Notes under the pieces: model-generated
Databases searched by the model: none
The model's input: the letters and a program-made list of their open reading frames with translations, nothing else
What the model was told of the DNA's origin: nothing
Translations under genes and position numbers: made by a program
NCBI RefSeq assembly: GCF_033441515.1
Contig: NZ_JAWQJT010000002.1
Coordinates: forward strand, 2,108,001-2,172,000
Origin: Amycolatopsis solani
Lineage (GTDB): Bacteria > Actinomycetota > Actinomycetes > Mycobacteriales > Pseudonocardiaceae
Direction of reading: 5' to 3'
Length of the DNA stretch: 64,000 bases
Shown here: positions 1 through 64,000 of the stretch, piece by piece
Numbering within the stretch: position 1 is the stretch's first letter
Layout: every line of letters begins with the position of its first letter

Positions 1-735
1 TGTCCAGTGTGAGGCTGGGTCCGCGCAGGTCGAGCAGGTACGACAGCCGGTTCGCGGCGATGCTCGCCGCCGCGCCGGTCCCCGACCAGACGTCGACCCC
101 CGCGACGTCGGTCATCGTCAGCGAGCCGTATTCGGTGGCCGACAGCCCGACGAACACGCCGGTCCGGCTGCCGCGCAGGCCGGACGGCGGGATCCCGGCG
201 TGCTCCAGCGCCGCCCACGCGACTTCCAGCAGGATCCGCTGCTGCGGGTCCATCGCCTCGGCTTCGCGCGGGGTGATGCCGAAGAACGCCGCGTCGAACC
301 CGGCGACGTCGTCGAGGAAGCCGCCCCGCGCCGGCAGTCCGGCCAGATCCTCGGCGGGGGCGAAGGTCTCCCAGCGACCCTCCGGGACGTCGCCGATCGC
401 GTCCCCGCCGTCGTCGAGGAACCGCCAGAACGCCGCCGGGGATTCGATCCCGCCCGGCAGGCGGCAGCCGAGGCCGATGATCGCGATCGGCTCGCCGGCT
501 TCCCGTATCGGCTCAGGAACCCGCTCGGACTCCACTGTGGACAGATGGGTGGCGAGCGCGGCGATCGTCGGGTACTGCCAGACGAGCGTCGGCGACAGTG
601 GGCGGCCGACGAACCGGCCCAGGTCGGCGGCGAGCGCCGTCGCGTCCCGAGAGGACAGTCCCAGTTCCTGGAGGGGCCGGTCGGCGTCGACGTCGCCGAG
701 CCGGGCGAGCAGCCAGGCACGGATCCCGGCCGCGT

Positions 736-739
<4 letters not shown>
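1..739 (-). CDS. type I polyketide synthase, N-terminal ACP-KS part (runs off left edge)
   Basis: This is the beginning of a modular polyketide synthase; only about 246 residues are in the window. Residues 1-65 form an acyl carrier protein whose phosphopantetheine-site motif reads GLSSRDAT (Ser29/30), the form seen in Pks13-like loading ACPs. The ketosynthase domain starts near residue 80 with EPIAIIGLGCRLPGG and continues to RGPSLTLD, so the window stops just before the active-site Cys. The GTG start at 739 overlaps the stop of the acyl-AMP ligase as GTGA, so the two are translationally coupled. Such a pair normally loads an activated fatty acid onto the ACP for extension. The domains beyond the KS are unknown. 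Confidence 0.85.
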
Positions 740-2460
<1,721 letters not shown>

Positions 2461-2552
2461 GGTCCCTCGCAGAGAGCGTTTACCGGCGCAGTGAATAGCC
2501 GCGCCCGTGCGGTTGTCAATCGGCGGATCCCGGATGCTCACCGGGAAACGGG

Positions 2553-3929
2553 TTACGGGACCGCGCGTTTGTCACGCGGCGACGAGGTCTCGGCGGAACG
2601 GGCCTTCGACACGCGCACGGCCAGCAGCGCACCGGCGAACGTCAGCCCGGCCGCGGTGAGCAGCCCGGCGGTGTAGCCGCCGGCCAGCGCCGCCGCGGGA
2701 GCGGCGCCCCCTTCGAGTCGCGCCGCGCGCACCGCCGTCAGCACCGCGCCGATCAGCGCGACGCCGAGCGCACTCGAAAGCTCCCGGGCCGCGGTGAGCA
2801 ATCCCGACGCCGTACCGGAATAGCGTTCCGCCACGACGTCGAGCGCGTGCGACGTCATCGGGACGGTGAAGGCCGACCCCGCCCCGATCAGGACCAAACC
2901 CGGCACGCGGGGCCAGATCGCCGGGATCCCGTTCACCGCGGCGAGGGCCAGCAGCCCGGCACCGACCGTGGTCAGCCCCGCCACTACTGTCCGAAGTGGA
3001 CCGTGGCGGGCCACGGCCGGCGCCACCAGCGGAGTCGCGGTGACGACGGCCACGGCGACCAGCACCAGCGGCAGCCCGGCGCCGACCGGGCCGAGCCCCA
3101 GGAACTCCTGGTGCAGCAACGGCGTGAAGAAGAAGACACCGGAAATCCCCAGTCCCCACAGCAGTTGCAGGCCGAGCGAGCCGGTGAACACGCGGTTCGC
3201 GGTCAGCGCCGCCGGAACCAGCCGGTTCCGCGCCCGCCGCTCGCGGACGGCGAACACCCCGCCGAGCACGGCACCCGCGGCGAGCAGCGGGAGCGCGAAC
3301 CGGGGTTCGGCCAGCGCGGCGGTGAGCAGCACCAGGCTCGCCGTCACCAGGGCCATCGCCGTCAACGGCGGCGCGCGGGTCGCCCCGCCGGCCCGGCCGG
3401 GGGCCGTCGGCAGCAGCACGAGCATCGCCGCCACGAACGGGAGGTTGACGAAGAAGATCCAGGCCCAGCCGAGGTACTCGCTCAGCAGCCCGCCGAGCGC
3501 GGGGCCGAGCGCCAGTGCCGCGGCGAGGCACGCGGTCCAGACCGCCGCGCCGAGCGTCCGGCCGCGTGCGTCAAGGTTCGTGCGCAGCAGACTGAGCAGG
3601 CCCGGCACCAGGAAGGCGGCCGCCACACCCTGCAGCACCCGGGCGGCGACCAGCAGCCACAGCGACCCGGCCAGCCCGCCGGCCGCCGCGCCGAGCCCGA
3701 ACGCGAGCAGCGCGGCCGTCAGCGTCCGGCGTGGTCCCCAGCGATCGACCAGCGCGCCCCCGGCCGGCAGCAGCCCGGCGAACGGGAGCATGTAGCCGAG
3801 CGCGATCCATTGCAGCGCAACGAGATCGAGCCCGAGGTCGCGGCCGATGGACGGCGCCCCGGCGGCGACGATGGTGTTGTCGAGCGTGGTGACGAACGCG
3901 CCGAGCGCGAGGAGTACCAGGGTTTTCAT
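2553..3929 (-). CDS. MFS multidrug-type exporter (DHA2, 14 TM)
   Basis: A 458-residue major facilitator protein of the EmrB/QacA (DHA2) type. The N-terminus carries the family signature TTLDNTIVAAGAPSIGRDLG followed by DRWGPRRTL (motif A) and about fourteen hydrophobic segments. It lies in the inner membrane and probably exports the product of the adjacent polyketide pathway or gives self-resistance. Its ATG overlaps the stop of the MMPL gene by ATGA, so both transporters are made together. A gap of 92 bp separates it from the acyl-AMP ligase, which still fits one transcript. The substrate cannot be told from sequence. Confidence 0.86.
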   Translation of the reverse strand: MKTLVLLALGAFVTTLDNTIVAAGAPSIGRDLGLDLVALQWIALGYMLPFAGLLPAGGALVDRWGPRRTLTAALLAFGLGAAAGGLAGSLWLLVAARVLQGVAAAFLVPGLLSLLRTNLDARGRTLGAAVWTACLAAALALGPALGGLLSEYLGWAWIFFVNLPFVAAMLVLLPTAPGRAGGATRAPPLTAMALVTASLVLLTAALAEPRFALPLLAAGAVLGGVFAVRERRARNRLVPAALTANRVFTGSLGLQLLWGLGISGVFFFTPLLHQEFLGLGPVGAGLPLVLVAVAVVTATPLVAPAVARHGPLRTVVAGLTTVGAGLLALAAVNGIPAIWPRVPGLVLIGAGSAFTVPMTSHALDVVAERYSGTASGLLTAARELSSALGVALIGAVLTAVRAARLEGGAAPAAALAGGYTAGLLTAAGLTFAGALLAVRVSKARSAETSSPRDKRAVP

Positions 3930-5917
3930 CGCACGCTCCCCACCAGCCCGCGGGTGACGGCGCGCCGCCGTCGCGGGAACCACCAGTTCGCGGCCCCGAA
4001 GCGGGCCATCACCGCGGGCACCAGCACGCAACGCACGACGATCGCGTCCAGCAGCACGGCGACGGTCAGCCCGACGCCCGCCTCCCGCACGACGCGGGCG
4101 TCGACGAAGGCGAACGACACGAACACCAGCGCCATGATCAGCGCGGCCGCGGTGATGGTCCGGCCGGTCGCCGCGACGCCGTCGACCACCGCGGCCCGGG
4201 TGTCGCCGTGACGGCGCCAGGCTTCCTGGATGCGTGCGATGAGGAAGACCTCGTAGTCCATGGACAGCCCGAACAGCCCGGCGAACAGGAACACCGGCAG
4301 GTACGGTTCGATCGGCGCGCCGAAGGTGCAGACCACCGCACCCGTCGTCGCGGCCGCGGTCAGCAGGTTCATCACCGCCGCCGTCAGCGGGATCAGCACA
4401 CTGCGGAAGACCCAGGCGAGCAGCAGGACCGAGATGCCGACGACGCTGATCAGGAAGAGCGGCAGCCGCGCGGTGATCGCCGCCGAGAAGTCGGCCTGGG
4501 TCGCGACGATCCCGCCGACGTGCGCGTCCGGGCCGCCGATGGTCGCCGCCATGGTCCTCGTCCAGGCCAGCAGTTCGGTGGTGGCCGGGTCGCCGGGCGC
4601 GGTCCGCGGGACGACGGTGAGCAGCCACCCGCCGCCGGGCAAGGCCGTCGGCGGGCCGGCGTCGGCGCGGGCGAGCACCGCCTCCCGCAGCGTGCCCAGC
4701 GAGGCGTCACCCGTGCCCACCACCAGCAGCGGGGCACCGGCGCCGGGGCCGAACCCGTCGGTCAGCAGTTCGGCGCCGGTGCGTGTGATGCTGCCCGGCG
4801 GGTCGTGCGCGGCGTCCGGCACGCCGAGCCGCAGGCCGGTCATCGGCAGCGCGAGCACGGCCACGACCAGCACCGCGGCCAGCGTGTACGGCCCGGGCCG
4901 CGTGGTCACCGAGCGCGCGAGCCGGGCCCAGCGGCCGCCGTTCCCGCCCGGCCCGACGCGCATCCGGGCGGCGGGCCGCAGCAACGCGGGCAGCAGGGTC
5001 AGCGCGGCGAGCGCGGTCAGCAGCACCGAAACCGCGGCGGCCACGGCGATCCCCTCGAGGAACGGCATGCCGACGGTCAGCAGCCCGGCCAGCGACACGC
5101 ACACGGTGACGCCGGCGAAGACCACGCTGCGCCCGGACGTCGCCGCGGCGGCCGCCAGCGCGACCGGCGGTGGGTCACCTTCCCCGCGGCTCTGCCGGTA
5201 GCGGGTCAGCACGAACAGCGCGTAGTCGACGCCGACGCCGAGCCCCAGCAGGGCGGCGATCTCGGTGCTGATCTTCGGGACGGTCATGACGTGCGAGAGC
5301 AGCGTGACGACGGCCAGCGCGCAGCCCACCGAGACCGCCGCCGTGAGCACCGGGAGCAGTACGCACGTCAGCGAACCGAACGTCACCAGGAGCACCAGCG
5401 CCGCGGCGAGCAGGCCGATCCCGGCGTTGCCCAGGTCCGGGGCGGCCGCCGTCATCGCGGCGAGCTCGCCCGCGGCCCCGGCGGTCAGGCCGCGGGCGTC
5501 GCGGACTACGACGGCCAGCGCGTCGGCCACCGGCTGCCCGAGGTCCGCGGCCGGCGCGTCGAACCGCACGGTGAGCACGGCGGTCCGCCGGTCGGCGGAC
5601 ACCCCGGCGGGGGTCACCACGACGACGTGCGGGAGCGCCGCCAGCCGGGCGGCGAGGTCGTCGAGCCGGGCCCGGCCGGTGCCGGTGTCGACCGGGCTGT
5701 CCGGGGTGCGGGCGACGACCCGTTCCTCGGCACCGCCGGCGCCGTTGCCGCGCAACAGGTTCGCGGCCGCCGTGCTGTCCGCCGCGGGCAGGTCGACCGT
5801 GTCGCGGAACGCCGCGCCGGTGTGCAGCGCGGCGAAACCGAGGCCGCCCAGCGCCACCAGCCACAGCACGACGACCACGACGGCGCGGCGGGAGCACCAC
5901 GATACGAGCGTCGTCAT
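3926..5917 (-). CDS. MMPL/RND-family lipid or polyketide transporter
   Basis: A 663-residue protein with the duplicated RND layout: a TM helix, an extracytoplasmic loop and five helices, repeated. Key signatures are GVGVDYALFVLTRYR and GLSMDYEVFLIARIQEA, where Asp-Tyr pairs mark the proton relay, and a C-terminal basic tail. MmpL proteins of actinobacteria move lipids and lipidated polyketides across the membrane and are often encoded next to FAAL-PKS pairs, as here. ATG 5917 is preceded by GAGGAGG at good spacing, although the frame is open for another 190 codons. It is the first gene of the operon and faces the PucR regulator. Confidence 0.9.
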   Translation of the reverse strand: MTTLVSWCSRRAVVVVVLWLVALGGLGFAALHTGAAFRDTVDLPAADSTAAANLLRGNGAGGAEERVVARTPDSPVDTGTGRARLDDLAARLAALPHVVVVTPAGVSADRRTAVLTVRFDAPAADLGQPVADALAVVVRDARGLTAGAAGELAAMTAAAPDLGNAGIGLLAAALVLLVTFGSLTCVLLPVLTAAVSVGCALAVVTLLSHVMTVPKISTEIAALLGLGVGVDYALFVLTRYRQSRGEGDPPPVALAAAAATSGRSVVFAGVTVCVSLAGLLTVGMPFLEGIAVAAAVSVLLTALAALTLLPALLRPAARMRVGPGGNGGRWARLARSVTTRPGPYTLAAVLVVAVLALPMTGLRLGVPDAAHDPPGSITRTGAELLTDGFGPGAGAPLLVVGTGDASLGTLREAVLARADAGPPTALPGGGWLLTVVPRTAPGDPATTELLAWTRTMAATIGGPDAHVGGIVATQADFSAAITARLPLFLISVVGISVLLLAWVFRSVLIPLTAAVMNLLTAAATTGAVVCTFGAPIEPYLPVFLFAGLFGLSMDYEVFLIARIQEAWRRHGDTRAAVVDGVAATGRTITAAALIMALVFVSFAFVDARVVREAGVGLTVAVLLDAIVVRCVLVPAVMARFGAANWWFPRRRRAVTRGLVGSVR

Positions 5918-6024
5918 CGGGCCTCCTCGGTTGATCACGCTAACAACGAGGAAGGGCGCGAAGATACCGTCCGGCAGCACAAATCGCGGACCGGAAACCC
6001 TTGTGCCCGTGAGTGTTCCGCCGT

Positions 6025-6042
6025 TTGTCGGACAGGTGACAA
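6025..6042. promoter_or_regulatory. inverted repeat TTGTC-N8-GACAA in divergent promoter region
   Basis: This sits roughly midway in the 250-bp gap between the mmpL-type operon and the PucR gene. The arms are perfect 5-bp repeats. It could be the operator of the adjacent PucR-type regulator, but arms this short can occur by chance. Confidence 0.3.
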
Positions 6043-6102
6043 TACTGGGCGCCGCCATTGGTCTCCACGTGACAGAACCCGGTCGCGCGCCAGGGGCGGC
6101 GG

Positions 6103-6132
6103 TTGCCAACTCCGATCCCGTGTGAGTACATG
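6103..6132 (+). promoter_or_regulatory. candidate promoter of the PucR-type regulator
   Basis: TTGCCA at 6103-6108 and TACATG at 6127-6132 are separated by 18 bp, with the regulator start 36 bp further on. The match to a housekeeping promoter is only moderate. Confidence 0.3.
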
Positions 6133-6167
6133 ACCTTCGCGCACCGGTGCCGGAAAGGGGTTGTGGC

Positions 6168-7403
6168 ATGACGACGACCACCCAGGTGATCCCGCAACCC
6201 CGGGGCACCGGCCGCGCCCGCCAGCTGTGGTGCTCGCTGCCGGCGGAGGTCGCGCGGCGGTTCCGGCCGCACGCCGACCCGCTCGCCCGGCGGATCCTCG
6301 AAGAGGTCCAGCGGGCCGTGCCGGAGTACGCCAAGCCCCTCGAAGGCGAGTTCGGCAAGGTGATCGTGCTCGCGATCGAGCAGGCGGTGCTCAGCTGCAT
6401 CGACAGCATCGAAGACCGGCCGTCCACATCGGACGAGTGGGCGGACTTGTTCGTGGAGGTCGGCAAGCGCGTCCACCACGACGGCGGCAGCGTCAACTCC
6501 CTGCAGGCCGCCTACCGCGCGGGCGGGCGGGCGGCGTGGCGGTACATCGCGGAACTCGGGCAGGCGCACCGGTTCCCGGCTGCGGTGCTCTGCATCGGCG
6601 CGGAGGCCATTTTCGCTTACGTGGACGAGATTTCGGCGTATTCGGTCGAGGGATACACGCTGGCGCAAGCGATGGGGACGGGCACGCTCGAACGAAGACG
6701 GCGCCGGCTGCTCGAACTGCTGCTCGCCACCCCGCCGTCGTCGCCGTCGACGCTCGCCACGATGGCCGAAGCCGCGCGGTGGCCGATGCCGGAGCAGGTC
6801 GCGGTCATCGCGCTCGAGCCGTGGACCGGGCCGCACGCACCGCCGTCGACGCACTTCGCCGACGACGTGCTGGTGGACCTCGACGGCCCGGAACCCTGCG
6901 TGCTGACCCCGCACCCGGACCGCGACCTGCTCGGCCTCGAAGGCCGCCTGCCCGGCCGGCGCGCGGCGGTCGGCCCCCGCGTCCGCCCGGCCGACGCGGC
7001 GACGTCGTCGCGGTGGGCCCGCCGCACGCTCGACCTGGCCCGCCGCGGCCTGACCGGCGACCACCCGGTGACGCACACGGGCGACCACCTCGCGACGCAC
7101 TGGTTGCTGCTCGACCGGTTCCTGCTGGACGAGCTGTCGGCGAAGGTCCTCGCCCCGTTCGCGGACCTGACGGCGAAGCAGCAGACGCGGCTGGCCGAAA
7201 CGCTGCTGTGCTGGCTGGAACACAACGGGAGCACGCCGGAGATCGCGCAGGCGCTGGGGATCCACCCCCAGACGGTCCGCTACCGGGTGGGCCAGCTGAC
7301 CGAGTTGTTCGGCGACCGGCTGGCGGATCCCGCGCGGCGGCTGGAGATCCAGATGGCGTTGCGCGCGCACCGGCTGCTGGGCACGCGCGCTTCGGGCTCT
7401 TGA
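6168..7403 (+). CDS. PucR/CdaR-family transcriptional regulator
   Basis: A 411-residue cytosolic regulator. The last 65 residues hold the PucR-type helix-turn-helix: TLLCWLEHNGSTPEIAQALGIHPQTVRYRVGQLTELFG. The N-terminal two thirds form an alpha-rich sensor region typical of the family, with no recognisable small-molecule site. ATG 6168 is supported by GGAAAGGGG eight bases upstream; an in-frame GTG lies 21 bp earlier. It is transcribed away from the mmpL-MFS-FAAL-PKS operon and is the obvious candidate to control it, but that rests on position alone. Confidence 0.85.
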   Translation: MTTTTQVIPQPRGTGRARQLWCSLPAEVARRFRPHADPLARRILEEVQRAVPEYAKPLEGEFGKVIVLAIEQAVLSCIDSIEDRPSTSDEWADLFVEVGKRVHHDGGSVNSLQAAYRAGGRAAWRYIAELGQAHRFPAAVLCIGAEAIFAYVDEISAYSVEGYTLAQAMGTGTLERRRRRLLELLLATPPSSPSTLATMAEAARWPMPEQVAVIALEPWTGPHAPPSTHFADDVLVDLDGPEPCVLTPHPDRDLLGLEGRLPGRRAAVGPRVRPADAATSSRWARRTLDLARRGLTGDHPVTHTGDHLATHWLLLDRFLLDELSAKVLAPFADLTAKQQTRLAETLLCWLEHNGSTPEIAQALGIHPQTVRYRVGQLTELFGDRLADPARRLEIQMALRAHRLLGTRASGS

Positions 7404-7439
7404 CCGCGCGCCACGCGCGATCCTAGAGTTCCAGCACGG

Positions 7440-7453
7440 TGTTAGCGTTAACA
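7440..7453. promoter_or_regulatory. LacI-family-type operator TGTTAGCGTTAACA
   Basis: A near-perfect dyad (6 of 7 paired positions) closely matching TGTTAGCGCTAACA, a form used by actinobacterial LacI-family sugar repressors. It lies 20 bp before the galM start and just after a TAGAGT hexamer (7424-7429) that could be a -10 element. A bound repressor would block galM transcription. No LacI-family gene is in the window. Confidence 0.6.
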
Positions 7454-7473
7454 GCGTGCTGGAGGACGTCCTG

Positions 7474-8496
7474 ATGACCGCACCCGTTCCCGAGTTCTTC
7501 GGCCGCGCCGGCGACGCGGACGTCCACCGCTACACCCTGACCGCTCCCGGCGGACTCACCGTGCGGATCCTCGACCACGGCGCGGTGATCCAGTCGATCG
7601 AGGCACCGGACCGCGACGGCCGGTACGGCAACGTCGTCCTCGGCTACCCCGGCCTGGACGGCTACCTCGCGAACAACCGCCCGGACGCGGCGCGGGTCTT
7701 CCTCGGCGCGGCGATCGGCCGGTTCGCCAACCGGATCGCCGGCGGCACGTTCACCCTCGACGGCGTCCGCCACCGCGTCCCGCAGAACGACGGGAAGAAC
7801 AGCCTCCACGGCGGCCCGGCCGGGTTCGACACGCGCGTGTGGTCCGCGGCCGCGTTCCCCGGCGGGGTGCGCATGAGCCTCATCAGCCCGGACGGCGACC
7901 AGGGCTACCCCGGCCGGCTCACCACCGAGGTGACGTACCGCCTCGACGCACCCGGCCGGCTGCGCATCACCTACCACGCGACGACCGACGCGCCGACGGT
8001 CGTCAACCTGACCAACCACACGTACTGGAACCTGGCGGGCGCGGGCGACGTGCACGACCACCGGCTGGAGATCGCCGCGAGCCGCTTCTGCCCCACGGAC
8101 GAGAGCCTGATCCCGCTGGGCGCCCCGATCCCGGTGGCGGGCACCCCGTTCGACTTCCGCCACCCCTGCCGGATCGGCGCCCGTCTCGGCGAAGCCGACC
8201 CCCAGCTGACGACCGCCGACGGCTACGACCACAACTGGGTCTTGGACGCCGGATCGCCGTACGCGGCCCGGGCGTGGGACCCGGCGTCCGGCCGCGTGCT
8301 GACGGTGGAGACGACGGAGCCGGGCCTGCAGTTCTATTCGGGCAACCACCTGCCCGAGCGCGGCGCGGGGTTCGCGCTGGAGGCCCAGCACTTCCCCGAC
8401 TCGCCGAACCGCCCGGACTTCCCGAGCACGGTGCTGCGCCCGGGCGAGGTGTACCAGCAGGAGACGGTGTACGAGCTGGGCCTCGCGGAGGGGTGA
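7474..8496 (+). CDS. galM: aldose 1-epimerase (galactose mutarotase)
   Basis: A 340-residue enzyme that interconverts alpha and beta anomers of aldoses in the cytosol. Family landmarks are visible in order: YGNVVLGYPGLDGYLANN, GAAIGRFANRIAGG (substrate Arg), NDGKNSLHGGPAGFD (His), VVNLTNHTYWNLAG (catalytic His), TADGYDHNWVLD, and QFYSGNHLPERGAGFALEAQHFPDS (catalytic Glu). Full length compared with the family. ATG 7474 has GGAGG eight bases upstream, better than the in-frame GTG at 7456. The upstream LacI-type operator suggests sugar-dependent induction; arabinose or galactose are candidate effectors. The last 22 bp and the next 17 bp are copied again at 8813-8851. Confidence 0.93.
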   Translation: MTAPVPEFFGRAGDADVHRYTLTAPGGLTVRILDHGAVIQSIEAPDRDGRYGNVVLGYPGLDGYLANNRPDAARVFLGAAIGRFANRIAGGTFTLDGVRHRVPQNDGKNSLHGGPAGFDTRVWSAAAFPGGVRMSLISPDGDQGYPGRLTTEVTYRLDAPGRLRITYHATTDAPTVVNLTNHTYWNLAGAGDVHDHRLEIAASRFCPTDESLIPLGAPIPVAGTPFDFRHPCRIGARLGEADPQLTTADGYDHNWVLDAGSPYAARAWDPASGRVLTVETTEPGLQFYSGNHLPERGAGFALEAQHFPDSPNRPDFPSTVLRPGEVYQQETVYELGLAEG

Positions 8497-9027
8497 CCTG
8501 CGGAGTAAGCAGGCGCCGGCCGCTTGCCTGCCGGCGGGTGCCGGGCGTTGCCTGCCGGCGGGTGCCGGACGCCTGCCCGCCGGCAGGTACCGGGCGCTTG
8601 CCCGCCGGGGGCGGCCGGGCGCCTGCCCGCCGGCAGGTACCGGACGCCTGCCCGCCGGGGGCGGCCCGGGCGCCTGCCCGCCGGCAGGTACCGGACGCCT
8701 GCCCGCCGGCAGGTGCCGGACGCTTGCCTACCGGCAGCGGCCGGCTGCGCCGGCCGGCCAGGCTCGCCACCAGGTGCCGCGCCGAGATCGGGCGGACGCG
8801 CGCCGGCCGCCGGCTGGGCCTCGCGGACGGGTGACGTGCGGAGTAAGCAGGTGCAGGACGTTTGCCTGCCGGCAGGGGCCGGACGCGTGCCCACCGGCAG
8901 TGCCGGACGCCTGCCCGCCGGCAGGTGCCGGACGCTTGCCTACCGGCAGCGGCCGGCTGCGCTGGCCGGCCAGGCTCGCCAGGTGCCGCGCCGAGGTCGG
9001 GTGGATGCGCGCCGGCCGCCGGCTGGG
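8475..9027. repeat. two-copy array of about 25-bp GC-rich palindromic repeats
   Basis: After galM there are nine tandem units of about 25 bp (roughly 8516-8740), each built on CCTGCCCGCCGGCAGG plus TACCGGACG or a variant. Four more units follow at about 8858-8960. Both sub-arrays are flanked by the same sequences. The galM 3' end and its downstream (8475-8513) recur at 8813-8851 with 2 mismatches in 39, and 8691-8818 recurs at 8903-9027 apart from point changes and one 3-bp deletion. The segment was therefore duplicated as a block and the unit number then changed. Open frames across it are low-complexity repeats of the same peptide and I do not regard them as genes. Confidence 0.85.
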
Positions 9028-9099
9028 GCGTCGCGGGCGCCGGTGGCGTGGGCGACAGTTCGCCGACGGGCACCGGATGCGGGGTTACCCTCGCCGGTC

Positions 9100-9804
9100 A
9101 TGGGAGATCTTTCCGCCGACCTCGCGCCCACCGGTGTGCTGCGTGCCGCCGTCAACCTCGGCAACCCCGTGCTCGCGCACGGGACGCCGGCCGAGCCCGG
9201 CGGGGTTACCGTCGATCTTGCGCGTGAGGTGGGTGCTCGGCTGGGTGTCGAGGTCGAACTCGTCTGCTTCGACGCCGCCCGGAAGTCGTTCGAGGCGCTG
9301 ACCTCGGGCGCGGCCGACCTCTGCTTCCTCGCGATCGAGCCGGCGCGGGCGGCCGAGGTCGCCTTCACCGCACCCTACGTCGTCATCGAAGGCGTGTACG
9401 TCGTCCCGGACGGCTCGCCGGTCCGCTCCCCCGCCGACGCCGACCGGCCGGGCGTGCGGATCGGCGTCAAGCAGGGCTCGGCCTACGACCTGTACCTCAC
9501 CCGGACGCTCTCGCACGCGACCATCGTCCGCGGCGAGGACGGCGTCACCGCCTTCGAAGAGCAGGGCCTCGAGGTGGCCGCCGGGATCCGGCAGCCGATG
9601 ACCGCCTACGCGGCCGCGCACCCCGGGACGCGGGTCGTCGAAGAGCGGTTCATGCAGATCCAGCAGGCCGTCGGGACCACGCCGGACCGCCGTCCCGAGA
9701 CCATCGGGTTCCTGCGTGACCTGGTCGAAGAGCTGAAGGCGAACGGCTTCGTCGCCGACGCCCTGCGCCGCGCGAACCAGCCGGACGCCACTGTCGCCGA
9801 CTGA
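9100..9804 (+). CDS. family-3 solute-binding-like protein without signal peptide
   Basis: A 234-residue protein with the fold signature of extracellular solute-binding proteins family 3: LRAAVNLGNPVLA, VTVDLAREVGARLGVEVELV, DLCFLAIEPARAAEVAFTAPYVVIEG, and GVKQGSAYDLYLTRTL. It covers both lobes but has no signal peptide or lipobox, so it should stay in the cytosol and is not linked here to a permease or ATPase. Residues that would bind an amino-acid carboxylate are not clear. The promoter looks leaderless: TACCCT at 9086-9091 ends eight bases before the ATG. It may be a sensor or a diverged enzyme such as a cyclohexadienyl-dehydratase-like protein. Confidence 0.75.
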   Translation: MGDLSADLAPTGVLRAAVNLGNPVLAHGTPAEPGGVTVDLAREVGARLGVEVELVCFDAARKSFEALTSGAADLCFLAIEPARAAEVAFTAPYVVIEGVYVVPDGSPVRSPADADRPGVRIGVKQGSAYDLYLTRTLSHATIVRGEDGVTAFEEQGLEVAAGIRQPMTAYAAAHPGTRVVEERFMQIQQAVGTTPDRRPETIGFLRDLVEELKANGFVADALRRANQPDATVAD

Positions 9805-9824
9805 GCCGTTGTTGTCCGGACGTT

Positions 9825-9858
9825 GTTGTCCGGTCCCCGCGCCCCGGCGCCGGACAAC
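9825..9858 (+). terminator. hairpin after the solute-binding-like gene
   Basis: GTTGTCCGG and CCGGACAAC form a perfect 9-bp stem with a 16-bp GC-rich loop, starting 20 bp after the stop codon. No U-tract follows, as is usual in actinomycetes. Confidence 0.55.
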
Positions 9859-9939
9859 CCCCGTGAGTTACACCTTGATGATCATCTGCCCACCCGCGGC
9901 GGAAGATTCACCGGGCTCGACCACGAGGGGACGAACACC

Positions 9940-10210
9940 ATGACGCGCCTGCCCGCACTCGCGCTGACCCTGCTCGCCTGCGCCGACTTCGTCTGCGGCC
10001 CGGGCGGCGCCGCCTTTCGCCGCCGGGTCCGAGCACGCTGACCGGGCTTCCGCCACGCACCGGATCACGGTGCACCGGACGCTCACCCGGCTTTCGGTGG
10101 AACCGGCCGACCCGGGGAAGCCGGTGCGTATCCGCGAAGTGCTGGTGGACGTCACGGTGACGACGGTCTTCGTGACACCGGGCGACCCGCCCGCCGCCCA
10201 GCGCCCCTGA
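9940..10210 (+). pseudogene. small secreted protein, reading frame broken by +1 shift
   Basis: ATG 9940 follows GAGGGG at normal spacing and opens a signal-peptide-like frame (MTRLPALALTLLACADFV) that stops at 10041. From the TTT run at 10015-10017 the next frame stays open to TGA 10208 with plausible coding content (ITVHRTLTRLSVEPADPGK, then VREVLVDVTVTTVFVTPG-like strands). Removing one T at 10015-10017 would give an 89-residue secreted protein. Either the gene is decayed or one base was miscalled. I do not recognise the family. Confidence 0.55.
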
Positions 10211-10333
10211 CACGGCCCCTCGGCCGACATCGATCATCCGTTGCCGCCGTCATCGATGCGCTATTGCGTCTTCTCGACGGTCGCAACGAGTGCTACGTTC
10301 CTCGTGGTGCAGGTCGAGACCCGAGGGGCTGCG

Positions 10334-11917
10334 ATGAGGCTTACTCCCAGCGCTCACACCGACTCGTTCTGCCGCGACCGGCTGCCGCCCGGCGAGCAGT
10401 GGCCGCGGCTGGTGTTCGACCTGCCGGAGCTGAGCTACCCGGACCGCCTCAACGCCGCGACGGCGCTGCTCGACGACACCGCCGCCCGCCTCGGCCCGGA
10501 ACGGCCGTGCCTGCGTTCGCCGCACGAGACGTGGTCCTACGGCGAGGTGCTCGCCCGCGCCAACCGCATCGCGCACGTGCTCACCGCCGAGCTCGGCGTC
10601 GTGCCCGGGAACCGTGTGCTGCTACGCGGCACCAACACCCCGTGGCTCGCCGCCTGCTGGCTCGGCGTCCTCAAGGCCGGCGCGGTCGCCGTGACGACCA
10701 TGCCGATGCTGCGCCGCCACGAGCTCGACAAGATCGCCGACCGGGCCCGCCCGAGCGTCGCCCTCTGCGACGAGCGCCTGCTCGACGAGCTCCCGCCCGG
10801 ACTGCCCACGGTCGCGTACGGAACCGAGCTGGCCGAGCGCTGCGCCCGCCACCCGGCGACCTTCGCCGACGTGCCGACGGCCGCCGACGACGTCGCCCTG
10901 CTCGCCTTCACCTCCGGCACCACCGGGACACCCAAGGCGACCATGCACTTCCACCGCGACCTGCTCGCCGTCGCCGACACGTTCTCCCGGCACGTCGTGC
11001 GCCCCACCGCGGACGACGTGTTCTGCGGCACGCCGCCACTGGCGTTCACCTTCGGCCTCGGCGGCCTGTTGGTGTTCCCGCTGCGCGCCGGCGCGTCCGT
11101 GCTCCTGCTGGAACGCGCGACACCCAAGGAGCTAGCGTCAACCGTCGCAGAGCACGCCGTGACGGTGCTGTTCACCGCCCCGACCGCGTATCGCGCGATC
11201 CTCGGCGCCGGCGACGGGCCGCTGCTCGCCGGCGTCCGCCGCGCCGTCTCCGCCGGGGAAGCGCTCCCCGCCGCCGTGGCCGAGCGGTACCGCGAAGCCA
11301 CCGGCCGCCCACTGATCGACGGCATCGGCAGCACGGAGCTGCTGCACGTGTTCATCTCCGCGGCCGGCGACGACGTCCGCCCCGGCCGCACCGGCAAGGT
11401 CGTACCCGGGTTCCGTGCCGCCGTCCTCGACCTCGACGGCGCGCCCGTGCCCGACGGGACTCCCGGCCGGCTCGCGGTCCAGGGCCCCACCGGCTGCCGC
11501 TACCTCGAAGACCCGCGGCAGGCCGACTACGTCCGCGACGGCTGGAACATCACGGGCGACACCTACGTGCGCGAGCCCGACGGCTACTTCCGGTTCGTGG
11601 CGCGCAGCGACGACATGATCGTCTCCTCCGGTTACAACATCGCGGCTCCCGAGGTCGAGGAAGTACTGCTGACGCACCCGGACGTCGAAGAATGCGCTGT
11701 CGTCGGCACACCCGACCCGGACCGGGGCTCGGTCGTGACGGCCTTCGTCGTGCTGCGCCCCGGCACCGCCCCGGGCCCGGACGTCGTGCACGCCCTGCAG
11801 GAGCACGCCAAAGCCGTTGCGGCGCCGTACAAGTACCCGCGCCGGGTGCGGTTCGTCGACGCGCTGCCGCGCAACGCCAGCGGCAAGCTGCAGCGGTTTC
11901 TGCTGCGCGAGCGCTGA
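10334..11917 (+). CDS. AMP-dependent aryl/acyl-CoA ligase (benzoate-CoA ligase-like)
   Basis: A 527-residue adenylate-forming enzyme that should make an acyl-CoA from a carboxylic acid. Motifs: LLAFTSGTTGTPKATMHFH (A3), TPPLAFTFGLGGLLVFPL, LFTAPTAYRAIL, GIGSTELLHVFISAAGDD, DGWNITGDTYVREPDGYF, SGYNIAAPEVEEVL and the catalytic lysine in LPRNASGKLQRFLL. The GSTELLHVFIS segment resembles benzoate and 2-aminobenzoate CoA ligases. ATG 10334 lies after GAGGGG. No aromatic catabolism gene is nearby, so the gene stands alone and the substrate is open. A strong hairpin follows the stop. Confidence 0.85.
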   Translation: MRLTPSAHTDSFCRDRLPPGEQWPRLVFDLPELSYPDRLNAATALLDDTAARLGPERPCLRSPHETWSYGEVLARANRIAHVLTAELGVVPGNRVLLRGTNTPWLAACWLGVLKAGAVAVTTMPMLRRHELDKIADRARPSVALCDERLLDELPPGLPTVAYGTELAERCARHPATFADVPTAADDVALLAFTSGTTGTPKATMHFHRDLLAVADTFSRHVVRPTADDVFCGTPPLAFTFGLGGLLVFPLRAGASVLLLERATPKELASTVAEHAVTVLFTAPTAYRAILGAGDGPLLAGVRRAVSAGEALPAAVAERYREATGRPLIDGIGSTELLHVFISAAGDDVRPGRTGKVVPGFRAAVLDLDGAPVPDGTPGRLAVQGPTGCRYLEDPRQADYVRDGWNITGDTYVREPDGYFRFVARSDDMIVSSGYNIAAPEVEEVLLTHPDVEECAVVGTPDPDRGSVVTAFVVLRPGTAPGPDVVHALQEHAKAVAAPYKYPRRVRFVDALPRNASGKLQRFLLRER

Positions 11918-11922
11918 CGGGG

Positions 11923-11966
11923 GTGACGGGCCCGCTGCCGAGGTGGGGTGGCGGTGGGCCCGTCAC
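11923..11966 (+). terminator. strong hairpin after the CoA ligase
   Basis: GTGACGGGCCC (11923-11933) pairs perfectly with GGGCCCGTCAC (11956-11966), an 11-bp stem with a 22-bp loop. The remaining stretch to 12258 holds no gene or clear motif I can support. Confidence 0.75.
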
Positions 11967-12258
11967 GTCTGTGGGGTGCCGGGGACATGCCTCCATCGTA
12001 GCCGAACACTCGAACACCTGTTCGCGTCTGTTCAGGTGAAACCCGATCACAAAAAGTCACCGAATCCCCGCCTTTGCCCCCGGTGCAACACTTCCGGGCG
12101 ACAAGGAGTCCTCAATGGACAGTCGCGGCACGGAACCCCGGACACCGCCCTGACCTGGCCCGCAGCACCATCACCCAGCCGTGCCGCGGAGGCGGTCGCC
12201 GGGCCCGGAACCCGACCCCATAAAGTCTTCGCGCAGCCATCCGGAGGTGAACGCCAGC

Positions 12259-13353
12259 GTGCCCGAGGTCGACTACTACGAGGTGCTCGGCGTCCGCCGG
12301 GACGCGACGGCGTCCGACGTCAAAACGGCCTACCGCAGGCTGGCCAAGACCATGCACCCGGACGGCGGCGGCACGGTCGGCACGTTCCGGCTGCTGCGCG
12401 AGGCCTACGACGTCCTGGCCGACCCCGTCAGCCGCGCCCGCTACGACTCCGGCGGCGCCACGGTGGTGCCCGTCCCGGTCCGCCCGCGTCCCCGGCGCCG
12501 CTTCGGCGACGAGCCCGGCTTCGTCCCCGACCTGCCCGACCTGGACGCCGAAGACCTGAGCTGGTGGCACTTCGCCGGCGAAGACACCCGGATGCGCCAC
12601 GGCCGCCGCCGCGGGCCGGGGCACACGCCGGTCGTCGCCGCGGTGGCCGGGATGGTGCTCGTGCTGCTGCCGCTGGTCACCGGGGTCGGGTTCTCGCCGC
12701 CGGTGCTCGTCGTGTGGCTGCTGCTGACCGCGGGCACGGCACTGCTCGTCCAGCGGCTGGCGCGCGGCTACCTGCGCGCCGCACGGGCCCGCGAGGCCTA
12801 CGCCGAGGAGTTCGGCGGCCGCACCGTCTTCGGCGCGCCGGGCACCGAGCGCGAGGAGCTGGCCGAGCGCCTCACGGCCGACCTGCTCGAGGCCTACCTG
12901 ACCCGCCTCCCGGCCGCCCGCATCTTCCACGGCCTCGCCTGGCCGGGCTCGGTGTTCGCGGACGTCGACCACGCGGTGCTGTGCGGCAAGCGCCTGGTGC
13001 TCATCGAGTCCAAGCTCTGGCTGCCGGGCCACTACGAGACCGCCGAGGACGGCCGCCTGCTGCGCAACGGAAGGCCGTTCCGCGGCGGCGGGAGCCGGCT
13101 CGCCGAGAGCCTGGCGGCCTACCGCGACCTGCTGCCGGGCGTGGCCCTGCGCGGCGCGATGATCGTGTACCCGAGCCGCAGCGGCGAGCTGACCACGGCC
13201 GACCCCGGCGACTGGGCGGCGGCCCCGATGACCCCGGAGGAGTTCCTCCACGAGATCGGCGAGTGGCTGGCCGCCGATCCGTCCACTGTGGACCACCAAG
13301 CGCTGCGAATGGTCCGCGACCAGGTCGTCGGCGGAGGCGGCCGCGCGGCGTGA
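12259..13353 (+). CDS. J-domain and NERD-domain membrane protein
   Basis: A 364-residue fusion. Residues 4-60 form a DnaJ J-domain with the HPD tripeptide in LAKTMHPDGGG, which stimulates Hsp70 ATPase. Residues about 122-165 are two hydrophobic segments. The C-terminal third is a NERD-like domain of the PD-(D/E)xK nuclease fold: VFADVDHAVLCGKRLVLIESKLWLPG supplies the Asp and the ExK pair. The protein is probably anchored with both domains in the cytosol. I used GTG 12259 with GGAGG eleven bases upstream; the frame is open earlier. A 19-bp inverted repeat follows immediately. The role (chaperone recruitment to DNA or repair sites) is inference. Confidence 0.75.
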   Translation: MPEVDYYEVLGVRRDATASDVKTAYRRLAKTMHPDGGGTVGTFRLLREAYDVLADPVSRARYDSGGATVVPVPVRPRPRRRFGDEPGFVPDLPDLDAEDLSWWHFAGEDTRMRHGRRRGPGHTPVVAAVAGMVLVLLPLVTGVGFSPPVLVVWLLLTAGTALLVQRLARGYLRAARAREAYAEEFGGRTVFGAPGTEREELAERLTADLLEAYLTRLPAARIFHGLAWPGSVFADVDHAVLCGKRLVLIESKLWLPGHYETAEDGRLLRNGRPFRGGGSRLAESLAAYRDLLPGVALRGAMIVYPSRSGELTTADPGDWAAAPMTPEEFLHEIGEWLAADPSTVDHQALRMVRDQVVGGGGRAA

Positions 13354-13357
13354 ACGT

Positions 13358-13406
13358 CTTGAATGACTCATTCAGGTCGTCGGAGGTCCTGAATGAGTCA
13401 TTCAAG
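13358..13406. repeat. 19-bp inverted repeat made of two TGAATGA-type palindromes
   Basis: CTTGAATGACTCATTCAGG (13358-13376) and its exact complement at 13388-13406 are separated by 11 bp. Each arm itself contains the near-perfect palindrome TGAATGA-N-TCATTCA. It lies between the J-domain gene and lysE, both on the plus strand, so it can act as a terminator or a dyad binding site. Confidence 0.8.
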
Positions 13407-13423
13407 ACACCCGGACCGGCCCG

Positions 13424-14029
13424 GTGAGCCCCGCCGCCACGCTCGGCACCGTGCTGCTCGCCTACCTCCCCGCCGCGGTCTCCCCCGGCCCGAACTTCGT
13501 CCTCATCGCCCACACGGCCGCCGCCGGGACCCGCAAAGCCGCGCTGGCCGTCGCGCTCGGCGTCGTCGCCGCGGGCGGGATCCTGGCCGCCGTCGCCGTC
13601 TTCGGGCTGGGCACCGTCCTGGCCCACCACCCCTGGCTGGCCACGGCCCTGCGCATCGCTTGCGGCGCCTACCTGGCCTGGCTCGGCCTCCGCCTGTGGC
13701 TGACCGCCCACGCCCCCGAAACCGCGCCACCCGAAGCCCGCGGCAACGCGTTCCGCCGCGGTGTCGTCAGCAACCTCACCAACCCGAAGGCCGCGGCGTT
13801 CTTCGGCAGCGTCCTGACCGCGACCCTGCCGCCCACCGAGCCCACCGCCGTCAAGGCCGCCGCCGTCGCGCTGATCGTCGCCGCGTCGGCGGCCTGGCAC
13901 CTCGGCGTGGCCCTGCTGTTCTCCTCGCCCGCCACGCAGCGCTGGTACGCCCGCGCGAAACCGGCCCTCAACCGCGTCGTGGGCACGATCCTCGTCGTCC
14001 TCGGGGTCATCCTGGCCACAACGCCGTGA
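13424..14029 (+). CDS. LysE/RhtB-family amino-acid exporter
   Basis: A 201-residue membrane protein with six hydrophobic segments. The family signature YLPAAVSPGPNFVLIAHTAAAG occurs at residues 14-36, with SNLTNPKAAAFF in the middle and a long C-terminal hydrophobic tail. Such proteins export amino acids or related small molecules by proton antiport. GTG 13424 is the first start after the inverted repeat; the ribosome site is weak. It is a single gene ending in a hairpin. The substrate is unknown. Confidence 0.85.
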   Translation: MSPAATLGTVLLAYLPAAVSPGPNFVLIAHTAAAGTRKAALAVALGVVAAGGILAAVAVFGLGTVLAHHPWLATALRIACGAYLAWLGLRLWLTAHAPETAPPEARGNAFRRGVVSNLTNPKAAAFFGSVLTATLPPTEPTAVKAAAVALIVAASAAWHLGVALLFSSPATQRWYARAKPALNRVVGTILVVLGVILATTP

Positions 14030-14062
14030 AGGCCCCCTCGCGGCGAGCGAGGAGGCCTTCAC
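14026..14062. terminator. bidirectional hairpin between lysE-like and M14 peptidase genes
   Basis: GTGAAGGCC at 14026-14034 pairs with GGCCTTCAC at 14054-14062, with further pairing of CCTCGC and GCGAGG inside. It contains the lysE-like stop codon and serves two convergent genes. Confidence 0.7.
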
Positions 14063-14076
14063 GAACTTCCCTGGAG

Positions 14077-16572
14077 CTACCGGACCCCGCCCGACGCGCG
14101 CTGCTTCTGCGCGTGCGCGGACCGGGTGCAGACCTCACCGACGTCGACCGTCTGGCCGCGGTCGGCGAAGACGTCCGCCACACCGACGAGCTTGCCGTTC
14201 GGCGACGAGCACGTCAGCTGGTAGGCCTCCTTCGTCCCGTACGTCGGCGGGATCGGCGACGCGAACGAGACGTCCCCGGTCCAGTCGTCGACGGCGTTCG
14301 GGTCGGCCTGGTCGTAGTTGACCACCACGGCCTTGTAGTCGCCGGCCGGCGGGTCGAACAGCACGGCGTGCTCGGACGTCGTGCCGCCGTTCGCCGACGA
14401 GCTGACCAGGTTGCCCGCCGCGTCGTAGATGAACAGGTCCCAGTCGGTCGCGGTGTTCGCCCAGGTGATGTTGACGCTGAACTTCCCGTTGTCGACCTTC
14501 GGCAGGCCGTCGACGTGGAAGGTGAACGAGTCACCCGCCGGGTCGGCCGGGTAGTTCTGGTTGATCGGCGGCACCCCGGCCGGGTTGGCGACCGCGAAGC
14601 CCTGCTGCGCGGGGCCCTGCGGGGTGCGCCCGTACCGGCCGGCCACGTACGGCCGCGTCGACGGGTTGACCGACCACGCGAAGCGCCCGCCGGAAGCGGT
14701 GAACTTCGAGTTCAGGTCGTCGGTGTAGTAGATCGGCGGCTTGGTGGAGCCGTCGGGCTGGATCACCGGCGACGTCGGCGTCTGGAACGTCTTGTGCAGC
14801 TTGAGCTGGTAGCCCTTCGGCGCCGAACCGATCAGCGTCGAGTGCTGCTGCGGGTCGGCCGCGTTGCCCAGCATGTCCAGGAACGCCTGCCGGTTGCCGC
14901 CCTTGCCGGCACCGGCCGCGGGGGCAAGGCCCTGGTACTCCGCCACGACGCTGTCGGCGTAGGGCCCGTGGAAGCCGTTGCCGCCGACCTCGATGGTGAA
15001 GCCCCAGCCGCCGGTGGCCCAGTACGACCAGTCCTCGGTGGTGCCGGTGGTGTCGTAGAGCGCCCAGCTCGGCTCGCTGGTGTAGCCGTTGCGCGAAGCC
15101 AGCTTGTCGCCGAGGGCCTTGTACTGCGGTTCCTCCAGCGGCGGGCGGACGTCCGCCACGCCCGGCGGGCGCAGCACCAGCGCCGCGACGGTGTGCATCG
15201 TGATCAGGTTCGTCACCTGGCGGGACGACACGATCGAGCGCACGTTGCGCACCTCGGGCTCGCTGAACGGGCCGGACCCGCGGAAGGTGTCGCCGCTCCA
15301 GGCCAGCTCGGCGCCGTTGCCGCCCCAGAAACCGGCGTAGTTGCGGTTCGGGTCGGTGCCGCGGACGCGCCCGCCCGGGTTCGCCTTGCACACGCCGGTC
15401 GCGAACTGCGGCGGCGAGTCGTTGACGTTGCAGTTCTTGCGCTTCATCTCGTAGTCGAACCGGGTGAAGTCGCCCTTCGGCTCGGCCTCTCGGGAGATCT
15501 CGAAGCCGTCCGGGTTGATGATCGGCACGACGATGTTGCGCGTCTTGCTCACCAGCCCCCGGATGGCTGCGTCGCGCGAGTAGCCGTTGACCAGCTCGTA
15601 CGCCCATTCGATGACGTGCTCGGCGGCCGGCCACTCACGGGCGTGGTGCACGCCCATGGTGAAGTTGACGGGCTTGCCGTCGGTCACGTTCTTGACGTCG
15701 GTGGCGATTTCGACGCCGACGACGTCGCGGCCTTCCCACGTCGATTCCGGCATGGTGAACGCCGAGACCAGGTTCGGGTTCTTGCGGGCGAGCTCCTTGA
15801 GCTCGTAGTTGTACTCGTAGAGGTGCCGGTAGCTGGTCCGCCCGGACGGCAGCGCGGAAGCCGCCGTCTTCGCCGCGTACTCGCGGTCGGTCTTGGCGTC
15901 CTGGACCGACTTGGCCGACAGGTCCGCTTCGATCACCTTGGCCTTGAAGCCGCTGTCCTTGAGCGTCTTGCGGTCGGCGTCGTTCGCCAGCACGACCTCG
16001 ACGCCGGTCGCGTCGCCCTTCTCGGTGACGTCGAGGCCGAGGCCGTTGAGCTTGTTCTTGTCGGCGCGCGTCGGCGTCTCGACGCGGACGAGTTCCGCGC
16101 GCTGCGCCGCCGCGGCGGTGCCGGTCGGGGTGCCCTGCGGGGTGAGCGCGAGGAAGTCGACGCCGAGTTGCGCCTGCCCGGCCGAGCCGCCGTACCGGCA
16201 GCCCTGGACGACGAGCTGCTGGCCCTTCTTCACGAAGCTCTCGGCGAGTTCGTGGGTGCGCAACGCCGTCGAAGCGGCGACGACGGCACCGGTCGCCTTG
16301 TCGAAAACGGCGACGTCCCAGTCGCCTTCGGTGCCCGGGGTCGCCTTGAGGCGGGCCTGGACGAGACCGTCCACGGTGGACGTCAGCTCGCGGCGATCGG
16401 TGCCCGAGGTGCCCTTGGGCAGCACTTTCGCGAAGCACGAGCGGGGTACGGACTTGTCGGCGCGCAGGATGTTCTGCGCCGCACCGGCGGTACCGGCGGG
16501 TAGCGCGACGAACGTTCCGGCCAGTGCCACGGCCGAAGCCAGCAGCACCAGCCGTCTTGGTGAATTCCCCAC
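14077..16572 (-). CDS. secreted M14 zinc carboxypeptidase
   Basis: An 831-residue exported metallopeptidase. A signal peptide (RRLVLLASAVALAGTFVALP, ending near AGAA) precedes a propeptide-like region. The M14 domain carries the zinc motif GVHHAREWPAAEH near residue 304, the substrate-binding DPNRNYAGFWGG, and the catalytic Glu in FTIEVGGNGFHGPYAD near residue 525. A beta-sandwich tail of pre-peptidase C-terminal type (DWDLFIYDAAGNLVSSSANG) lies at about 690-790. The genuine start is probably GTG 16572, eight bases after AAGGAGG; the ATG at 16578 sits only two bases after that site. It should cut C-terminal amino acids outside the cell. It converges on the lysE-like gene. Confidence 0.9.
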   Translation of the reverse strand: MGNSPRRLVLLASAVALAGTFVALPAGTAGAAQNILRADKSVPRSCFAKVLPKGTSGTDRRELTSTVDGLVQARLKATPGTEGDWDVAVFDKATGAVVAASTALRTHELAESFVKKGQQLVVQGCRYGGSAGQAQLGVDFLALTPQGTPTGTAAAAQRAELVRVETPTRADKNKLNGLGLDVTEKGDATGVEVVLANDADRKTLKDSGFKAKVIEADLSAKSVQDAKTDREYAAKTAASALPSGRTSYRHLYEYNYELKELARKNPNLVSAFTMPESTWEGRDVVGVEIATDVKNVTDGKPVNFTMGVHHAREWPAAEHVIEWAYELVNGYSRDAAIRGLVSKTRNIVVPIINPDGFEISREAEPKGDFTRFDYEMKRKNCNVNDSPPQFATGVCKANPGGRVRGTDPNRNYAGFWGGNGAELAWSGDTFRGSGPFSEPEVRNVRSIVSSRQVTNLITMHTVAALVLRPPGVADVRPPLEEPQYKALGDKLASRNGYTSEPSWALYDTTGTTEDWSYWATGGWGFTIEVGGNGFHGPYADSVVAEYQGLAPAAGAGKGGNRQAFLDMLGNAADPQQHSTLIGSAPKGYQLKLHKTFQTPTSPVIQPDGSTKPPIYYTDDLNSKFTASGGRFAWSVNPSTRPYVAGRYGRTPQGPAQQGFAVANPAGVPPINQNYPADPAGDSFTFHVDGLPKVDNGKFSVNITWANTATDWDLFIYDAAGNLVSSSANGGTTSEHAVLFDPPAGDYKAVVVNYDQADPNAVDDWTGDVSFASPIPPTYGTKEAYQLTCSSPNGKLVGVADVFADRGQTVDVGEVCTRSAHAQKQRASGGVR

Positions 16573-16748
16573 AGGCATTGCCTCCTTGACCGAGGGCCCG
16601 GCACGGCGGACGTACCGGTAGCGGGTGACCATAATGGAGGAAATCCGGCTGCGGTAACCGCCGTAAGTCGTACAGCGTTCAGCACCGAGGGCTGCCCGGA
16701 AGGACCTTTTCACCGGGAGTTCATTCGGTGGTCGGCTACTGTCGGTCC

Positions 16749-17408
16749 ATGGTCACGGTCCCTGCGCGACGGGTGTCGGTCGCGGTCTCGCTCAGCGGCC
16801 TGGCCGCACTGGCGATCGGCGCCGGCCTGGTGCTGCTGCTGCAGGTCATCCCGCCGACCGACGCGATCAGCCCGACCCGCCGCACGATCAGCGAGTACGG
16901 CCTGTCGGACCACAAGTGGGTGTTCGACCTCGCGGTGATCCTGGTGGCCCTGGGTTCGGCCGCGGGACTGACGGTGCTGGGCAGGCAACGACGGCTGCCG
17001 TTCGCGGCGGCGATCTTGGGTACATTGTGGACGGTCGGGCTGCTGGTCATCGTGGCGTTCCCGAAGCCGGACTGGGCCACGGTGTCCCGCGCCGACTTCG
17101 GCGGGACGCTGCACCGGATCGCGAGCGTGGTGGCGTTCGTGGCGCTGCCGTTGGCGGTGCTGGTAGCAGCCCGGACGGCGTTCCCGGAGTCACCGGGACG
17201 GCGCTGGCTGGCCCGCGTGCTGGCGATCCTGTCACTGGGCTGGTTCGCGGTGATCCTGGGCGCGGTGGTGGTGGCCGCGACCGAGGGCGGCCGCTGGTGG
17301 ACGCTGATCCCGCTGGGTCTGGTGGAGCGCGGGATGGCCTTGACGGAGCTGATCGCGCTGGGGGTGCTGCTGGCGCCGGTCCGGTCCGGCGCGGCTCAGC
17401 CGCGGTAG
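16749..17408 (+). CDS. DUF998-family membrane protein
   Basis: A 219-residue integral membrane protein with about six TM segments. The family markers are PTRRTISEYGLS after TM1, a central FPKPDW and GGTLHRIASVVAF. The biochemical role of DUF998 proteins is not established. The promoter looks leaderless: TACTGT at 16737-16742 ends six bases before the ATG. The gene is divergent from the M14 peptidase and its last 13 bp overlap the convergent LysR gene. Confidence 0.8.
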   Translation: MVTVPARRVSVAVSLSGLAALAIGAGLVLLLQVIPPTDAISPTRRTISEYGLSDHKWVFDLAVILVALGSAAGLTVLGRQRRLPFAAAILGTLWTVGLLVIVAFPKPDWATVSRADFGGTLHRIASVVAFVALPLAVLVAARTAFPESPGRRWLARVLAILSLGWFAVILGAVVVAATEGGRWWTLIPLGLVERGMALTELIALGVLLAPVRSGAAQPR

Positions 17409-18259
17409 AGCTCGGTCAGCAGACCGGCGGCGAGGTGCGTCGCCGGGTGCGCGTCGCGGTGGCGCCAGATCAGCCGGACGGCCACCGCCGGCGCGTCGCG
17501 CAGCGGCCGGTAGCGGATGCCGTCGCGCCGGTACTGGGCGGCGGTCGCTTCGGGCGTGACGCCGACGCAGCGCCCGGTCGCGATGGCCGCCAGCCAGTCG
17601 TCGATTTCGCTGGTGTACTCGACCGCCGGCCGGGCGTCTTCGGGCCACAGGTCCAGCGTCGTGGTACCGGTGCGCCGGTCCACGACGAGCGTGCGGTCGC
17701 CGAGCTCGGCGAAGCGGATCGTCCGGCGGCGGGCCCACGGGTCGTCCGAAGCGAGCGCCACGCACCGGCGTTCGTGGCCGACGACCGCGTGCGCGTACCG
17801 GCGGGTGTCGACCGCGGTGCGGACGACGGCCAGGTCACAGCGCCCCTCGGCCAGGCCGCCGGTCGCGGTGTTGGTGCGCACCAGCTGGAGCTCGATCCCC
17901 GGGTGCCGGTCGTGCCAGCGCCGCTGGAACTCCGCGGTGTGGCGGCCCAGCGCCGACCACGCGTGCCCGAGCCGGAGCCTGCTGTGCCCGGTCGTGACCT
18001 CGTGCACCAGCGTCCCGGCGTCGGCCAGCAGCGCCCGGGCGCGGGCGAGCACCGCGACCCCGGCGGTGGTGGGCTCGACGAGCCGGCTGGTGCGGTGCAG
18101 CAGCCGCACCCCGAGGATCCGCTCCAGCGCGAGCAGCGTGCGCGACACCGTCGCCTGGGACACCCCGAGCTCGATCGCGGCGTCGGTGAACGTCCCGGTG
18201 TCCACCACCGCGACGAGGTGGCGCAGGTGGCGCAGTTCCAGCGCGGACTCGGCATCCAT
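17396..18259 (-). CDS. LysR-family transcriptional regulator
   Basis: A 287-residue regulator. Residues about 8-67 form the winged HTH (LRHLVAVVDTGTFTDAAIELGVSQATVSRTLLALE), followed by the LysR linker and a type-2 periplasmic-binding-like effector domain. ATG 18259 fits the normal family N-terminus. It is transcribed divergently from a drug/metabolite transporter gene that is now truncated; LysR-EamA divergent pairs are common, so its original target was probably that transporter. Its stop overlaps the DUF998 gene by 13 bp. Confidence 0.88.
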   Translation of the reverse strand: MDAESALELRHLRHLVAVVDTGTFTDAAIELGVSQATVSRTLLALERILGVRLLHRTSRLVEPTTAGVAVLARARALLADAGTLVHEVTTGHSRLRLGHAWSALGRHTAEFQRRWHDRHPGIELQLVRTNTATGGLAEGRCDLAVVRTAVDTRRYAHAVVGHERRCVALASDDPWARRRTIRFAELGDRTLVVDRRTGTTTLDLWPEDARPAVEYTSEIDDWLAAIATGRCVGVTPEATAAQYRRDGIRYRPLRDAPAVAVRLIWRHRDAHPATHLAAGLLTELYRG

Positions 18260-18327
18260 GCGCCCAGCGTATAGCCGACGTATCGCATGCATTTTGCGTA
18301 TGGGCGGGAGCCGCTGATAGTCGGGGC

Positions 18328-18533
18328 ATGACGAACGTGCGCGAAGGGCGCTGGCGGGGTGCGGCGCTGATGGCGGGCAGCGGACTGGCCAACCAGGTGG
18401 GGGCGTCGGTCGCGGCGCTGGCGTTCCCGCAGCTCGGCCCGGCGGGGGTGGTCGCGGTGCGCCAGTGGGTCGCGGCCGCGGTGCTGCTGACGGCCGGGCG
18501 GCCGCGCCTGCGCGCGTTCACCGCCGCGTGGTG
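18328..18533 (+). pseudogene. EamA/RhtA-type transporter, N-terminal remnant
   Basis: ATG 18328 begins an EamA-like protein (GLANQVGASVAALAFPQLGP, VVAVRQWVAAAVLLTAGRPRLRAFT) that holds only the first two of about ten TM segments. Homology ends near 18533, and the frame then runs a few codons into the complement of another gene and stops at 18567. Intact family members have about 280-300 residues. The remnant faces the LysR gene as a normal LysR-transporter pair would. Confidence 0.75.
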
Positions 18534-18743
18534 CTGGTCCGGGAACGCCGTGCGCGTGTCGTGGTAGTAGCCGCGGACCGCGTCGTCGCCGTCGTGCACC
18601 GTCATCGTCGCGATGACCTCGTAGTGCGGGTGAGGGAACGTCGACAGCGTCGCGTCCCAGTCCTGGGCGACCTCATCGCGGAAGTGGTCGAGCACCAGCT
18701 TCTGCCGGGCCGCCAGCACGTCGGGGGCGGGAATCTGCGGCAT
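18531..18743 (-). pseudogene. NTF2/SnoaL-like protein, N-terminal remnant
   Basis: ATG 18743 starts about 71 residues of a SnoaL/NTF2-like fold protein: MPQIPAPDVLAARQKLVLDH, HPHYEVIATMTVHDGDDAVR, YYHDTRTAFPDQHH. The similarity stops at about 18531, exactly where the opposing EamA remnant ends; beyond it the frame reads antisense EamA and LysR sequence. Normal members have about 140 residues, so the C-terminal half is missing. It shares the upstream operator region with the P450 gene. Confidence 0.72.
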
Positions 18744-18757
18744 GACGGCTCCTATAT

Positions 18758-18795
18758 CTACGGCGTAGGTAATCGACGATAACCTACACTGTAGG
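18758..18795. promoter_or_regulatory. two palindromic TetR-type operators before the P450-TetR operon
   Basis: CTACGGCGTAG (18758-18768) and CCTACACTGTAGG (18783-18795) are perfect dyads 14 bp apart in the gap between the NTF2 remnant and the P450 gene. Their related half-sites (CTAC/GTAG) suggest one protein binds both. The TetR regulator encoded after the P450 is the likely ligand, giving autoregulation. Confidence 0.6.
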
Positions 18796-18817
18796 CACGC
18801 CGAGGGAAGGGGAAGCC

Positions 18818-20122
18818 GTGCTCGGAGGAGCTCTGGCCCGCGCGAAGCCCGTCGTCCGCTGGAGCCTCGGGCACGCGTTGCCCCGGACCGTACTGCGCCG
18901 CGAAGCGCGCCGCGGGGACCTGCAGGGGCGGATGGTCGTCGCGGCCGCCGACGGGCGCGATCTCACCGGGCTGTTCGAGGAGATCCGCGCCGCCGGGCCG
19001 CTGGCGCGCACCCGCTTCGGCTGGATGACCACCACGCACGCCGCCGTCCGGGAAGTGCTTTCCAGCGAGGACTTCCGCGTCGGCGTCATCGGCGCCGACG
19101 GCTCGCCGCTCGGGCGGCTGGTCGAGTGGTCGGCGGGCGAGCACCTGCACCCGGTGCGGCCGCCGTCGCTGCTCGCCGTCAACCCGCCCGCGCACACCCG
19201 CTACCGCAAGCTCGTCACCGGCGTGTTCACCGTGCGCGCCGTCGAGCAGCTGCGCGGGCGCGTGCAGGAGATCGCCGACGGCCTGCTCGACGGGCTCGAC
19301 CCCGCCCGCCCGCTCGACCTCGTCGAGTCCTACTGCGGGCTGCTGCCGGTGACCGTCATCAGCGAGATCCTCGGCGTGCCGCCGTCCGACCTCGGGAAGG
19401 TGCTGGCGCTGGGCTCGGCGGCCGCGCCCAGCCTCGACCTCGGCCTCGGCTGGCGGACGTTCCGCCACGTCGAGACCGCGCTCGGCGAGTTCGACGCCTG
19501 GCTCGGCGAGCACCTCGACCACCTGCGCCGCCACCCCGGCAAGGACCTGTTCAGCAAGCTCGTCGCGGCCCGCGACGACGGCGTCGGCCTGACCGAGACG
19601 GAGTTGAAGTCCACCGCCGGCCTGGTGCTGGCGGCCGGGTTCGAGACGACGGTCAACCTGCTCGGCAGCGGCATCGCGCTGCTCGCCGCCGACCCCGGGC
19701 AGCTCGCTGTGCTGCGCGAACGCCCCGAGCTGTGGGGCAACGCGGTCGAGGAGGTGCTCCGCTACGACCCGCCGGTGCTGCTGACCGGGCGCCTCGCGAC
19801 GCGCGCGACCGAGGTCGCCGGGGTGCCGCTGCCGCGCGGCGCGCTGGTGACCACCGTGCTGGCCGGCGCGAACCGCGACCCCGGCGTGTTCACCGATCCC
19901 GGTGTCTTCGACGTCACCCGCGACGGGGCGCGCGATCACGTGGCGTTCGGCGCCGGCCGCCACCACTGCCTGGGCGCGTCGCTGGCGCGCATGGAGGGCG
20001 AAATCGGGCTGCGCACGATCTTCGAGCGGTTCCCCGGCCTGCGCGTACTGCCCGGCGGCCGTCGCCGCCGGACGCGAATCCTGCGCGGCTACGAAAACCT
20101 GCCCGCGGTGCTCGCCCCGTGA
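18818..20122 (+). CDS. cytochrome P450
   Basis: A 434-residue soluble monooxygenase of the bacterial class I type. Signatures are the I-helix oxygen motif LAAGFETTVNL, the ExxR in EEVLRYDPP, and the haem loop FGAGRHHCLGASLARMEGE with the ligand Cys. GTG 18818 follows GGGAAGGGGA. Ferredoxin and reductase partners are not in the window. The stop overlaps the TetR start as GTGA, so enzyme and regulator are coupled; the substrate or an analogue may be the inducer. The first 50 residues are longer and more basic than in most family members. Confidence 0.92.
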   Translation: MLGGALARAKPVVRWSLGHALPRTVLRREARRGDLQGRMVVAAADGRDLTGLFEEIRAAGPLARTRFGWMTTTHAAVREVLSSEDFRVGVIGADGSPLGRLVEWSAGEHLHPVRPPSLLAVNPPAHTRYRKLVTGVFTVRAVEQLRGRVQEIADGLLDGLDPARPLDLVESYCGLLPVTVISEILGVPPSDLGKVLALGSAAAPSLDLGLGWRTFRHVETALGEFDAWLGEHLDHLRRHPGKDLFSKLVAARDDGVGLTETELKSTAGLVLAAGFETTVNLLGSGIALLAADPGQLAVLRERPELWGNAVEEVLRYDPPVLLTGRLATRATEVAGVPLPRGALVTTVLAGANRDPGVFTDPGVFDVTRDGARDHVAFGAGRHHCLGASLARMEGEIGLRTIFERFPGLRVLPGGRRRRTRILRGYENLPAVLAP

Positions 20123-20769
20123 CGACCCGGCGGGGCCGTCCGCCGAAGGACCTCGGCGGCCTGTCCCGGGACCGGATCCTGGGCGAAGCACTCGCCCTGG
20201 TCGACGAAGAGGGCCTCGACGCCGTCAGCATGCGCAAGCTCGCGCGGCGGCTCGGCGTCGACCCGATGAGCCTGTACAACCACGTCGACGGCAAGGACGC
20301 GCTGCTCGACGGCGTCGCCGAGGTGCTGCTGGCCACGATCCCGGCGCCCCCGCCGGGCGACCTCCGGGAGACGATGTCCGCGCTGGCGCACGGTTTCCGG
20401 GCCGCGATGCTCGAGCACCCGCGCGCGGCGCCGCTCGTGCTCACCCGCCAGCTCGCGTCGATGACGGCGCTCGCACCGGTCGAGGCCGTGCTCGGACCGC
20501 TGCTCGCGGCCGGTTTTCCGCCCGAGCGCGCGGTGCACGGGCTGCGGGCCGTGCTGGCGTTCCTGATCGGCACGCTGATGCGGGAGGTCGAGGCCGCACC
20601 GACGTTCAGCGGCACCGATCCCGGCGGCGCCCGCCGCCGGCTCGCGGACCTCGAAGGGTCCGGGCTGCCCGCCGTTTCCGCGGCGGCGCCGTACTTGGCG
20701 GTGTGCGACCACGAGGCCGAATTCGCCTTCGGGCTGCGGATCCTGCTCGACGCCCTCGCCGAGCCCTAG
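20119..20769 (+). CDS. TetR-family regulator with TetR_C-type ligand domain
   Basis: A 216-residue repressor. The HTH reads ILGEALALVDEEGLDAVSMRKLARRLGVDPMSLYNHVDGKDALL, and the helical C-terminal half is of the TetR_C_1 type. The GTG start overlaps the P450 stop by four bases. It probably represses its own operon through the CTAC/GTAG dyads upstream of the P450. Its TAG stop shares the palindrome CTAG with the stop of the convergent alarmone synthetase gene. Confidence 0.88.
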   Translation: MTTRRGRPPKDLGGLSRDRILGEALALVDEEGLDAVSMRKLARRLGVDPMSLYNHVDGKDALLDGVAEVLLATIPAPPPGDLRETMSALAHGFRAAMLEHPRAAPLVLTRQLASMTALAPVEAVLGPLLAAGFPPERAVHGLRAVLAFLIGTLMREVEAAPTFSGTDPGGARRRLADLEGSGLPAVSAAAPYLAVCDHEAEFAFGLRILLDALAEP

Positions 20770-21419
20770 CGGATCCGTTCGTGCAGCGCCGCCATCCGCG
20801 CGTCGAGGTCGGCCGCCGTCCTGGCCGCCGCCGACAGCTCGCCCGCGAAGTCCGGCGGGACGCTGTCGCGGTACTTGTACGACAGCTTGTGCTCGACGGC
20901 CGCCCAGAAGTCCATCGCGATGGTGCGCAGCTGGACCTCGACCTTGACCTTTTCGACGCGGTCGGACAGGAACACCGGGATGCGCACGATGAGGTGCAGG
21001 CTGCGGTAGCCGTTCGCCTTGGGCCGGGCGACGTAGTCCTTGGTGCGCAGCAGCTCGACGTCGTCCTGCACGGTGAGCATCCGGGCGACCTCGTACACGT
21101 CGGACACGAACGGGCACACGACCCGGATCCCGGCGATGTCGTCGAGCGCGGCGGCGGCGGACACCCAATCGCTGCCGAGGCCGCGGCGGTGCACCTTTTC
21201 CTTGATCGCTTCGGGCCGCTTGACCCGGCTCGTGATGTGCTCGATCGGGTCGTGCTGGTGGACGAAGTCGAACTCCTCGCTGAGGATGCGCAGCTTCGTC
21301 ATCAGCTCTTCGATGGCGAACTTGTACATCAGGAGGAACCGCGGGAGCTGCCCGGCGACGGCGAGCTCGTCGGCCGCCTCACGCAGGGAAGCGTCCTCGG
21401 CCGCCGGGTCGGTGGTCAC
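20766..21419 (-). CDS. small alarmone synthetase (RelA/SpoT synthetase domain only)
   Basis: A 217-residue protein consisting of a single (p)ppGpp synthetase domain, with no hydrolase, TGS or ACT domain. Landmarks are DDIAGIRVVCPFVSDVYEVA, the substrate loop YVARPKANGYRSLHLIV, and VEVQLRTIAMDFWAAVEHKLSYKY. It should transfer pyrophosphate from ATP to GDP/GTP in the cytosol, acting besides a long RelA. GTG 21419 follows GAGG at seven bases; the frame is open further upstream but enters a repeat-rich gene region. It is a single gene and converges with the TetR gene with a 4-bp overlap. Confidence 0.88.
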   Translation of the reverse strand: MTTDPAAEDASLREAADELAVAGQLPRFLLMYKFAIEELMTKLRILSEEFDFVHQHDPIEHITSRVKRPEAIKEKVHRRGLGSDWVSAAAALDDIAGIRVVCPFVSDVYEVARMLTVQDDVELLRTKDYVARPKANGYRSLHLIVRIPVFLSDRVEKVKVEVQLRTIAMDFWAAVEHKLSYKYRDSVPPDFAGELSAAARTAADLDARMAALHERIR

Positions 21420-21521
21420 TGAAGCCTCGTGCTGTCGTCGGTCGTTGGCGAACGCCAGGGTACTGCGCTCTGGTTTGTCAACGATCGGCGACGGGCCGGA
21501 GTTCCCGCGGGTCACCGGTTC

Positions 21522-21561
21522 GGGGGGTGCGCACCGGCCCGCCACCGGTGGCGCACCCCCC
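21522..21561 (-). terminator. hairpin after the GMADQQ-repeat gene
   Basis: GGGGGGTGCG (21522-21531) and CGCACCCCCC (21552-21561) form a perfect 10-bp stem just past the stop of the minus-strand repeat protein gene. Confidence 0.7.
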
Positions 21562-21567
21562 GGGTCT

Positions 21568-22674
21568 CTACTTGCCGGCGGTCGCGGTCTCCGTTTCCGT
21601 TTCCGCGGTCGCGGTGCCGGTGTCGGTGGCCTTGGCCGCTTGGGCCGCGACGCACTTTTCGGCGGCCGCGGCGGTCTGCTCGGCGGCCTGGGCCTTGGCC
21701 TTCTGGTGACCCTTGCCCTTCTGCTCGGCGGCCATGCCCTGCTGGGCGGCCGGGTCGGCCGTGGCCGCGGCTTGGGCGACGCAGTCGAGGATCGCCGCGC
21801 AGTCCTGGTCGGAGACCGCGTTCTGGACGGCTTCGTCCTGCTGGGCGGCCATGCCGTTCTCGTCGGCCATGCCCTGCTGGTTCTGCTGGTCGGCCATGCC
21901 CTGCTGGTGCGCCATGCCTTGCTGGTCGGCCATACCCTGCTGGTCGGCCATGCCGTTCTGCTTGGCGGCGCCCTTCTGGTCGGCCATGCCCTGCTGGTGC
22001 GCCATGCCCTGCTGGTCGGCCATGCCGTTCTGCTTGGCCGCGCCCTTCTGGTCAGCCATGCCGTTCTGGTCGGCACCGGCGGCTTGGGCCACGCACTGCT
22101 CGACCACTTCGCAGGCCTGAGCCGCCGCGGCGTTCTGATCGGCAGCGTTTTCGTCAGCAGCGTTCTCGGAGGCGGCGTTCTGCTCGTCGGCAGCGCCGTT
22201 CTCGGCCGCCATGCCCTTCTCGGCGGCCTTGCCCTTCTGCTTCGCCTTGCCGTGCCGGCCGGCCATGCCCTGCTGATCCGCCATGCCGTCCTGCTCGGCG
22301 GCCATGCCCTTCTGCTCGGCCGCCTCAGCCTGATCCGCGCCGGCCAGCGCCGCGCACTCGGCCGCTGCCGCGTTGGCCGCTACCTTCCCGTCACATCCCG
22401 CGGCCTGGCGGCGCTGCTCGATCTGCTCCACCACCGCCTGGCGGTTGGCGATGCGGGCCGCCGATTGGGCGTCCGGGGCGGCCTGCTGGCCTGCGATGAA
22501 CGTGAGGTTGTTCTGCAGCGCCGTGTCCAGACCACTGCAGTTCTCGGTCGCCGCGTTGCTCTCCGGGCTGCTCAGGGCGATCGCCGTCGCGGTCGCCCCC
22601 GCGACCGCCAGTAGCGCTACCAGCCCGATCGTCGCCGGTTTGCGGTGTCGTCCGGTCCTGCGGGTGTGGGGCAT
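21568..22674 (-). CDS. secreted Cys-containing protein with GMADQQ-type tandem repeats
   Basis: A 368-residue protein of unknown function. A signal peptide (ATIGLVALLAVAGATATAIA) precedes a helical domain starting at ENCSGLDTALQNN and ending at QRRQAAGC. The middle is low-complexity: hexapeptide repeats GMADQQ, GMAHQQ, GAAKQN and GMAAEQ occur about twenty times in two blocks, separated by paired-Cys helices (QACEVVEQCVAQAAG and DQDCAAILDCVAQAA). Cysteines recur in spaced pairs, which suggests disulfide-bonded helical hairpins. ATG 22674 has AGGAGG upstream. The Met- and Gln-rich repeats could bind metal or form an extended surface fibre; this is inference. Repeat number is likely to vary between strains. 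Confidence 0.8.
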   Translation of the reverse strand: MPHTRRTGRHRKPATIGLVALLAVAGATATAIALSSPESNAATENCSGLDTALQNNLTFIAGQQAAPDAQSAARIANRQAVVEQIEQRRQAAGCDGKVAANAAAAECAALAGADQAEAAEQKGMAAEQDGMADQQGMAGRHGKAKQKGKAAEKGMAAENGAADEQNAASENAADENAADQNAAAAQACEVVEQCVAQAAGADQNGMADQKGAAKQNGMADQQGMAHQQGMADQKGAAKQNGMADQQGMADQQGMAHQQGMADQQNQQGMADENGMAAQQDEAVQNAVSDQDCAAILDCVAQAAATADPAAQQGMAAEQKGKGHQKAKAQAAEQTAAAAEKCVAAQAAKATDTGTATAETETETATAGK

Positions 22675-22771
22675 CAGCCCCTCCTCTCGGGTCGCCACCT
22701 CACCCGGTCACACGGCGGAACCGGCCGAATGGTTCACGGCGATCGGAAACGACCCGAGAGTCCTTTGTGGA

Positions 22772-23647
22772 CTAGCCGAGCGAAGCGAGCTGCGGCACCG
22801 CCGGGGCCATGCCCTCGATCCACGCGGCCGGCGAGCCCGTCGTCGGGGTGACGATCGCCGTCTGGATGCCCAGTTTCGCGTAGTCCGCCATGGACCGGAC
22901 GAAGTCGTCGCGGGTGTCCGGGGTGGGGCGCGGGTTGTTGGCCAGGATGGTCTTGCGGATGGTGTCGTAGTCGCGGCCGGCGTCGTCGCAGTGGCGGCGC
23001 AGCACGTCCAGCTTGTGCGCCACGTCCTCCGGCGAAGTGCCGAACAGGTTGCACGCGTCGCCGTACCGGGCGACCAGGCGCAGCGTCTTGCGCTCGCCCG
23101 CGCCGCCGATCAGAATGTTCGGGCGGTGGAGCGGCTGCGGTGAGCAGAGCGTCTCCGCCAGCTGGTAGTGCTTGCCCTCGAACGGGCCGTTGGCCGCCGG
23201 GTCCCACATCCGGCCGCAGATGCGCAGCGTCTCCTCCAGCCGCTCGAAGCGCTCGGCGATCGGCGGGAACGGCACGCCCATCGCCCGGTGCTCGCGCTCG
23301 AACCAGGCCGCGCCGACGCCGAGTGCCGCGCGGCCGCCGGACAGGATGTCGAGGGTCGTGACGATCTTCGCGAGCAGACCGGGGTGGCGGTAGGTCACGC
23401 CCGTGACCAGCAGGCCGAGCTCGATGCGGGACGTGTGCGCGGCCAGGTAGCCGAGCGTCGTGTAGCCCTCCAGCATGTGCGCCTCGGCGGGGAGGCCGGT
23501 CGGTTCGATCTGGAAGTAGTGGTCCATGAAGGACAACCAGGTCGCACCGGCCTCCTCCGCCGCGGCACCGACCCGGGCGAGCTCGCCGGCGATGGCGGCG
23601 GGGCCACCGTCGATGTCGAAGATGGGCAGGTGGAAACCGAGTTCCAT
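22772..23647 (-). CDS. LLM-class (F420- or FMN-dependent) oxidoreductase
   Basis: A 291-residue luciferase-like TIM barrel. It starts MELGFHLPIFDIDGG, with ATWLSFMDHYFQIEPTG, LGLLVTGVTYRHPGLLAKIVTTLD, GRAALGVGAAWFEREHRAMG and NILIGGAGERKTLRLVARYGDACN, all typical of F420-dependent members. It should reduce or oxidise a small molecule in the cytosol. ATG 23647 has GGAG eight bases upstream. Its promoter has the overlong spacer of MerR-controlled genes. The substrate is unknown. Confidence 0.88.
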   Translation of the reverse strand: MELGFHLPIFDIDGGPAAIAGELARVGAAAEEAGATWLSFMDHYFQIEPTGLPAEAHMLEGYTTLGYLAAHTSRIELGLLVTGVTYRHPGLLAKIVTTLDILSGGRAALGVGAAWFEREHRAMGVPFPPIAERFERLEETLRICGRMWDPAANGPFEGKHYQLAETLCSPQPLHRPNILIGGAGERKTLRLVARYGDACNLFGTSPEDVAHKLDVLRRHCDDAGRDYDTIRKTILANNPRPTPDTRDDFVRSMADYAKLGIQTAIVTPTTGSPAAWIEGMAPAVPQLASLG

Positions 23648-23682
23648 GGGGTGTTCTCCTGACGTGCGGTCGAAGTGACCCC

Positions 23683-23713
23683 ACGTTAGGTCCTGGAGCG
23701 CGCTCCAGGTCAA
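23683..23713 (-). promoter_or_regulatory. MerR-type promoter with 19-bp spacer and 18-bp palindrome
   Basis: On the minus strand TTGACC (23713-23708) and TAACGT (23688-23683) are separated by 19 bp. The palindrome CCTGGAGCGCGCTCCAGG (23692-23709) overlaps the -35 end and fills most of the spacer. An over-long spacer filled by a dyad is the hallmark of promoters untwisted by MerR-family activators. It drives the LLM oxidoreductase gene. No MerR gene lies in the window. Confidence 0.75.
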
Positions 23714-23714
23714 G

Positions 23715-24848
23715 CTAGCTCAGCCGCGCCACCAGGTCCGTCGCGATCCGGTGCTCCACCGCGGCCGGGACCGGCTGCACGCCCGGCGCCAGCCCGCCCG
23801 CCACCGCAGCCAGGCTGCGGACCTGCAGGGTGAGGCCCAGGTCCATGGCCTGGATCGAGTTTCCGTTGGCCGCGGTCAGGTTGAGCATCCGGCCGTGGTC
23901 GAGGACGACGATCTCGCGGCCATCCGCCAGCACGTGCCCGGTGCGGCGGCCCGGTTCGCCGTACTCGACCGTGCGGACCGTCGCCGCCCGCAGCGCCGCC
24001 GCGTCGATCTCCCACGCGAAGTGCCCGACGCCGGCGATCAGCGCGCCGTCCGGCAACGCCGCCAGCTCCGGCGCGCCGACGACGCCGGGTGCGCCCGTCG
24101 CCGTGAAAACCGCTTGCGCGCCGGCCAGAACCTCCGTCGTGGCACCGACGCGGTGACCGTCCAAAATGGCCTGAAGCGCCCGCATCGGATCCGTGTCGCA
24201 CACCGCGACGCGGGCGCCGAGGCGGGACAGGGTGTCCGCGACGCCCTTGCCGCACGGCCCGTAGCCGAGCACCGCCGCGCGCATCCCCGGCAGCATCAGG
24301 TTGGTGGCGTTGAGGAAACCCTGCACGACGCTCTGGCCGACGCCGAATTCGTTCTCCACCAGCAGTTTCAGCCGCGAGTCGTTGATCACGACGACCGGGT
24401 GGGCGACGTGCTCCGCCCGCAGCCGGATGCCGCCGGTCGTCGTCTCCTCGGTGCCGCCGAGCCAGCCCGACGGCGCGCCCGAGCGCAGCAGCGAAAGCGT
24501 CAGGTCGGCGCCGTTGTCGAGGGTCAGGTCCGGCTCGCACTCGAGCACGGCGGCGACGTTGCGGGCGTGGGCGGCCTCGTCGTCGGCCCGGCGGGTGTGC
24601 ACCCGCACCCCGAGCCCGGTCAGCGCCGCGGCGACGTCGTCGTGGGTGGTGCCGGGCGAGCCGGTCAGGGTGACCTCGACCCCGGCGCGGGCCAGGAGCG
24701 TGACCAGCGCCGCCGTCTTGGGCTCGACGTGCAGGCACATCGCCAGGCGCCGCCCGGCGAGCAGCGGCGCGGCTTCCTCGACGGCGGTGGCGGTCAGCGG
24801 CATGTGCTTGAGCGCCCACTCGGTGCCGGCATGAGCGGTTGAAGGCAT
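23715..24848 (-). CDS. S-adenosylhomocysteine hydrolase-like protein lacking the C-terminal tail
   Basis: A 377-residue NAD-binding protein related to adenosylhomocysteinase. Matching segments are LTLDNGADLTLSLL, GGTEETTTGGIRLR, INDSRLKLLVENEFGVGQSV, the Rossmann loop VLGYGPCGKGVAD and GNSIQAMDLGLTLQV. Genuine SAH hydrolases have 430-490 residues and end in a conserved KPDRYRY-type tail that reaches into the NAD site of the neighbouring subunit; that tail is absent here, and the usual LYGCRES is FGVGQSV. It may act on a different thioether or nucleoside. ATG 24848 follows AAGGA. The upstream leader with a mini-ORF and terminator suggests attenuation. Confidence 0.8.
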   Translation of the reverse strand: MPSTAHAGTEWALKHMPLTATAVEEAAPLLAGRRLAMCLHVEPKTAALVTLLARAGVEVTLTGSPGTTHDDVAAALTGLGVRVHTRRADDEAAHARNVAAVLECEPDLTLDNGADLTLSLLRSGAPSGWLGGTEETTTGGIRLRAEHVAHPVVVINDSRLKLLVENEFGVGQSVVQGFLNATNLMLPGMRAAVLGYGPCGKGVADTLSRLGARVAVCDTDPMRALQAILDGHRVGATTEVLAGAQAVFTATGAPGVVGAPELAALPDGALIAGVGHFAWEIDAAALRAATVRTVEYGEPGRRTGHVLADGREIVVLDHGRMLNLTAANGNSIQAMDLGLTLQVRSLAAVAGGLAPGVQPVPAAVEHRIATDLVARLS

Positions 24849-24864
24849 GACTGTCCTTACGATT

Positions 24865-24897
24865 GAAAGAAAAAGGGGTTCCGGGGGCGGGGGAACC
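24865..24897 (-). terminator. intrinsic terminator or attenuator with U-tract before the SAH hydrolase-like gene
   Basis: On the minus strand GGTTCC pairs with GGAACC around a C/G-rich loop, followed at once by CCTTTTTCTTTC. A U-tract is rare in this GC-rich window, so this looks like a true rho-independent terminator. It lies two bases after the stop of an 18-codon ORF and 16 bp before the next start codon. Confidence 0.75.
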
Positions 24898-24898
24898 G

Positions 24899-24955
24899 TC
24901 AACCGTAGAAGTCGCAGCGGTAGGAGTGATCGCCGAAGATCGCCCGTCCGCTCAT
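24899..24955 (-). CDS. leaderless 18-codon ORF (leader peptide or mini-peptide)
   Basis: ATG 24955 to TGA 24899 encodes MSGRAIFGDHSYRCDFYG. A -10-like TAACTT (24968-24963) ends seven bases before the ATG, the spacing of leaderless actinobacterial promoters, and no ribosome site is present. A rho-independent terminator begins two bases after the stop and the SAH hydrolase-like gene follows. This order (promoter, mini-ORF, terminator, gene) matches a transcription attenuator; the single Cys codon near the end could sense Cys-tRNA. It could instead encode a modified peptide precursor. No homologue is known to me. Confidence 0.5.
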   Translation of the reverse strand: MSGRAIFGDHSYRCDFYG

Positions 24956-24962
24956 GCCGTCC

Positions 24963-24968
24963 AAGTTA
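24963..24968 (-). promoter_or_regulatory. -10 element TAACTT of the mini-ORF
   Basis: TAACTT on the minus strand overlaps the TAA stop of the upstream membrane hydrolase-like gene and places the transcription start on the ATG of the 18-codon ORF. The -35 region (GTTCTT about 16 bp upstream) is weak. Confidence 0.45.
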
Positions 24969-26210
24969 CCGCACCACCGCTGCGAAGAACGCCGCCACGT
25001 CCGGCGACGTCGTGACCGGGACGCCCGCCTGGCGGAGGTGACCGGCGAACTCCGCCGACTTCCGGCCGCCGCCGGTCACCAGGAACGGGGGCGCGCCCGC
25101 CGCCGGGTACGTCAGCGGGCTCGCCGAGCGCAGCGTCGCCGGGGCACGGCCCAGCGCCAGGAGCACCGACGCCCGCGTCACGGCGTCCGTGCCGCGGAGG
25201 TCGGTGAAGTCCGCCGGGGCCGACACCACCGCCGCCGCGCGGACGGGGGTGCCCGGCGTCAGGGCGAGGAGCGACGCCAGCGTCCCGCCCGCGCCGGTGC
25301 CCTGCACCGCGATCCGCGCCGGGTCGATCGCCAGCGTGGCCGCGTTCGCCTCGAGGAACCGGACCGCGCAGCGGGCGTCGTCGAGCGGGGCCGGCCAGCG
25401 GGCGGCGGGCGCCAGGCGGTAGTCGATCGACGCGACCGCGAAGCCGCGGGCGGTCAGGTCGTCCGGCCGTGTCCCGGCGAGCAGCGCGCCCGGCCCGGAG
25501 GGTTTGCGGTTGCCCAGCAGCAGGCCGCCGCCGTGCAGGACCAGCACGACCGGCGCCGGGCCGGTGCCGGGCGGACGGCGGATGTCCATCGCGAGCGGAA
25601 CGCCGGCCGGGCGGCAGTACTCGACCGTGCCGCCGTCGAGCAGGGCCGAAGCGCCGGTCCCGCGGATGCCGTCGCCGGCCGCCACCACGCCCGCCGCGCC
25701 GGTCGCGATGACCAGCAGGAGGACCGGGAACAGCACGATCCACGCCGACACGCGCCGCAGCGCCGACGGCCGCGGGCGCGCCCGGCGGCGGGCCACCACC
25801 AGGAACCCGAACAACGCGAAGACCTGCAAGCCGGCGGCCACGTAGTCGGTGAAGCCGACGACCGTGTCCGCCGGCTGCCAGGGATCGAGCCGGGCCAGCA
25901 GCCCCAGCGGACGGGTGAGCACCCAGAGGGCCAGCGCCACGAACGCCGAGAGCGCGCCGAAGTGCGCCGTCTTGCGCGTCGGCCACCCCAGCACCACCAC
26001 CACGGCGACGATCTCGACCGCGGCGACCGCGCCGAACAACATCGCGTAGAGCTGCCAGATCCGCCAGAGCGCGGGCACCGCGGCGGCCGGGATCAGCGCG
26101 CCGCCGAGCGCCGCGAATGCGGCCGTGACCAGCACCGGACCACGGCGCAGGGGCGGTGGAGCCGTCGACGGCGGGCGGTACGCGCTCCGCTGCCCGTCGA
26201 CGACCTTCAT
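24966..26210 (-). CDS. membrane alpha/beta-hydrolase-fold protein without catalytic Ser
   Basis: A 414-residue protein. Residues about 25-185 contain four or five TM helices; the C-terminal 225 residues are an alpha/beta-hydrolase domain of the hormone-sensitive-lipase type with the oxyanion motif LVLHGGGLLLG and IDYRLAPAARWPAPLDD. The nucleophile elbow, normally G-D-S-A-G, reads IAVQGTGAGGTLA, so the serine is replaced by Gly. The expected catalytic His near the end is also missing (AGVPVTTSPDVAAFF). It is therefore probably a non-catalytic scaffold or sensor. The start at ATG 26210 has a poor ribosome site. It stands upstream of the mini-ORF and SAH hydrolase-like gene. Confidence 0.75.
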   Translation of the reverse strand: MKVVDGQRSAYRPPSTAPPPLRRGPVLVTAAFAALGGALIPAAAVPALWRIWQLYAMLFGAVAAVEIVAVVVVLGWPTRKTAHFGALSAFVALALWVLTRPLGLLARLDPWQPADTVVGFTDYVAAGLQVFALFGFLVVARRRARPRPSALRRVSAWIVLFPVLLLVIATGAAGVVAAGDGIRGTGASALLDGGTVEYCRPAGVPLAMDIRRPPGTGPAPVVLVLHGGGLLLGNRKPSGPGALLAGTRPDDLTARGFAVASIDYRLAPAARWPAPLDDARCAVRFLEANAATLAIDPARIAVQGTGAGGTLASLLALTPGTPVRAAAVVSAPADFTDLRGTDAVTRASVLLALGRAPATLRSASPLTYPAAGAPPFLVTGGGRKSAEFAGHLRQAGVPVTTSPDVAAFFAAVVR

Positions 26211-26249
26211 CCCGCCAGTGTCACCCCGGACGCCCGCCGCCCGCCACGG

Positions 26250-29200
26250 CTACGCGCGGTAGTCCCAGTCCAGCTCCCAGCACCGCAGGTGGTGGTACCC
26301 CACGACGGCCACCGCGGCGCACCCGTCGGGGGCCAGTTCGATCGCGATGACGTCCTGGTCGCACTCGACCTCGGTGACCAGGCCGCCGCTCGGCAGGTGC
26401 CACAGCCGGAGCAGCCGCGACGACGCCGTGAGCAGGAGGTCCCCGTCGGCGCTGAGCGCCAGTGACGTCACCCGGTCGTCGGTCACGTTCGCCACGACTT
26501 CGGCCGACCCCGCGACGGACAGCACGACCTCGCCGGTGTTGTCGAAGCCGAGCCGGGTGGCGGCGAGGACCCGGCCGTCGGCGCTCGCGACGACGGCCGC
26601 TTCGCCGGCGTAGACGCGTGCCTGGCGCACGGTCGTGAAGCCGGCGGCGTCCAGCACCCACGCCTGCCCGTCGTCGCCGACCAGGACGGCGACGTCGCCC
26701 GACAGCACCACCCGCTCGCCCGCGCGCACCGACCAGCCGTGCAGCGGACGGCCCGTCAACCGGTTGCGCAGGATGCTGAGGCCGTCCCGGCGCACGAACT
26801 CGAACGCGGGGTTCTCGTCCTTCAGCACGGGGTTCCCGGCGTCGTCCCGCACGACGACGCCGGCGCGGCGGGCCGTCCTGAGGTCCCACAGCACGCCGGC
26901 GCCGTCCGAGTCCGTCGCGAGCACGTGGCGGTCGTCCGCGCACGCGGTCGCGTCCTGGAACTCCAGCTCGTGCCGGTCCGCCGCGGCGGCCACCTCGCCG
27001 GTGCGCAGGTCGACGACCCGGACGCCCCGGCCGAAGAAGTCCGCGAAGGCGTAGTGCCCGTCCCGGGTCAGCGCCGTCCGGCCGTGCAGGACGGCGTCGA
27101 AGCGGCGGGACGGCCACACGCCCGCGAAGGCGGCCCGCTCGCTGACCGCGCCCACCCGCCGCCACAGCGTCCGCAGCTCCGGGTGCCGCCGGTACGCGGG
27201 CATCGCGCGCACGATGTCCAGCTGGCGGCGGGCGGCGGCGAGCCGTCCGGTGTCGAGGAACTCGGCGGCCAGGCCGAGGTTTTCCCCGGCGATCAGCGCG
27301 TCCCCGGCCATCCGGTCGGTCGGCTGCGGGCGGGCGTAGCTCCAGGGCGCGGCGGGCCCCGGCTCGGGCAGGTGGACGACGGCGGTGGTGTGGACGATCT
27401 GCGGGGTGCGGCTGCCGAGCAGGACCAGCACGGCGCGTCCTTCGGCGTCCGCGGCGACCCTCATCGGGTTGCGGGAATGGACCGTCGTGGTGAACGTGCA
27501 CCGGCCCTCGTCGAGCCGCCAGTGCTGGAGCAGGAGGTCGAAGGTGTTCACCGCGGTGCGGCCGTCGTCGCTGACCGCCAGCCAGCTGAAACCCTTGTTC
27601 CACGGCAAGGCGCTGCCGATGACGGTGACCTCGGCGGTCGTCAGGTCCACCAGCACCACGTTGTCGTCGTGCGTGGCCGACAGCGCGTACCGGCCGGTGG
27701 GGCTGAGCGCGCAGTTGTGCCGCAGGCCGCCGACCCGCCACAGCTCCTCGCCGGCGCGAGTGAACACCCGCAACGTCCAGTCAAAGCCGTCGAACGCGAC
27801 CACGCGCTCGTTGTCCCCGGTGACCGCGATCGCCCAGCCCCGGCCGTACTCGGAATCCGGTACCCCGGCGCGGAGCAGCTCCACGGTCTCGCCCAGCACC
27901 CGCACCGATCCGTCGCCGGAGACCACGGCCACCACGGTCCCGTCGGGGCTGATCGCGACCGCTTCCACCCCGCTAGCGACGTCCACGACCCGGGTGCACT
28001 CCCCCGTCGTCGTGTCCCAGACCCGCACCTGCCCGCCGTCGTCCGCGGAGGCCAGCACGCGGCCGTCGGCGCTCAGGGACAGCGACCGGAGCCGGTTCTC
28101 GTGGCCCGCCAGGCTGTAGCGCACCCGGCCCTCCGGCAGCGACCAGACTTCAGCCTCTCGCTGCCGGAACGTCACGGCGGCCACCCGGCCGTCGGCGCTC
28201 AGCGCGAGCGGGGCCGAAAGGTTGACGAAGACCGGGCTGGGCCGTTCGGTGATCTTCCGGTCCGGCAGGGCGCGGGCGGTGGCGGTGTCCGGGCCGTCGG
28301 GCAGGTCGTCGAGCAGGCCGAGCGCGGATTCCTTGTCACCGCGCTCGATGTGGACGGCGGCGAGCAGGCGATCGGCGGTCCGGTCGCCGTCGTGGCTCAG
28401 CCGCACCGCGTCCAGCTCGGCGATCAGCTGCCGGTCGGTCTGCGTGCCGGCCCGCCACCGGCGCAGCCCGCGGTTGTAGGTCGCGTGCGGGTGGTGCGGG
28501 TCGGCGCGCAGGGCTTCCGCCCAGAGTTCGTCCGCCTGCTCGGCGTGTCCGAGGTCCAGCAGGGACAGCGCGCGGTTGGACAGCGCGTCGGCGAGCAGCG
28601 GGGCCTCGTCCGGCCGCTGCCGCGGGTACGGCCGGAAGACCGTGGACCGGTAGAGCTCCGCCAGCTCGTCGGCGAGTTCGCCGAAGCCCGCGGGCCGGGC
28701 CGCCGGGTCCTCGGCGAAGCACCGCCGCAGCAGGTCCGCGACGCCCGGTGGCACCGGCGGGAGGACCGGATCGGCGGGATCGGCCTCGAGGAACTGCGCG
28801 AAGACCCCCGCCGCCGCGTGCCCGAACATCGCCGGCGGCCCGCCCGCGAACATCTCGAGCACGCTCACCGCCCACGACCAGACGTCGGTCGCCGGGCCGA
28901 GGCGCTCGCCCCTGGCCTGTTCGGGCGAGCAGTACGCCACGGTCATGCCTTCGCCGCCGGTGACGTTGGCCAGGCCGAAGTCCGTGACCTTCGCCGCGCC
29001 GCCGGTGTCGAGCATGACGTTGGCGGGCTTGACGTCCTGGTGGATCACCCCGCGCTCGTGCGCGTGCCCGAGCCCCCATGCGGTCTGGATCGCCAGGTCG
29101 AGGATCCGGCCCACGGCCGGGCGGTGGCCGCCGCCGTAGAGCGTGCGATCACGGACGGCTTCGGCGAGGCTGCCACCGCCGGCCCATTCGGCGAACACCC

Positions 29201-29459
29201 GGGGCGTGCCGTCGACGCGGCGGACGTAGGCGCAGCTCACGACGTGCGGGTGCGCGCCGAGCCCGACCCAGGCCTCCGCCTCGGCCTCGAACCGCTCGGC
29301 GTCGGCCGGCGAGGCGACCAGCTCCTGGCGCGGCGTCTTGACCGCCAGTTCCATTCCCCACTGGCGGTGCCACACGCGGTACACCAGTCCCATGCCACCG
29401 GTGGTGACGACGTCGCGGACCTCGTACACCCCGAGCACGACGTCGCCCGGCGACCACAT
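26250..29459 (-). CDS. Ser/Thr protein kinase with TPR-like linker and WD40 propeller
   Basis: A 1069-residue cytosolic protein. Residues 8-265 are a Hanks-type kinase: glycine loop VVTTGGMGLVYRV, Lys41 in ELAVKTP, catalytic loop GVIHQDVKPANVML (HQD instead of HRD), DFG in KVTDFGLANV, and YCSPEQARGE. Residues about 285-400 are TPR-like helices (ALSNRALSLLDLGHAEQADEL). The remainder is a long set of WD40-type blades (LRSLSLSADGRVLASADDGG, VRVWDTTTGEC, RLWHLPSG). There is no TM segment, unlike PknB-type kinases. The start abuts the stop of the upstream gene without spacing, so they are co-expressed. Confidence 0.88.
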   Translation of the reverse strand: MWSPGDVVLGVYEVRDVVTTGGMGLVYRVWHRQWGMELAVKTPRQELVASPADAERFEAEAEAWVGLGAHPHVVSCAYVRRVDGTPRVFAEWAGGGSLAEAVRDRTLYGGGHRPAVGRILDLAIQTAWGLGHAHERGVIHQDVKPANVMLDTGGAAKVTDFGLANVTGGEGMTVAYCSPEQARGERLGPATDVWSWAVSVLEMFAGGPPAMFGHAAAGVFAQFLEADPADPVLPPVPPGVADLLRRCFAEDPAARPAGFGELADELAELYRSTVFRPYPRQRPDEAPLLADALSNRALSLLDLGHAEQADELWAEALRADPHHPHATYNRGLRRWRAGTQTDRQLIAELDAVRLSHDGDRTADRLLAAVHIERGDKESALGLLDDLPDGPDTATARALPDRKITERPSPVFVNLSAPLALSADGRVAAVTFRQREAEVWSLPEGRVRYSLAGHENRLRSLSLSADGRVLASADDGGQVRVWDTTTGECTRVVDVASGVEAVAISPDGTVVAVVSGDGSVRVLGETVELLRAGVPDSEYGRGWAIAVTGDNERVVAFDGFDWTLRVFTRAGEELWRVGGLRHNCALSPTGRYALSATHDDNVVLVDLTTAEVTVIGSALPWNKGFSWLAVSDDGRTAVNTFDLLLQHWRLDEGRCTFTTTVHSRNPMRVAADAEGRAVLVLLGSRTPQIVHTTAVVHLPEPGPAAPWSYARPQPTDRMAGDALIAGENLGLAAEFLDTGRLAAARRQLDIVRAMPAYRRHPELRTLWRRVGAVSERAAFAGVWPSRRFDAVLHGRTALTRDGHYAFADFFGRGVRVVDLRTGEVAAAADRHELEFQDATACADDRHVLATDSDGAGVLWDLRTARRAGVVVRDDAGNPVLKDENPAFEFVRRDGLSILRNRLTGRPLHGWSVRAGERVVLSGDVAVLVGDDGQAWVLDAAGFTTVRQARVYAGEAAVVASADGRVLAATRLGFDNTGEVVLSVAGSAEVVANVTDDRVTSLALSADGDLLLTASSRLLRLWHLPSGGLVTEVECDQDVIAIELAPDGCAAVAVVGYHHLRCWELDWDYRA

Positions 29460-30113
29460 CTAGTCTACCTGCGCCACGTACAGCGGGGTGCCGAGCACGA
29501 CGTTCACGCCGTCACCGGTGGGCCCGCTCAGCAGCCGCTTGGCGACGAACTCGAGGTTCTGGTCCGGCCCCGGCATGGCCTCGTTGGCCCGCCGCACGGC
29601 GGCCAGCGCGCCCTTGTGCGCACCGTCGTCCTCGTGCTTGATGGCTTCGGTCAGCGCACCGATGTCCGGGTCGCTGCGCAGCCCGGCGAGCAGGGACGGC
29701 AGCACCGACCGCGGCACTCCGCCGGGCGCGGGACCGCCACCGAGGATGTGGTGCCCGGACCCGCCGAGCCCGACGACGGTCCGTCCGCTCCGCCCGCCGA
29801 AGTACGCGAGCGTCGGCTCGGCGGGGAAGGGTCCCCAGCTCATCGGGAGCAGTCCCCAGAAGAACTGGCCGGGCTCGTCGACCGTGCCGAGGTCGCCGTG
29901 GTCTTCCAGGTAGCGGACGACCCGCTGCAGCTTCGCCGTGCGTTCGCCGCCGGCGGGTGCCTCCGAGGACTGCTTGCCGCCGAACAGCTTGAGGTTCACG
30001 CTGACCTCGGTGGTGCGCTTGCGCGTGAAGGCCGGATCCATCTGCGCGAGCAGCATGTCGACCTTGCTGTCACTGACGTACAAGTAGTACTGGAACGACA
30101 ACGTGCTCCCCAT
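29460..30113 (-). CDS. conserved hypothetical protein, kinase partner (SAVMC3_10250/DUF7019-like)
   Basis: A 217-residue soluble protein starting FQYYLYVSDSKVDMLLAQM, which resembles a conserved actinobacterial family of unknown function, SAVMC3_10250/DUF7019. This assignment is from memory of the N-terminal motif. Later segments FFWGLLPMSWGP, YFGGRSGRTVVGLGGSGHHI and GVNVVLGTPLYVAQVD have no recognised catalytic residues. Its stop directly abuts the kinase start, so it is probably a substrate, adaptor or regulator of that kinase. The DUF218 gene ends 30 bp upstream on the same strand and may share the transcript. Confidence 0.65.
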   Translation of the reverse strand: MGSTLSFQYYLYVSDSKVDMLLAQMDPAFTRKRTTEVSVNLKLFGGKQSSEAPAGGERTAKLQRVVRYLEDHGDLGTVDEPGQFFWGLLPMSWGPFPAEPTLAYFGGRSGRTVVGLGGSGHHILGGGPAPGGVPRSVLPSLLAGLRSDPDIGALTEAIKHEDDGAHKGALAAVRRANEAMPGPDQNLEFVAKRLLSGPTGDGVNVVLGTPLYVAQVD

Positions 30114-30143
30114 CCCCCGGCGGCTCTGGCCGGATCATAGCGG

Positions 30144-31154
30144 CTACACGGCTTTGAGCACGCTCGCCAGAACGATCACCGCGCACACGGTGCCGTTGAG
30201 GACGCGGTGGTCCACGATGATCGCCGCGAACTCTCGCAGGGTCGCGCTCGGCCAGAAGTACCACGCCGTCGGGGCGCCGATGACCTGGCCGTTCACCTTG
30301 GTCTTGCGGGCGAGCAGCGCCGCGCGCAGGACGTGGAAGTTGTTGGTCACGACGACGCAGCGGTAGTCCGGCCGCCGCTCGCGCATCAGGCCCGCGCTGA
30401 ACGTCAGGTTCTCCCGCGTCGTGCGCGAGCGGTCCTCGAGCACGATCCGCTCGCGCGGTACGCCCCGGCCGGTGAGGTAGTCCGCCATCGCGTGGGACTC
30501 CGGCAGCTCTTCCCCCGGCCCCTGCCCGCCGGAGGTGACCAGCAGCGGTTCGCGGCCCTTGCGGCATTCGGCGTCCAGCACCCGGCGGCCGCGGTCGAGG
30601 CGGGCGGCCAGCAGAGGCGGGACCTTCGTGCCGCCGAGCAGGCCGGAACCGAGCACCACCACGAAGTCCAGCGGGCGGCGGGTGCGGATCCGCCCGTACA
30701 CCAGCGAATACAGCAGGAAGCAGACGAAGAGGAACGACAGGTACGCGACGATCCCGTCGAGGCTGTCGCGGACCGCCTCCAGCGGCGCCCAGCCCAGCTG
30801 GCCGACCACGAAGTCGAAGACGATGAGCGCCACGATGCCGACGCCGGCGGCCAGGGACAGCAGGTTCGCCGGACGGCGGCCTTCGCGGCGCAGCATCGTG
30901 ACACCGTTGCCGATCAGGAACACCGCGAGCACGACGATGGTCAGCGGGATCAGCGCGACCAGCCCGAAAGCGACGAACGCCGCGGCCTCCGGCGAGATCG
31001 ACGCCAGCAGCGCGAGCAGCGTCAGGCCGAAGAAAGCCAGCGCGAAGAACAGGTAGAAGCCGTTGCGCAGCTTGCGGCGGTCGAGCAGGAAGCTGACCAG
31101 GAACACGGCGAAGCAGAAGACGGCCGCGGCGAGCGGGAGCAGGGCCGGGTTCAC
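30144..31154 (-). CDS. membrane YdcF/DUF218-family protein
   Basis: A 336-residue protein. The first 160 residues contain five to six TM helices; the C-terminal half is a DUF218 (SanA/ElyC/YdcF) domain with VVVLGSGLLGGTKVPP, LLVTSGGQGPGEELPESHAM, ILEDRSRTTRENLTFS and VVTNNFHVLRAALLAR. The last region adds two more hydrophobic segments. Homologues are linked to cell envelope and lipid-carrier metabolism. GTG 31154 overlaps the PAP2 stop as GTGA, and pairing with a PAP2 phosphatase supports an envelope lipid role. Confidence 0.83.
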   Translation of the reverse strand: MNPALLPLAAAVFCFAVFLVSFLLDRRKLRNGFYLFFALAFFGLTLLALLASISPEAAAFVAFGLVALIPLTIVVLAVFLIGNGVTMLRREGRRPANLLSLAAGVGIVALIVFDFVVGQLGWAPLEAVRDSLDGIVAYLSFLFVCFLLYSLVYGRIRTRRPLDFVVVLGSGLLGGTKVPPLLAARLDRGRRVLDAECRKGREPLLVTSGGQGPGEELPESHAMADYLTGRGVPRERIVLEDRSRTTRENLTFSAGLMRERRPDYRCVVVTNNFHVLRAALLARKTKVNGQVIGAPTAWYFWPSATLREFAAIIVDHRVLNGTVCAVIVLASVLKAV

Positions 31155-32002
31155 GCGACCTCCAGCCGCCGCCAGGTCGCCAGGAACACCAGCGCCGCGG
31201 CGATGGAACCGAAGGAGGCGAACGAATTCGCGGCCAGGTAGACGACCCAGGCGTTGCCCCGCACCGTTTCCGCGTACCCGCCGCCGGCCAGCGACGCTCC
31301 GATGAGGAGGGTGCCGAGCCCCAGCGACACCACGGCCCCGAGGACGGCGAGGGTCACGACGAGCACCCGCGGGAGCCGGCGCGGCCCGTCGTGGCGGCGC
31401 ACGGCCCCGCGCCGCGCCAGCCACCACGACGCCAGGCAGGCGAGCCCGAGGGCGATCGCGTCCGCGGCGAGGGTGTCGGAGAGCCGGTGCCACTTCGCCG
31501 TCACCGTGTACGCGCCGATGCCGACCGCCCACGACAGCAGGAAGAACAGCGTGACGCCGCGCCAGCGGTAGGGCACCACGAGCAGGGCGGCGAACAGCAC
31601 GGTCATCGCGATCGTCGTGTGCCCGCTCGGCAGGCTGTTGCCGGCGTAGTGCCCGGTCACCTCGACCAGCCCCGGCCGGGGCAGCACGAACCGCTTGAGC
31701 CCCTGCGTCACGAGCTGGCCGCCGACGATCACGCCGACCGCCGCGACGGCGAGGTCGAGGCGCCGCCGCAGCACGCCCACCAGCGCCACCACGACGACGG
31801 CGACGGCCAGCGAGACCAGCGTGATCCGGCTCAGGCTCGCGTCGGCGACGGCCTGGTCGCGCGCGGCGGCTTCGTCGGCTCCGCGCAGCGCGGCGTTCTC
31901 CAGCTCCTGGCCGGGCACCGTCCAGACGGCGAGGAAGTAGACCGCGGCCAGGACGACGGCGCACCCGGCCGCGACGGCCGGCCAGCGACGGGCGGGAACC
32001 AC
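31151..32002 (-). CDS. PAP2-superfamily membrane phosphatase
   Basis: A 283-residue protein with about six to seven TM segments. The three PAP2 motifs are present: KRFVLPRPG, NSLPSGHTTIA, and WHRLSDTLAADA. The third is a variant in which H and D surround RLS. It should dephosphorylate an isoprenoid or phosphatidate lipid at the outer face of the membrane. I chose GTG 32002, six bases after GGAGGAGG; the frame is open 22 codons upstream without a ribosome site. It is coupled to the DUF218 gene downstream. Confidence 0.85.
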   Translation of the reverse strand: MVPARRWPAVAAGCAVVLAAVYFLAVWTVPGQELENAALRGADEAAARDQAVADASLSRITLVSLAVAVVVVALVGVLRRRLDLAVAAVGVIVGGQLVTQGLKRFVLPRPGLVEVTGHYAGNSLPSGHTTIAMTVLFAALLVVPYRWRGVTLFFLLSWAVGIGAYTVTAKWHRLSDTLAADAIALGLACLASWWLARRGAVRRHDGPRRLPRVLVVTLAVLGAVVSLGLGTLLIGASLAGGGYAETVRGNAWVVYLAANSFASFGSIAAALVFLATWRRLEVA

Positions 32003-32131
32003 CCCGGACCTCCTCCAGTGCGCGATTGCTCCGGACAGCGTAGTTGCCTGCTGCGATCGGACGCACACCGAGGGTGAGACTCAACCGCCGGCCCGGTTCG
32101 TGCGTGGACCTGACGTTCGAGTGGTCTGGTG

Positions 32132-32160
32132 TTGATTGTCTGGTGGTTTCTGAGTTATTC
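32132..32160 (+). promoter_or_regulatory. candidate promoter of the GH2 gene
   Basis: TTGATT (32132-32137) and TTATTC (32155-32160) are separated by 17 bp in the AT-richer centre of a 300-bp divergent gap. A hairpin with an 8-bp stem (CGAGCCCG/CGGGCTCG, about 32197-32223) lies in the leader. The rest of the gap shows nothing more. Confidence 0.4.
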
Positions 32161-32302
32161 AGTTTGCCCATGTTCCGTGTTACGTTCGGTTCGACGAGCC
32201 CGCGGTAGTGCTCCGGGCTCGGCGTGCCCGCCCCCGCCCGGAGTGCTCCGCCGTCCCCGCCAGGCCGGTGCGCGGTTCCGTGCGCGTCCCCGGAGGAGTT
32301 CG

Positions 32303-35116
32303 ATGCGCCGCTTCGTCGTCCTGGTCCTCGCGCTGCTGTCGCCGCTCGTCGTGGTGACACCGGCCGCGAACGCCGCCGTCACCCCCAAACCGCCGCCGCT
32401 GTCCACGCCGTGGACGTCCCAGGTCAGCACCACCAACCCGCTGCCCGAGTACCCGCGGCCGCAACTGCAGCGGCCCGACTGGCAGTCCCTCAACGGCGAG
32501 TGGGAGTTCCTCAACCCCGCCACCGGCTCGGGCGGCAGCGTCGACCGCTACGCCGCGCCGCCGCTCGGGCAGACGCTGCCCGAACGCATCCTGGTGCCCT
32601 ACCCCGTCGAGTCGGCGCTGTCGGGCATCATGCGCAACGACAACCGCGACCTGATGTTCTACCGCCGCACGTTCACCGTGCCGGCGGCGTGGGCGGGCCG
32701 GAACGTGCAGCTGCACTTCGGCGCCGTCGACTACGAGGCGACCGTGTGGGTCAACGGCGTCCAGGTCGCCACGCACAAGGGCGGCTACGACCGGTTCGAA
32801 GCCGACATCACCGCGCGGCTCACCGGCGGCAGCAACGAAATCGTCGTGCGCGTCTACGACCCGACCGACGGCCGCGGCGAGAAGCAGCCGGTGGGCAAGC
32901 AGGCGAACTCGCAGTCGAGCATCTTCTACACGCCCACTTCGGGGATCTGGCAGACGGTCTGGCTCGAGCCGACCGCGCCGACGTCGATCTACTCGGTCGA
33001 CATCTCCCCGAACCTGGCGAACAACACCGCCCGCGTGCGGGTGTTCGGCCGCGGCAGCACCAGCGGGTACTCCGTGCTCGCCGAGTCGATGACCGGCGGC
33101 GCCGTCGTCGGCAGCGCCACCGGCGGTTTCACGGAGTTCTCGGTGCCGGTGCCGAACGCGCGGCGGTGGTCGCCCGACGACCCGTTCCTCTACGACCTGC
33201 GGGTGTCGCTGCGCACCGCGTCCGGCGCGACGGTCGACCAGGTGGTCAGCTACTTCGGCATGCGCGAGGTCGGCACGAAGAACGTCAACGGCACGCTGCG
33301 GCCGACGCTCAACGGCGAGTTCGTGTTCCAGGCCGGCACCCTCGACCAGGGTTTCTGGCCGGACGGCCTGTACACCGCGCCGACCGACGCGGCGCTGGCT
33401 TCGGACCTGCAGAAGCACAAGGACCTGGGCTTCAACATGGTCCGCAAGCACATCAAGGTCGAGCCGGCGCGCTGGTACTACTGGGCCGACCGGCTGGGAT
33501 TGCTGGTGTGGCAGGACATCCCGTCGACCCCGACGGCGGACAGCAACCGGACGGCCGCGCAGATCGCCGAGTTCGAAACCGAAGCGCGCGAGATCGTCGA
33601 CGAGCACCGCTTCTCCCCCGCCGTCATCACGTACGTGCCGTTCAACGAAGGCTGGGGCGAGTGGAACCTCGACGAGACCAAGCGCGTCACGACGAACATC
33701 AAGAACCAGGACCCGACCCGGCTGGTGAACCCGCACAGCGGGTTCAACTGCTGCGCGTCGAAGGGTGACCCGGGCACCGGCGACATCATCGACTGGCACA
33801 TGTACACCGGCCCGGACGGGCCACGGCCGTCCGGCACCCGTGTGTCGGTGCTCGGCGAGTTCGGCGGGCTGGGCCTGCGCAACCCCGGTCACGAGTACAG
33901 CCCGACCGGCGGCTTCTTCGCCTACGAACAGATGTCGAGCGCGGCGCAGCTGAACGACCGCTTCACCGGGATGATCCGGGACACGAAGCAGCTGATGCTC
34001 GCGAAGGGCCTGTCGGCGTCGGTCTACACGGAGATCACCGACGTCGAAGGCGAGTACAACGGGCTGCTGACGTACGACCGGCGGGTGCAGAAGGTCGACA
34101 CCGCCCGCGTCCGCGCGGCGCACACCGACCTCATCAACGCGTCCAAGAACCTGAACGCGGCGGTGCCGCTGACGCTCGGGCACCTGCGGTCGTTCCGGGT
34201 GACCACGCCCGGGTACACCGACCGGTACCTGCGGCACGCGGATTCCCTGGCGCGCACGGACGTCCTGACGACGGGCAGCGCGGACGGGGCCCGCCAGGAC
34301 GCCGCGTTCCGCACGGTCGCGGGCCTGGCGAACCCGCGCTGCTTCTCGTTCGAGTCGGTGAACTTCCCCGGGAAGTTCCTGCGCCACTCGGACAGCCGCG
34401 TCCGCATCGACAGCGACACGGGCGGCTCGTTCGCCGCGGACGCCACCTGGTGCTCCCGGCCAGGCCTCGCCGCCGGCGGGACGTCGTTCGAGTCGGTCAA
34501 CTTCCCCGGCAAGTTCCTGCGGCACTACAACGAAGCCGTGTACCTGGCGGCCAGCGGCGGCACGAACCCGTGGGACACGGCGACGAGCTTCGCCGCGGAC
34601 GCGACGTGGGACGTCTCGGCGCCGGCGTTGTGGCGCAGTTCGGTCCCGCTGACGGCGAACGCGCGCCAGTCGCTGCAGGTGACGACGTGGGGCTACACCG
34701 ACCGCTACCTGCGCCATTCGGGCGGCCTCGCTTACACGGAGGTGGTGAACAGCGGCAGCAGCGCGTTGCTGAAGCAGGACGCGACGTACACGGTGCGGCG
34801 CGGGCTGGGCGAGTCGTCGTGCTACTCGTTCGAGTCGGTGAACTACCCGGGCCAGTTCCTGCGCCACCAGGACGGCCGGGTCCGCAATTCACCGGACGAC
34901 GGCTCGGCGCTGATGCGCGCGGACGCGACGTTCTGCACCCGCCCGGGCCTGGGCGGCACCGGCGTGACGTTCGAGTCCCTGAACATCCCGGGCGCGTACC
35001 TGCGCCACTTCGACTCGGCGGTGTACATCGCGTCGGGCGCGGGGACGGGCTCGGACCGGCCCCAGACGGTGTCGGCGGACAGCAGCTGGACCGTGGCGGC
35101 GCCCTGGGCTCCGTGA
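32303..35116 (+). CDS. secreted GH2 glycoside hydrolase with two AbfB/CBM42 domains
   Basis: A 937-residue exported enzyme. A signal peptide (RRFVVLVLALLSPLVVV, cut near ANAA) is followed by the GH2 sugar-binding, Ig-like and TIM-barrel domains. PFNEGWGEWN carries the acid/base Glu (about 449) and YTEITDVEGEYNGLL the nucleophile Glu (about 577). Residues 625-937 form two beta-trefoil AbfB (CBM42) modules with the repeated signature FESVNFPGKFLRH, seen four times with variation. CBM42 binds arabinofuranosyl side chains, so the substrate is probably arabinose-decorated hemicellulose or arabinogalactan. ATG 32303 has GGAGGAG upstream. A 17-bp hairpin follows the stop. Confidence 0.9.
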   Translation: MRRFVVLVLALLSPLVVVTPAANAAVTPKPPPLSTPWTSQVSTTNPLPEYPRPQLQRPDWQSLNGEWEFLNPATGSGGSVDRYAAPPLGQTLPERILVPYPVESALSGIMRNDNRDLMFYRRTFTVPAAWAGRNVQLHFGAVDYEATVWVNGVQVATHKGGYDRFEADITARLTGGSNEIVVRVYDPTDGRGEKQPVGKQANSQSSIFYTPTSGIWQTVWLEPTAPTSIYSVDISPNLANNTARVRVFGRGSTSGYSVLAESMTGGAVVGSATGGFTEFSVPVPNARRWSPDDPFLYDLRVSLRTASGATVDQVVSYFGMREVGTKNVNGTLRPTLNGEFVFQAGTLDQGFWPDGLYTAPTDAALASDLQKHKDLGFNMVRKHIKVEPARWYYWADRLGLLVWQDIPSTPTADSNRTAAQIAEFETEAREIVDEHRFSPAVITYVPFNEGWGEWNLDETKRVTTNIKNQDPTRLVNPHSGFNCCASKGDPGTGDIIDWHMYTGPDGPRPSGTRVSVLGEFGGLGLRNPGHEYSPTGGFFAYEQMSSAAQLNDRFTGMIRDTKQLMLAKGLSASVYTEITDVEGEYNGLLTYDRRVQKVDTARVRAAHTDLINASKNLNAAVPLTLGHLRSFRVTTPGYTDRYLRHADSLARTDVLTTGSADGARQDAAFRTVAGLANPRCFSFESVNFPGKFLRHSDSRVRIDSDTGGSFAADATWCSRPGLAAGGTSFESVNFPGKFLRHYNEAVYLAASGGTNPWDTATSFAADATWDVSAPALWRSSVPLTANARQSLQVTTWGYTDRYLRHSGGLAYTEVVNSGSSALLKQDATYTVRRGLGESSCYSFESVNYPGQFLRHQDGRVRNSPDDGSALMRADATFCTRPGLGGTGVTFESLNIPGAYLRHFDSAVYIASGAGTGSDRPQTVSADSSWTVAAPWAP

Positions 35117-35121
35117 GCGGG

Positions 35122-35156
35122 GGTGGTCCGGTGTGGACTGTCCACACCGGACCACC
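35122..35156. terminator. bidirectional 17-bp perfect hairpin
   Basis: GGTGGTCCGGTGTGGAC (35122-35138) and its exact complement (35140-35156) surround one unpaired base. It separates the convergent GH2 and TIM-barrel genes. Confidence 0.85.
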
Positions 35157-35162
35157 TGCTCG

Positions 35163-36161
35163 TCATCCGGCGTAGCATTCCGCCAGTGCGCCGAACGCCG
35201 CCTTCGGTTCCCACGGGACGTCCGCGTACGTGTCCCCGGTTCCCTCCTCCAGCACCTTCACCACACCCCAGCTCGCCATGTCCAGGTCCTCGGCGGGGTC
35301 GGCGCGGTGCACCAGCCCGTAACACACGAACGTGCAGGCGAAAGCCGCGTCGACGCCTTCCGTCGTGAACACCTCCAGCAGTTCACGGAAGTACCTCGCC
35401 TGCTCCTCCTCGTCCCGCACGTACGTGCCCTTCAGGCGGACCGGGGTGTCCCCCTCGTACTCGACGATCTCGCCGCAGCGAGCGCCGAGGTCGGCCGCGC
35501 CGCGGTACGGGGTCACGCCGAACTCCGTGATGGCCACCGGTTTGCCCGAGGCCACCAAGGTGCGAATGCCTTCGCGGTAGCGGTGCTCGACCTCCTCGGA
35601 CCGGTGGGCGTCGACCGACACGATGTCGAACGGCGTCCAGTCCACCCGCTCCAGCGGCACCGACGCGTACGTGATCCGGCCGCCGAAACGGGCGCGGACC
35701 ACCTCGGCCGCGCGGGCGAGGAAGTCGTTGACGCGGGCCGGGAGGTCCGCGATCAGCGTCCGGTCGGCCAGGACGTTCGCCAGCCGTTCCTCGATGCCCT
35801 CGCCGGGCAGGAAGCCGTGGTTGAACAGGCTCAGCTCGGCGCCGGTGACGAACACGACCTCGGCTCCCCCGGCGCGCAGCCGTTCGGCCCGATCCGCGCC
35901 GTCGGCGAACTGGGCCAGGATCTCCTCCGGACGGCGGTCCCAGGGGAACGGCGAGAACCACACCTCCAGGCCCAGCGCGGCCGCCTCGCGGGCGGCGAAG
36001 TCGATGCGGTCGAGGTCGGTGCCGATCAGCCGGACGGCCGTGCAGTGCAGGTCGTCGCGGATGATCGCCAGCTCACGGCGGACCAGGTCGGGGTCGAAGG
36101 GGCGGTTGAACCGCCCGCCGCGCTCGAAGCCGGTGTCGTAGCCGATGCCTTTGGCTCGCAT
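35163..36161 (-). CDS. TIM-barrel glycoside-hydrolase-like protein
   Basis: A 332-residue soluble protein. Sequence blocks such as MRAKGIGYDTGFERGG, FDPDLVRRELAIIRDDLHCT, LEVWFSPFPWDRRPEE, EVVFVTGAELSLFNHGFLPG and GKPVAITEFGVTPYRGAAD give an (alpha/beta)8 pattern with Glu residues at the ends of strands 4 and 7, as in clan GH-A hydrolases. It has no signal peptide. Similar actinobacterial proteins are sometimes labelled abortive-infection proteins, without support that I can see here. ATG 36161 follows GGAGG. It faces a TetR gene across a 20-bp palindrome and is probably its target. Confidence 0.7.
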   Translation of the reverse strand: MRAKGIGYDTGFERGGRFNRPFDPDLVRRELAIIRDDLHCTAVRLIGTDLDRIDFAAREAAALGLEVWFSPFPWDRRPEEILAQFADGADRAERLRAGGAEVVFVTGAELSLFNHGFLPGEGIEERLANVLADRTLIADLPARVNDFLARAAEVVRARFGGRITYASVPLERVDWTPFDIVSVDAHRSEEVEHRYREGIRTLVASGKPVAITEFGVTPYRGAADLGARCGEIVEYEGDTPVRLKGTYVRDEEEQARYFRELLEVFTTEGVDAAFACTFVCYGLVHRADPAEDLDMASWGVVKVLEEGTGDTYADVPWEPKAAFGALAECYAG

Positions 36162-36176
36162 GGGTCCTCCATTCAA

Positions 36177-36196
36177 GGTACGGTACGTACCGTACC
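36177..36196. promoter_or_regulatory. 20-bp perfect palindrome, TetR operator
   Basis: GGTACGGTACGTACCGTACC is a perfect dyad, and a further copy of TACGGTACGGTCGGTACC-like half-sites follows before the TetR ATG. It occupies the 61-bp gap between the divergent TIM-barrel and TetR genes, so one repressor can control both. Confidence 0.75.
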
Positions 36197-36222
36197 GTAC
36201 AACTACGGTACGGTCGGTACCT

Positions 36223-36807
36223 ATGGCCGAAGCGAAGACCCGGCGCCGGGGCACGGAGCTGGAAGACGCGATCCTGCGCGCGGCGGCGGACGAGCTCGCC
36301 GAGGCGGGCTACGCCGGGCTGACCATGGAACGCGTGGCCCAGCGGGCGGGCACCAACAAGAACGCGCTCTACCGCCGCTGGCCGAACCGCGCCGCACTCG
36401 GCGTCGCCGCCTACCGCCACCTCGCCGGCGACCGGCTGAGCCCACCCGACACCGGCGACCTGCGCGAAGACGCCCTGACCCTGCTGCGCGCGATCAACTG
36501 CGGCCAGTCCACCCCCGCCGCCCGGATCCTCCGCGGCCTCCTGGCCGGGGTCGGCGACGAGCCGGAACTGCTGAAGCAGCTGAACGAGCAGGCCACCGAC
36601 GGCGTCGCGAGCACCTGGCTGACGGTCCTCGACCGGGCCGTGGCCCGCGGCGAAGCACCACCCGAAGCACGGCACCCGCGGGTCGCCACGGTCGCACTCG
36701 TGTTGCTCCGCAACGAATACCTGACCCACGGACTGACCACAGTGGACGACGACGTGCTCACCGAGATCGTCGACGAGGTCTTCCTCCCCCTGGTCCGGCG
36801 CCGATGA
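36223..36807 (+). CDS. TetR/AcrR-family regulator
   Basis: A 194-residue repressor with HTH AILRAAADELAEAGYAGLTMERVAQRAGTNKNALYRRWPNRAAL and an AcrR-like C-terminal helical domain. It lies directly beside the GTAC-rich palindrome and therefore probably represses itself, the kinase-like gene coupled to it and the divergent TIM-barrel gene. Its TGA overlaps the next ATG by ATGA. Confidence 0.88.
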   Translation: MAEAKTRRRGTELEDAILRAAADELAEAGYAGLTMERVAQRAGTNKNALYRRWPNRAALGVAAYRHLAGDRLSPPDTGDLREDALTLLRAINCGQSTPAARILRGLLAGVGDEPELLKQLNEQATDGVASTWLTVLDRAVARGEAPPEARHPRVATVALVLLRNEYLTHGLTTVDDDVLTEIVDEVFLPLVRRR

Positions 36808-37748
36808 CGCGGCTCGCGCGCCACGAGAAGCTCGCCGCCGCCCTCGCGGACGCCCCCGACGACGTCCTGGCCACCGCGCGCCCGCTGGGCACCGGGATCG
36901 GCGGGTCGACCTGGCTCCTGCGGGTCGACGGCGAGCCGGTCTTCGTGAAGCGGGTCGCCCTCACCGATGTCGAACGGCGGCACGAAGGCTCGACCGCCGA
37001 CCTCTACGGCCTGCCGCCCTGGTACCACTACGGCGTGGGTTCAGCGGGCTTCAGCGCCTGGCGGGAACTGGAGGCGCACCTCCTGACCAGCGAATGGGCC
37101 CGCACCGGGCAGTGCGCGAACTTCCCGCTCCTGCACCACTGGCGGATCCTGCCCGGACGGCCGCGCCCCCACACCGACCTGGCGCACGACGTCGCCTTCT
37201 GGCACGACGACCCGGGCGTGCGGCGACGGCTCGAAGCGCTCGACGGCGCCACCACCGATCTCGTGCTGTTCATCGAGCACCTGCCGCACGGTCTCGTCGA
37301 GTGGCTCGACGAGGACCCGGACGGCATCGACCTGGCCGGCCGGGACTTCCCCGCGATCAGCGGATTCCTGGCCGGCCAGGGCGTCCAGCACTTCGACGCG
37401 CACTTCGCGAACATCCTCACCGACGGCGAACGGCTGTACCTCACCGATTTCGGGCTCGCGGCCTTCCCGGGCTTCGCCCTCTCCGATGCCGAAGCCGAGT
37501 TCCTCGCCGAGCACGCCACACACGACCGCGCCTACCTGCTAACCCGCCTGGTGAACCGGATCGTCCGGAGCCACCCCGGTGATCGGGACCGCGACGCGTT
37601 CGTCGAGCGCCACGCCCCGCTGGCCGAGGTCGTCAACCGCTTCTACCGCGCACTGCAAGGGACGAGCCGCAAAACCCCTTACCCCGCCGAGGAAATCGCT
37701 CAGCAGTTGGTGCGCGCCGGCTTGCCCGCGAACCGGTCGGCCAGGTAG
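36804..37748 (+). CDS. protein-kinase-fold (APH/STK-like) phosphotransferase
   Basis: A 314-residue soluble protein with a minimal kinase fold: a nucleotide-binding Lys in GEPVFVKRVAL, the catalytic loop VQHFDAHFANILTDG (HxDxxxxN), and the metal-binding DFG in LYLTDFGLAAF. It lacks the usual glycine-rich loop and the activation segment of Hanks kinases, so it may phosphorylate a small molecule such as an aminoglycoside-like compound, or a protein. It is coupled to the TetR gene by a 4-bp overlap and its 3' end overlaps the convergent lipase gene by 49 bp. Confidence 0.72.
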   Translation: MTRLARHEKLAAALADAPDDVLATARPLGTGIGGSTWLLRVDGEPVFVKRVALTDVERRHEGSTADLYGLPPWYHYGVGSAGFSAWRELEAHLLTSEWARTGQCANFPLLHHWRILPGRPRPHTDLAHDVAFWHDDPGVRRRLEALDGATTDLVLFIEHLPHGLVEWLDEDPDGIDLAGRDFPAISGFLAGQGVQHFDAHFANILTDGERLYLTDFGLAAFPGFALSDAEAEFLAEHATHDRAYLLTRLVNRIVRSHPGDRDRDAFVERHAPLAEVVNRFYRALQGTSRKTPYPAEEIAQQLVRAGLPANRSAR

Positions 37749-38860
37749 CCCACGACGTCGCCGGCCGAGAAGGCCAGGGTCGTCACGTGCTCGCCGAGGT
37801 ACGTGCCCCACGTGACCGGCACCCCCGCCGCGCAGTACTCGCGCCGCAAGGTCCGGGCCTGCGCCAAGGGGATGATCTCGTCGGCGCTCCGGTGGAACAG
37901 GAAGACCGGGGCCTTCGGCGGCCGGGCGCCGAGCTGGTTCTCCGCCAGCCGGGCCTGCCACTTCGGCGTGGTGAGCGGGTTCGCCGTCGTGTAGTCGGCG
38001 ATGTGCCCGAACGCGTAGCCGAACACCGCGTCGACGCAGGCGTCCTGCTGGGTCGCGTACAGCGTGCGGCCGCGGTCGTTGAGGTAGGCGGGCAGGTCCA
38101 GCTCCGGGTAGGCCGCGTCCAGGCCGAGGGCCGACAGCAGCAGGAAGCCGAACCCGATGCCGCCGTCGAGGTTCTTCGCCACCGCGTTCAGGTCCGCGGG
38201 CGTGCCGCCGGCGGTGATGCCCGCGACCGTCAGCTCGGGAGCGTACGACGGCGCCAGCTCGCCCGCCCAGGCCGCTCCCCCGCCGCCCTGGGAGTAGCCG
38301 GAGAACGCGACCGGGCCGCCCGCCGCCAGGCCCGCCGCCGGTAGCCGGGTGGCCGCGCGGGCCGCGTCGATCACCGTGTGGCCCTCGGAGCGGCCGACGA
38401 CGTAGGTGTGCAGGCCGGGCGTGCCGAGGCCTTCGTAGTCGGTGATCGCCACCGCCCAGCCGCGGCTCAGCATCGCGTCGACGAACAGCGGTTTCTCGTA
38501 GTCCGGCTGGAACTTCGACGGCGCGCAGCGGTCGCCGATGCCCCGCGTGCCGCTGGCGACCGAGACGATCGGCCGCGGCCCGGCGCCGGTCCACGGCGCG
38601 GCCGGGACCAGGACCCGGCCGGACACCGCGATCGGGGTGTCCGTCGCGGACCTCGACCGGTACAGCACCAGGTACCCGCGCGCCCCGGGCTGGTCCGGCA
38701 ACGGCCGCCACCACACGACGTCGCCGTCGGCGCCCGCCGGCAGCGGGCTCGGCGGCGTGTAGAAGGCGTCGCCGTCCGGGCCGCGCGGCGGGTCCGTGAC
38801 CGCACCGGCCGTGGTGACCAGCAGGACGACGGTCAGCAGGACCATCCACAAGCGACGCAT
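37700..38860 (-). CDS. secreted lipase (LIP family)
   Basis: A 386-residue exported alpha/beta hydrolase. The signal peptide RRLWMVLLTVVLLVTTAGAV is followed by the secretory-lipase domain, with the nucleophile elbow AFSGYSQGGGGAAWAG, the acid in LFHRSADEIIPL and a His in YLGEHVTTLAF. ATG 38860 has GGAG upstream. The gene lies 34 bp after the cholesterol oxidase gene on the same strand. An extracellular esterase releasing sterol from esters would supply the oxidase; this link is inference from position. Confidence 0.86.
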   Translation of the reverse strand: MRRLWMVLLTVVLLVTTAGAVTDPPRGPDGDAFYTPPSPLPAGADGDVVWWRPLPDQPGARGYLVLYRSRSATDTPIAVSGRVLVPAAPWTGAGPRPIVSVASGTRGIGDRCAPSKFQPDYEKPLFVDAMLSRGWAVAITDYEGLGTPGLHTYVVGRSEGHTVIDAARAATRLPAAGLAAGGPVAFSGYSQGGGGAAWAGELAPSYAPELTVAGITAGGTPADLNAVAKNLDGGIGFGFLLLSALGLDAAYPELDLPAYLNDRGRTLYATQQDACVDAVFGYAFGHIADYTTANPLTTPKWQARLAENQLGARPPKAPVFLFHRSADEIIPLAQARTLRREYCAAGVPVTWGTYLGEHVTTLAFSAGDVVGYLADRFAGKPARTNC

Positions 38861-38894
38861 GGGAACTCCTCGTCGAGTCCGGGATACCAAGGGA

Positions 38895-40451
38895 CTAGAA
38901 GACGCGGTCGACGTCTTCGGCGATCAGGTGGTCCAGCGCGCGCTCGGCGACGGCGGCGATGGTCATCGAGGGGTTGCAGGCGGCCGTCGTCCCCGGCATC
39001 AGGGCGCCGTCGAGGACGTACAGGCCCCGGTGCCCGAGCACGCGGCCTTCGAGGTCGCAGACCGCGCCCATCGCGGCGCCGCCGAGCGGGTGCCAGGTGC
39101 TGGGCACGACGGCGGTCGTGTCGAGCAGCACGCCGAGCGGCCCGGCGATGCGGGAAATCCGCTCGTGGATGCGCGCGCTCAGCTTCGCGTCGGCGTTCGA
39201 CGGCCAGTGCAGGACGGCGTCGTCCTTCGCGGCGTCGTAGACGAACCGGCCGCGCCCGGCGCTGATCCCGTAGCCGACGAGCATCGTGGTGCGCAGGTCC
39301 GGCAGCGGTGGCAGGGACGCCTGGATGACGGTGTTGGCCGTCGCGGGGTCGTCCCACTCCTTGCTGCCGTAGACGACCGGGCCGCCCTGCGGGGCGCCGA
39401 AGTCGTCGGCGAGGTTCGTCCACGTGTAGATGCGGTCGCCGTTGGTGCCCCAGCCGTCGCCCAGCTCGTCGGGCAGGTCGGGGATGTCGCCCTTCGCGCC
39501 CGCGCGCATCAGCAGCCGCGTCGTGTTCGCCGTGCCGGCCGCCATGACGAGTGCCTTCGCGGTCAGGACCTTCTTTTCCAGCACGGTCCCGGCGGTGTCG
39601 ATGCGGTCGGCGCGGATCTCCCAGCGGCCGTCCGGGGCGAGCGCGACGCCGGTGACGTTGTGGAGGGGCGCCACGGTGCAGCGGCCGGTCGCTTCGGCGG
39701 CCGCGAGGTAGGTGACGTCGACCGAGTGCTTGCCGCCGTTGTTCACCCCGAGGGCGCAGTCCCCGTTGGTGTAGGACGGTTTCACCGTGCCGTCGAGCTC
39801 GCGCAGCGCGAAGTCCCAGTCGATCGGCATCGGGATCTTCTCGACGGCGTACCCGGCGGCGCGCGCGTTGCGGGCGAAGACCCGCGCGGCCCGGTACGTC
39901 TGGCTTTCGACCAGCGCGTCCGGCGCGGTCTCGACGCCGAGCATCGCGGCGACGCGGGGGTAGTGCTCGGCGGCCATCCGGGCGTAGTCGAGCTGCTCGG
40001 GGAAGCAGGCGTGGAACAGCTCGGCCGTCGGCTGCAGCGTCATGCCCTGGTAGACGAGCGAGCCGCCGCCGACGCCCGCCGCGCACATCATGCTCATGCC
40101 CTGGCCGGTGACCTGTTCCAGCAGCCCGGTGTAGCGCTCGAACGGCGGCAGCGAAGGCAGCCCCGGCAGCGAGGGCGCCGACCCGAGCCAGAAGATCCGC
40201 TTGTCCGGCGACGACGTCGGGTGCGGGAACGTCTCGGCGTCCGGCCCGGTCGGCCAGCGCCGTCCGCGTTCGAGCACCAGCACCGGCACCCCGGCCTGGG
40301 CCAGCCGCAACGCCGTGACCCCGCCGCCGAACCCGGACCCGATGACGACGACCCGGTGGTCCTCGCGGGTGACCCGGGCGGCGCCGAGCGCGGCGGCCCC
40401 GGCGACGGCGGCGGCGCCCTTGAGGACGGTACGGCGGTTCAGGACGGGCAT
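38895..40451 (-). CDS. choA: secreted cholesterol oxidase (GMC flavoenzyme)
   Basis: A 518-residue FAD-dependent oxidase exported by Tat (NRRTVLKGAAAVAGAAALGA). GMC landmarks: VVVIGSGFGGGVTALRLA (FAD), CAAGVGGGSLVYQGM, NNGGKHSVDVTYLAAAEATG, GWGTNGDRIYTWTN, and the C-terminal HPLGGAAMG plus LYVLDGALMPGTTAACNPSMTIAAVAER, where the His and Asn are the catalytic pair. It should oxidise 3-beta-hydroxysterols to 4-en-3-ones with release of H2O2. ATG 40451 follows GGAGGAG. It is first in a two-gene unit with the lipase and divergent from a TetR gene. Confidence 0.87.
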   Translation of the reverse strand: MPVLNRRTVLKGAAAVAGAAALGAARVTREDHRVVVIGSGFGGGVTALRLAQAGVPVLVLERGRRWPTGPDAETFPHPTSSPDKRIFWLGSAPSLPGLPSLPPFERYTGLLEQVTGQGMSMMCAAGVGGGSLVYQGMTLQPTAELFHACFPEQLDYARMAAEHYPRVAAMLGVETAPDALVESQTYRAARVFARNARAAGYAVEKIPMPIDWDFALRELDGTVKPSYTNGDCALGVNNGGKHSVDVTYLAAAEATGRCTVAPLHNVTGVALAPDGRWEIRADRIDTAGTVLEKKVLTAKALVMAAGTANTTRLLMRAGAKGDIPDLPDELGDGWGTNGDRIYTWTNLADDFGAPQGGPVVYGSKEWDDPATANTVIQASLPPLPDLRTTMLVGYGISAGRGRFVYDAAKDDAVLHWPSNADAKLSARIHERISRIAGPLGVLLDTTAVVPSTWHPLGGAAMGAVCDLEGRVLGHRGLYVLDGALMPGTTAACNPSMTIAAVAERALDHLIAEDVDRVF

Positions 40452-40530
40452 GGGCTCCTCCGGCGGTGATCGTGACCTGGGGTGACGGTAGGAACCCGAA
40501 CCGAGAGATGGAACGGATTGCCGGTCTCAC

Positions 40531-40542
40531 TACTCGCGAGTA
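40531..40542. promoter_or_regulatory. TetR-type operator TACTCGCGAGTA
   Basis: A perfect 12-bp dyad between the divergent cholesterol oxidase and TetR genes, 12 bp before the TetR ATG. TTACTCGCGAGTAA-like sites are common for actinobacterial TetR proteins. Confidence 0.65.
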
Positions 40543-40554
40543 ACGTGTTGGCCC

Positions 40555-41118
40555 ATGCGCGCAGGGCGACCGTCATCGGCCGTACCCCGGCGCGTCGACG
40601 CGCGCCGCAACCGCGAAGCGATCCTGCGCGCGGCCGACGAGGTGTTCAGCGAAGAGGCCGACGTCGCCTTGGACGAAGTGGCCCGCCGGGCGGGCCTCGG
40701 CCGCGCGACGGTCTACCGGCACTTCCCCGACCGCACGGCACTGGCGTTCGCCGTCGCGGCGCACCACCTCACCGCGCTCAAGGGCCTGGTCCGCGACGAG
40801 CCGTTCCGCGAGCTGCTGTGGCGCGTGCTGGCGATGCAGGCCCGGCGGCGGCCGCTGGTCCGGGTGTTCCGGGAGCTGCCGGAACGCAGCCAGCGCCAGT
40901 ACACCCACGCGCTGATCGCGTTGCTGCGCCCCGCTTTCGAGCGCGCCCAGCGCGAAGGCGGCGTCCGCGCCGACCTGGAACCGGCGGACCTGGCCCTGCT
41001 GTTCGAAATGCACGAAGCGGCGCTGGCCGCCGGGCCGGCCCGGCGAGCAGAGCCGGCCGAGCGGCTCGTGCGGGTGTTCTTGGACGGCCTCGCCGCCGGT
41101 GCGCACGACCGCTCGTGA
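40555..41118 (+). CDS. TetR-family regulator
   Basis: A 187-residue repressor with HTH AILRAADEVFSEEADVALDEVARRAGLGRATVYRHFPDRTAL. The C-terminal domain is alpha-helical without a diagnostic ligand signature. Its position suggests control of itself and of the divergent cholesterol oxidase-lipase unit through the TACTCGCGAGTA dyad. Its stop codon lies inside a long hairpin. Confidence 0.86.
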   Translation: MRAGRPSSAVPRRVDARRNREAILRAADEVFSEEADVALDEVARRAGLGRATVYRHFPDRTALAFAVAAHHLTALKGLVRDEPFRELLWRVLAMQARRRPLVRVFRELPERSQRQYTHALIALLRPAFERAQREGGVRADLEPADLALLFEMHEAALAAGPARRAEPAERLVRVFLDGLAAGAHDRS

Positions 41119-41158
41119 GTGTTAAGTCGGGTTAGAACCCGCCTTAACACTCACGAGC
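41111..41158. terminator. 48-bp near-perfect cruciform between convergent genes
   Basis: GCTCGTGAGTGTTAAG (41111-41126) pairs exactly with 41143-41158, and inside it CGGGTT pairs with AACCCG around a 2-base loop; only one T/C mismatch interrupts the stem. It includes the TetR stop and ends four bases before the LodB-like stop. Confidence 0.85.
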
Positions 41159-41161
41159 TGA

Positions 41162-42205
41162 TCAGCCGGTCGCTCGCTCGCGCCAGAACGGGTCCCCGGT
41201 GAAGCGCGCTTCCCAGCCGTACACCTCCTCGCGCAGCCGGTAGTACTCCGCCGCCTCCGCCTCGACCAGCGCGAGGTAGCCCTCGGCCGCGCCCCCGAGC
41301 AGCACCTCGGCCGCCCGCATGCCGGTCCGGAGCGCGAACGCGACCCCGCCGGAGGACAGCGGGTCGACGGCCAGCGCGGCGTCGCCGACGGCCACCCAGC
41401 CGGGTCCGGCCGCCGGGGTCAGGTGGTGGCTGGCCGCGCTGACCACGTGGACCGGCCCGGCGTCGCCGGTGGCCAGCGCGTGCGTGTGCGCGGTGCGCGC
41501 CACGGCGGCCGCCCAGCCGTCCGGGGTGGCGAGCCCGGCCCGGGCGGCGTGGCGGGCGTCGGCGAAGGCGGCCACCAGCCGCCGCCGCGCCGGCAGGGGC
41601 GCGGCGTACCACCAGCCGTCCGGCACGGCCTCGAGGAACGTGTCGCCCGCCGTCGCGCCGGGCGGCAAGGCGAACACCCGGGCGGCGCACACCAGCCGGT
41701 CGCGGCCGGCCCGGCGCGCGCCCAGGCCGCGGGCGACCCGCGCGGACCGGCCGGTCGCGTCCACCACGACGTCCGCGACCACCGGCGAACCGGCGTCGAC
41801 AGCGAACCCGCCGCCGACCCGCCGCACCCCGCGGACGGCCTCGCCGAGCCGGACCGCGACCCCGGCGGCCGCGGCCGCGTCGGCGAGCATGCGGTCGAAG
41901 GCGGCCCGGTCGGTGTGCCAGCCGTGGCCGTACGGGCTGAACACGAACGACCGCTCGGCCACCTCGGGACCGCCCCACGCACTGGCCGTCAGGTACGACG
42001 GCATCGGCTCAGCGGCGAGGAAGCGGTCCCACAACCCCAGTTCGCGCAGCAGCGGGTTCACCGACGGGGGCAGCGTTTCGCCCATGCGCAGCCCGTCGTA
42101 CGCCGACCGCTCGTAGAGGACCACCGTCGCGCCGGCCCCGGCCAGCCGCAGCGCGGCGGTGGCCCCGGCCGGGCCACCGCCGACGACGGCCGCGTCAACC
42201 CGCAT
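41162..42205 (-). CDS. LodB-like FAD-dependent maturase for a CTQ oxidase
   Basis: A 347-residue flavoprotein of the tryptophan-halogenase/geranylgeranyl-reductase type: VDAAVVGGGPAGATAALRLA (FAD Rossmann), GETLPPSVNPLLRELGLW, VVVDATGRSARVARGLG and VAVGDAALAVDPLSSGGVAFAL. Its start overlaps the end of the LodA-like gene by 11 bp. In known systems LodB or GoxB, flavoproteins of this type, are needed to build the cysteine tryptophylquinone cofactor in LodA or GoxA. The coupling to a LodA homologue makes that role likely here, and it may also serve the second LodA-like protein at 51.5 kb. Confidence 0.85.
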   Translation of the reverse strand: MRVDAAVVGGGPAGATAALRLAGAGATVVLYERSAYDGLRMGETLPPSVNPLLRELGLWDRFLAAEPMPSYLTASAWGGPEVAERSFVFSPYGHGWHTDRAAFDRMLADAAAAAGVAVRLGEAVRGVRRVGGGFAVDAGSPVVADVVVDATGRSARVARGLGARRAGRDRLVCAARVFALPPGATAGDTFLEAVPDGWWYAAPLPARRRLVAAFADARHAARAGLATPDGWAAAVARTAHTHALATGDAGPVHVVSAASHHLTPAAGPGWVAVGDAALAVDPLSSGGVAFALRTGMRAAEVLLGGAAEGYLALVEAEAAEYYRLREEVYGWEARFTGDPFWRERATG

Positions 42206-45200
42206 CGCCGACCGTCCGCCGCAGTTCGCCGACGAGCCGCCGCACGTCGTCCGGGACGGATTCGAGCCGGGCCGGCGCGCTGCCGTCGCACAGGAGCTCG
42301 ACGCACTTCAGGAACTCCTTGGGATCGAGCCCCAGTTCACGCCACCGCTCCATCAGCCGGTCGTTGCCGGCCAGGGTGAGCAGGACGCACCGCAGCACCG
42401 CGCACCAGCGCCGGTCGTGCTCGGCCAGCGCGCCGCCGAGGTCGCCAGGGCCACCCGGCGGTGGCGTGTCCCCGCCCCGCCAGACCCCGGCCCACAGCGT
42501 GCGCTCGCGGGCGAACGGGTGGCCGCGGCCCGCCGTCCCGGTGGCCCGCACCCGGATCCCGTAGTCGCCGGGCACGGTCGCCACGAACGAACCGGTGAAC
42601 TCGTCGTCGCCCGGAGTGAGGGCGAGGGTGGTGCGCGCGCCGCCCGGCCGGGTGATCTCCGCCTGGACCGACATCCCGGCCGTGACGGGGATGCCCGCCT
42701 CGGCCAGGCCCGCCACCAGCGTCACGGTGGCGCCGGGCTCGAACCCGCTCTGGTGGGCCGCCGCCGTGAACGACAGGTCCGACCAGGCGTGCACGAGCAC
42801 GGAATAGCGCTGCGCCCGCCGCGGATCCTGGTCGCCGTGGGTGTCCACCCCGCGGCGGTCGTAGGCCAGGACCGCGTTCCACGTGCCGGGGTGGCTCGGC
42901 CGGGCCGGGTCGGCCAGCACCGGCATCGGGAGCCGGTAGAACGAAACCTGGTCCGTGACGACGAACGTGCCGCCCAGCGCCCGCGCGGCCGCGGGGTCGA
43001 TCAGCTGCCCGTCGGGCGTCTCCACCAGGAAGACCAGCCGCTTGCGGTCCTCGGCGGTCAGGATGACGTCGACCAGGTGGTCGGTGTCGGACACCGTGAA
43101 CGGCACGCGCTGCACCTGCCGGTACGCGATGGACCCGACCGGGTCCAGCACCACCTCGGCGTTGCTCACCCCCGCCAGTATCTGGAGGAAGTACTTCTTC
43201 AGCAGGAACTGGTTGTCCCCGCCGAGCGCCGAGCCGGTGATCAGCAGGTAGCCGCCGTGGTTGCCGGAAATGGTCTGCAGCGCGGCGGCGCTGGTGGTGG
43301 CGGCCGTGCCGAGGCCGACCGCGTACGTGGTCTCGTCGATCGCCGGGGCGACGGCGGAAATGTACTCGGGCCGGTTTTCGATCCCGTCGGTGAGCACCAC
43401 CAGCGACCGGACCTGGGTGCCGGCGCCGGCCAGCGTCCCCCGGCCGGCCAGGATGCCGTCGCCGATGGAGGTGTTGCCCCCGGGGTTGAAGTCCGCGCCG
43501 TAGATCGCCGACCGCACGTCGCTGCGCGAGGTGTCGAAGGGGTCGTCCGGATCGCCGAGCGCGGTCAGGCTCCGGACCACCTTGGCGTCGTCGTCGAACG
43601 CCGTCAGCGACAGGGAATCACCGGGCAGCATCAGGTCCAGGAACGTCGTCGTGGCCTCGCGCAGGCTCTGCGCCTTGCTGCCGAGACCGTCGCCGCGGTC
43701 CTGGCTCATGCTGCCCGACTTGTCCAGCACCAGCGCGGCGGCGACGGTCTTGCGCGGCACGGAGTTGGCGCTGATCGGGATGGTCCAGGTCTGCCCGGTC
43801 TCCGGACAGGACGCGGTGACGCTGTCGGTGACGCTGTGCGCGGTGTTCGGCGCGGCGTAGACGAGCCACAGCCGGACCGTGGTGAACGCACCACCGGTGG
43901 GCGGCACGCTGACCGGGACCGGGGTGTAGCGGGACAGGCTCGGATCGGCCGGGCCGGCGGTGAGGGTCAGCGTCACCGGCGTGGTGGAGCGGACCTCGAA
44001 CACCACCGCGCGGGCGGCTTTGCGCGTCGTCCCCAGCGGCCCCTGGGGCACGTCGCGGAACGTGATCGACGGCGTGACCAGGTTGACCGAGGTGTCCGCC
44101 GTGTCGCACCGGTCGGTCTCCACCAGGGTCGTGCCCTGACGGGTCACGAACCCCAGCTTGGCCCACTTGCCCGCCACGAACTCCGGCCGGCCGGCCACCG
44201 ACCTGGTCCAGTCCCTCGTGCCCTGCCCCGGGACTTCGACCTGGTTCGGCCGGGGCACTGGCCACCAGTGGTCCGCGCACGCGTAGAAGTCCGACTGCCA
44301 GGGCACGGCCATCCGCGCGGTGACGGCACCCGGCACGACCTTGGTGTGGTCGAGCCGGAACGACGGGACGCCGTCGTTTTCCACGACGGGCAGGTACAGC
44401 GAAGCGTCGGTCAGCAGGACACCCGCCTCGATGCCGGGGTAGAACGCCCCGCCGACGCAGTTTTCCAGCGCCGCCTTGTCCAGCCCGCCCGGCGTGATGC
44501 CCGGGGACGGCGGCGGGCCCTGGCCCCAGGCCGGGTTCCAGTCGGCGGTCACGGTCCCGGTCGACCACTTCTGCATCAGCGCGAGCTGGGTGGGGGTGAG
44601 CCGCAGGTCGAGCTGGCCACTCGTCGAGTACAACCGGGGCATGTGCCCGGCGCCCGCGGGGGCGAGCAGCCGGTTGTACACCGCCGCCGAGCCGGCCACC
44701 GGATGGCTGAACGCGTGGTGGCCCAGCCCGGTGGAGTCCACCGCGCCGGAATCCACGGCCGCCTGCAGCACCGGGTAGACGTCGTCGGTGTAGGACGGCG
44801 TGCCCGGTGCGGTCACGTTGCCTGCGGTGACGTGGGCGTCGTAGACGGCGTCCCAGAGCCGGAGGACGTTGTCGATCGGCGGCGCGTACTTGGGCGGGCC
44901 GACGATCACCCAGGAGCCCGCCGCGGTGAAGGTCTGGCCGCCGATCTCGACGGTGGCCGTCACCGGGCCGTCGGCCACGTCGTCGTACCAGCCGTCGTTG
45001 TCGGCGAAGTTCTGGAAGCCGGCGTTCGCCGGGACCGCCCCGGCCCCGCCGAGCCCGCCGAGCACCAGCAGGTGGCCGTCGTCGTCGGTGCGCGCCTCGC
45101 CGAGCGGGACGGTCACCGCGGCGTGCCCCGGCACCTCGAACGTGCCGGTGTCGAACACGGCGCGCTGGTCCGGTCCGGTGAGGACCCGGTCGCCGGGATC

Positions 45201-45533
45201 GATCACCAGCTTGTCCCGCGCCGCGCCGGTGACCGTCTTGTTGCGCGGGCCGGCGACGTAAAAGCCGTCGGCCTTGGCCTTGCGGTTGACCAGGCGCACG
45301 GTCCACTCGATGGTGGCGTCGGCGGCGGTGAGCTCGACCGGCACGCCGTTGTCGTAGCCGAACACCCGGAACCGCGCCGCCTGGCGCTTGATCCGGCACT
45401 GCGCGTCCTTGTACCCGCCCGGCGGCGCGGTGCGGTCCCACGGCCGCTCCGGTCCGATGAAGAACTCGGTGTCGCTGTTCCCGATCCGGGCGATGCCGAT
45501 CGCGGGATGGATGCGGACCTCGGTGATGGCCAT
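42195..45533 (-). CDS. LodA/GoxA-type CTQ oxidase fused to VWA and Ig-like domains
   Basis: A 1112-residue protein without signal peptide. Residues 1-500 are LodA-like: the start ITEVRIHPAIGIARIGNSDT, ENCVGGAFYPGIEAG with Cys359, and PWQSDFYACADHWWPVPRP with Trp424. The 65-residue spacing equals that of the crosslinked Cys516-Trp581 pair of Marinomonas LodA, as I recall it. A linker leads to a VWA domain at about 597-790 with an intact MIDAS (LDKSGSMSQ, Asp604) and VVLTDGIENR. Beta-sandwich regions follow (SGFEPGATVTLVAGLAEAGI), ending in a helical tail. The family oxidises amino acids with release of H2O2. Start ATG 45533 follows GAGAGGGGAA. The fusion to VWA is the striking feature. Confidence 0.88.
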   Translation of the reverse strand: MAITEVRIHPAIGIARIGNSDTEFFIGPERPWDRTAPPGGYKDAQCRIKRQAARFRVFGYDNGVPVELTAADATIEWTVRLVNRKAKADGFYVAGPRNKTVTGAARDKLVIDPGDRVLTGPDQRAVFDTGTFEVPGHAAVTVPLGEARTDDDGHLLVLGGLGGAGAVPANAGFQNFADNDGWYDDVADGPVTATVEIGGQTFTAAGSWVIVGPPKYAPPIDNVLRLWDAVYDAHVTAGNVTAPGTPSYTDDVYPVLQAAVDSGAVDSTGLGHHAFSHPVAGSAAVYNRLLAPAGAGHMPRLYSTSGQLDLRLTPTQLALMQKWSTGTVTADWNPAWGQGPPPSPGITPGGLDKAALENCVGGAFYPGIEAGVLLTDASLYLPVVENDGVPSFRLDHTKVVPGAVTARMAVPWQSDFYACADHWWPVPRPNQVEVPGQGTRDWTRSVAGRPEFVAGKWAKLGFVTRQGTTLVETDRCDTADTSVNLVTPSITFRDVPQGPLGTTRKAARAVVFEVRSTTPVTLTLTAGPADPSLSRYTPVPVSVPPTGGAFTTVRLWLVYAAPNTAHSVTDSVTASCPETGQTWTIPISANSVPRKTVAAALVLDKSGSMSQDRGDGLGSKAQSLREATTTFLDLMLPGDSLSLTAFDDDAKVVRSLTALGDPDDPFDTSRSDVRSAIYGADFNPGGNTSIGDGILAGRGTLAGAGTQVRSLVVLTDGIENRPEYISAVAPAIDETTYAVGLGTAATTSAAALQTISGNHGGYLLITGSALGGDNQFLLKKYFLQILAGVSNAEVVLDPVGSIAYRQVQRVPFTVSDTDHLVDVILTAEDRKRLVFLVETPDGQLIDPAAARALGGTFVVTDQVSFYRLPMPVLADPARPSHPGTWNAVLAYDRRGVDTHGDQDPRRAQRYSVLVHAWSDLSFTAAAHQSGFEPGATVTLVAGLAEAGIPVTAGMSVQAEITRPGGARTTLALTPGDDEFTGSFVATVPGDYGIRVRATGTAGRGHPFARERTLWAGVWRGGDTPPPGGPGDLGGALAEHDRRWCAVLRCVLLTLAGNDRLMERWRELGLDPKEFLKCVELLCDGSAPARLESVPDDVRRLVGELRRTVGDAG

Positions 45534-45609
45534 GGTTTCCCCTCTCCGGTCAGTGCGTCCATGAAGTGCCGGGCGGGCCCCGGAAAATACGTCTCGGTTG
45601 CGGCACGGG

Positions 45610-45628
45610 GGTATCAGCGGATCACCGG
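45610..45628. promoter_or_regulatory. shared element GGTATCAGCGGATCACCGG in the LodA-VWA/holin gap
   Basis: This lies in the 144-bp divergent region between the LodA-VWA and holin-like genes. A related sequence (CCGGTCACGCGTTTGATACC, read on the other strand) occurs at 48139-48158 in the divergent region between the subtilase and CHAT genes. Both carry GGTATCA and ACCGG at nearly equal distance. It may be a common regulator or sigma-factor site. Confidence 0.35.
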
Positions 45629-45677
45629 CACGCTCTGTCCCGGCGAGCACCCGCGTGTGCGGGGGAAAGGAAGGACC

Positions 45678-45902
45678 ATGTGGACTCGCAAGTTCTGGAA
45701 GGACGCCAGCGAGCGCGCCGTGCGCACTGCGGCCGGGGTGGCGGTCGCGACGCTCGGCAGCGGCCTGCTCGTGACCGACTGGGTCACCGCGCTGTCGACG
45801 ACGGGGATGGCCGTGGTCGCCTCCCTGCTGGCTTCGCTGGCGAGCCAGCTGCCGAACCCGGACGGCTCGGCGTCGTTCGTCCCGCCCGGCGGTGGTTCCT
45901 GA
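45678..45902 (+). CDS. r1t-type holin-like small membrane protein
   Basis: A 74-residue protein, MWTRKFWKDASERAVRTAAG followed by two hydrophobic stretches (VAVATLGSGLLV and AVVASLLASLASQL) and a Ser/Gly/Pro tail. The opening TRKFWKDASERAVRT is typical of phage r1t-like holins, which oligomerise in the inner membrane and make holes. No endolysin, tail or other phage gene is nearby, so it is not part of a prophage. ATG 45678 follows GGAAAGGAAGG. It is divergent from the LodA-VWA gene and might let cytosolic proteins or effectors out of the cell. Confidence 0.75.
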   Translation: MWTRKFWKDASERAVRTAAGVAVATLGSGLLVTDWVTALSTTGMAVVASLLASLASQLPNPDGSASFVPPGGGS

Positions 45903-45911
45903 ACCCCGGCC

Positions 45912-46364
45912 TCACACCGTCGTCCACTCCGTGAGCACGACGTGCCCGCCGGCGCTGGTGAAGCACAGCCGGAAAGCGCCGGCGGGTTTCGGCCGGATGG
46001 CGAACCAGCCGAGCTCGTCGACGGGCAGCCGCCGCACCGGGCCCCGCCGCGGGCGGACCTCGATTTCCCCGGCCCGCGGCGGGGCGATCTGGCCGTGCAG
46101 CTCGTCGGCGTCGACCTCGATCCCGATGGTGACTTCGCGCCCGGTGAAGGTGAGCGAGCGCAGCGACGCCGGTTCCGCGCGGGCGCCGGCCGGCGCGGTC
46201 GTCGCCGAATCTTCGGTCAGCGTCGCCAGTTCCCCGTCGAGGCCACGCCATTCCAGCGCCGCCTTCCCGGTTTCGCTGAACCAGGCGGGGACCTCGGCTT
46301 CGGCCTGAAGCGCGGCACGCAGGTCGGCCAGCAGCTCTTCGTCGCTTTCCCACTGTTCCGCCAT
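45912..46364 (-). CDS. small beta-rich protein coupled to the sigma factor
   Basis: A 150-residue soluble protein. The N-terminal 45 residues are acidic and helical (ESDEELLADLRAALQAEAEV, then a tail including AALEWRGLDGELATLTEDSA). The C-terminal part is beta-rich (GREVTIGIEVDADELHGQIA, VRRLPVDELGWFAI) and looks like a carboxypeptidase-regulatory or transthyretin-like sandwich. Similar proteins accompany sigma factors and CHAT or subtilase genes in other actinomycetes, as far as I recall. It starts 4 bp after the sigma factor gene, where an anti-sigma factor would normally be, so it may take that role. Confidence 0.65.
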   Translation of the reverse strand: MAEQWESDEELLADLRAALQAEAEVPAWFSETGKAALEWRGLDGELATLTEDSATTAPAGARAEPASLRSLTFTGREVTIGIEVDADELHGQIAPPRAGEIEVRPRRGPVRRLPVDELGWFAIRPKPAGAFRLCFTSAGGHVVLTEWTTV

Positions 46365-46368
46365 CGCG

Positions 46369-46935
46369 TCACGCTTCCGGAGCGGTCACGTACGGCGCGA
46401 GCGGTGCGCTGCGCCGGAGCGCGTCCAGGCACCGCAGGCGGGTGGGGCCGATCCCGCCGACGCGCATGTCGAGCCGGTCCGAAATCTCGGTGTAGGAGGG
46501 CCGCGGCTCGCTGAACAACAGCGTCAGCAGCCGGCGGCACCGGTCGGACAGCCCGGCGAACGCCTCGCGCAGCGCGAGGTACTGCTCCTGCTTGAGGACT
46601 TCGGCGTCGGCCGCGAGACCGTCTTCGCCGGGGAACCGGTCGTCCGCCACGAGGACCTGCCCGCGCCGTCCGCTGACCACGCGCAGGCATTCCCGCCGGG
46701 TGACCGTGACGAGCCAGCCGGGCAGCGCGGCCGGCTCGCGGAGGCTGCCGAGTCCTTCGACCAGCCGCAGCCAGACGTTCGACCCGGCCTCCTCCGCGTC
46801 GGCCCGGGAGAGATCGTGGCGGCGGCACACCGACCACACCAGCGGCGCGAACCGGTCCACCAGCGCGTTCCACGCTTCTTGATCGCCGTCCCGCGCTCGC
46901 TTCACCAGCGCGGTCACTCCCGGGTCGTCGCGCAT
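46369..46935 (-). CDS. ECF-type sigma-70 family factor
   Basis: A 188-residue sigma factor. Region 2 is seen in NALVDRFAPLVWSVCRRHDLSR and the following LPGWLVTVTRREC, region 4 in PSYTEISDRLDMRVGGIGPTRLRCLDALRR, with the GIGPTR form typical of a particular ECF group. ATG 46935 follows GGAGG; the longer open frame upstream lacks a ribosome site. It lies 13 bp after the subtilase stop and 4 bp before the beta-rich gene in one operon. No zinc-finger anti-sigma gene is present, so control may be proteolytic. Confidence 0.86.
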   Translation of the reverse strand: MRDDPGVTALVKRARDGDQEAWNALVDRFAPLVWSVCRRHDLSRADAEEAGSNVWLRLVEGLGSLREPAALPGWLVTVTRRECLRVVSGRRGQVLVADDRFPGEDGLAADAEVLKQEQYLALREAFAGLSDRCRRLLTLLFSEPRPSYTEISDRLDMRVGGIGPTRLRCLDALRRSAPLAPYVTAPEA

Positions 46936-46948
46936 GCGGTCCTCCGGG

Positions 46949-48094
46949 TCAGGTCGGGCGGTGTGCCGTCGCGATCGGGCCACGCAGCACCGCCAGCACC
47001 GCCTTGTGCGGTTCCTTGCGGTACTTCCTCAGCTGGTCGGCCACGGCGCCGCTGACGCTCGCCGCCGCGAACGAGGTCCCGCTCCAGGTCGCCTGCCCGG
47101 TGAAGGCGGTGATCCCGCGGGACAGCCGGACGGGACCGTCCAGGTAGAACCCGTCGACGTCGGTCCCGTCCGCGATCATCTCGACCCACGGGCGGTCGAC
47201 GACCGCGAACGAAGCCTCGGTGCTGACGGCCTCGACGTCGGTCATCGCCGCGGGCCAGATGGCCAGCGGCGGGCTCGGCAGGTGCCCGCGGTTGCCCGCC
47301 GCGGCCACCACGATCACGTCCGGGTGGGCGGCCCTGACCTTGTCGATCGCCCGCCGGAGGGCCAGCGGCGGCTGCGCGTCGTCGGTCCTGGTCCCGAAGG
47401 AGAGGTTGAGGACGTCGATCGGGGTGTCGGCGAATTCGGCGATCTTCCGGGCGGTCTCCCACACCGAATTGCGGCCGGTGCCCGTGTCGAGCCCGGCTTT
47501 GACGACGATGTGCGCGTCCGGGGCTTCCTCGTGGATCTTCGCCACGACGAAGGTCGAATGCCCGGCCAGCGGGTCGTAGTGCCCGTTCGCGTCCGGCGAC
47601 GGCCCCTCCCCCGCCGTCACGATCTCTTCGGTGAACTGCGGCAGCCGGAAGAATGGCGTGTCGACCACGCCGACCCGGATGCTGTCACTGGTTTGCACAC
47701 CGGGCGTGAACGACGGTTCTTCTTCCAGGGGAATCGGGTCCGCGTACCCTTTGTGCTGCGGGTAACCGATGAAGGTGTCGCGATTCTTGCCGGCCACGGG
47801 GATCCGGCCCGCTTCGGCCGCGAACCGGACGCGCAGGTCGTAGAGCAGGACGTCGATGTCGCCGAAGAGGCGGTCGGTCCGCTTTTCGAGCATCTCGATT
47901 TCGTTGCGGTAGCCGTATTTCGCCCGTTCGGCGTACGCGGGCAGATCCGTCAGGTCCTTGATCAACGTCAGCCGCAGCCGCTCGTCCTCCTCGGCCGAAG
48001 TGGTGCCGTTGCCCCACAATCCCCATTCCGAAAGTTTTTCTTTGACCTGACTGAAGCCGTTCGAGTCGACGATCAGTTCGTCCTGTTGTGCCAT
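46949..48094 (-). CDS. cytosolic subtilisin-like serine protease (S8)
   Basis: A 381-residue protease without signal peptide. About 130 N-terminal residues of helical character precede the S8 domain. The catalytic triad is Asp145 (VGVVDTPFF), His179 (DPLAGHSTFVVAKI) and Ser341 (WSGTSFAAASVSG), with the oxyanion Asn268 in VVAAAGNRGH. It should act inside the cell, unlike most subtilases. It is first in an operon with the sigma factor and its partner, and divergent from the TPR-CHAT protease. A signalling or effector-processing role is more likely than nutrition. Confidence 0.88.
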   Translation of the reverse strand: MAQQDELIVDSNGFSQVKEKLSEWGLWGNGTTSAEEDERLRLTLIKDLTDLPAYAERAKYGYRNEIEMLEKRTDRLFGDIDVLLYDLRVRFAAEAGRIPVAGKNRDTFIGYPQHKGYADPIPLEEEPSFTPGVQTSDSIRVGVVDTPFFRLPQFTEEIVTAGEGPSPDANGHYDPLAGHSTFVVAKIHEEAPDAHIVVKAGLDTGTGRNSVWETARKIAEFADTPIDVLNLSFGTRTDDAQPPLALRRAIDKVRAAHPDVIVVAAAGNRGHLPSPPLAIWPAAMTDVEAVSTEASFAVVDRPWVEMIADGTDVDGFYLDGPVRLSRGITAFTGQATWSGTSFAAASVSGAVADQLRKYRKEPHKAVLAVLRGPIATAHRPT

Positions 48095-48138
48095 GATCCA
48101 GCCTTCCCGGCGTCGAGTACCGATATCCGACGGTGGCA

Positions 48139-48158
48139 CCGGTCACGCGTTTGATACC
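48139..48158. promoter_or_regulatory. shared element CCGGTCACGCGTTTGATACC in the S8/CHAT gap
   Basis: This lies in the 116-bp divergent region between the subtilase and CHAT genes and is the counterpart of the element at 45610-45628, in opposite orientation. Two copies are too few to define a consensus. Confidence 0.35.
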
Positions 48159-48210
48159 AACACCGGGAAACTGTTCCAGGTACCGCCGAAACGGGGCATG
48201 CTTTTCAGCC

Positions 48211-51200
48211 ATGAGGGGATCGTCCGCACTCGAAGAAGCGCTCGCGGCTCTACGCCGCGCGGACACCGACGCCGGCCGGGCCGCACCCGCCGCCGAGCGC
48301 GCGCTCCGGCGCGCGACGGCCGAAGCGGACCCCGCGGCGGCCTCGATCGCCGAGCGGGCCTGGGGCCGGGCGAACCTGCAGTGCGGCGACGTCGACAGCG
48401 CGATCCGGCACCTCCGGCGCGCGCTCGCACTGGCGTCGGACGCGGGCTCGCCGGTGCTGGCGGGCGAGGCCCGCATCCCCCTCGCCGCGGCGTTGGTCCA
48501 GCGGGGGAAACCCGACGAAGCCCTGTCCGAGATCGACACCGCGGTCCCGCAGCTCGACGCGGCCGGCAGCGCGCGGGCGAGGGCCCAGCGCGCCGACCTC
48601 CTGCACCAGATCGGGCGGCTCGGCCACGCCCGCGCCGAGTACGAGGCGGCGATCCCGGCGCTCCGCCGGGCGGGCGACACGCTGAACCTGCAGCGCGCGC
48701 TGGTCAACCGCGGCATCTTCCACACCGAGCGGCACGACTTCGCCGCCGCGGAGGCGGACCTGCGGGAAGCGGACGGCCTCGCCCGCGCACTGGGCCGCGG
48801 CCTGGCGGTCGGCATCATCGCCGAGAACCTCGGCTTCCTCGAGACCCTCCGCGGCGACGTCCCGGCGGCCCTCGCCCACCTCGGCCGCGCGGAGCGCATC
48901 ATCGGCGACCGCGGCGGCCAGCTCGGCCCGGTGCACTCCGACCAGGCGGAACTGCTCCTGTCGGTGGGCGCCCGCGTCGAGGCAGCCGCGGCGGCCGAGC
49001 GAGCGGTCCACGCGTTCACGCGCGAACGCCGCCGGTTGCTCGTCCCGGGCGCGCGCCTGTTACTGGCCCAGGCAGCACACCTGGGCGGAGATTGGCCGAC
49101 GGCGGAGCACCAGGCCCGGCGCGCCCACCGCGAGTTCACCAGGCAGGACCGCCGCGAGTGGGCCGAGCTCGCCTGGCTCGCGGTGCTGAAGGCCCGCTTA
49201 GCCGCCGATGCCCAGGACGCACTTTCACGTGAAAGTGCGGCTTCGCCGCTCTCGCGGGAAGGTGCCGGGGCGCCGCCCGCGCCGGAAAGTGCCGGGCCGC
49301 CGCTCACCCGGAAAGGCGTCGGACCGCCGCCTGCCCTGGAAGGCGCGGGGTCGCCGCTCGCCCATAAAGGCGCCGAGGCGCCACTTTCACGTGAAAGCGC
49401 GGGTTCGCCGCCCGCGCCGGAAAGTGCCGGGCCGCCGCTCACCCGGGGAGGCAGCGGGCCGCCGCCCGCCCGGGAAGGCGCGGGGTCGCCGCCCGCCCGG
49501 GAAGGCGCGGGGTCGCCGCTCTCGCGGGAAGGTGCGGGGGCGCCGCTCCTAAGCGAAAGCGCCGGGACGCCGCTCGCCCAGAAAGGTGCCGGAGCGCCAC
49601 TCTCCAGCGAAAGCCCCGGCTCGCCGCTCGCCCAGAAAGGTGCCGGGGCGCCACTTTCACGTGAAAGCGCCGGGCCGCCGCTCGGCCGGGAGGGCGCTGG
49701 GCCACCGCTCGACCAGGAAGGCGCCGGGCCGCCGCCCGCGCGGGAAAGCGCCGGGCCGCCGCCCGCCTGGAAAGGCGCCGAGCCGCCGCCCGCCCGGGAA
49801 GGCGCTGGGCCGCCGCTCGACCGGGAAGGCGTCGGGGTCAGGCTCGCACTTTCACGTGAAAGTGCGGGGGTTGGGCGCCGGGCGCGGGTGAGGGCCGCGC
49901 GGGCCGCCGCCATGGTCGGGGTGCTCTCCTCCGCCGGGTGGCCCGCCGCCGCGCTGGAAGCGCGGCTCGTCGCCGCCAGGCTGGCCGAAGACGGGGGTGA
50001 CCACGACGGTGCCGTCGCCCACCTCCGTGCCGCCGCGGCCGGGACCACCCGCGGTGGCCCCGCCGCCTTGCGGGCGCGGCGGTGGTACGCCCGGTCGGTG
50101 CTGGCCCGGAGCGCGGGAGACAGCCGGGCCGCCACGCGCGCGGTCCGGGCCGGGCTGCGGATCCTCGACGAGCACGCCAGTGCGCTCGGCGCCACCGACC
50201 TGCGGGCGCGCTCGGCCGCGCACCGGGCCGAGCTCAGCGAGCTCGGCCTGCGCATCGCGCTCGAATCGGGCCGCCCGGCGCGGGTTTTCGAGTGGGCCGA
50301 GCGGGGCCGCGCGAACCGGCTCGCGAACCGGCCGCTGCGCCCGCCCGAAGACCCGGAGCTGGTCGCGCTGCTCGCGGAACTGCGGGGGACGCTCGCCCGA
50401 CTGCCGGGCGGCCACGGCGCGGACCGCGCCCGGCAAGCCCTGCTGGAACGGCAGATCCGCGACCGGGCCCGGCTCAGCCCGGGCGCGCCGCGGCCGCCGG
50501 TCCGCCCGGTGAAGCCGGCGGACCTCGCGCTCGGGGACGCCGCACTGGTCGAATTCGTCCAGCTGAACGGCACTTTGCACGCGCTGAGCCTCGTCGACGG
50601 CGTGCTCCGGCTGCGCCTGGTCGGCGCCACCGCGGCGGTGGCGTCGTCCGTCGACCGGATCACCTTCGCCCTGCGCCGACTGGCCCACCGCACCGCGCCC
50701 GCCGCCGTCCGGGCGGCCGCGCGGCAGCTACTACGCGCCACCGCCGCGACGCTCGACGACGTGCTGCTGCGCGCGTTCCCGGAGCTCGGCGGCCGCCAGC
50801 TCGTGGTGGTGCCGACAGGCCCGCTTCACAGCGTGCCGTGGTCGGTGCTGCCGTCGTGTTCCGGGCGGCCGGTGACCGTGTCGCCGTCGGCGACCCTGTG
50901 GCATTCCGCGGCGGCCCGCCGTTCAGCGGGACTCGGCGCGGTCAGCGTCGCCGCCGGGCCGGAGCTGCGCGGCGCTTACGAGGAGGCGCAGGCGGTCGCG
51001 GCGCTGCACGGCACCACCCCGCTCGTCGGCGACGCCGCCACCGTCGAAGCCGTGCTCAAAGCGGTCGCCACCGCCGACGTCCTGCACCTGGCCGCGCACG
51101 GCAGGCTCGCCGTGGACCAGCCGCTGCTGTCCGATCTCCGGCTGCACGACGGGCCACTCGTGGTGCACGACCTCGAACAGCTCGACCGCGCCCCGCGCAC

Positions 51201-51489
51201 GGTCGTGCTGGCGTCCTGCGACAGCGGGCGCTCCGTCGTGTGCACCGGCGACGAACTCCTCGGCCTCAGCGCGACCTTCATGGCGCTCGGCACGGCGCAG
51301 CTGGTCGCGTCCGTCGTTCCCGTGCCGGACAGGGAGACCACCCCGCTGATGATCGCCTTCCACCGGAACCTCGCCGCCGGTCAGCCACCCGCCGTCGCGC
51401 TCGCGACCGCCCAGGAATCCTTCCGCGACGACGAAACGGGGTCCTTCGTCGCGGCGGCCGGCTTCAGCTGCCTCGGCGCGGGGCACTGA
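48211..51489 (+). CDS. TPR-CHAT caspase-like protease with expanded nonapeptide linker
   Basis: A 1092-residue cytosolic protein. Residues about 10-335 are TPR-like repeats (LGHARAEYEAAIPALRRAGD). Residues about 337-550 are a low-complexity linker of about 21 nonapeptides of form x-P-L/P-x-x-E/K-G/S-A-G. More TPR-like helices follow, then the C-terminal CHAT domain with the catalytic His963 in DVLHLAAHGRLA and Cys1003 in TVVLASCDSGRS, and ELLGLSATFMALGTAQLVASVV. CHAT proteases are caspase-like and often activated by sensors in conflict systems. The ribosome site before ATG 48211 is weak. The LodA-like gene starts 3 bp after its stop, so both are co-translated. Confidence 0.88.
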   Translation: MRGSSALEEALAALRRADTDAGRAAPAAERALRRATAEADPAAASIAERAWGRANLQCGDVDSAIRHLRRALALASDAGSPVLAGEARIPLAAALVQRGKPDEALSEIDTAVPQLDAAGSARARAQRADLLHQIGRLGHARAEYEAAIPALRRAGDTLNLQRALVNRGIFHTERHDFAAAEADLREADGLARALGRGLAVGIIAENLGFLETLRGDVPAALAHLGRAERIIGDRGGQLGPVHSDQAELLLSVGARVEAAAAAERAVHAFTRERRRLLVPGARLLLAQAAHLGGDWPTAEHQARRAHREFTRQDRREWAELAWLAVLKARLAADAQDALSRESAASPLSREGAGAPPAPESAGPPLTRKGVGPPPALEGAGSPLAHKGAEAPLSRESAGSPPAPESAGPPLTRGGSGPPPAREGAGSPPAREGAGSPLSREGAGAPLLSESAGTPLAQKGAGAPLSSESPGSPLAQKGAGAPLSRESAGPPLGREGAGPPLDQEGAGPPPARESAGPPPAWKGAEPPPAREGAGPPLDREGVGVRLALSRESAGVGRRARVRAARAAAMVGVLSSAGWPAAALEARLVAARLAEDGGDHDGAVAHLRAAAAGTTRGGPAALRARRWYARSVLARSAGDSRAATRAVRAGLRILDEHASALGATDLRARSAAHRAELSELGLRIALESGRPARVFEWAERGRANRLANRPLRPPEDPELVALLAELRGTLARLPGGHGADRARQALLERQIRDRARLSPGAPRPPVRPVKPADLALGDAALVEFVQLNGTLHALSLVDGVLRLRLVGATAAVASSVDRITFALRRLAHRTAPAAVRAAARQLLRATAATLDDVLLRAFPELGGRQLVVVPTGPLHSVPWSVLPSCSGRPVTVSPSATLWHSAAARRSAGLGAVSVAAGPELRGAYEEAQAVAALHGTTPLVGDAATVEAVLKAVATADVLHLAAHGRLAVDQPLLSDLRLHDGPLVVHDLEQLDRAPRTVVLASCDSGRSVVCTGDELLGLSATFMALGTAQLVASVVPVPDRETTPLMIAFHRNLAAGQPPAVALATAQESFRDDETGSFVAAAGFSCLGAGH
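49219..49865. repeat. 27-bp tandem repeats bracketed by 20-bp palindromes inside the CHAT gene
   Basis: GCACTTTCACGTGAAAGTGC occurs as a perfect palindrome at 49219-49238 and again at 49846-49865, exactly bounding an in-frame array of about 21 copies of a 27-bp unit. Its 14-bp core CTTTCACGTGAAAG also occurs at 49384-49397 and 49654-49667. The arrangement suggests that an intergenic-type palindromic element entered the gene and was amplified with adjoining sequence. Confidence 0.85.
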
Positions 51490-51492
51490 GCC

Positions 51493-52950
51493 ATGACCAT
51501 CGTCGCCCTCCGCATCCACCCCGCGATCGGGATCGCCCGGATCGGCACCAGCGAACAAGGGTTCATCGGACCGGAACGGCCGTGGCAGCTCGCCGTACCC
51601 CCGGACGGCCGGTACCGCGACGATCGGGGCCTGATCAAACGGCAGGGCGCGCGATTCCACGTGTACGCCTTCGAAGACGACGGCACGGTCCGGGAATTGA
51701 CGGCGGCGGACGCCCGCATCACGTGGACCGTCCACCTGGCCAACCGCAAGGCGGCCGCGCCGAAGTTCCACCCGGGCCGGGAAGTCCTGCGCAACAGCGA
51801 CTACCCCGCGAACGAACGCGCCGGGCTGATCATCGACGCGGGCGAGCACACGATCTCGGGCCCCGACCGGCCGGCCGTGCCCCTGGACGGCGGGACCTTC
51901 ACCGTCCACGGGCACGCGCCGGAACCCGTTCGCCTGGGCCACATCCGCACCGACGGCGAGGGCCGCCTCGTCGTGCTGGGCGGCCTCGGCCGGGCCGGAT
52001 CCCCGACGGGCCACCGGCTCGACGACTCCGGCGACAGCGACGAATGGTTCGACGACGTCTCGGACGGGTTCGTCTCGGCGACCGTCGACATCCCGGGACA
52101 AGCCGGTCTTCCCCCGGTCCAGCGCGCGTGGGTCGTCGTCGGGCCACCCAAGTTCGCCCCGCCGGTCGGCAACGTCGTGCGGCTCTGGGACACGGTGTTC
52201 GACGCGTTGGCGAGCCAGAAAGCGAAAGTCGCCTGGCCGTCCTATGTCGACGACATCTACCCCGTTCTGCAGGCGGCGTACGACACCGGGGCGGTCATCG
52301 CGTCCGCGCGCGGCGCGCACGACCGGTTCCGGCACCCGGTTGAGGCCGCCAAGCTGGTGGCCGACATCGGGCGGCGGACCGCCAAGCGCGGACCCGGTCA
52401 CATGCCCGACCTCAACACCGACGACCGGCAGAGCGGCGACCTCCGGCTGACCGGCACCCAGCTCGCGATGATCGAACGGTGGGCGGCCGGGCACTTCACC
52501 GCCGACTGGCCGCGCGACGCCGGGCCGTCGTTCCCGGAACCCGGCGATGCCGACACCCCGGCGGGGCTCGACAAGGCCGCGCTCGAAAACTGCGTCGGCC
52601 GCGCCCTCTACCCGGGCATCGAGGCGGGCGCGTTCCTGCTGGAGCGCACCAACTACGTCGACGACTTCACCGTCGGCGGCGAGCACGTGTCGTTCCGGCT
52701 CGGTCCGGCCGTGCGGCCGGGTGACGTGACCGCCGGGATGTCGGTGCCGTGGCAAAGCGATTTCCACGCCTGCCGGAACAACTGGTGGCCGGCCCCGCGC
52801 CCGGACCAGGTCACCACCCCGGGCCAGGGGACGCAGAACTGGAACCGGGGCGCGACGGCCGTCGAGGACTTCGTCGGCGGGCGGTGGGCGCGGCTGGGGT
52901 TCGTCACCCGGCGGGACGGCGAACTCGTGGAGACCGAACGCACGTTGTGA
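51493..52950 (+). CDS. second LodA/GoxA-type CTQ oxidase homologue (stand-alone)
   Basis: A 485-residue protein aligning with the LodA part of the 42-45 kb protein: IVALRIHPAIGIARIGTSEQ, IKRQGARFHVYAFEDDG, ENCVGRALYPGIEAG with Cys367, and PWQSDFHACRNNWWPAPRP with Trp432, again 65 residues apart. No VWA domain or signal peptide is present. Both cofactor residues are kept, so it is likely an active quinoprotein oxidase with an unknown amino-acid or amine substrate. It has no maturase of its own; the LodB-like protein at 41.2 kb may act in trans. The gene follows the CHAT gene by 3 bp. Confidence 0.85.
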   Translation: MTIVALRIHPAIGIARIGTSEQGFIGPERPWQLAVPPDGRYRDDRGLIKRQGARFHVYAFEDDGTVRELTAADARITWTVHLANRKAAAPKFHPGREVLRNSDYPANERAGLIIDAGEHTISGPDRPAVPLDGGTFTVHGHAPEPVRLGHIRTDGEGRLVVLGGLGRAGSPTGHRLDDSGDSDEWFDDVSDGFVSATVDIPGQAGLPPVQRAWVVVGPPKFAPPVGNVVRLWDTVFDALASQKAKVAWPSYVDDIYPVLQAAYDTGAVIASARGAHDRFRHPVEAAKLVADIGRRTAKRGPGHMPDLNTDDRQSGDLRLTGTQLAMIERWAAGHFTADWPRDAGPSFPEPGDADTPAGLDKAALENCVGRALYPGIEAGAFLLERTNYVDDFTVGGEHVSFRLGPAVRPGDVTAGMSVPWQSDFHACRNNWWPAPRPDQVTTPGQGTQNWNRGATAVEDFVGGRWARLGFVTRRDGELVETERTL

Positions 52951-52996
52951 CGTATCAGGACGCCGGTGGCCGCCCCCTGCAGGGTGGGAGGTACCG

Positions 52997-53119
52997 ATGG
53001 GAAAGATCGAAGGCGCGGTCGGCCTGCTCGCCATCCTCGCCGGCTGGCTGGGGCCGACACTGCTGGGCGTGGCCGTCGTGGCGGTCATCGTCCTGCTGTT
53101 GTTCAAACGGGACAGGTGA
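52997..53119 (+). CDS. 40-residue single-TM protein
   Basis: ATG 52997 with GGGAGG five bases upstream opens MGKIEGAVGLLAILAGWLGP, then a long hydrophobic stretch and the basic end LLFKRDR. The 40 residues form one or two TM helices. It is 46 bp after the LodA-like gene on the same strand. It may anchor or regulate the CHAT-LodA products or form small pores like the holin-like protein at 45.7 kb. I do not recognise a family. Confidence 0.6.
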   Translation: MGKIEGAVGLLAILAGWLGPTLLGVAVVAVIVLLLFKRDR

Positions 53120-53253
53120 GCGCGGACCACCGCGGCACCGGAGACGGAGATCACTCGAAGCGGTGAGATGGAGGTCACCAGGCGGCGCGTTTGACCCTGG
53201 TGAGGCGGGGTAATCGTCCGCCGTTCAGGTTTCCTCCGACCAGGAGCCGTTTG

Positions 53254-53577
53254 ATGACCAGCGTCCTGACCGGGAACTCGCGCCCGCTACCCCGGCCGCG
53301 TCCCCGTCCGGTCCCGTCCGACACCCTCGCCGAACTCGCCCGCCTGGCCGCACTGGCCGAACTCGCGAGGCGATCGTCCCCGTCCTTGATGCACCACGCG
53401 ATCCTCGCCGGCACCTCGCCCGCCACGGTCGCGGCGGCCGCCCAGGTGGACGTCGCCGAAGCCCACATCCGCTGGCACGAGTGGGCCGACACGGCGGTGG
53501 GCCGCGACGAGTACGTCCGAGTGCACACGGCGTTCGCCGAAGCCATCGTCGCGCGCCACGACGCGCTGGAGGAGTGA
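53254..53577 (+). CDS. small HTH-like protein of unknown function
   Basis: A 107-residue basic/proline-rich N-terminus (NSRPLPRPRPRPVPSD) followed by a helical region, LAELARRSSPSLMHHAILAG and TSPATVAAAAQVDVAEAHIRW, which reads like a helix-turn-helix. ATG 53254 has GGAG upstream. It is followed after 2 bp by another tiny gene on the same strand. It could be a DNA-binding regulator, but the assignment rests on the HTH-like pattern only. Confidence 0.55.
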   Translation: MTSVLTGNSRPLPRPRPRPVPSDTLAELARLAALAELARRSSPSLMHHAILAGTSPATVAAAAQVDVAEAHIRWHEWADTAVGRDEYVRVHTAFAEAIVARHDALEE

Positions 53578-53579
53578 CC

Positions 53580-53696
53580 GTGCCCGTGACCACCGGCGAG
53601 ACGACGCTGGCCGACCTGGCCGCTCTGGAGCAGGCCGCGACCGAGCTGCTCGACCAGATCACCGAGCAACTGGCGACCGCCGCCACCCGGCGCTGA
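53580..53696 (+). CDS. 38-residue helical protein
   Basis: GTG 53580 follows GGAG of the preceding gene's end and opens 38 codons: VPVTTGETTLADLAALEQAA and a helical, Gln- and Ala-rich tail ending ATRR. The heptad-like Leu/Ala pattern suggests a short coiled coil. It overlaps the ribosome site region of the upstream HTH-like gene and is probably its co-translated partner. Family unknown. Confidence 0.5.
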   Translation: MPVTTGETTLADLAALEQAATELLDQITEQLATAATRR

Positions 53697-53716
53697 CTCC
53701 GCGCCGCCGACGACCG

Positions 53717-53730
53717 GTTCGAATTTGAAC
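53717..53730. promoter_or_regulatory. MarR-type operator GTTCGAATTTGAAC
   Basis: An imperfect dyad (GTTC/GAAC around AATT) 20 bp before the MarR start. A TACCGT hexamer at 53738-53743 ends seven bases before the ATG and could be a leaderless promoter -10, so binding here would block transcription. Confidence 0.5.
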
Positions 53731-53750
53731 ACCGGGGTACCGTTGTCCCC

Positions 53751-54215
53751 ATGGGTGGTTCGCTGAACGCGCAGGAACAGCAAGCCTGGAACGCGTTCCG
53801 CAGCAGTTTCACCCTGCTCCACCAGCGCATGGACCAGCAGCTCAAACGGGACGCCGGCCTGTCCCACCTCCAGTACGAGATCCTCGCCCGGCTCGGCGCG
53901 GCCCCCGACCGCGAGCTGCGGATGGCCGAACTCGCCTGCGCCGTCTCCAACTCCAAGAGCGGGCTGACCTACCAGATCGGCCAGCTGGAGCAGGCCGGGC
54001 TCGTCCGGCGGCGCGCGTGCGACAGCGACGTCCGCGCCGTCTACGCCGTGTTGACCGACGAAGGCGCGACCCGGCTGGACCAAGCCACCCCCGGGCACGT
54101 CGCGCTTGTGCGGGAGCTGTTGCTCGACGTCCTCACCCCGGAGCAGCTGAACGCGCTGGCCGAGGGGCTCGGCGAGGCCAACCGCCGCATGGTGGCGGCC
54201 GAGGTCTGCCCCTGA
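53751..54215 (+). CDS. MarR-family transcriptional regulator
   Basis: A 154-residue winged-helix protein. Signatures are LSHLQYEILARLGAAPDREL, MAELACAVSNSKSGLTYQIGQLEQAGLVRR and the wing DSDVRAVYAVLTDEG. It probably represses its own gene through the GTTC/GAAC dyad. No divergent target gene is present, so its wider regulon is elsewhere. The transcript appears leaderless. Confidence 0.88.
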   Translation: MGGSLNAQEQQAWNAFRSSFTLLHQRMDQQLKRDAGLSHLQYEILARLGAAPDRELRMAELACAVSNSKSGLTYQIGQLEQAGLVRRRACDSDVRAVYAVLTDEGATRLDQATPGHVALVRELLLDVLTPEQLNALAEGLGEANRRMVAAEVCP

Positions 54216-54255
54216 GTGACCTGTGTCACTTCTGCCGCCGGATCGGCTCGATTCC

Positions 54256-54280
54256 GGAACCCGTTCCGCCCCTTCCGTGA
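54256..54280 (+). promoter_or_regulatory. candidate ECF promoter of the second sigma factor
   Basis: GGAAC (54256-54260) and CGTGA (54276-54280) are 15 bp apart, 37 bp before the sigma factor ATG. GGAAC is the usual ECF -35 motif, so the gene may be autoregulated. The -10 match is weak. Confidence 0.35.
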
Positions 54281-54316
54281 ACAGCTGAGGACACCGGCGA
54301 CGGCGGAAGGCGGGCG

Positions 54317-54904
54317 ATGACCCGGGAAGACACGGAAGACGACGACGCGAGCGTGATCACGCGGTCACGGCGGGAGCCCGGCCTGTTCGCCGTGATCTTC
54401 GACCGCCACGCGCGGCACATCCACCGCTACCTGGTCCGGCGCCTCGGCCCGGCGGCCGCGGACGACGTCCTCGCCGACACGTTCCTCATCGCGTTCGCCA
54501 AGCGGGCGAAGTTCGACGTGGCGCGGCCGGACGCCCGGCCGTGGCTCTACGGCATCGCCACGAACCTCGTCTCGCGGCAGCGGCGGGCGGAGGTGCGCGA
54601 GCTGAAGCTCCGGCTGGCCGTCGGGCCGCCGCCCGCCGAAGCCGGGCACGACGAGCACGTCGCCGACCGCGTCAGCGCCCAAGCCCTCGGTGAGCGGCTC
54701 GACCGGGCGCTGGCCGCGCTGCGGCCCGGCGAGCGGGACGTGCTGCTGCTCGTCGCCGCCGAAGGGCTCGGCTACGCCGAAGTCGCCGAAGCGCTGGCGA
54801 TTCCCGTCGGCACCGTGAAGTCGCGGCTCAGCCGCGCCCGCCACCGCGTCCGCGCCGAACTCGGCGCCTTCGACCTCGTGAAGGAGACCTCCGACCATGG
54901 ATGA
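54317..54904 (+). CDS. ECF sigma factor
   Basis: A 195-residue ECF factor: region 2 in AVIFDRHARHIHRYLVRRLG and DDVLADTFLIAFAKRAKFD, the promoter-melting ARPWLYGIATNLV, and region 4 in RDVLLLVAAEGLGYAEVAEALAIPVGTVKSRLSRAR. Its stop lies eight bases inside the following gene, so the two are coupled. The partner is a membrane protein that may replace an anti-sigma factor. Confidence 0.9.
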   Translation: MTREDTEDDDASVITRSRREPGLFAVIFDRHARHIHRYLVRRLGPAAADDVLADTFLIAFAKRAKFDVARPDARPWLYGIATNLVSRQRRAEVRELKLRLAVGPPPAEAGHDEHVADRVSAQALGERLDRALAALRPGERDVLLLVAAEGLGYAEVAEALAIPVGTVKSRLSRARHRVRAELGAFDLVKETSDHG

Positions 54905-55781
54905 CCTGGACCTGATCCGCGAGCGCGCGGACGCCGTCGGCCTCGCGGCGGCGGAAGACCTCGCTCCCGCCCGGGAACGGCTGCTGGCCGCCGCGCGGGC
55001 CGGGCGCCCGCGACGGGCGAGGCGCTGGTTCTGGACGGCGGGGGCCGCCGCCGGGCTGGCCGCGGGCATCACCGCCGTGGTGGCGCTCGCCCCGGCCGGC
55101 GAGACCGGGGCCGGCGTGGGGGTCGGCGTCGCGCAGGCCGATCCGGTGCGGGTGCTCACCGAAGCGGCGGCCGCGGCGCTCGGGGAACCGGGCACCCCGC
55201 CGCGGCCGGACCAGTTCCTGTACGTGAAGACGGAGTTCCCCGACCACCACGTCCGCGAGGTGTGGTTGTCGGTCGACGGCACCCGCGACGGCCTCATCGA
55301 CGACACGAAGGTCCCCGGCTGCCGCGACGGCAAGGCACCCATCTACGGCGCCAACGACCCGAGCAAGGAGGGCACGCTCGAGGACTGCCGTCCCTCCCCC
55401 GCCTACCGGACCGACCTGCCGACCACCGCGGACGCGATGTCCGCCTACCTCGACGACCACCACAGCGGCGAGAAGGGCGACGTCAACGCGCTGGGCAAGG
55501 ACGTGATCACGCTCGCTTACGAGCAGGCCCTCCCGCCCGCTTCCGCCGCGGCGCTGTTCGAGGCGGCGGCGAAGGTACCCGGCCTGACGGCGCTGGACCA
55601 CGTCACCGACGGCGCCGGCCGCCCGGGCGTCGGGATCACCTGGCCGGTCCCGCCCGGCTCGTCGCCGCGGGCCCAGCCGGAACTGCTCGTCTTCGACGCC
55701 ACCACCCACCGGTTCCTCGGCACCCGCGGGAGCGCGGTGACCGCCAAGGCGTTCGTCGACCAGGCCGGGCAACGCCCCTGA
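54897..55781 (+). CDS. CU044_5270-type membrane protein coupled to the sigma factor
   Basis: A 294-residue protein. About 45 cytosolic residues (MDDLDLIRERADAVGL) are followed by one TM helix (WTAGAAAGLAAGITAVVALA) and an extracytoplasmic domain with PRPDQFLYVKTEFPDHHVRE, a Cys pair, and LITLAYEQALPPASAAALFE-like helices. This layout matches the CU044_5270 family, which is usually encoded after ECF sigma factors and may sense envelope state. The start overlaps the sigma gene by 8 bp. Its own activity is unknown. Confidence 0.78.
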   Translation: MDDLDLIRERADAVGLAAAEDLAPARERLLAAARAGRPRRARRWFWTAGAAAGLAAGITAVVALAPAGETGAGVGVGVAQADPVRVLTEAAAAALGEPGTPPRPDQFLYVKTEFPDHHVREVWLSVDGTRDGLIDDTKVPGCRDGKAPIYGANDPSKEGTLEDCRPSPAYRTDLPTTADAMSAYLDDHHSGEKGDVNALGKDVITLAYEQALPPASAAALFEAAAKVPGLTALDHVTDGAGRPGVGITWPVPPGSSPRAQPELLVFDATTHRFLGTRGSAVTAKAFVDQAGQRP

Positions 55782-55848
55782 CCGGCGCCGACGCGGTTCG
55801 CGCGCGAAACGCGCAACCGTTCCGGGCTCCCACCCGTGTATCAGAGGT

Positions 55849-56718
55849 GTGAGGACTTCTTCGCAACGACGGCGGCTCTTCCGGCCGCGGGCGACCGCCG
55901 TCGCGGTGCTGGCCGGGGCCGGGCTCGCGTTCGCGCACACGACCACGGGGCTGACGGTCGCGGGGTCCGTCCTGGCCGCCGCGGCCGGCGGGCACGGCCT
56001 GCCCGACCCGGCGGCCGCGGCACCGGCTCCGGTCACCACGACGCCCCGGCCCGCCCCGAACCCGACCCTGCCCTTCAACGCGAAACTGACCTCGGCCGAC
56101 ATCCCCGTCGCGGGCGGCGGGGTGCGCGACGGCGCCTGCAGCGGCGCGCTGGTCGCGCCGCAGTGGGTCGTCACCGCCGGGCACTGCTTCCACGACCTGG
56201 CCGACACCCGGATCGGCGGACGGCCGCCGTACACGATGAAGGTGACCGTCGGGCGTCTGAAGGACACCGATCCCGGCGGGCACACCGCCGAGGTCGTCGA
56301 CGTCAAGCAGTCCCCGGTGAACGACCTCGCGCTGGCGAAGCTCGACCTCGCGATCAACGACATCGTGCCGGTCGCGCTGAACGAAAAGCGGCCCGTGGTG
56401 GGCCAGGAACTGCAGTTCGCCGGCTGGGGTTCGCACTCGGCGACCGTGCTCGGGCCGTCCGACCACCTGAAACGCGGGCGGTTCACGGTCTCGCGGATCG
56501 GCCAGTCGACCCTGGAAGCCCTGCCGGTGGGCACGCGCACCGTCGACAACGGCCCGTGCCCGGAGGATTCGGGCGGCCCGTTCTTCGTCTCCGGCGACGA
56601 CCGCACCGGGACGCTCGTGGCCATCGTCAACACCGGGCCGCCGTGCCCGCAGCCCGGGGCCGAGACGATCGCGCGGGTGGACGTCGTCGCGGATTGGATC
56701 CGCGACCAGACCGGGTGA
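55849..56718 (+). CDS. secreted trypsin-like serine protease (S1)
   Basis: A 289-residue chymotrypsin-fold protease. The N-terminus (RRRLFRPRATAVAVLAGAGL) is a signal or signal-anchor sequence, followed by a Pro/Ala-rich stretch. The triad is His in VVTAGHCFHDL, Asp in NDLALAKLDL and Ser in CPEDSGGPFFVSG, with paired Cys as in secreted members. It starts at GTG 55849 with a weak ribosome site. It stands alone between the sigma-factor unit and a flavoprotein gene. Substrate preference cannot be judged safely. Confidence 0.87.
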   Translation: MRTSSQRRRLFRPRATAVAVLAGAGLAFAHTTTGLTVAGSVLAAAAGGHGLPDPAAAAPAPVTTTPRPAPNPTLPFNAKLTSADIPVAGGGVRDGACSGALVAPQWVVTAGHCFHDLADTRIGGRPPYTMKVTVGRLKDTDPGGHTAEVVDVKQSPVNDLALAKLDLAINDIVPVALNEKRPVVGQELQFAGWGSHSATVLGPSDHLKRGRFTVSRIGQSTLEALPVGTRTVDNGPCPEDSGGPFFVSGDDRTGTLVAIVNTGPPCPQPGAETIARVDVVADWIRDQTG

Positions 56719-56791
56719 CCCGCACCACCCCCTGTCACACCGCCCGTGGCTCCGGTGTCTTGAGGCCGACACACGAGCTGAGGAGACACCG

Positions 56792-57961
56792 ATGACCCGG
56801 AACACCGAAGTGGTCGTGCTCGGCGGCGGGTACGCCGGCGTCATGGCCGCCAACCGGCTGACGCAACGCGACGACGTGACCGTGACCCTGGTCAACCCGC
56901 GCCCGGAATTCGTCGAACGGATCCGGCTGCACCAGGTCGCGGCCGGCTCGGGCGAGGCGACCGTCCGGTTCGGGGACGTCCTCGCCGAACGCGTCCGGTT
57001 GCGCGTCGGCACCGCCACCCGGATCGACGTCGCCGGGCGCCGGGTGGAGCTGGCCGACGGCGGCACCGCGGCGTACGACTACCTGGTCTACGCGGTGGGC
57101 AGCGGCAGCGCCGTGCGGGACGTTCCGGGCGCGGCGGAGTTCGCGCACCCGTTGACCACCCTCGAAGAGGCTCGGCTGCTGCGGCCGGTGGTGGCGGACG
57201 CGGCCGCGGTGACCGTGGTCGGAGCCGGTCCGGCCGGCATCGAGGTCGCCGCCGAACTGGCCGAGGCGGGCCGCGCGGTGACCCTGGTCTGCGGCGGCCC
57301 GCTCGGCCCCTACCTGCACCCGAAGGGCAGGCGCGTGGTGGCCCGGCGGCTCGCCGCGCTCGGCGTCACCGTGCTCGACGGCCCGGGCAGCACCGTCGGC
57401 GCCGTGACGCGGGAGGCCGTGCGCCTCGGCGACGGCCGCGTGGTGCCGAGCCCGGTGACCGTGTGGACCGCCGGGTTCGGCGTGCCCGACCTGGCCGCGC
57501 GCAGCGGGCTGAGCACCGACGCCGCCGGGCGGCTGCGCACGGACGAGACGCTGACGAGCGTCGACGACGACCGCGTCGTCGCGGCCGGGGACTCCGCCTC
57601 GCCTTCGGACCTGCCGTACCGGATGGGCTGCCAGTCCGCGGTCCAGCTGGGCCCGCAGGCCGCCGAGACCGTGCTGAGCAGGCTGCGCGGCGAGCGGCCC
57701 GCGCCCGCCGAGGTCGGGTTCGCCGGCCAGTGCCTCAGCCTGGGCCGGCGGGCCGGGCTCTTCCAGTTCTCGCGGCGCGACGACACCGCGATCGGGCTGC
57801 ACCTCGGCGGCCGCCCCGGCGCGTGGCTCAAGGAACTGGTCTGCGCGAGCACCGTCAAGCAGCTGGCGGCGGAGGGCCGCAAACCGGGCGCCCGCAAGTG
57901 GTGGGTCAAGGACGCCCGGCGCGAAGAGCTGCTCCGCGCCGGGGCGCCCGCCGGCCGGTGA
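56792..57961 (+). CDS. NDH-2-like FAD-dependent pyridine nucleotide oxidoreductase
   Basis: A 389-residue flavoprotein with two Rossmann folds: EVVVLGGGYAGVMAANRLTQ for FAD and VTVVGAGPAGIEVAAELAEAG for NAD(P)H, plus the FAD-binding RTDETLTSVDDDRVVAAGDSA. The C-terminal CASTVKQLAAEGRKPGARK resembles type II NADH dehydrogenases that associate with the membrane face. It should pass electrons from NADH to a quinone or other acceptor. ATG 56792 follows AGGAG. Related genes are often paired with an ECF sigma gene downstream; here a terminator follows instead. Confidence 0.86.
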   Translation: MTRNTEVVVLGGGYAGVMAANRLTQRDDVTVTLVNPRPEFVERIRLHQVAAGSGEATVRFGDVLAERVRLRVGTATRIDVAGRRVELADGGTAAYDYLVYAVGSGSAVRDVPGAAEFAHPLTTLEEARLLRPVVADAAAVTVVGAGPAGIEVAAELAEAGRAVTLVCGGPLGPYLHPKGRRVVARRLAALGVTVLDGPGSTVGAVTREAVRLGDGRVVPSPVTVWTAGFGVPDLAARSGLSTDAAGRLRTDETLTSVDDDRVVAAGDSASPSDLPYRMGCQSAVQLGPQAAETVLSRLRGERPAPAEVGFAGQCLSLGRRAGLFQFSRRDDTAIGLHLGGRPGAWLKELVCASTVKQLAAEGRKPGARKWWVKDARREELLRAGAPAGR

Positions 57962-57971
57962 CCGGGGGGAG

Positions 57972-58010
57972 CCGGGCGGCGGCGCCCGGGACGCGGGCGC
58001 CGCCGCCCGG
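57972..58010. terminator. 17-bp perfect hairpin between convergent genes
   Basis: CCGGGCGGCGGCGCCCG (57972-57988) and its exact complement (57994-58010) surround a 5-base loop. It lies between the NDH-2-like gene and the GH87-type gene and can stop transcripts from both sides. Confidence 0.85.
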
Positions 58011-58012
58011 GT

Positions 58013-61000
58013 TCACGGGGCGCCGGTGATGACGAACTGCGAACCCGGCTCGACGACGACGTTGCCCGCCGACGAGTTCGTGATCGTCACGTTCGACAGG
58101 CTCGCGCTGCCGCGGGCGCCGCTCATCGCGAGGATGCCGGCCCCGTTGTTCGACTTGTCGATCTTGACGTTCGCGACCGCTACGGTCATGGTCCCGCCGC
58201 CGGTCTTGAACTGGATGCCGTCGTAGGTGGAGTCGTGGATCTCCGTGTCCCGCAGCGTCACCCCGGTGATGTCCTTGCCCTGCGCGAAGAACGTGATCGC
58301 GCCGAACTCCTGCTGTTCGCCCCAGAACACGCCGCCGCAGCGGTAGAGGGCGTTGTTCGCGATCAGCGTCTGCCCGGAGAACGGCAGCGGGTCGTGGTCG
58401 GTCGCCAGCATGATCCCCGGGTAGTTCATCGTGTCGGACACCAGGTTGTTCTCGATCTTGTTGCCGTAGCCGCCGTAGATCGCGATGCCGTTGGCGCGCC
58501 ACGGGAGCTGGATGGTGTTGTTGGTGAAGGCGTTGTCGTGCGCGATGTCCACCGACGGGTCCTTCACGTACTGGTTGGCCCACACGGCGAGTGAGTCGTC
58601 GCCGGTGGTGCGGAACGACGAGTCGAACACCTTCGAGTTCCGCGTGCCGTTGGTGAAGTTGATGCCGTCGGCGTAGGTGTCGCGGATCCGCATGCCGCTG
58701 AACTCCAGGCCGTCGGCCGGGCCCCACAGCTCCGGCTTGTTGCTGTAGTCGCGGCCGACCCACACGCCGACGTTGGCGTGCTCGATCCAGACGTTCGAGA
58801 TCTTGGTGCCGGTGCCGAAGCGGCCGTTGAGGCCGACGCCGCCCTCGGCGTTGCCGTCACCGCCGCGGATCCGACCGGAACCGAAGATGGCGATGTCGGA
58901 TATTTGCGTGTTCTTGTCGATGTCGAAGCCGAAGTTGCCTTCGTGCGGGTGGTTGATGGTGCCCGCGTCCTGCGGCTGGATCAGCGAGTACAGCTGCGAA
59001 CGCCACATGCCGGCACCGCGGATGGTCACGTTGGAGATGCCGATCTGGTTGTACTGGCCGCCGCCGTTGGGCACGGTCGGGTCGTCGGTCAGGATCTTCG
59101 CCTCCTGCCGCCACTGACCTTCGGGGATCCAGACGCAGGCGATCACGCCGTTCTGGTCGTCGGTGACCGCGCGCTGGATCGCCGGGGCGTCGTCGACGCC
59201 GTCGTTCGGCACGGCGCCGTACTCGGTGATGGACGTGCACCCGGCGGGCTTCGGCAGCGCCGGCGCGACCTGCTCCAGGTCGACCAGGTCGATGACGTAG
59301 TAGGCCGCGCTGTCGCCGTTGTCCCGCTGCAGCTTGAACTTCGTGCCCGCCGGGTAGGACTGGCTCAGCAGGGCGTGCGACTCGTCGAACAGCCGCCGCG
59401 CGTTGGCCTGCGGCGTGTTCGTGAGGCCTTCGGGGTCGTCGGTGGTGCCGTAGAGCCAGCTGTGTTTGGACGACAGCGTCAGCTTCTGCGCGAAGGTGCC
59501 GTTGACGTACAGGCTGAGCGTGAAGTCCTGGCCACCGCCGCCGGCCGCGTCGGGCACCGAGTTGCGGACGACGATCGAGTTCGCCTGGTTCACGGAGGTG
59601 AACTCGACGTACTGGCCCTGGTTGGCCAGCCGCACCGAAGCGCGGCCCGAGGACTCGGTCGCGAAGTTCGTGTGGCCGAACGTGCGCAGCGGGTCGGCTT
59701 CGAGCAGCTGTCCCTGGTACTGCGCGGCTTCCGCTTCGTACTCGGTGTACGGCAGGGCCGCGCCGCGGCCGACCACGATCGAGCGGGAGAGCCCGTTGTT
59801 GGACTCGTTGGTCTCCGCGACCGCGTTCGCCGCATCGGCGGTGGCGGTGAGCGTCGCGCCGCCGGCGGCCGCGGTCCACGTGCCGGCGATGGCGACGTCC
59901 ACTGTGGACCCGGCCGTGACGGCGGGTGTGGTGCCGGTCAGGGTGGTGGATCCGGCGGTCAGCCGGGTCACCGAGGCACCCGCGGTGCTGGTGCCCCGGT
60001 TGTGCACGGTCACGGTGAACGACACCGCCGTGCCGGCCGCCGGGTTCGGCGGGTTCGACGTGATGCCGGTGACCTCGAGGTCCGGCCCCGGCGCCTGCGC
60101 GACGACGAGCGGGGCGGGCGCGGTGAAGGTGTTGTTGGTGTCGTTCTGCTCGACCACCGCGTTCGCCGGGTCGACGGTCGCGGTGACGCTGTAGCTGCCC
60201 GGCGGCCGGGTGCCCGCGGGCACGGTGACCGTGGCCGACGCGCCCGCGGCGAGCGCACCGACGGCGGCGTTGCCGACGACCGTGCCGCCGAGGGCGACGT
60301 TGACGGTCGTGGCGGGCGAAGCCGCGGTACCCGCGTTCTTCACCGTCGCCGAGACGGTGACCTGGCTGGTCTCGTCCGGGTTCGCCGGCGTCCAGGTGGT
60401 GCCGGTGACGACCAGGTCGGGGTTCGGCGCCGGCGTGCCGAGCACCTGGAACTCCGCGACCTGCGCGCCCGGCGCGCCGGAGTTGGCGAAGAACTGCAGC
60501 CGCACCTCGGCGGCGCGCCCGGTGAGCGGGACAGTCACGGCGTTCTGGCCGGCCGCCGGGTCGAAGCGGTAGTCGGCGCGGGCTTTGAGCGTGGTGAACG
60601 CCGTAGCGCCCTGGTCGCGGCCGAGCACCTCGAAGTTCTGCGTCCGCGCGCCCCACACCGGGTCCGGGTTGAGCTGCACGACGACGGCGTCGAGGTCGGC
60701 GCCCGCGCCGAGCTTCACGGTCAGCGAGTTCGGGTAGCCCGCGGCGGATTCCCAGTACGTGCCGGTGGTGCCGTCGTTGGCGTTCGCGGGGACGAAGGAG
60801 AAGACGCTCGAGGTCGCCTCGATCGGCTTCCCCGCGGCGAGGTTCTGCCCGGCTTGGGTGCCCTGGCGCACGACGTGGGTGCTGTCGGCGGACTCGTGCC
60901 CGGCGGCGTCCTTGGCCCGCACGAAGTACTCGACGCGGGTGCCCGCGGGCCGCGTCTCGGTGAACGTGGTGCCGGTGACGGTGGTGACCGGGGTGCCGTC

Positions 61001-61672
61001 GCGGTAGACGGTGTAGCCGGTGACGCCGACGTCGTCGGTCGAGGCCGACCACGTGAGCCGGATCTGGCCGGCGGCAGGCTCGGTCAGCGCGAGGTTGGCC
61101 GGCGCGGTGGGCGCCTGCGTGTCCCCGGCGTCCGGGCCGTAGAGCTCGAATTCCGAGAGCTGCGCGGCGGGCCACTGCGTGTTCGCGGTGATCTGCAGGC
61201 GCACATACCGGGTCGTCGCGGTCACCGGGATGGTGACGGTGTTGGCGCTCGGCGCGAACGCGTAGCCGCTCGAGGCGACGAGGTCGGTGAACGCGGTCCC
61301 GTCGGTGCTGCCGCGCACGGCGAGGGTCTGGGTGCGGGACTCCCAGGTGGCGGGCAGTTTCAGCACGATCCGCGAGAGCGGCTTCGCCGAGCCGAGGTCG
61401 GCCTGGAGCCACTGCGGGAACGCGTTGTTGGCGGACTCCCAGTAGCTGGCCTGGTTCCCGTCGACGGCGTTCGCGACCGGGTAACCGGGCAGCGCGCTGC
61501 TCGCCGACACCGTGCGGGTCAGCGGCACGTCGGCGGCGGCCGTTGCGGTGGCTGCGGTGGCTGCGGCGGTGGGTGGCGGGCCGCCTGCGGCGGAGGCGAG
61601 GGAGAGCCCGGTGACGGACAGCCCCACGGCGAGGAATCCGGCCAGGAGCCGGGGCAAGCGCATGCGTGTCAT
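58013..61672 (-). CDS. secreted multidomain GH87-type alpha-1,3-glucanase (mycodextranase-like)
   Basis: A 1219-residue exported protein. After a signal peptide (LLAGFLAVGLSVTGLSLASA) come an F5/8-type C/CBM32 domain (about 48-178), an Fn3 domain (185-275), a second F5/8C domain (282-415), two CARDB domains (420-520 and 528-635), a CBM35/6-like domain (640-800), and a parallel beta-helix (about 805-1219). The helix begins CTSITEYGAVPNDGVDDAPA and contains NVTIRGAGMWRSQLYSL and FRTTGDDSLAVWANQ, the Asp pair typical of GH87. The family cuts alpha-1,3-glucan of fungal walls or mutan. ATG 61672 has GAAGAGAAG upstream. Two TTGCATG repeats lie in the leader. Confidence 0.85.
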   Translation of the reverse strand: MTRMRLPRLLAGFLAVGLSVTGLSLASAAGGPPPTAAATAATATAAADVPLTRTVSASSALPGYPVANAVDGNQASYWESANNAFPQWLQADLGSAKPLSRIVLKLPATWESRTQTLAVRGSTDGTAFTDLVASSGYAFAPSANTVTIPVTATTRYVRLQITANTQWPAAQLSEFELYGPDAGDTQAPTAPANLALTEPAAGQIRLTWSASTDDVGVTGYTVYRDGTPVTTVTGTTFTETRPAGTRVEYFVRAKDAAGHESADSTHVVRQGTQAGQNLAAGKPIEATSSVFSFVPANANDGTTGTYWESAAGYPNSLTVKLGAGADLDAVVVQLNPDPVWGARTQNFEVLGRDQGATAFTTLKARADYRFDPAAGQNAVTVPLTGRAAEVRLQFFANSGAPGAQVAEFQVLGTPAPNPDLVVTGTTWTPANPDETSQVTVSATVKNAGTAASPATTVNVALGGTVVGNAAVGALAAGASATVTVPAGTRPPGSYSVTATVDPANAVVEQNDTNNTFTAPAPLVVAQAPGPDLEVTGITSNPPNPAAGTAVSFTVTVHNRGTSTAGASVTRLTAGSTTLTGTTPAVTAGSTVDVAIAGTWTAAAGGATLTATADAANAVAETNESNNGLSRSIVVGRGAALPYTEYEAEAAQYQGQLLEADPLRTFGHTNFATESSGRASVRLANQGQYVEFTSVNQANSIVVRNSVPDAAGGGGQDFTLSLYVNGTFAQKLTLSSKHSWLYGTTDDPEGLTNTPQANARRLFDESHALLSQSYPAGTKFKLQRDNGDSAAYYVIDLVDLEQVAPALPKPAGCTSITEYGAVPNDGVDDAPAIQRAVTDDQNGVIACVWIPEGQWRQEAKILTDDPTVPNGGGQYNQIGISNVTIRGAGMWRSQLYSLIQPQDAGTINHPHEGNFGFDIDKNTQISDIAIFGSGRIRGGDGNAEGGVGLNGRFGTGTKISNVWIEHANVGVWVGRDYSNKPELWGPADGLEFSGMRIRDTYADGINFTNGTRNSKVFDSSFRTTGDDSLAVWANQYVKDPSVDIAHDNAFTNNTIQLPWRANGIAIYGGYGNKIENNLVSDTMNYPGIMLATDHDPLPFSGQTLIANNALYRCGGVFWGEQQEFGAITFFAQGKDITGVTLRDTEIHDSTYDGIQFKTGGGTMTVAVANVKIDKSNNGAGILAMSGARGSASLSNVTITNSSAGNVVVEPGSQFVITGAP

Positions 61673-61835
61673 GGCGTCTTCTCTTCGTCGAGAGCGGCAG
61701 GGGAGGGAGCGCGAGCCTCACGAGCATGCAACAACGAGGAGACAACATGCAAGAACTTGACATGATTCGGAAATTTGACGACTAGCCGTCAGGGCGTGCG
61801 GAATCGCCGCCCGATCTGTCCGGAACGCGGGTGGG

Positions 61836-62465
61836 TCAGTCGAAGGAGAGCGCGGTGAGCTCTTCGACGAGCAGCAGGTCGGGGTCGAACTTCATGCCCG
61901 CGAAGTGGCCGGCCAGTTCCAGGGACAGCACGCCGTGCAGCCGGGTCCAGAAGGACAGCGCGCGGTGCAGGGCCCCGGCCGGAACGGCGCTGTCGCCCGC
62001 CCACTCGCGATGGGTCTCGAGGTGCTCGTCGAACGGTGACGGGACCTCCGCCTCCGGCAGTTCCGCGCAGGCTTCGATCAGCACCGCCATGACCTCGTTC
62101 GAGAGCGCGGTCGTGTCGGCGGGCGCGTGGTAGCCGGGGACGGGCGTGCCGTAGATGAGGAAGTACCGCTGCGGATCACTGCGCGCCCAGTCCCGGATGA
62201 CGTGCGCCAGCATGGCGAAGCCCTGGCCGCGGACCGTCCGGACGGCGTCGGCGAGGCTGCGGTAGGCGTCGCGGATGAGCGCGGTGATCAGCTCGTCCCG
62301 GCTCGCGAAGTACCGGTACAGCGCCGGGCCGCTCATGCCCACCTGCTTGGCGATGGCGTTGAGCGACAGCGCGGGCACGCCGGCCGCGGCGATCTGCTCC
62401 CAGGCGTGCCGCTTGATCTCTTCACGCACTTGGGCGCGGTAGCGCTCCCGCGGGCTCTCGGTCAC
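61836..62465 (-). CDS. TetR-family regulator
   Basis: A 209-residue repressor with HTH EQIAAAGVPALSLNAIAKQVGMSGPALYRYFASRDELI and a TetR_C-type ligand domain (FLIYGTPVPGYHAPADTTAL). It starts at GTG 62465 and is divergent from the secreted SRPBCC gene, which it probably controls. The GH87-type gene lies 163 bp downstream on the same strand and has its own leader, so joint transcription is unlikely. Confidence 0.87.
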   Translation of the reverse strand: MTESPRERYRAQVREEIKRHAWEQIAAAGVPALSLNAIAKQVGMSGPALYRYFASRDELITALIRDAYRSLADAVRTVRGQGFAMLAHVIRDWARSDPQRYFLIYGTPVPGYHAPADTTALSNEVMAVLIEACAELPEAEVPSPFDEHLETHREWAGDSAVPAGALHRALSFWTRLHGVLSLELAGHFAGMKFDPDLLLVEELTALSFD

Positions 62466-62489
62466 GGTTAGAGGGTATCACTTTTCCTA

Positions 62490-62517
62490 TTGACACTCAC
62501 TCGACGTCGGTTATAGC
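62490..62517 (+). promoter_or_regulatory. consensus-like promoter of the SRPBCC gene
   Basis: TTGACA (62490-62495) and TATAGC (62512-62517) are 16 bp apart in the 93-bp divergent gap. GGTTAGA (62467-62473) and TCTAACC (62519-62525) form an inverted repeat around it and may bind the TetR repressor. Confidence 0.6.
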
Positions 62518-62558
62518 TTCTAACCATCACGACAAGCCGTAACTTCGAGGAGAACCCC

Positions 62559-63167
62559 ATGACCCGCTGGCGCACCGCCTTGCTCGCCCTTCCCCTGGCC
62601 GCCGGCCTGCTCGGCATCGCGGCACCGGCCGCTTCGGCCGCTTCGGCTCCCGCGCCGGTCACCTGCCGCGGCGAGGGCATCGACCCCGCCGCGCAGCTGC
62701 ACCACCGGACGGAGACGCTGGTGCACGCGCCGCCGGGCGCGGTCTGGAACCTGCAGACCGACGTCGCGGGCTGGCCGTCGTGGCAGAGCGCCGTCAGCAC
62801 CGCGAAGCGCCTCGACGCCGGCCCGCTGCGCCCGGGCTCGCGGTTCCGGTGGACGACCCCGGTCCCGGCCACCCCCGCGACGCCGGCGACCACGCTGGTC
62901 ATCACCTCGACCGTCCACCAGCTCCAGCCGGGCCGCTGCGTCCGCTGGAGCGGCCCGGCGATCGGCGATGGCCTGCGCATCGACCGCGGCGTGCACGTCT
63001 GGACGTTCACCCCGGTCCGCGGTGGCGTCCTCGTCCGCACCGAGGAGAGCTGGACGGGCGAGCAGATCGAAGCCGACCCGGCCACCGCGATGCGGTACCT
63101 GGCCCCCGGCCTCGACGCCTGGCTGGCCGACCTCAAGACGACCGCCGAAGCCCCTTGCCACCGCTGA
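62559..63167 (+). CDS. secreted SRPBCC-fold (polyketide cyclase-like) protein
   Basis: A 202-residue exported protein. The signal peptide TALLALPLAAGLLGIAAPAA precedes a START/SRPBCC ligand-binding fold: HHRTETLVHAPPGAVWNLQT, DVAGWPSWQSAVSTAKRLD, GSRFRWTTPV and the C-terminal helix RYLAPGLDAWLADLKTTAE. SRPBCC proteins bind hydrophobic molecules; secreted versions are less common. ATG 62559 follows GAGGAG. It is followed after 17 bp by a small membrane protein gene. Probably induced when the divergent TetR releases DNA. Confidence 0.85.
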   Translation: MTRWRTALLALPLAAGLLGIAAPAASAASAPAPVTCRGEGIDPAAQLHHRTETLVHAPPGAVWNLQTDVAGWPSWQSAVSTAKRLDAGPLRPGSRFRWTTPVPATPATPATTLVITSTVHQLQPGRCVRWSGPAIGDGLRIDRGVHVWTFTPVRGGVLVRTEESWTGEQIEADPATAMRYLAPGLDAWLADLKTTAEAPCHR

Positions 63168-63184
63168 GCCACGAGGAGACCACG

Positions 63185-63520
63185 ATGACCACCACCGCAG
63201 CTCCCGCCCGCCGCACCTCGACCACCACGCTCGTCGCGGCCGGGGCCGTCCCCGTGCTGATCCTCGGCCAGTTCGCGTTCCTGTCCGCGATCCCCATCGC
63301 CGTCGTCCTGGCGGGAGCGCTGCGGGCGAGAAGTCCGCTGCGCTGGTGGGCTTCAGGGCTCGCCGCGGTCTACGCCGCCCTGGTCGGGACCTGGCTGCTG
63401 GGGCCGAGCAGCGCGCCCAGCCTGTCGAAGTTCCTGAGCCCGGTCGCCACGGGGGTGTTCGCCGCGGCCGGGATCGCGGTGGCGGTCGCCGCCGTGGTCA
63501 GCCGCCGGCGTGGCCGATGA
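63185..63520 (+). CDS. small membrane protein
   Basis: A 111-residue protein with three hydrophobic segments (VAAGAVPVLILGQFAFLSAI, WWASGLAAVYAALVGTWLL, TGVFAAAGIAVAVAAVV) and a basic C-terminus. ATG 63185 follows GAGGAG. It is co-transcribed with the SRPBCC gene and its end overlaps the convergent ZIP-like gene by 23 bp. No family recognised. Confidence 0.7.
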   Translation: MTTTAAPARRTSTTTLVAAGAVPVLILGQFAFLSAIPIAVVLAGALRARSPLRWWASGLAAVYAALVGTWLLGPSSAPSLSKFLSPVATGVFAAAGIAVAVAAVVSRRRGR

Positions 63521-64000
63521 GGAACGCCGTGAGGAAACCGAGCGTGGCGAGCAGACCGGTGTAGAGCTCGGTGCGTTCGAACGCTTCGGGGATCATGGTG
63601 TCGGCGATCATCGCCAGGATCGCCCCCGCGGCCACCGCCGTGATCGCGGCGACGGTCGCGGGGGAAGCCGTCCGCAGCAGCAGGTTGCCGAAGAGGGCGG
63701 CGGCCCCGCTGGCGACGGCGATGCCGCCCCACACCCCGAAGACGTACCGGGCGCCGCGCCCGGCGTTCTTCATGCCCGCCGCGCTGGACAGCCCTTCCGG
63801 GACGTTCGAGATGAACACGGCCGCGAGCACCGCCAGGCCGACTCCTCCCCCGCCGAGCAGCGACACCCCCAGCACCACGGACTCCGGCACGCCGTCGAGC
63901 AGCGCGCCGACGGCGATGGCGGCCCCGCTGCCCGCGGTGTCCTGTTCGGACGGTTGCCGGTCATCGGAACGCTTGCGGTGGCGGGCACCCCGCCGGGCCA
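63498..64000 (-). CDS. ZIP-family metal transporter (N-terminus beyond right edge)
   Basis: The C-terminal about 166 residues of a ZIP-type transporter. The two metal-site helices are visible: ALLDGVPESVVLGVSLLGG and AVFISNVPEGLSSAAGM, each with the P-E pair, followed by three more TM segments ending AFLIGHAGG. Upstream, a hydrophilic charged loop (RKRSDDRQPSEQDTAG) fits the cytosolic His/Asp loop position of the family. It should move zinc or another divalent ion across the inner membrane. The HN of the usual HNxPEG is replaced by SN, so ion choice or activity may differ. Confidence 0.78.
   Translation of the reverse strand, partial: ARRGARHRKRSDDRQPSEQDTAGSGAAIAVGALLDGVPESVVLGVSLLGGGGVGLAVLAAVFISNVPEGLSSAAGMKNAGRGARYVFGVWGGIAVASGAAALFGNLLLRTASPATVAAITAVAAGAILAMIADTMIPEAFERTELYTGLLATLGFLTAFLIGHAGG

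Follow-up and report, generated by a model that had tools for sequence, protein, structure and literature searches.

The locus described here, which lies in a window of 64,000 nucleotides of Amycolatopsis solani DNA (the whole stretch analysed, from contig NZ_JAWQJT010000002.1), consists of two parts: a conserved quartet, encoding a TPR-CHAT protease, a cytosolic S8 protease, an ECF-type sigma factor and a small 'beta' protein, and a group of LodA oxidases. Our conclusion is that a sigma regulon with interchangeable outputs stands under the control of the quartet, the output being in this instance a holin-like protein beside CTQ oxidases. Whether the locus as a whole operates as an intracellular protease–sigma switch whose outputs are a membrane protein and oxidases is, in our judgement, an evenly balanced question. 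Each of the nine genes proved to be an open frame where an earlier sequence-only reading had placed it, and the gaps of 4, 13 and 3 bp and the 11-bp overlap given there were borne out when the frames were rechecked (Table 1). Gene maps of other loci came from a simple gene caller of our own, which misses or truncates some genes (LodB in L028, S8 in L076 and L186).

Table 1. Features of the locus, in window positions.
Feature	Position	Strand	Basis
LodB/GoxB-like flavin maturase for CTQ cofactor, 347 aa	41162..42205	-	NCBIfam; 11-bp overlap with LodA-VWA
LodA-VWA fusion, 1112 aa	42195..45533	-	LodA_N, LodA_C, VWA_2 matches
Putative module-sigma promoter of holin-like gene, GTATCA-N16-CTCTGT	45611..45638	+	Sole exact genome match
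Phage r1t-holin-like small membrane protein, 74 aa	45678..45902	+	PF16945
Beta protein, 150 aa, candidate anti-sigma factor or sigma partner	45912..46364	-	No Pfam family
ECF-type sigma factor, 188 aa	46369..46935	-	Sigma70_r2, TIGR02937
Cytosolic S8 protease, 381 aa	46949..48094	-	Peptidase_S8
Putative S8-sigma-beta operon promoter, GTATCA-N16-CACCGT	48130..48157	-	One mismatch to strict pattern
TPR-CHAT protease, 1092 aa	48211..51489	+	CHAT profile
In-frame 27-bp repeat array, 22 copies, inside CHAT gene	49244..49836	+	Sequence
Compact LodA-like CTQ oxidase, 485 aa	51493..52950	+	LodA_N, LodA_C; 3 bp after CHAT
Weak promoter-like site before 40-aa ORF, GTATCA-N16-CCCCTG	52952..52979	+	Weight-matrix score 14.0
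Hydrophobic ORF, 40 aa	52997..53119	+	Open frame

CHAT, S8, sigma and beta were shown computationally to form a conserved quartet. The beta gene occurs in 127 of 390 family genomes, about a third, and outside LodA loci all four genes are present at 15 of 20 beta-anchored loci when genes are called and at 16 of another 20 when six-frame profiles are used. As judged from their sequences, the presumed catalytic residues of both proteases are intact. The CHAT domain (132 bits, Pfam profile) carries H963 and C1003, invariant in 17 sequences, which in this family form the presumed catalytic dyad, and the S8 protease (Peptidase_S8, 48.2 bits; N-terminal extension of ~135 residues; no signal peptide by eye) carries D145, H179, N268 and S341, also invariant in 17 sequences and presumably catalytic. 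The window's CHAT protein is long compared with its 21 relatives (737–907 aa, own gene calls), and its structure model resembles separase and Csx29, with low confidence over residues 346–556, the repeat-array segment. This 27-bp repeat array lay beyond the view of the sequence-only reading. The sigma factor matches Sigma70_r2 (40.9 bits) and TIGR02937 (58.8 bits, cut-off 42.9), with no Pfam match for region 4. For the beta protein, which matched no Pfam family, the model (pLDDT 82) predicts a helical hairpin (residues 8–55) followed by an Ig-like β-sandwich (69–144); a fold search returned only generic Ig-like folds, and none of the 50 matches listed was an anti-sigma factor.

By sequence both oxidases belong to the superfamily of LodA and GoxA and are predicted to be peroxide-making enzymes. 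LodA-VWA and the LodA-like protein score 211 and 205.5 bits, respectively, against LodA_N (PF17990, cut-off 26.3) and 83 and 78.9 bits against LodA_C (PF18417, cut-off 25), while the LodA/GoxA equivalog scores (152.7–209.6 bits) are under their cut-offs of 600 and 750. The label 'CTQ-type' given to them earlier holds for both, the cofactor Cys and Trp and the nearby Asp all being kept in alignment. Residues C516, W581 and D512 of LodA, which belong to the CTQ site, correspond in the alignment to C427, W432 and D423 of the LodA-like protein. Across 124 aligned LodA domains, to which some genomes contribute twice, W432 is present in 124, C427 in 123 and D423 in 121. LodA-VWA, too, keeps the C/W/D set; its LodA domain (residues ~1–475) is followed by a VWA domain (601–760, VWA_2 40 bits) and a further C-terminal part, with a DKSGSM MIDAS-like motif and no signal peptide by eye. 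Neither oxidase has a visible signal peptide. The LodA domain with its CTQ residues and a LodB/GoxB-like neighbour (GoxB 214.6 bits, LodB 201.4 bits, both under the equivalog cut-off of 400) are common to the LodA/LodB and GoxA/GoxB operons of Marinomonas and others, from which the window is set apart by the VWA fusion, the adjacent protease–sigma module, and a Cys–Trp distance of 5 residues in the compact oxidase against 65 in LodA. VWA–LodA fusions are reported for A. vancoresmycina and Cryptosporangium arvum, and those of Amycolatopsis were published in 2015 without a function (PMC4417212).

The two parts of the locus associate more often than chance would bring about, within a limited clade. 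Only 17 of the 390 genomes have LodA oxidase genes, and a full quartet adjoins LodA in four of these 17, in four gene orders, against 0.04 cases expected within 12 kb if genomes are taken as independent. A fifth LodA genome has a diverged quartet ~4 kb from LodA, and two Kribbella genomes have one ~10 kb away. These counts support a grouping that is not due to chance in its own clade. At the same time, 12 of the 17 family genomes have no quartet within ~10 kb of LodA, and none was seen at 77 of the 80 LodA loci taken from public genomes (the best 80 of 540, a few of them truncated at contig ends; these were found by an alignment query, a scan with the 485-aa protein alone giving no matches). 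On the LodA tree, quartet and oxidase combine in parts only, the linked label requiring four changes if rows of unknown context are omitted and five if these are counted as unlinked. The sequence-only reading, which had joined LodA to CHAT, S8 and sigma, is supported within the clade (4 of 17, four orders, a strict promoter-like element tying the quartet to the holin-like gene in two species) and falls as a description of one fixed unit. Scarcity of LodA beside such genes in related genomes, which it had named as evidence against a link, is what was found for LodA in general, given the 12 family and 77 public loci lacking the quartet, but not for this clade. Since quartet and LodA mostly occur apart, a single nine-gene system was rejected.

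These distributions bear directly on the possibility that the two parts are neighbours only, i.e., that a stand-alone CHAT–S8–sigma stress module lies beside a separate LodA/LodB amino-acid oxidase locus by descent and recombination, and that any control by the sigma factor would extend to the holin-like gene but not to the oxidases. To this reading we give perhaps one chance in a few. It agrees with beta-gene genomes mostly lacking LodA and LodA loci mostly lacking the quartet, and with the four or five changes on the tree, but sits poorly with an adjacency that recurs in four orders far above expectation and with the LodA-like gene starting 3 bp after CHAT. The latter spacing, by which the oxidase is probably co-transcribed with CHAT, is found in the window only, the gap in A. 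balhimycina being ~200 bp.

A promoter-like element offers a second line of evidence. At many quartets a bipartite sequence, GTATCA-N16-CTCYGT, which was first found in a set of 22 loci, stands before the S8 or sigma genes. Among 342 hexamers ranked upstream of S8, GTATCA came first (9/22 regions vs 15/392, p 4.6e-7), and in a 7-mer ranking a different, lineage-bound sequence stood above it. In 27 further loci, seven of which had been inspected before, it was found in 14/50 S8/sigma regions vs 7/245 controls (p 1.4e-7), with 12 of the 14 sites 64–125 bp from the start, and in 20 fresh loci in 9/36 regions vs 5/164 controls (p 8e-5; 8 of the 20 loci); these p-values are optimistic because the loci in all tests are related. 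A second, degenerate block lies 16 bp beyond. Computationally, then, about half of the tested quartets share a common hexamer at S8 or sigma, in many cases followed at ECF-like spacing by a second block; 14 of the 27 loci have no GTATCA before S8 and sigma, and no good site was found by weight matrix near the quartet of G247 or before S8, sigma or LodA in G161 (L027; best in locus 10.7 bits).

The strict form (GTATCA-N15-17-CTCYGT) has a single exact match in the 10.28-Mb genome, before the holin-like gene, and none when reversed. This site (45611) scores 18.6 by a weight matrix for which it was outside the training set, and in A. balhimycina a strict element likewise precedes the holin-like gene. 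The S8-promoter site at 48130 scores 17.7 as a member of the training set, and is the only other genome site within one mismatch (N16) with GTATCA intact, whereas the score at 52952 is often reached in reversed sequence too. In 2.67 Mb of loci all ten strict matches are intergenic by our own gene calls, preceding S8/sigma (four), holin (two) or DO-GTPase2-type genes (four, in quartets without LodA), with related locus pairs (L070/L071, L076/L077, L181/L182) included among the GTPase and S8/sigma matches. Across the 390 genomes a match occurs in 144, against a reversed-control background of ~66 matches counted by eye, so that single matches in other genomes mean little.

No element of this type precedes LodA-VWA, and no strict match precedes any LodA gene in the 2.67 Mb of loci, the latter favouring the view that quartet and oxidases are only neighbours. 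Weight-matrix scans gave 4 matches vs 3 in reversed sequence for 17 LodA loci at 16.5 bits, and 30 vs 24, i.e., background, for 94 LodA loci (that of the window, 77 public ones and 16 others from the family) at 14.5 bits. On the other side are sites of the same type near LodA–LodB in two genomes, one (CTCTGG, weaker) in G040 before a lipoprotein gene directly preceding LodA–LodB and one (GCTCTT) in G278 before a gene run holding LodA, LodB and a quartet-type sigma; with matches at the reversed-sequence level, these two rest on position and not on counts.

The identity of the holin-like protein proposed earlier was confirmed at the level of family membership by profile (Phage_r1t_holin, PF16945, 51.7 bits, cut-off 26.9). 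Unlike phage r1t holins, however, the window's gene is single and lies behind a putative cellular sigma element. A phage remnant is not favoured, because PF16945 has no second match in the genome and phage genes did not catch the eye among the neighbours. PF16945 is present in 35 of the 390 genomes and adjoins LodA in only two of the 17 LodA genomes (G000 and G092), which rules it out as a general LodA partner. At other loci a GH25 lysozyme-like or a DO-GTPase2-type gene takes the same place. The element before the holin-like gene suggests, as far as sequence can, one regulated circuit that makes and releases the enzymes.

Such a circuit might work as follows. At rest, the sigma factor would be held by the beta protein, whose gene lies next to its own. 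A signal sensed by the TPR part would activate CHAT and/or S8, which would cut the beta protein or else a partner of it. Once free, the sigma factor, reading the GTATCA-type element, would transcribe S8-sigma-beta, in positive feedback, and the holin-like gene. Meanwhile LodB would mature both LodA oxidases in the cytoplasm, and the holin-like protein would let them out, or kill the cell; the peroxide and ammonia that amino-acid oxidation produces would then appear outside. The protease-to-sigma and release steps are those that we infer.

To our knowledge, control of a sigma factor by a caspase-like CHAT protease has been shown experimentally only for type III-E CRISPR. This CASP system (Csx29/Csx30/CASP-sigma) shares with the quartet a TPR-CHAT protease beside an ECF-type sigma and a partner protein, as well as putative sigma sites before genes of its own locus. 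The TPR-CHAT architecture with its His/Cys dyad is present in the window by profile, alignment and model, and the likeness of the CHAT model to Csx29 was counted, by analogy, in favour of the proposed protease–sigma switch, Csx29 being reported to cut an inhibitor of a sigma factor (PMC10028731). The quartet differs in its added S8 protease, in a 150-aa, Ig-like beta protein with no known cleavage, and in holin-like or GTPase genes as outputs; no CRISPR genes were noticed among the genes named around quartets (a minority of the neighbours).

Known systems of cell death and defence include CHAT proteases, and the locus could instead be a programmed-cell-death or abortive-infection device, with membrane depolarisation by the holin-like protein and internal poisoning of the cell by the oxidases. 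This we hold to be improbable. The role of Csx29 and its like, the putative sigma site ahead of the holin-like gene, and the GH25 lysozyme-like and DO-GTPase2-type genes in the same place elsewhere are all compatible with it, but no PADLOC model (of 5027, at E 0.001) matched any of the eight proteins tested, namely seven from the nine genes of this locus plus a GTPase from L071.

A further alternative concerns the S8 protease, whose best NCBIfam match is QhpE. QhpE removes a leader from a CTQ subunit of quinohemoprotein amine dehydrogenase (PMC7876137), and a subtilisin-like protease and a LodB/QhpG-type flavoprotein near a CTQ enzyme are common to the Qhp group and the window. That S8 likewise cuts a leader from the CTQ oxidases is nonetheless very improbable: its 60.5 bits are far under the cut-off of 165 and nearly equalled by mycosin (58.2), it travels with CHAT, sigma and beta in loci lacking LodA, unlike the protease of the Qhp maturation group, and the alignment of the LodA-like protein with solved LodA already begins at residue 4 or 5, too early for a leader to fit. 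A role as dedicated LodA protease was rejected on these grounds as the main reading. No QhpD- or QhpC-like genes were noticed in passing at the locus, and the earlier idea that the proteases act on the oxidase found no sign in its favour, S8 and CHAT genes being present in many genomes without LodA.

As far as we could find, the quartet is a widespread and undescribed bacterial switch. A literature search found no paper combining 'LodA' and 'CHAT domain', no title or abstract among the matches listed, whether for CHAT or for LodA, describes the module, and passages of PMC7159879, PMC8103513, PMC8195603 and PMC4699246 do not describe it. A CHAT–sigma arrangement with no noticed CRISPR partner appears widespread in the family. 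More tentatively, this may be a CHAT switch apparently unrelated to CRISPR, common in the family and controlling a dedicated sigma factor with exchangeable adjacent outputs, of which the Amycolatopsis version, a holin-like protein releasing cytoplasmic CTQ oxidases, would be a chromosomal, protease-triggered device for peroxide release. If so, the VWA-fused LodA oxidases of Amycolatopsis would acquire a regulated context and a possible exit from the cell. Against the other loci searched, the 40-aa ORF gave no E-value below 0.05 and has no convincing relatives there. The promoter-like element, on the other hand, is searchable and directly testable, and the regulon and its trigger are therefore accessible.

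The sequence-only reading had described LodA oxidases, a holin-like protein, a sigma factor and S8 and CHAT proteases as one compact locus, and its nine genes and their spacings were borne out by open frames and domain matches. The 150-aa beta protein and the 40-aa protein matched no Pfam family above cut-off, and a search of the 10.28-Mb genome found no LodA_N match beyond the two in the window. Between the end of the preceding gene (40642-41118) and LodB lies an inverted repeat (gagtgttaag...cttaacactc) that by eye is terminator-like.

Features of the LodA locus in the window
Feature	Position	Match or form
Locus holding all nine genes	41162-53119	
Two LodA-domain proteins (LodA-VWA and compact LodA-like)	within 41162-53119	LodA_N, 211 and 205.5 bits
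LodB/GoxB-like maturase gene	within 41162-53119	
r1t-holin-like protein	within 41162-53119	51.7 bits
ECF-type sigma factor, cytosolic S8 protease, TPR-CHAT protease	within 41162-53119	
Inverted repeat before LodB	41113-41161	terminator-like
Putative promoter before holin-like gene	45611-45638 (+)	GTATCA-N16-CTCTGT
Repeats in CHAT gene, with bordering palindromes	49220-49864	27 bp, ~22 in-frame copies

The presumed active-site residues of the oxidases and proteases are retained. Both LodA domains possess the cofactor Cys, Trp and Asp, with C427, W432 and D423 of the compact LodA-like protein aligned to C516, W581 and D512 of LodA, which we take to be the cofactor Cys/Trp and the nearby Asp; among 124 LodA domains W432 is conserved in all, C427 in 123 and D423 in 121. 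Neither the S8 triad with its Asn nor the CHAT dyad varies in 17 sequences of each. The VWA part of LodA-VWA carries a DKSGSM motif, and a simple pattern search finds D[KR]SGSM in ten of 16 long LodA frames (two from one genome) and not in the other six. This fusion has been known since 2015, with no function given (PMC4417212). Protein searches also revealed LodA domains joined to peptidoglycan-binding domains PF09374 and PF01471 (P0036, P0050).

The TPR-CHAT, S8, sigma and beta genes, hereafter the quartet, are a stand-alone module, since they are mostly complete at loci away from LodA, including a second quartet in the same genome (locus L084). Across 390 Pseudonocardiaceae genomes the beta protein was found in 127 (E 0.001) and LodA_N in 17. 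Among 20 beta-anchored loci chosen from the beta matches away from LodA the quartet was complete in 15 (called genes), and in a second set in 16 of 20 (six-frame profiles), contig ends accounting for at least two incomplete cases (L079, L209).

When LodA neighborhoods were compared, the proposed association held for part of the family: four of 17 LodA genomes (this one, A. balhimycina, G040 and G161) have a complete quartet next to LodA, and G247 has a diverged one ~4 kb away; the 20-kb region around LodA contains none in the other 12. One of these 12, G278, does carry a sigma of the quartet family (175 bits). Chance would predict 0.04 cases within 12 kb against the four full ones seen, a figure assuming independent genomes, which these are not. 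On the LodA tree the linked state requires four changes without unknown-context rows and five with them (shuffled mean 7.8), and gene order varies between LodA-quartet loci. Among the best 80 of 540 public LodA loci, one from the G161 genome (L090) has a full quartet, two Kribbella species have a quartet ~10 kb from LodA, nine others score 25–86 bits to one quartet profile, and the remainder show no match; a third Kribbella locus (L097) has no quartet within 10 kb.

A promoter-like upstream element is shared by many quartets. GTATCA, spotted by eye before any ranking, was the top of 342 hexamers upstream of S8 (9/22 regions vs 15/392 other upstream regions, p 4.6e-7), and in 13 non-redundant regions all seven copies were oriented towards S8. 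At 27 loci outside the ranking it recurred in 14/50 S8/sigma regions vs 7/245 control genes (p 1.4e-7), or in 13 of the loci, with 12 of 14 sites 64–125 bp from the start codon; seven of these loci had been scanned for GTATCA earlier, and the 20 fresh ones alone gave 9/36 vs 5/164 (p 8e-5; eight loci). GTATCA precedes sigma in Kribbella, whose S8 and sigma genes are separated. Alignment of 20 sites, three near-copies having been dropped, revealed a degenerate second block, ~CTC[CT]GT, 16 bp downstream, a spacing usual in ECF promoters. Quartets at L080, L082, L083 and L086 have another conserved upstream sequence, TGGTAGCTTGATCAAGCT (shorter in L081), possibly reflecting another sigma specificity or an operator.

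The strict form, GTATCA-N15-17-CTCYGT, occurs ten times in 2.67 Mb of loci, always intergenic by our gene calls. Four matches precede S8 or sigma, these having contributed to defining the second block; two precede the holin-like gene, in the window and in A. balhimycina; and four precede a gene adjoining quartets without LodA (L070, L071, L076, L077). The product of this last gene (~324–426 aa as called) matches DO-GTPase2 in L071 (36.7 bits, cut-off 27) and, just below cut-off, in L077 (25.1); the products in L070 and L076 cluster with these two. Standing under the strict element, the gene looks like an alternative output of the quartet switch. The present genome has the strict form once, before the holin-like gene, and its reversal nowhere; one mismatch at N16 gives 13 sites vs 5 reversed, and GTATCA is intact in just two of the 13, one upstream of the holin-like gene and the other upstream of S8 in the present locus. 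Since the strict pattern matches in 144 of 390 genomes, with ~66 matches for the reversed control (counted by eye), it is the position of a match that counts.

Weight-matrix matches exceeded reversed sequence at quartet loci (10 vs 1, training sites excluded) and did not at the 17 LodA loci (4 vs 3 at 16.5 bits). Weaker matches precede a lipoprotein gene immediately upstream of LodA-LodB in G040, a GH25 lysozyme-like gene following CHAT in L073, and the G278 gene run holding LodA, LodB and the quartet-type sigma; the G161 locus gave no good site. The G278 run (L029, 3867-13927, minus strand) encodes an HExxH-containing protein, a BNR protein, a hemocyanin-C-like protein, LodA, LodB, a ferritin-like protein, DUF5995 and the sigma; no beta gene was found in that genome at E 0.001.

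The closest described logic is that of Csx29/Csx30/CASP-sigma, in which a TPR-CHAT protease cleaves the inhibitor of an ECF-type sigma with sites in its own locus (PMC10028731). The CHAT model resembles separase (E 4.9e-12, TM-score to query 0.38) and Csx29 (E 5.7e-9, 0.31). By analogy the beta protein, encoded next to sigma, may be its inhibitor; the beta model, in which a helical hairpin is combined with an Ig-like sandwich, had no informative match in a structure search. We infer such inhibition, together with release or killing through the holin-like protein, which under sigma control would be an exit for the oxidases or a killing device; an exit would be natural because no signal peptide is visible in the LodA oxidases. 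EACC2 systems are a different association, predicted between an ECF sigma factor and caspase domains (PMC8195603). Among the matches listed in the open part of the literature none describes the quartet or its LodA link.

The repeats in the CHAT gene are bordered by the palindrome CACTTTCACGTGAAAGTG in two exact and two near copies. Genome-wide, 39 places carry the 20-bp palindrome GCACTTTCACGTGAAAGTGC, several of them as pairs 33 bp apart; this type of repeat is genome-wide and has invaded, or expanded within, the protease gene with the frame kept.
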